Program-made: the position numbers and the translations under genes
In this document: piece by piece, positions 1 through 5,095 of the stretch
Layout: each line of letters starts with the position of its first letter
How positions within the stretch are numbered: position 1 is the first letter of the stretch
Assembly (NCBI GenBank): GCA_016209155.1
Contig: JACQWU010000101.1
Coordinates: 1 to 5,095 of the forward strand
Length of the DNA stretch: 5,095 nt
Reading direction: 5' to 3'
DNA from: Candidatus Desantisiibacteriota bacterium
GTDB lineage: Bacteria > JACRDZ01
Notes under the pieces: model-generated
The model's input: only the letters and a program-made list of their open reading frames with translations
What the model was told of the DNA's origin: nothing
The model's database searches: none

Positions 1-1
1 C

Positions 2-451
2 AGGCCGCTGATTAAGCTATCTATACCGGAAATTGTTGATCTTAATCTGCCGATTGAAGGCGGTTTCCATAATTTAGCAATTGTCAGTATAAAAAAGAAT
101 TTCCCGTGGCAGGCTCAAAAAGTTATGCATGCAATGTGGGGACTTGGACAAATGATGTTTTCTAAAATTATTATTGTTGTTGATGAAGATGTGAATGCAG
201 GTTCTCTCTCCGAAGTTATCTGGAATCTCTGTAATAATATTGATCCAGGCAGAGATATTCTTTCAACTTTAGGCCCTACTGACATTCTTGATTTTTCGAG
301 TCTAAAGGAAGGATTAGGCACAAAAATAGGCATTGATGCCACCAGAAAGTGGCCTGAAGAAATGGATGGACGCAAATGGCCGGATAAAATTGTTCAAAAA
401 AAAGAGATAATAGATTTAGTAAATAAAAAGTGGAAGGAATATGGATTTTAG
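2..451 (+). CDS. UbiD-family decarboxylase, C-terminal part (5' end outside window)
   Basis: This is the last 149 residues of a UbiD-family, prenylated-FMN-dependent decarboxylase, which removes the carboxyl group from a prenylated aromatic acid during quinone synthesis. The reading frame is open from the window edge to TAG. The fragment shows the family's conserved C-terminal half in order: GGFHNLAIVSIKK, then QAQKVMHAMWGLGQMMF, KIIIVVDEDVN, the DPGRD segment, GPTDILD and GIDATRKWPEE. The catalytic Glu/Arg region and the metal- and flavin-binding residues lie upstream and cannot be checked. It ends 15 bases before a UbiA-family gene, so the two probably act consecutively. With a futalosine-type pathway it would correspond to MqnL, but the sequence alone cannot separate that from a UbiD acting on 4-hydroxybenzoate or another aromatic acid. 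The family assignment is firm; the substrate is inferred. Confidence 0.93.
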   Translation, partial: RPLIKLSIPEIVDLNLPIEGGFHNLAIVSIKKNFPWQAQKVMHAMWGLGQMMFSKIIIVVDEDVNAGSLSEVIWNLCNNIDPGRDILSTLGPTDILDFSSLKEGLGTKIGIDATRKWPEEMDGRKWPDKIVQKKEIIDLVNKKWKEYGF

Positions 452-466
452 ATAGGAGGAGCTGAT

Positions 467-1351
467 ATGCTAAAAATAATTAATGAGCGCTTAAAAATTT
501 ATTCCGAGCTAACGCTCTTTCCTTTTGTGATTTTCACTTTACCCTTTGCCTTAACCGGAGCCATGCTTGCGCAATTTACACTTAAAGGAAATATAATACC
601 GAAACCAGAAAATATTTTCTGGATAATCCTTGCCACTTTCTCCGCGCGTAATGCGGGAATGGCGGCAAACCGCTTGATAGATAAGGATATTGACGCAAGA
701 AATCCGCGGACTTGTGACCGTGCAATGGTAAAAGGTGTGATAAAAGAAAAAGAAGTTATTATATTTATAATTATTTCCATTGTGCTTTTTATTTTAAGCG
801 CATGGATGCTTAATCCTCTTTGTTTATATATTGCTCCTATTCCGCTTCTTCTTCTTCTTCTTTATCCGGCGGCTAAACGCTATACATGGTTAAATCATTT
901 TGTTCTCGGATCGGTTTTATTTTTTGCTCCGGTTGGAGGATGGATTGCTGTTAAAGGATCGTGGGATTTTCCTGCAACTATTCTCGGGACAGCTGTTTTC
1001 TTCTGGACAAGCGGATTTGACATAATTTATGACAGAGAGGATATAGACTTTTATAGAAAAGAAAAATTACATTCTATCCCGCAATTACTTGGTGAGGATG
1101 GAAGCAGGATATTATCATTGGTGCTTCATTTTATTACTATTTTTCTTCTGGCCTGGCTTCCAAAAATAGCGCCTTTAGGGAATATTTATTCTATAGGTGT
1201 GGCTGTTATAGCAATATTAATAATTTTTTGTCATATTTTTACTTATAAGACAGAGGTATTACGGACTAATAAAACTTTTTTCTGGGTAAACAGTTTAGTA
1301 TCAATAGGTTTTTTTTCTTTTATGCTGATGGACTTGATTGGGGGGAAATGA
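467..1351 (+). CDS. UbiA-family polyprenyltransferase (MqnP/UbiA-like)
   Basis: This integral membrane enzyme attaches a polyprenyl chain to an aromatic acceptor, the membrane step of quinone synthesis. It has 294 residues, normal for the family, with about eight or nine hydrophobic segments (for example residues 17-38, 97-115, 143-162, 213-233, 240-259 and 270-289). Both Mg-diphosphate motifs are present: N68-R-L-I-D72-K-D-I-D76, followed by ARNPRT, and D185-IIYDRE-D192 followed by I-D-F. The phrase MAANRLIDKDIDARNPRT resembles proteins annotated as 4-hydroxybenzoate or 1,4-dihydroxy-6-naphthoate prenyltransferases. The start is ATG, six bases after AGGAGGA (454-460). It follows the UbiD gene by 15 bases and is one base from the next gene, so cotranscription is likely. 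UbiD pairing favours a quinone role, probably MqnP in menaquinone synthesis. A UbiA-like enzyme next to a TIM-barrel gene also recalls EboC/EboE clusters, but the UbiD neighbour makes that less likely. Confidence 0.9.
   Translation: MLKIINERLKIYSELTLFPFVIFTLPFALTGAMLAQFTLKGNIIPKPENIFWIILATFSARNAGMAANRLIDKDIDARNPRTCDRAMVKGVIKEKEVIIFIIISIVLFILSAWMLNPLCLYIAPIPLLLLLLYPAAKRYTWLNHFVLGSVLFFAPVGGWIAVKGSWDFPATILGTAVFFWTSGFDIIYDREDIDFYRKEKLHSIPQLLGEDGSRILSLVLHFITIFLLAWLPKIAPLGNIYSIGVAVIAILIIFCHIFTYKTEVLRTNKTFFWVNSLVSIGFFSFMLMDLIGGK
1341..1345 (+). promoter_or_regulatory. Ribosome binding site that sets the TIM-barrel gene start
   Basis: A run of five G lies seven bases before ATG at 1353, inside the last codons of the prenyltransferase gene. 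The frame stays open back to a TTG at 1338, but that codon would place this G-run inside the coding sequence and would add GGNE before the natural MKLGFF beginning, so ATG 1353 is preferred. Another ATG at 1348 is in a different frame and stops two codons later. The one-base gap between the genes is compatible with translational coupling. Confidence 0.55.
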
Positions 1352-1352
1352 A

Positions 1353-2189
1353 ATGAAATTAGGTTTTTTTATTAATGCGTATCGCAATTTTTCAATTGAA
1401 TATGCTCTGGAATCAATTAAAGAACAAGGATATCAGGGAGTTGAATTATGGGCAAAAGGCAGCCAATTGTCACCATACGATCCTGAGCGCCGCTTAAAGG
1501 AAATAGAAAATAAAATTCACGATTTTGGGCTTACGATTTATGGTATCAGCGCGCATCTTGATTTTGTTTCTCCTTCTGAAAGAACCAGGAAAGAGAATAT
1601 TGATAAATTTTTGGGATGTATTCAAATGGCTGAATTATTTAAAGTCAGAGCAGTTCATACAGCATCCGGAGGATTATATCCTGAATCAGAACTTTCTTTT
1701 CACAAACAGGAAGAATATTTTTACCATGCTATGGAAATAATAGGGAAAGAAGCGCGCAGTAAGAATATTATCGTGGCGCTCGAACCTGAACCGGAAAAAT
1801 GGCTTTCCAGGCCAGAGCAGGTACTTGAAGCAATTAAAAATCTGAATAATCCTGTTTTTCGTGTACTGGTAGATGTCGGGCATTGTTTTGGAGTAGGGGA
1901 AGAAGTACAAAGCTATCTTGAAAAAGTGAATAGTTTTTTGCATTTGATACATATTGATGATGTTTTTAGAAAAGATTTTCCGCATCGTCATTTAATACCC
2001 GGGGAAGGGGATATAAATTTTGTCCAGCTTTTTACTTATCTGGAAAGTATAAACTATGATGGATGGCTCTCAGTTGAATTAAATAAACATAATGATGATC
2101 CAAAAACAGCTTCAAACCTTGCAAAGATATTTATCGATAATTTAATGAATAATGTAGGGGCAGGTCTTGCGACTGCCCGAATTTTGTAA
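1353..2189 (+). CDS. Sugar phosphate isomerase/epimerase-like TIM-barrel protein
   Basis: This 278-residue cytoplasmic protein belongs to the xylose isomerase-like TIM-barrel superfamily (AP endonuclease family 2, which includes IolE, IolI and hydroxypyruvate isomerase). It opens with the first barrel strand MKLGFFINAY and has GYQGVELW at residues 27-33 and GISAHLDF at 64-71. Likely divalent-metal ligands are E144 in ALEPEP, D174 and H177 in VDVGH, H200 in HIDD, the HRH at 211-213 and E242 in SVEL; GEGDINF at 217-223 is also typical. These support a metal-dependent sugar or keto-sugar isomerase or epimerase, but the substrate cannot be named. The last 13 residues, NNVGAGLATARIL, are not barrel sequence: they are encoded by a palindromic repeat (2151-2178), so the original gene probably ended near IDNLM. 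It sits between the prenyltransferase and an oxidoreductase, and the pair with the latter suggests a sugar or polyol conversion. Confidence 0.85.
   Translation: MKLGFFINAYRNFSIEYALESIKEQGYQGVELWAKGSQLSPYDPERRLKEIENKIHDFGLTIYGISAHLDFVSPSERTRKENIDKFLGCIQMAELFKVRAVHTASGGLYPESELSFHKQEEYFYHAMEIIGKEARSKNIIVALEPEPEKWLSRPEQVLEAIKNLNNPVFRVLVDVGHCFGVGEEVQSYLEKVNSFLHLIHIDDVFRKDFPHRHLIPGEGDINFVQLFTYLESINYDGWLSVELNKHNDDPKTASNLAKIFIDNLMNNVGAGLATARIL
2151..2178 (+). repeat. Palindromic repeat element, copy 1, in frame at a gene's 3' end
   Basis: The element begins AATGTAGGGGCAGG and contains the inverted repeat GGGCAG (2158-2163) and CTGCCC (2173-2178) around a nine-base loop. It is GC-rich against an AT-rich gene. 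It is read in frame as NVGAGLATA, forming the C-terminal tail of the TIM-barrel protein. Copy 2 at 4149-4175 starts with the same AATGTAGGG. The hairpin lies just before the stop codon and the next gene's ribosome binding site. Similar VGAGLA tails are, from general knowledge, a recurring sight in proteins of uncultured bacterial genomes; that recollection needs a search. Confidence 0.65.
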
Positions 2190-2194
2190 GGAGG
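2188..2194 (+). promoter_or_regulatory. Strong ribosome binding site for a GTG start
   Basis: AAGGAGG overlaps the TAA stop of the TIM-barrel gene and lies nine bases before GTG at 2204. It decides the GTG start of the oxidoreductase: the protein begins MYRGAIIGLGNIG with the dinucleotide-binding strand immediately following, as expected for the family, and no ATG is available nearby in frame. Confidence 0.8.
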
Positions 2195-2203
2195 ATTTAT
2201 AAC

Positions 2204-3223
2204 GTGTATCGCGGAGCAATCATTGGTTTAGGAAATATCGGATTATACGGGCATTTACCGGCTTATTTTCATCCTGATATCAGGAAAGAAGTTAAAATTA
2301 TAGCCGGATGCGATCTGTCAAGGGAAAACCTGGAAAGATTTCAGAAATTAATCCCTGCAGCGCATTTATTTACTGATGCTGAGAAATTGTTTCAATATGA
2401 AAAGCTTGACTTCGTGGATATTTGCACTCCGCCGGTGTCACATTTTAATTTAATAAAAAAAGCTGCTCTAAAAAAAATAAATATATTAAGTGAAAAACCT
2501 GTTACGCTTGAATTAGAAACCCTTTTACAAATAAAAAAGCTTGTACTAAAAAATAAACTCGTTTTTTTGCCGGGACACCAGTATAGATATTCACCGGTAT
2601 GGCAGAAAATTATTTCTATAATCGAAAGCGGCTGTATTGGCCGGCCTTACCTTATACAGTTTTTTGTATACCGCAGGGAAGCCAACAAAGGTAATGAATA
2701 TTGGGACCCTGCCTGGCGCAGTGAAATAGAAATAAGCGGGGGTGGAATTATTGTTGACCATGGTTCTCATCTTTTTTATCTGGCTTCATCAATACTTGGG
2801 AAGCCGGAATTTGTAACTGCAATAACCAACCGGCTATCACACTTTAAATATAGTGTTGAAGATACAGCTTCGATAAATATTCAACATGAAAAGGGAGCGG
2901 CGCACCTTTTGCTGACATGGGCTGCCCATGATAGAAAAATGGAATTCCGGATTTTAGGGACGGATGGTGAAATTTCAGCCATGGAAAATAAAATTACAGT
3001 GATAGGGATAGAAGGGAAAGAAATAGTTAAACTTGATAAAGGACTTTCAGGTGATTCAAAACATTCTGACTGGTATATACCTCTTTTTAGAGAATTTATT
3101 GATAGACTTGATAAAAAAAATTTATCAATAGATGGAATGGAAGAAGCGATTACAACGACCATGTTAATTTCTGCTTCATACAAGTCAGCAGAGATAAAAA
3201 AAACAGTGGCGATTATCGGCTGA
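2204..3223 (+). CDS. Gfo/Idh/MocA-family NAD(P)-dependent oxidoreductase
   Basis: This 339-residue cytoplasmic enzyme has an N-terminal Rossmann fold with G8-L-G10-N-I-G13, an acidic residue after the second strand (AGCDLSRE, D37), and the family signature SEKPVTLE with E97-K98-P99 at the end of the nucleotide domain. The C-terminal substrate domain carries GGGIIVDHGSHLFYL, where D185 and H189 form the usual catalytic DxxxH arrangement. The family oxidises or reduces a hydroxyl group of sugars, polyols or nucleotide sugars (glucose-fructose oxidoreductase, inositol 2-dehydrogenase, sugar 3-dehydrogenases); the actual substrate cannot be read from the sequence. It starts at GTG behind a strong ribosome binding site, 14 bases after the TIM-barrel gene, and the pairing resembles IolG with IolE/IolI, though that is only an analogy. 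Its last 11 bases overlap the tail of the minus-strand U32 remnant. Confidence 0.9.
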   Translation: MYRGAIIGLGNIGLYGHLPAYFHPDIRKEVKIIAGCDLSRENLERFQKLIPAAHLFTDAEKLFQYEKLDFVDICTPPVSHFNLIKKAALKKINILSEKPVTLELETLLQIKKLVLKNKLVFLPGHQYRYSPVWQKIISIIESGCIGRPYLIQFFVYRREANKGNEYWDPAWRSEIEISGGGIIVDHGSHLFYLASSILGKPEFVTAITNRLSHFKYSVEDTASINIQHEKGAAHLLLTWAAHDRKMEFRILGTDGEISAMENKITVIGIEGKEIVKLDKGLSGDSKHSDWYIPLFREFIDRLDKKNLSIDGMEEAITTTMLISASYKSAEIKKTVAIIG

Positions 3224-3491
3224 TAAAAGAATCGAGAGTTTTTTCATAAGCTGTAACAAGTTGCTTGGAAAGTTTTTTATCGGTGCGTACAGCTTTCTCA
3301 GCGATACGATCACAATAGCGGCAGGTTTCACAGGAAAGGTATCCGCAGGTAGTATTTTGAAAGTGTTTTATGAAATTTTTAAGCATAGTATTATCAATTA
3401 CTAAATCTACTTCCGGTGCGCCAGGGATAGATTTTCTGAATTGAGAACCTAATCCGCCCGGGACAGCTAAAAGTTCGGAATCGGTAAAGAT
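3213..3491 (-). pseudogene. Out-of-frame C-terminal remnant of the U32-like gene
   Basis: A 92-codon stretch on the minus strand is open from just after an in-frame TAA (3492-3494) to TAA at 3213-3215. It encodes IFTDSELLAVPGG, then VIDNTMLKNFIKHF, then a cysteine cluster C-x4-C-x2-C-x2-C (CGYLSC, ETC, RYC), then DRIAEKAV. No start codon precedes the conserved part and no ribosome binding site is seen, so it is not an independent gene. From my knowledge of the large U32-like family whose members begin MKLSVPTNWD, such an IDN-x-LxxFI-x-F segment followed by a Cys-rich C-x-YC-x3-A motif is their normal C-terminus. It therefore looks like the end of the same gene as the adjacent 3467-4096 fragment, shifted in frame. 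It overlaps the oxidoreductase gene by 11 bases at its 3' end. Confidence 0.65.
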
Positions 3492-4096
3492 TTAGAATTT
3501 AATTGTGAAGCATGGCCGTTTATATTGGAATGGTACCGGCGGAAAGGACAGCCAAAAAGACAGGCATTATTTACAATTAATTGGAGGTCAATTTTCAGAT
3601 TTTGACGCAGAGCTTTTAAAAATTTAAAATCGCGGTTAAAGTTTTGTATGATTGTTATTTCATCAGCTCCCAGATTTTCATACATGTGCGCCATGTTTAT
3701 AGTATCCACATGTGAAAAAACTGAAACGCTGACTTTAAGAGAGGGAAAATTTTTTTTAATCCATTCCAGTAAAAGCGGAATAGATACTGTTACGGAATCA
3801 ACTCCATTTGAAACAAGCCAATCTAAAAGTTTAAAGATTTGCCTGCGTATGGGATTTGAATATTCTGTATTTCCAAGACAGGGAGCGTTAAGGACATAAT
3901 TAAAGATAGCTCCATGATCATGAATGAGTTTTATATGTTCTTTGATTCTTTGACGGGATACTTTGGGTATACTTTTGGCGGGACGCCCGCCGCCAATAAC
4001 ATCTTCCTGTAATTTCCCGTAATAATTTTCAACAGGAAGACCGGCTAAACCGGAAATAAGTTTGTTATCCCAATTAGTAGGTATAGATAATCGCAT
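3467..4096 (-). CDS. U32-family peptidase-like protein, N-terminal part, probably truncated
   Basis: This 209-residue product resembles the N-terminal half of U32 (PrtC/UbiU-UbiV-like) proteins, a family of TIM-barrel-like proteins several of which bind an iron-sulfur cluster and act in RNA or quinone hydroxylation rather than proteolysis. Visible landmarks are MRLSIPTNWD, YYGKL, the glycine-rich IGGGRP (34-39), FNYVLNAPCLGN (65-76), NGVDSVTVSIPLLL, GADEITI, and NNACLFGCPFRRYHSN with C179, C183 and H189. The start is ATG 4096: the frame extends to 4150, but the added 18 residues precede the natural family start. No good ribosome binding site is seen. The frame stops soon after HASQLN, before the second cysteine pair and the WIRPED-like region expected from the family, and the family's C-terminus follows in another frame (3213-3491). 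About 90 codons seem to be missing, so the gene is probably inactive or an assembly error is present. Confidence 0.72.
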   Translation of the reverse strand: MRLSIPTNWDNKLISGLAGLPVENYYGKLQEDVIGGGRPAKSIPKVSRQRIKEHIKLIHDHGAIFNYVLNAPCLGNTEYSNPIRRQIFKLLDWLVSNGVDSVTVSIPLLLEWIKKNFPSLKVSVSVFSHVDTINMAHMYENLGADEITIIQNFNRDFKFLKALRQNLKIDLQLIVNNACLFGCPFRRYHSNINGHASQLNSKSLPIPNF

Positions 4097-4139
4097 AAAT
4101 ATATTGTAACATTTTATATGAATATTGGCAATTAATCTT

Positions 4140-4718
4140 ATGCATGACAATGTAGGGCAAGGCTATAGCCTTGCTAATCAGTATGGGAATATTGTATATT
4201 TTTTTATTCTTTTGGTAACAGGTTTTTATATGGGGGAAGATTTTTTTCCAGATCAATATCGATTGAAAAATAAAAATATATTTTTATCAGGTATTGCATT
4301 AATGTTTCTTTTATATGCGGTTATGATATTGTCCTATATTGTAATACATAAATTTCCGTTTTTGCAAAAACGAATAGATCTAAGCCTCTGGCAGTATTTT
4401 GTGAAACCATGGCATGAAATAAATATTATTTTATCTATTATAAGTGTAATTATGATAGTATTAGCGGTTGAACTGTTTTACCGGGTTTACGTCCAAAATA
4501 CTTTTAATTTGTTCTTTTCGGATAACGCCTCTATCCTTTTGGCTTCAGCTTTAAGCGGCATCCGGGCCGCCAGTCTTGGTCCTATCTCCGGATTTGTTGA
4601 TTTCAGTTTAGCTGTTATATGGGGCTTTGTATATAAACGATCGGGATTATTAGCGGCGATACTCACTCATCTTATATGGGACATCCTTTTTGTTTATTTC
4701 CCATTTAATTTATCTTAG
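4140..4718 (+). CDS. CPBP-type (CAAX protease/Abi) membrane protein with degenerate active site
   Basis: The 192-residue product has several hydrophobic segments (about residues 18-30, 47-70, 96-112, 129-140, 152-165 and 170-188) and resembles the CPBP/Abi intramembrane protease family. The family's EExxxR motif appears as V110-E111-LFY-R115, so the first Glu is replaced by Val. The second motif, normally FxxxH, corresponds to the SALSGIRAAS stretch, which has no His. The third, HxxxN/D, survives as H177-LIW-D181. Loss of two motif positions argues against normal proteolysis; a structural, binding or decayed role is possible. The start is uncertain. ATG 4140 is chosen, giving MHDNVGQGYSLAN encoded by a palindromic repeat; TTG 4125 is in frame upstream, and ATG 4230 would cut the first membrane segment. 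No Shine-Dalgarno site precedes any of them. It is divergent from the U32 gene with only about 43 bases between them. Confidence 0.65.
   Translation: MHDNVGQGYSLANQYGNIVYFFILLVTGFYMGEDFFPDQYRLKNKNIFLSGIALMFLLYAVMILSYIVIHKFPFLQKRIDLSLWQYFVKPWHEINIILSIISVIMIVLAVELFYRVYVQNTFNLFFSDNASILLASALSGIRAASLGPISGFVDFSLAVIWGFVYKRSGLLAAILTHLIWDILFVYFPFNLS
4149..4175 (+). repeat. Palindromic repeat element, copy 2, in frame at a gene's 5' end
   Basis: The element begins AATGTAGGGCAAGG, like copy 1 at 2151, and contains a perfect 18-base palindrome, GCAAGGCTATAGCCTTGC (4157-4174), that would fold as a hairpin in RNA or form a cruciform in DNA. It lies at the 5' end of the CPBP gene and is read in frame as NVGQGYSLAN if ATG 4140 is used, the same frame as copy 1. 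The stem bases differ from copy 1 but keep internal pairing, which is how families of palindromic repeats diverge. If translation starts downstream instead, the hairpin would lie in the mRNA leader. Confidence 0.7.
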
Positions 4719-4774
4719 GAATGAGTGTGTGACAAAATTTTGGATTTTAAATTTTCACTACAGGAGAATAAATT

Positions 4775-5095
4775 ATGAAAAAAATTAAAATAGCGATTGT
4801 GGGCATTGGTAATTGCGCCAGTTCACTCTTGCAGGGTATTGAATATTATAAGCAAAACAACGGCAAAGATTTTGTTGGTCTTATGCATTGGGATTTAGGC
4901 GGTTATAAACCTTATGATATTGAAGTTGTTTCTGCTTTTGATATTGATAAAAGAAAAGTCGGACTTGATGTCAGTAAAGCTATCTTTTCGCGTCCGAACT
5001 GTACCGCAGTATTTTGTCCAAATATTCCAAAAACAAATATCAAAGTAAAAATGGGAAGAGTCCTGGATGGTTTAGCCGATCATATGAAAAATCAT
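4775..5095 (+). CDS. ino1: Inositol-phosphate synthase, N-terminal part (3' end outside window)
   Basis: The first 107 residues match the start of actinobacterial/archaeal-type myo-inositol-phosphate synthase, which converts glucose 6-phosphate to inositol 1(3)-phosphate in the cytoplasm with bound NAD. Evidence is the NAD-binding beginning IAIVGIGNCASSLLQGIEYY (G10-x-G12-x-C14), GLMHWDLGGYKPYDIEVVSAFDID (35-58) and KVGLDVSKAI, with the GRVLDG stretch near the window edge. The start is ATG eight bases after AGGAG (4762-4766). The gene begins 56 bases after the CPBP gene, so it may have its own promoter or be read through from it. In bacteria with this enzyme the product usually feeds phosphatidylinositol-type lipids or other inositol compounds; the downstream genes that would decide this are outside the window. 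The C-terminal catalytic lysines cannot be checked. Confidence 0.92.
   Translation, partial: MKKIKIAIVGIGNCASSLLQGIEYYKQNNGKDFVGLMHWDLGGYKPYDIEVVSAFDIDKRKVGLDVSKAIFSRPNCTAVFCPNIPKTNIKVKMGRVLDGLADHMKNH

Follow-up and report, generated by a model that had tools for sequence, protein, structure and literature searches.

The closest known counterparts of the repeats reported here are the GTAG-tagged REPs (Di Nocera 2013, PMC3733652; Nunvar 2010, PMC2817692). Members of this superfamily have a GTAG foot, a GC-rich stem of 6-9 bp, and a short loop. They occur in tens of copies per genome, form head-to-head pairs, and are linked to RAYT genes. Most are intergenic and some lie inside genes; REPs within other genes, including at gene ends, have been described (Di Nocera 2013, PMC3733652). 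The RAYTs (REP-associated tyrosine transposases, or TnpA-REP) of one subclass, known as TnpAY1 subclass 2.4 or RAYT group 4, are unique in containing REPs within the gene itself; these leave the frame unbroken and generally lie between the HUH motif and Tyr (Quentin 2018, PMC6006769). Another point of comparison is the Rickettsia palindromic elements (Ogata and Claverie; cited in PMC3733652), in which a repeated palindrome is found in frame in unrelated proteins.

The DNA that we analysed (the window, 5,095 nt) is the whole of contig C18 from a MAG of 3.08 Mb (352 contigs, 79% complete). Its relatives are bacterial MAGs, and the genomes searched include only three more from the same phylum. 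The window encodes the C-terminal part of UbiD, UbiA, a xylose isomerase-like TIM barrel (AP_endonuc_2, PF01261; 1353-2189, + strand), a GFO/IDH/MocA-type oxidoreductase (2204-3223, +), a U32-family gene on the opposite strand (3222-4105, -), a CPBP/Rce1-like ORF (4140-4718, +), and the start only of a last gene, which resembles the gene at the same place in a relative. (A search of the window against Rfam gave no match.) An earlier note, made from the sequence alone, had pointed to two palindromic repeats, one at the C-terminus of the TIM-barrel protein and one at the N-terminus of the CPBP protein. The coordinates, the sequence, and the reading frames of both copies are as it described.

The sequence AATGTAGGG is present at both 2151 and 4149. 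In copy 1 (2153-2178, +), TGTAG is followed by an 8-bp stem, in the GGGCAGGT/GCGACTGCCC region, around a CTTGC loop; the earlier reading of the stem as GGGCAG/CTGCCC is correct. In copy 2 (4151-4174, +), TGTAGG is followed by an 18-nt perfect palindrome, GCAAGGCTATAGCCTTGC (4157-4174). In both copies, the GTAG foot lies directly at a GC-rich hairpin, as expected of GTAG-tagged REPs. When folded as single-stranded DNA, both copies outdo nearly all of their shuffles, with z scores of -2.6 and -2.8 (4 of 200 shuffles were equally good). Within the window, they make up just one of 40 families, a weak direct repeat of 14 nt, so the window alone proves little.

Our census of REPs is based on pattern searches of the genome and on retrieved stretches. 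With up to 3 mismatches allowed, the pattern for family 1 (the family of copy 1), TGTAGGGGCAGGNCTTGNNNCTGCCC, was found at 43 places in the MAG, and the pattern for family 2, TGTAGGGCAAGGCTNNAGCCTTGC, at 42 places. The reversed patterns, which we used as controls, were found at none. This is far more than the two copies in the window, and it bears out the prediction that they belong to a high-copy genomic family. The earlier note had also called the two repeats related. Both are indeed GTAG-REPs, but they do not form one family: copies 1 and 2 represent two distinct families, with two different transposases (see below), and not divergent copies of one. The flanks are unlike at every copy, except for one local duplication (L048/L049). 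Head-to-head pairs are frequent, and several are 35-70 nt apart. These families differ from the described members of the superfamily in their host lineage and in their stem sequences, both of which are new; the text of PMC3733652 does not contain the string GTAGGGG. A third GTAG-REP family (GGTAGGWCAGRCATTCCTGYCTGWC; L145-L158) numbers 14 copies, and a 5-kb stretch of contig C89 accounts for 9 of these.

In 163 kb of contigs that were chosen regardless of REPs, GTAG ranked top of the 256 tetranucleotides in the per-occurrence rate of a following GC-rich hairpin (5 of 387, which is a small number). When the inner stem was left unconstrained, the motif of family 1 was found in 29 of 386 bacterial genomes and in 26 of 327 genera (control: 0). 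Among the 44 distinct sequences of the family 1 type, 96.9% of cells are paired. Covariation at the four stem pairs that the search did not constrain was 0.536, versus 0.146 if shuffled and 0.03-0.18 if slid. The strong covariation of these free pairs shows that the hairpin is what is kept. Copy 1 differs from its family by a single change, at 2172, which disrupts a stem pair (the inner pair 2164/2172 is G.A, and the norm for family 1 is G-C). With this mismatch, copy 1 may be an inactive relic.

We then compared each copy to the corresponding site in relatives that lack it, at about 70% protein identity. In these relatives, the TIM-barrel gene is longer and extends into the start of the oxidoreductase gene (it ends in ...FIDIYLNSGNTMKEEEPCIAEQLLV in G003). 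In the window, the TIM barrel continues to FIDNLMN, the REP then adds NVGAGLATARIL (2151-2186, +), and a stop follows just before the AGGAGG of the next gene. Alignments to TIM-barrel orthologues end where the REP begins, at residues 266-268. None of the orthologues examined (47-70% identity) has this tail or contains NVGxG. By this comparison, the tail is acquired, not ancestral. In an AlphaFold model, the barrel has a mean pLDDT of 86 and residues 269-278 are below 50; the 12-residue tail is predicted to be disordered.

At copy 2, the comparison tells a different story from the one first proposed. In two relatives, MocA is followed by a U32-type gene, another U32 gene (on the opposite strand), a TlpA-like gene, and lastly a CPBP gene whose product has an N-terminal helix. 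The window has neither the first U32-type gene nor the TlpA-like gene. Homology to CPBP proteins starts about 4 codons after the REP (at YGNIVYF), and orthologue alignments start at residue 13-14, so about 30 native residues (the first helix) are missing. The REP-encoded N-terminus is absent from the CPBP orthologues that we compared; for this protein as for the TIM barrel, the orthologues lack the NVGxG residues that would have marked ancestral protein sequence. The earlier note had described a fusion to the N-terminus of the CPBP protein. The REP does lie in frame at the start of CPBP, but it is better read as lying at the joint of a deletion, which removed the TlpA-like gene and the first CPBP codons. 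Upstream of copy 2, an ATG at 4140 opens a frame that reads through the REP. It has no apparent ribosome-binding site, so any translation through copy 2 is putative.

Other differences from the relatives lie nearby. Against positions 3223-4140 and 4718-4775 of the window, the relatives have three extra genes, which the window lacks: a U32-type gene, a TlpA-like gene, and a large one that separates CPBP from the gene after it. The start of the remaining U32-family gene adjoins the copy 2 deletion joint. Measured against its orthologues of 365 aa, this gene itself has an out-of-frame deletion of residues 210-277, near 3479. It is likely a pseudogene, unless this is an assembly error. There is no REP at the joint of this internal deletion.

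The earlier note had raised the possibility of a linked TnpA-REP/Y1 transposase, and we found one RAYT for each family. A Pfam search of the genome gave six matches to Y1_Tnp; two of them, on contigs C106 and C89, have members of other GTAG-REP families on their flanks. Another of the six, the RAYT on contig C349, is flanked by family 2 REPs: one overlaps the start of the gene and two follow its stop. By its motifs (MPDHVHL, LWQVNYYEHV, and YILNNP) and its flanking REPs, it is a candidate member of TnpA-REP subclass 2.7 ([ND]HVH, WQ, and YI[LR][NQ]NP). The RAYT on contig C186 was missed by the Pfam search because its domain is split by REPs. It is the ORF around the family 1 copy at C186:20529, and the match of Y1_Tnp to it covers the second half only. 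Just after the HUH motif, a pair of family 1 REPs lies in frame and is translated as VGAGLAPALNIERAGARPAPT. The gene is flanked by family 1 REPs as well, and contig C186 has 13 copies of the family 1 type in 22 kb. With its HUH, WQ, and YIxNNP motifs (MPNHLHG, FWQRNYYEHI, and EYIINNP), this RAYT is of the TnpA-REP subclass 2.4 type (NH[IFV]H, WQ, and YIxNNP; PMC6006769), and it shares with that subclass a variable insertion after HUH and internal REPs that keep the frame. On the basis of linkage and sequence identity, we assign family 1 to the C186 RAYT and family 2 to the C349 RAYT as their probable transposases. Further RAYTs may be missing, as the MAG is 79% complete and in 352 contigs.

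Overall, it is very probable that the two copies belong to two GTAG-REP families that are moved by RAYTs from their own genome, that copy 1 accounts for the tail and copy 2 marks a deletion joint, and that the encoded residues are by-products. The REPs themselves are non-autonomous elements of 24-26 nt; cognate HUH/Tyr transposases (RAYT, TnpA-REP), encoded elsewhere in the genome, most likely act in trans to mobilise them as single-stranded DNA. Copy 1 would have inserted where the TIM-barrel gene overlapped its downstream neighbour, and would have swapped the native end for the tail and a new stop before that neighbour's ribosome-binding site. Copy 2, whether it arrived before or after the deletion, would lie where the TlpA-like gene and the start of CPBP were lost. 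We infer that the C186 and C349 RAYTs mobilise these REPs and that the added residues are neutral. Such residues would be tolerated given their position at the ends of proteins, and because, in any frame but the TAG one, a GC-rich REP seldom contains a stop. The GTAG foot, the copy number, and the linked transposases all support the idea of REP-like sequences that invade coding ends.

Could the palindromes instead have been selected for in-frame insertion and kept as parts of proteins, as with the Rickettsia elements? Several copies are in frame: the TIM-barrel tail, the loop of the C186 RAYT, and a copy in a protein with a Big_5 domain. But of the 60 copies that we examined, only about 5 or 6 are within a plausible gene or at its end; the rest are intergenic or just outside genes. 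The coding copies also differ in frame and strand (VGAGLA, CRGRSCTCP, and, in reverse, SKAEALPY). Furthermore, open hairpins of this kind are expected anyway: in frames other than the TAG one, about 96% of random stems that share the constant bases are open. Rickettsia palindromic elements are much longer than about 26 nt. The elements here are about 24-26 nt, have the GTAG foot of REPs, are linked to RAYTs, and are mostly outside of genes. We consider this explanation improbable, and the resemblance to Rickettsia elements that the earlier note pointed out is just an analogy. The same note had wondered if the phase shared by the two copies was informative. Of the forward frames, one is open in copy 2 and two are open in copy 1; given read-through, a shared phase is therefore a 1-in-2 event. 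For this reason, and because about 96% of such stems would be open regardless, we discarded the idea that selection for translatable REPs produced the agreement in phase. The copy in the Big_5 protein (L009; on contig C99, near 2569-2594) is a second clear case of a REP within a gene: a family 1 REP lies in frame (NVGAGLAPAQ) inside the Ig-like domain.

Two other explanations do without mobile elements. Both copies are GC-rich hairpins near the ends of genes, and in other bacteria REPs can act on mRNA (Di Nocera 2013, PMC3733652), which might suggest that the hairpins arose where they now lie, as transcription terminators or to stabilise mRNA. Yet neither hairpin is followed by a run of T, and, as mentioned above, nothing in the window matches Rfam. 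Also, nearly identical sequences, including the GTAG foot, occur at dozens of unrelated sites, they are absent from the orthologous sites, and transposases are linked to them. Hairpins that evolved in place are, if anything, slightly more doubtful than protein-coding palindromes. It is hardly conceivable that the encoded residues are ancestral protein sequence with a chance resemblance to a repeat. The translations are open and in frame, but the alignments of TIM-barrel orthologues stop where copy 1 starts, those of CPBP begin where copy 2 ends, and there are 85 similar copies elsewhere. Two families of mobile GTAG-REPs account for these observations far better. As an instance of selfish DNA that edits the ends of proteins, the locus is ordinary but well documented. 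It is also a clean instance, in an uncultured lineage: REPs alter a C-terminus and an N-terminus, orthologous sites are available for comparison, and each REP family is tied to its own transposase.

We then surveyed relatives of the C186 RAYT. In-frame REPs in subclass 2.4 transposases are already known, and our survey only extends them to many more lineages. A protein search across 386 genomes found relatives in 66 of them; in comparison to the published work (PMC6006769), this extends the subclass to 60 of the 327 genera sampled, and we also counted the frames of the internal REPs. A GTAG hairpin lies 5-60 residues after HUH in 40 of the 45 distinct readable ORFs, and 31 of the 45 have two. 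When we examined the same region for all 256 tetranucleotides, the median was 2 of 45 ORFs with a hairpin. Both canonical and double-foot REPs occur among these relatives. Inside the RAYTs, 29 of the internal REPs are in the GTA-GGG frame and 4 are in the TGT-AGG frame. We rejected this excess (nominal p = 1e-5) as independent evidence, as the RAYT genes are related to each other.

The survey also suggests a testable link between subclass 2.4 transposases and restriction-modification loci. Beside 30 RAYTs of the subclass 2.4 type, there are 71 ORFs, and the Pfam families among these include Methylase_S (4), ResIII (4), HSDR_N (2), and N6_Mtase (2), along with others. PADLOC's models identified 5 type I methyltransferases and 5 specificity subunits among the same 71 ORFs. 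As a control, we considered 67 ORFs beside other subclasses of Y1 transposases: PADLOC found none of these genes, and none of the families named above is among the 25 Pfam families listed for the control ORFs. The difference of 10 versus 0 matches has a nominal p of 0.001, with the caveat that genes of the same locus are not independent of each other; we could assign hsdS or hsdM to at least 5 separate loci. RAYTs that bear REPs may thus often lie in restriction-modification loci, unlike the control set. This is possibly new: we found no literature on such a link, and the text of PMC6006769 does not mention it. A more speculative proposal, which we think is unlikely to hold in full, is a self-carrying system: a subclass 2.4 RAYT that has its substrate in its own frame, prefers restriction-modification loci, and seeds protein-compatible REPs that, as in the window, extend or replace the ends of proteins elsewhere.

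Several RAYTs of the type with REPs in the gene lie within or next to restriction-modification genes. The C186 RAYT (L159) is between hsdM-like and hsdS genes, and RAYTs on C106 (L082) and C165 (L190) adjoin type III mod-like genes. The RAYT on C89 (L081) is inside an N6_Mtase ORF: at L081:2130-3209 (- strand), a complete RAYT domain, flanked by REPs, and part of a DNA N6-methylase are read in a single open frame. The REP-coded peptides VGQAFLPVN and QTGMSDLP recur in neighbouring genes on the same contig.
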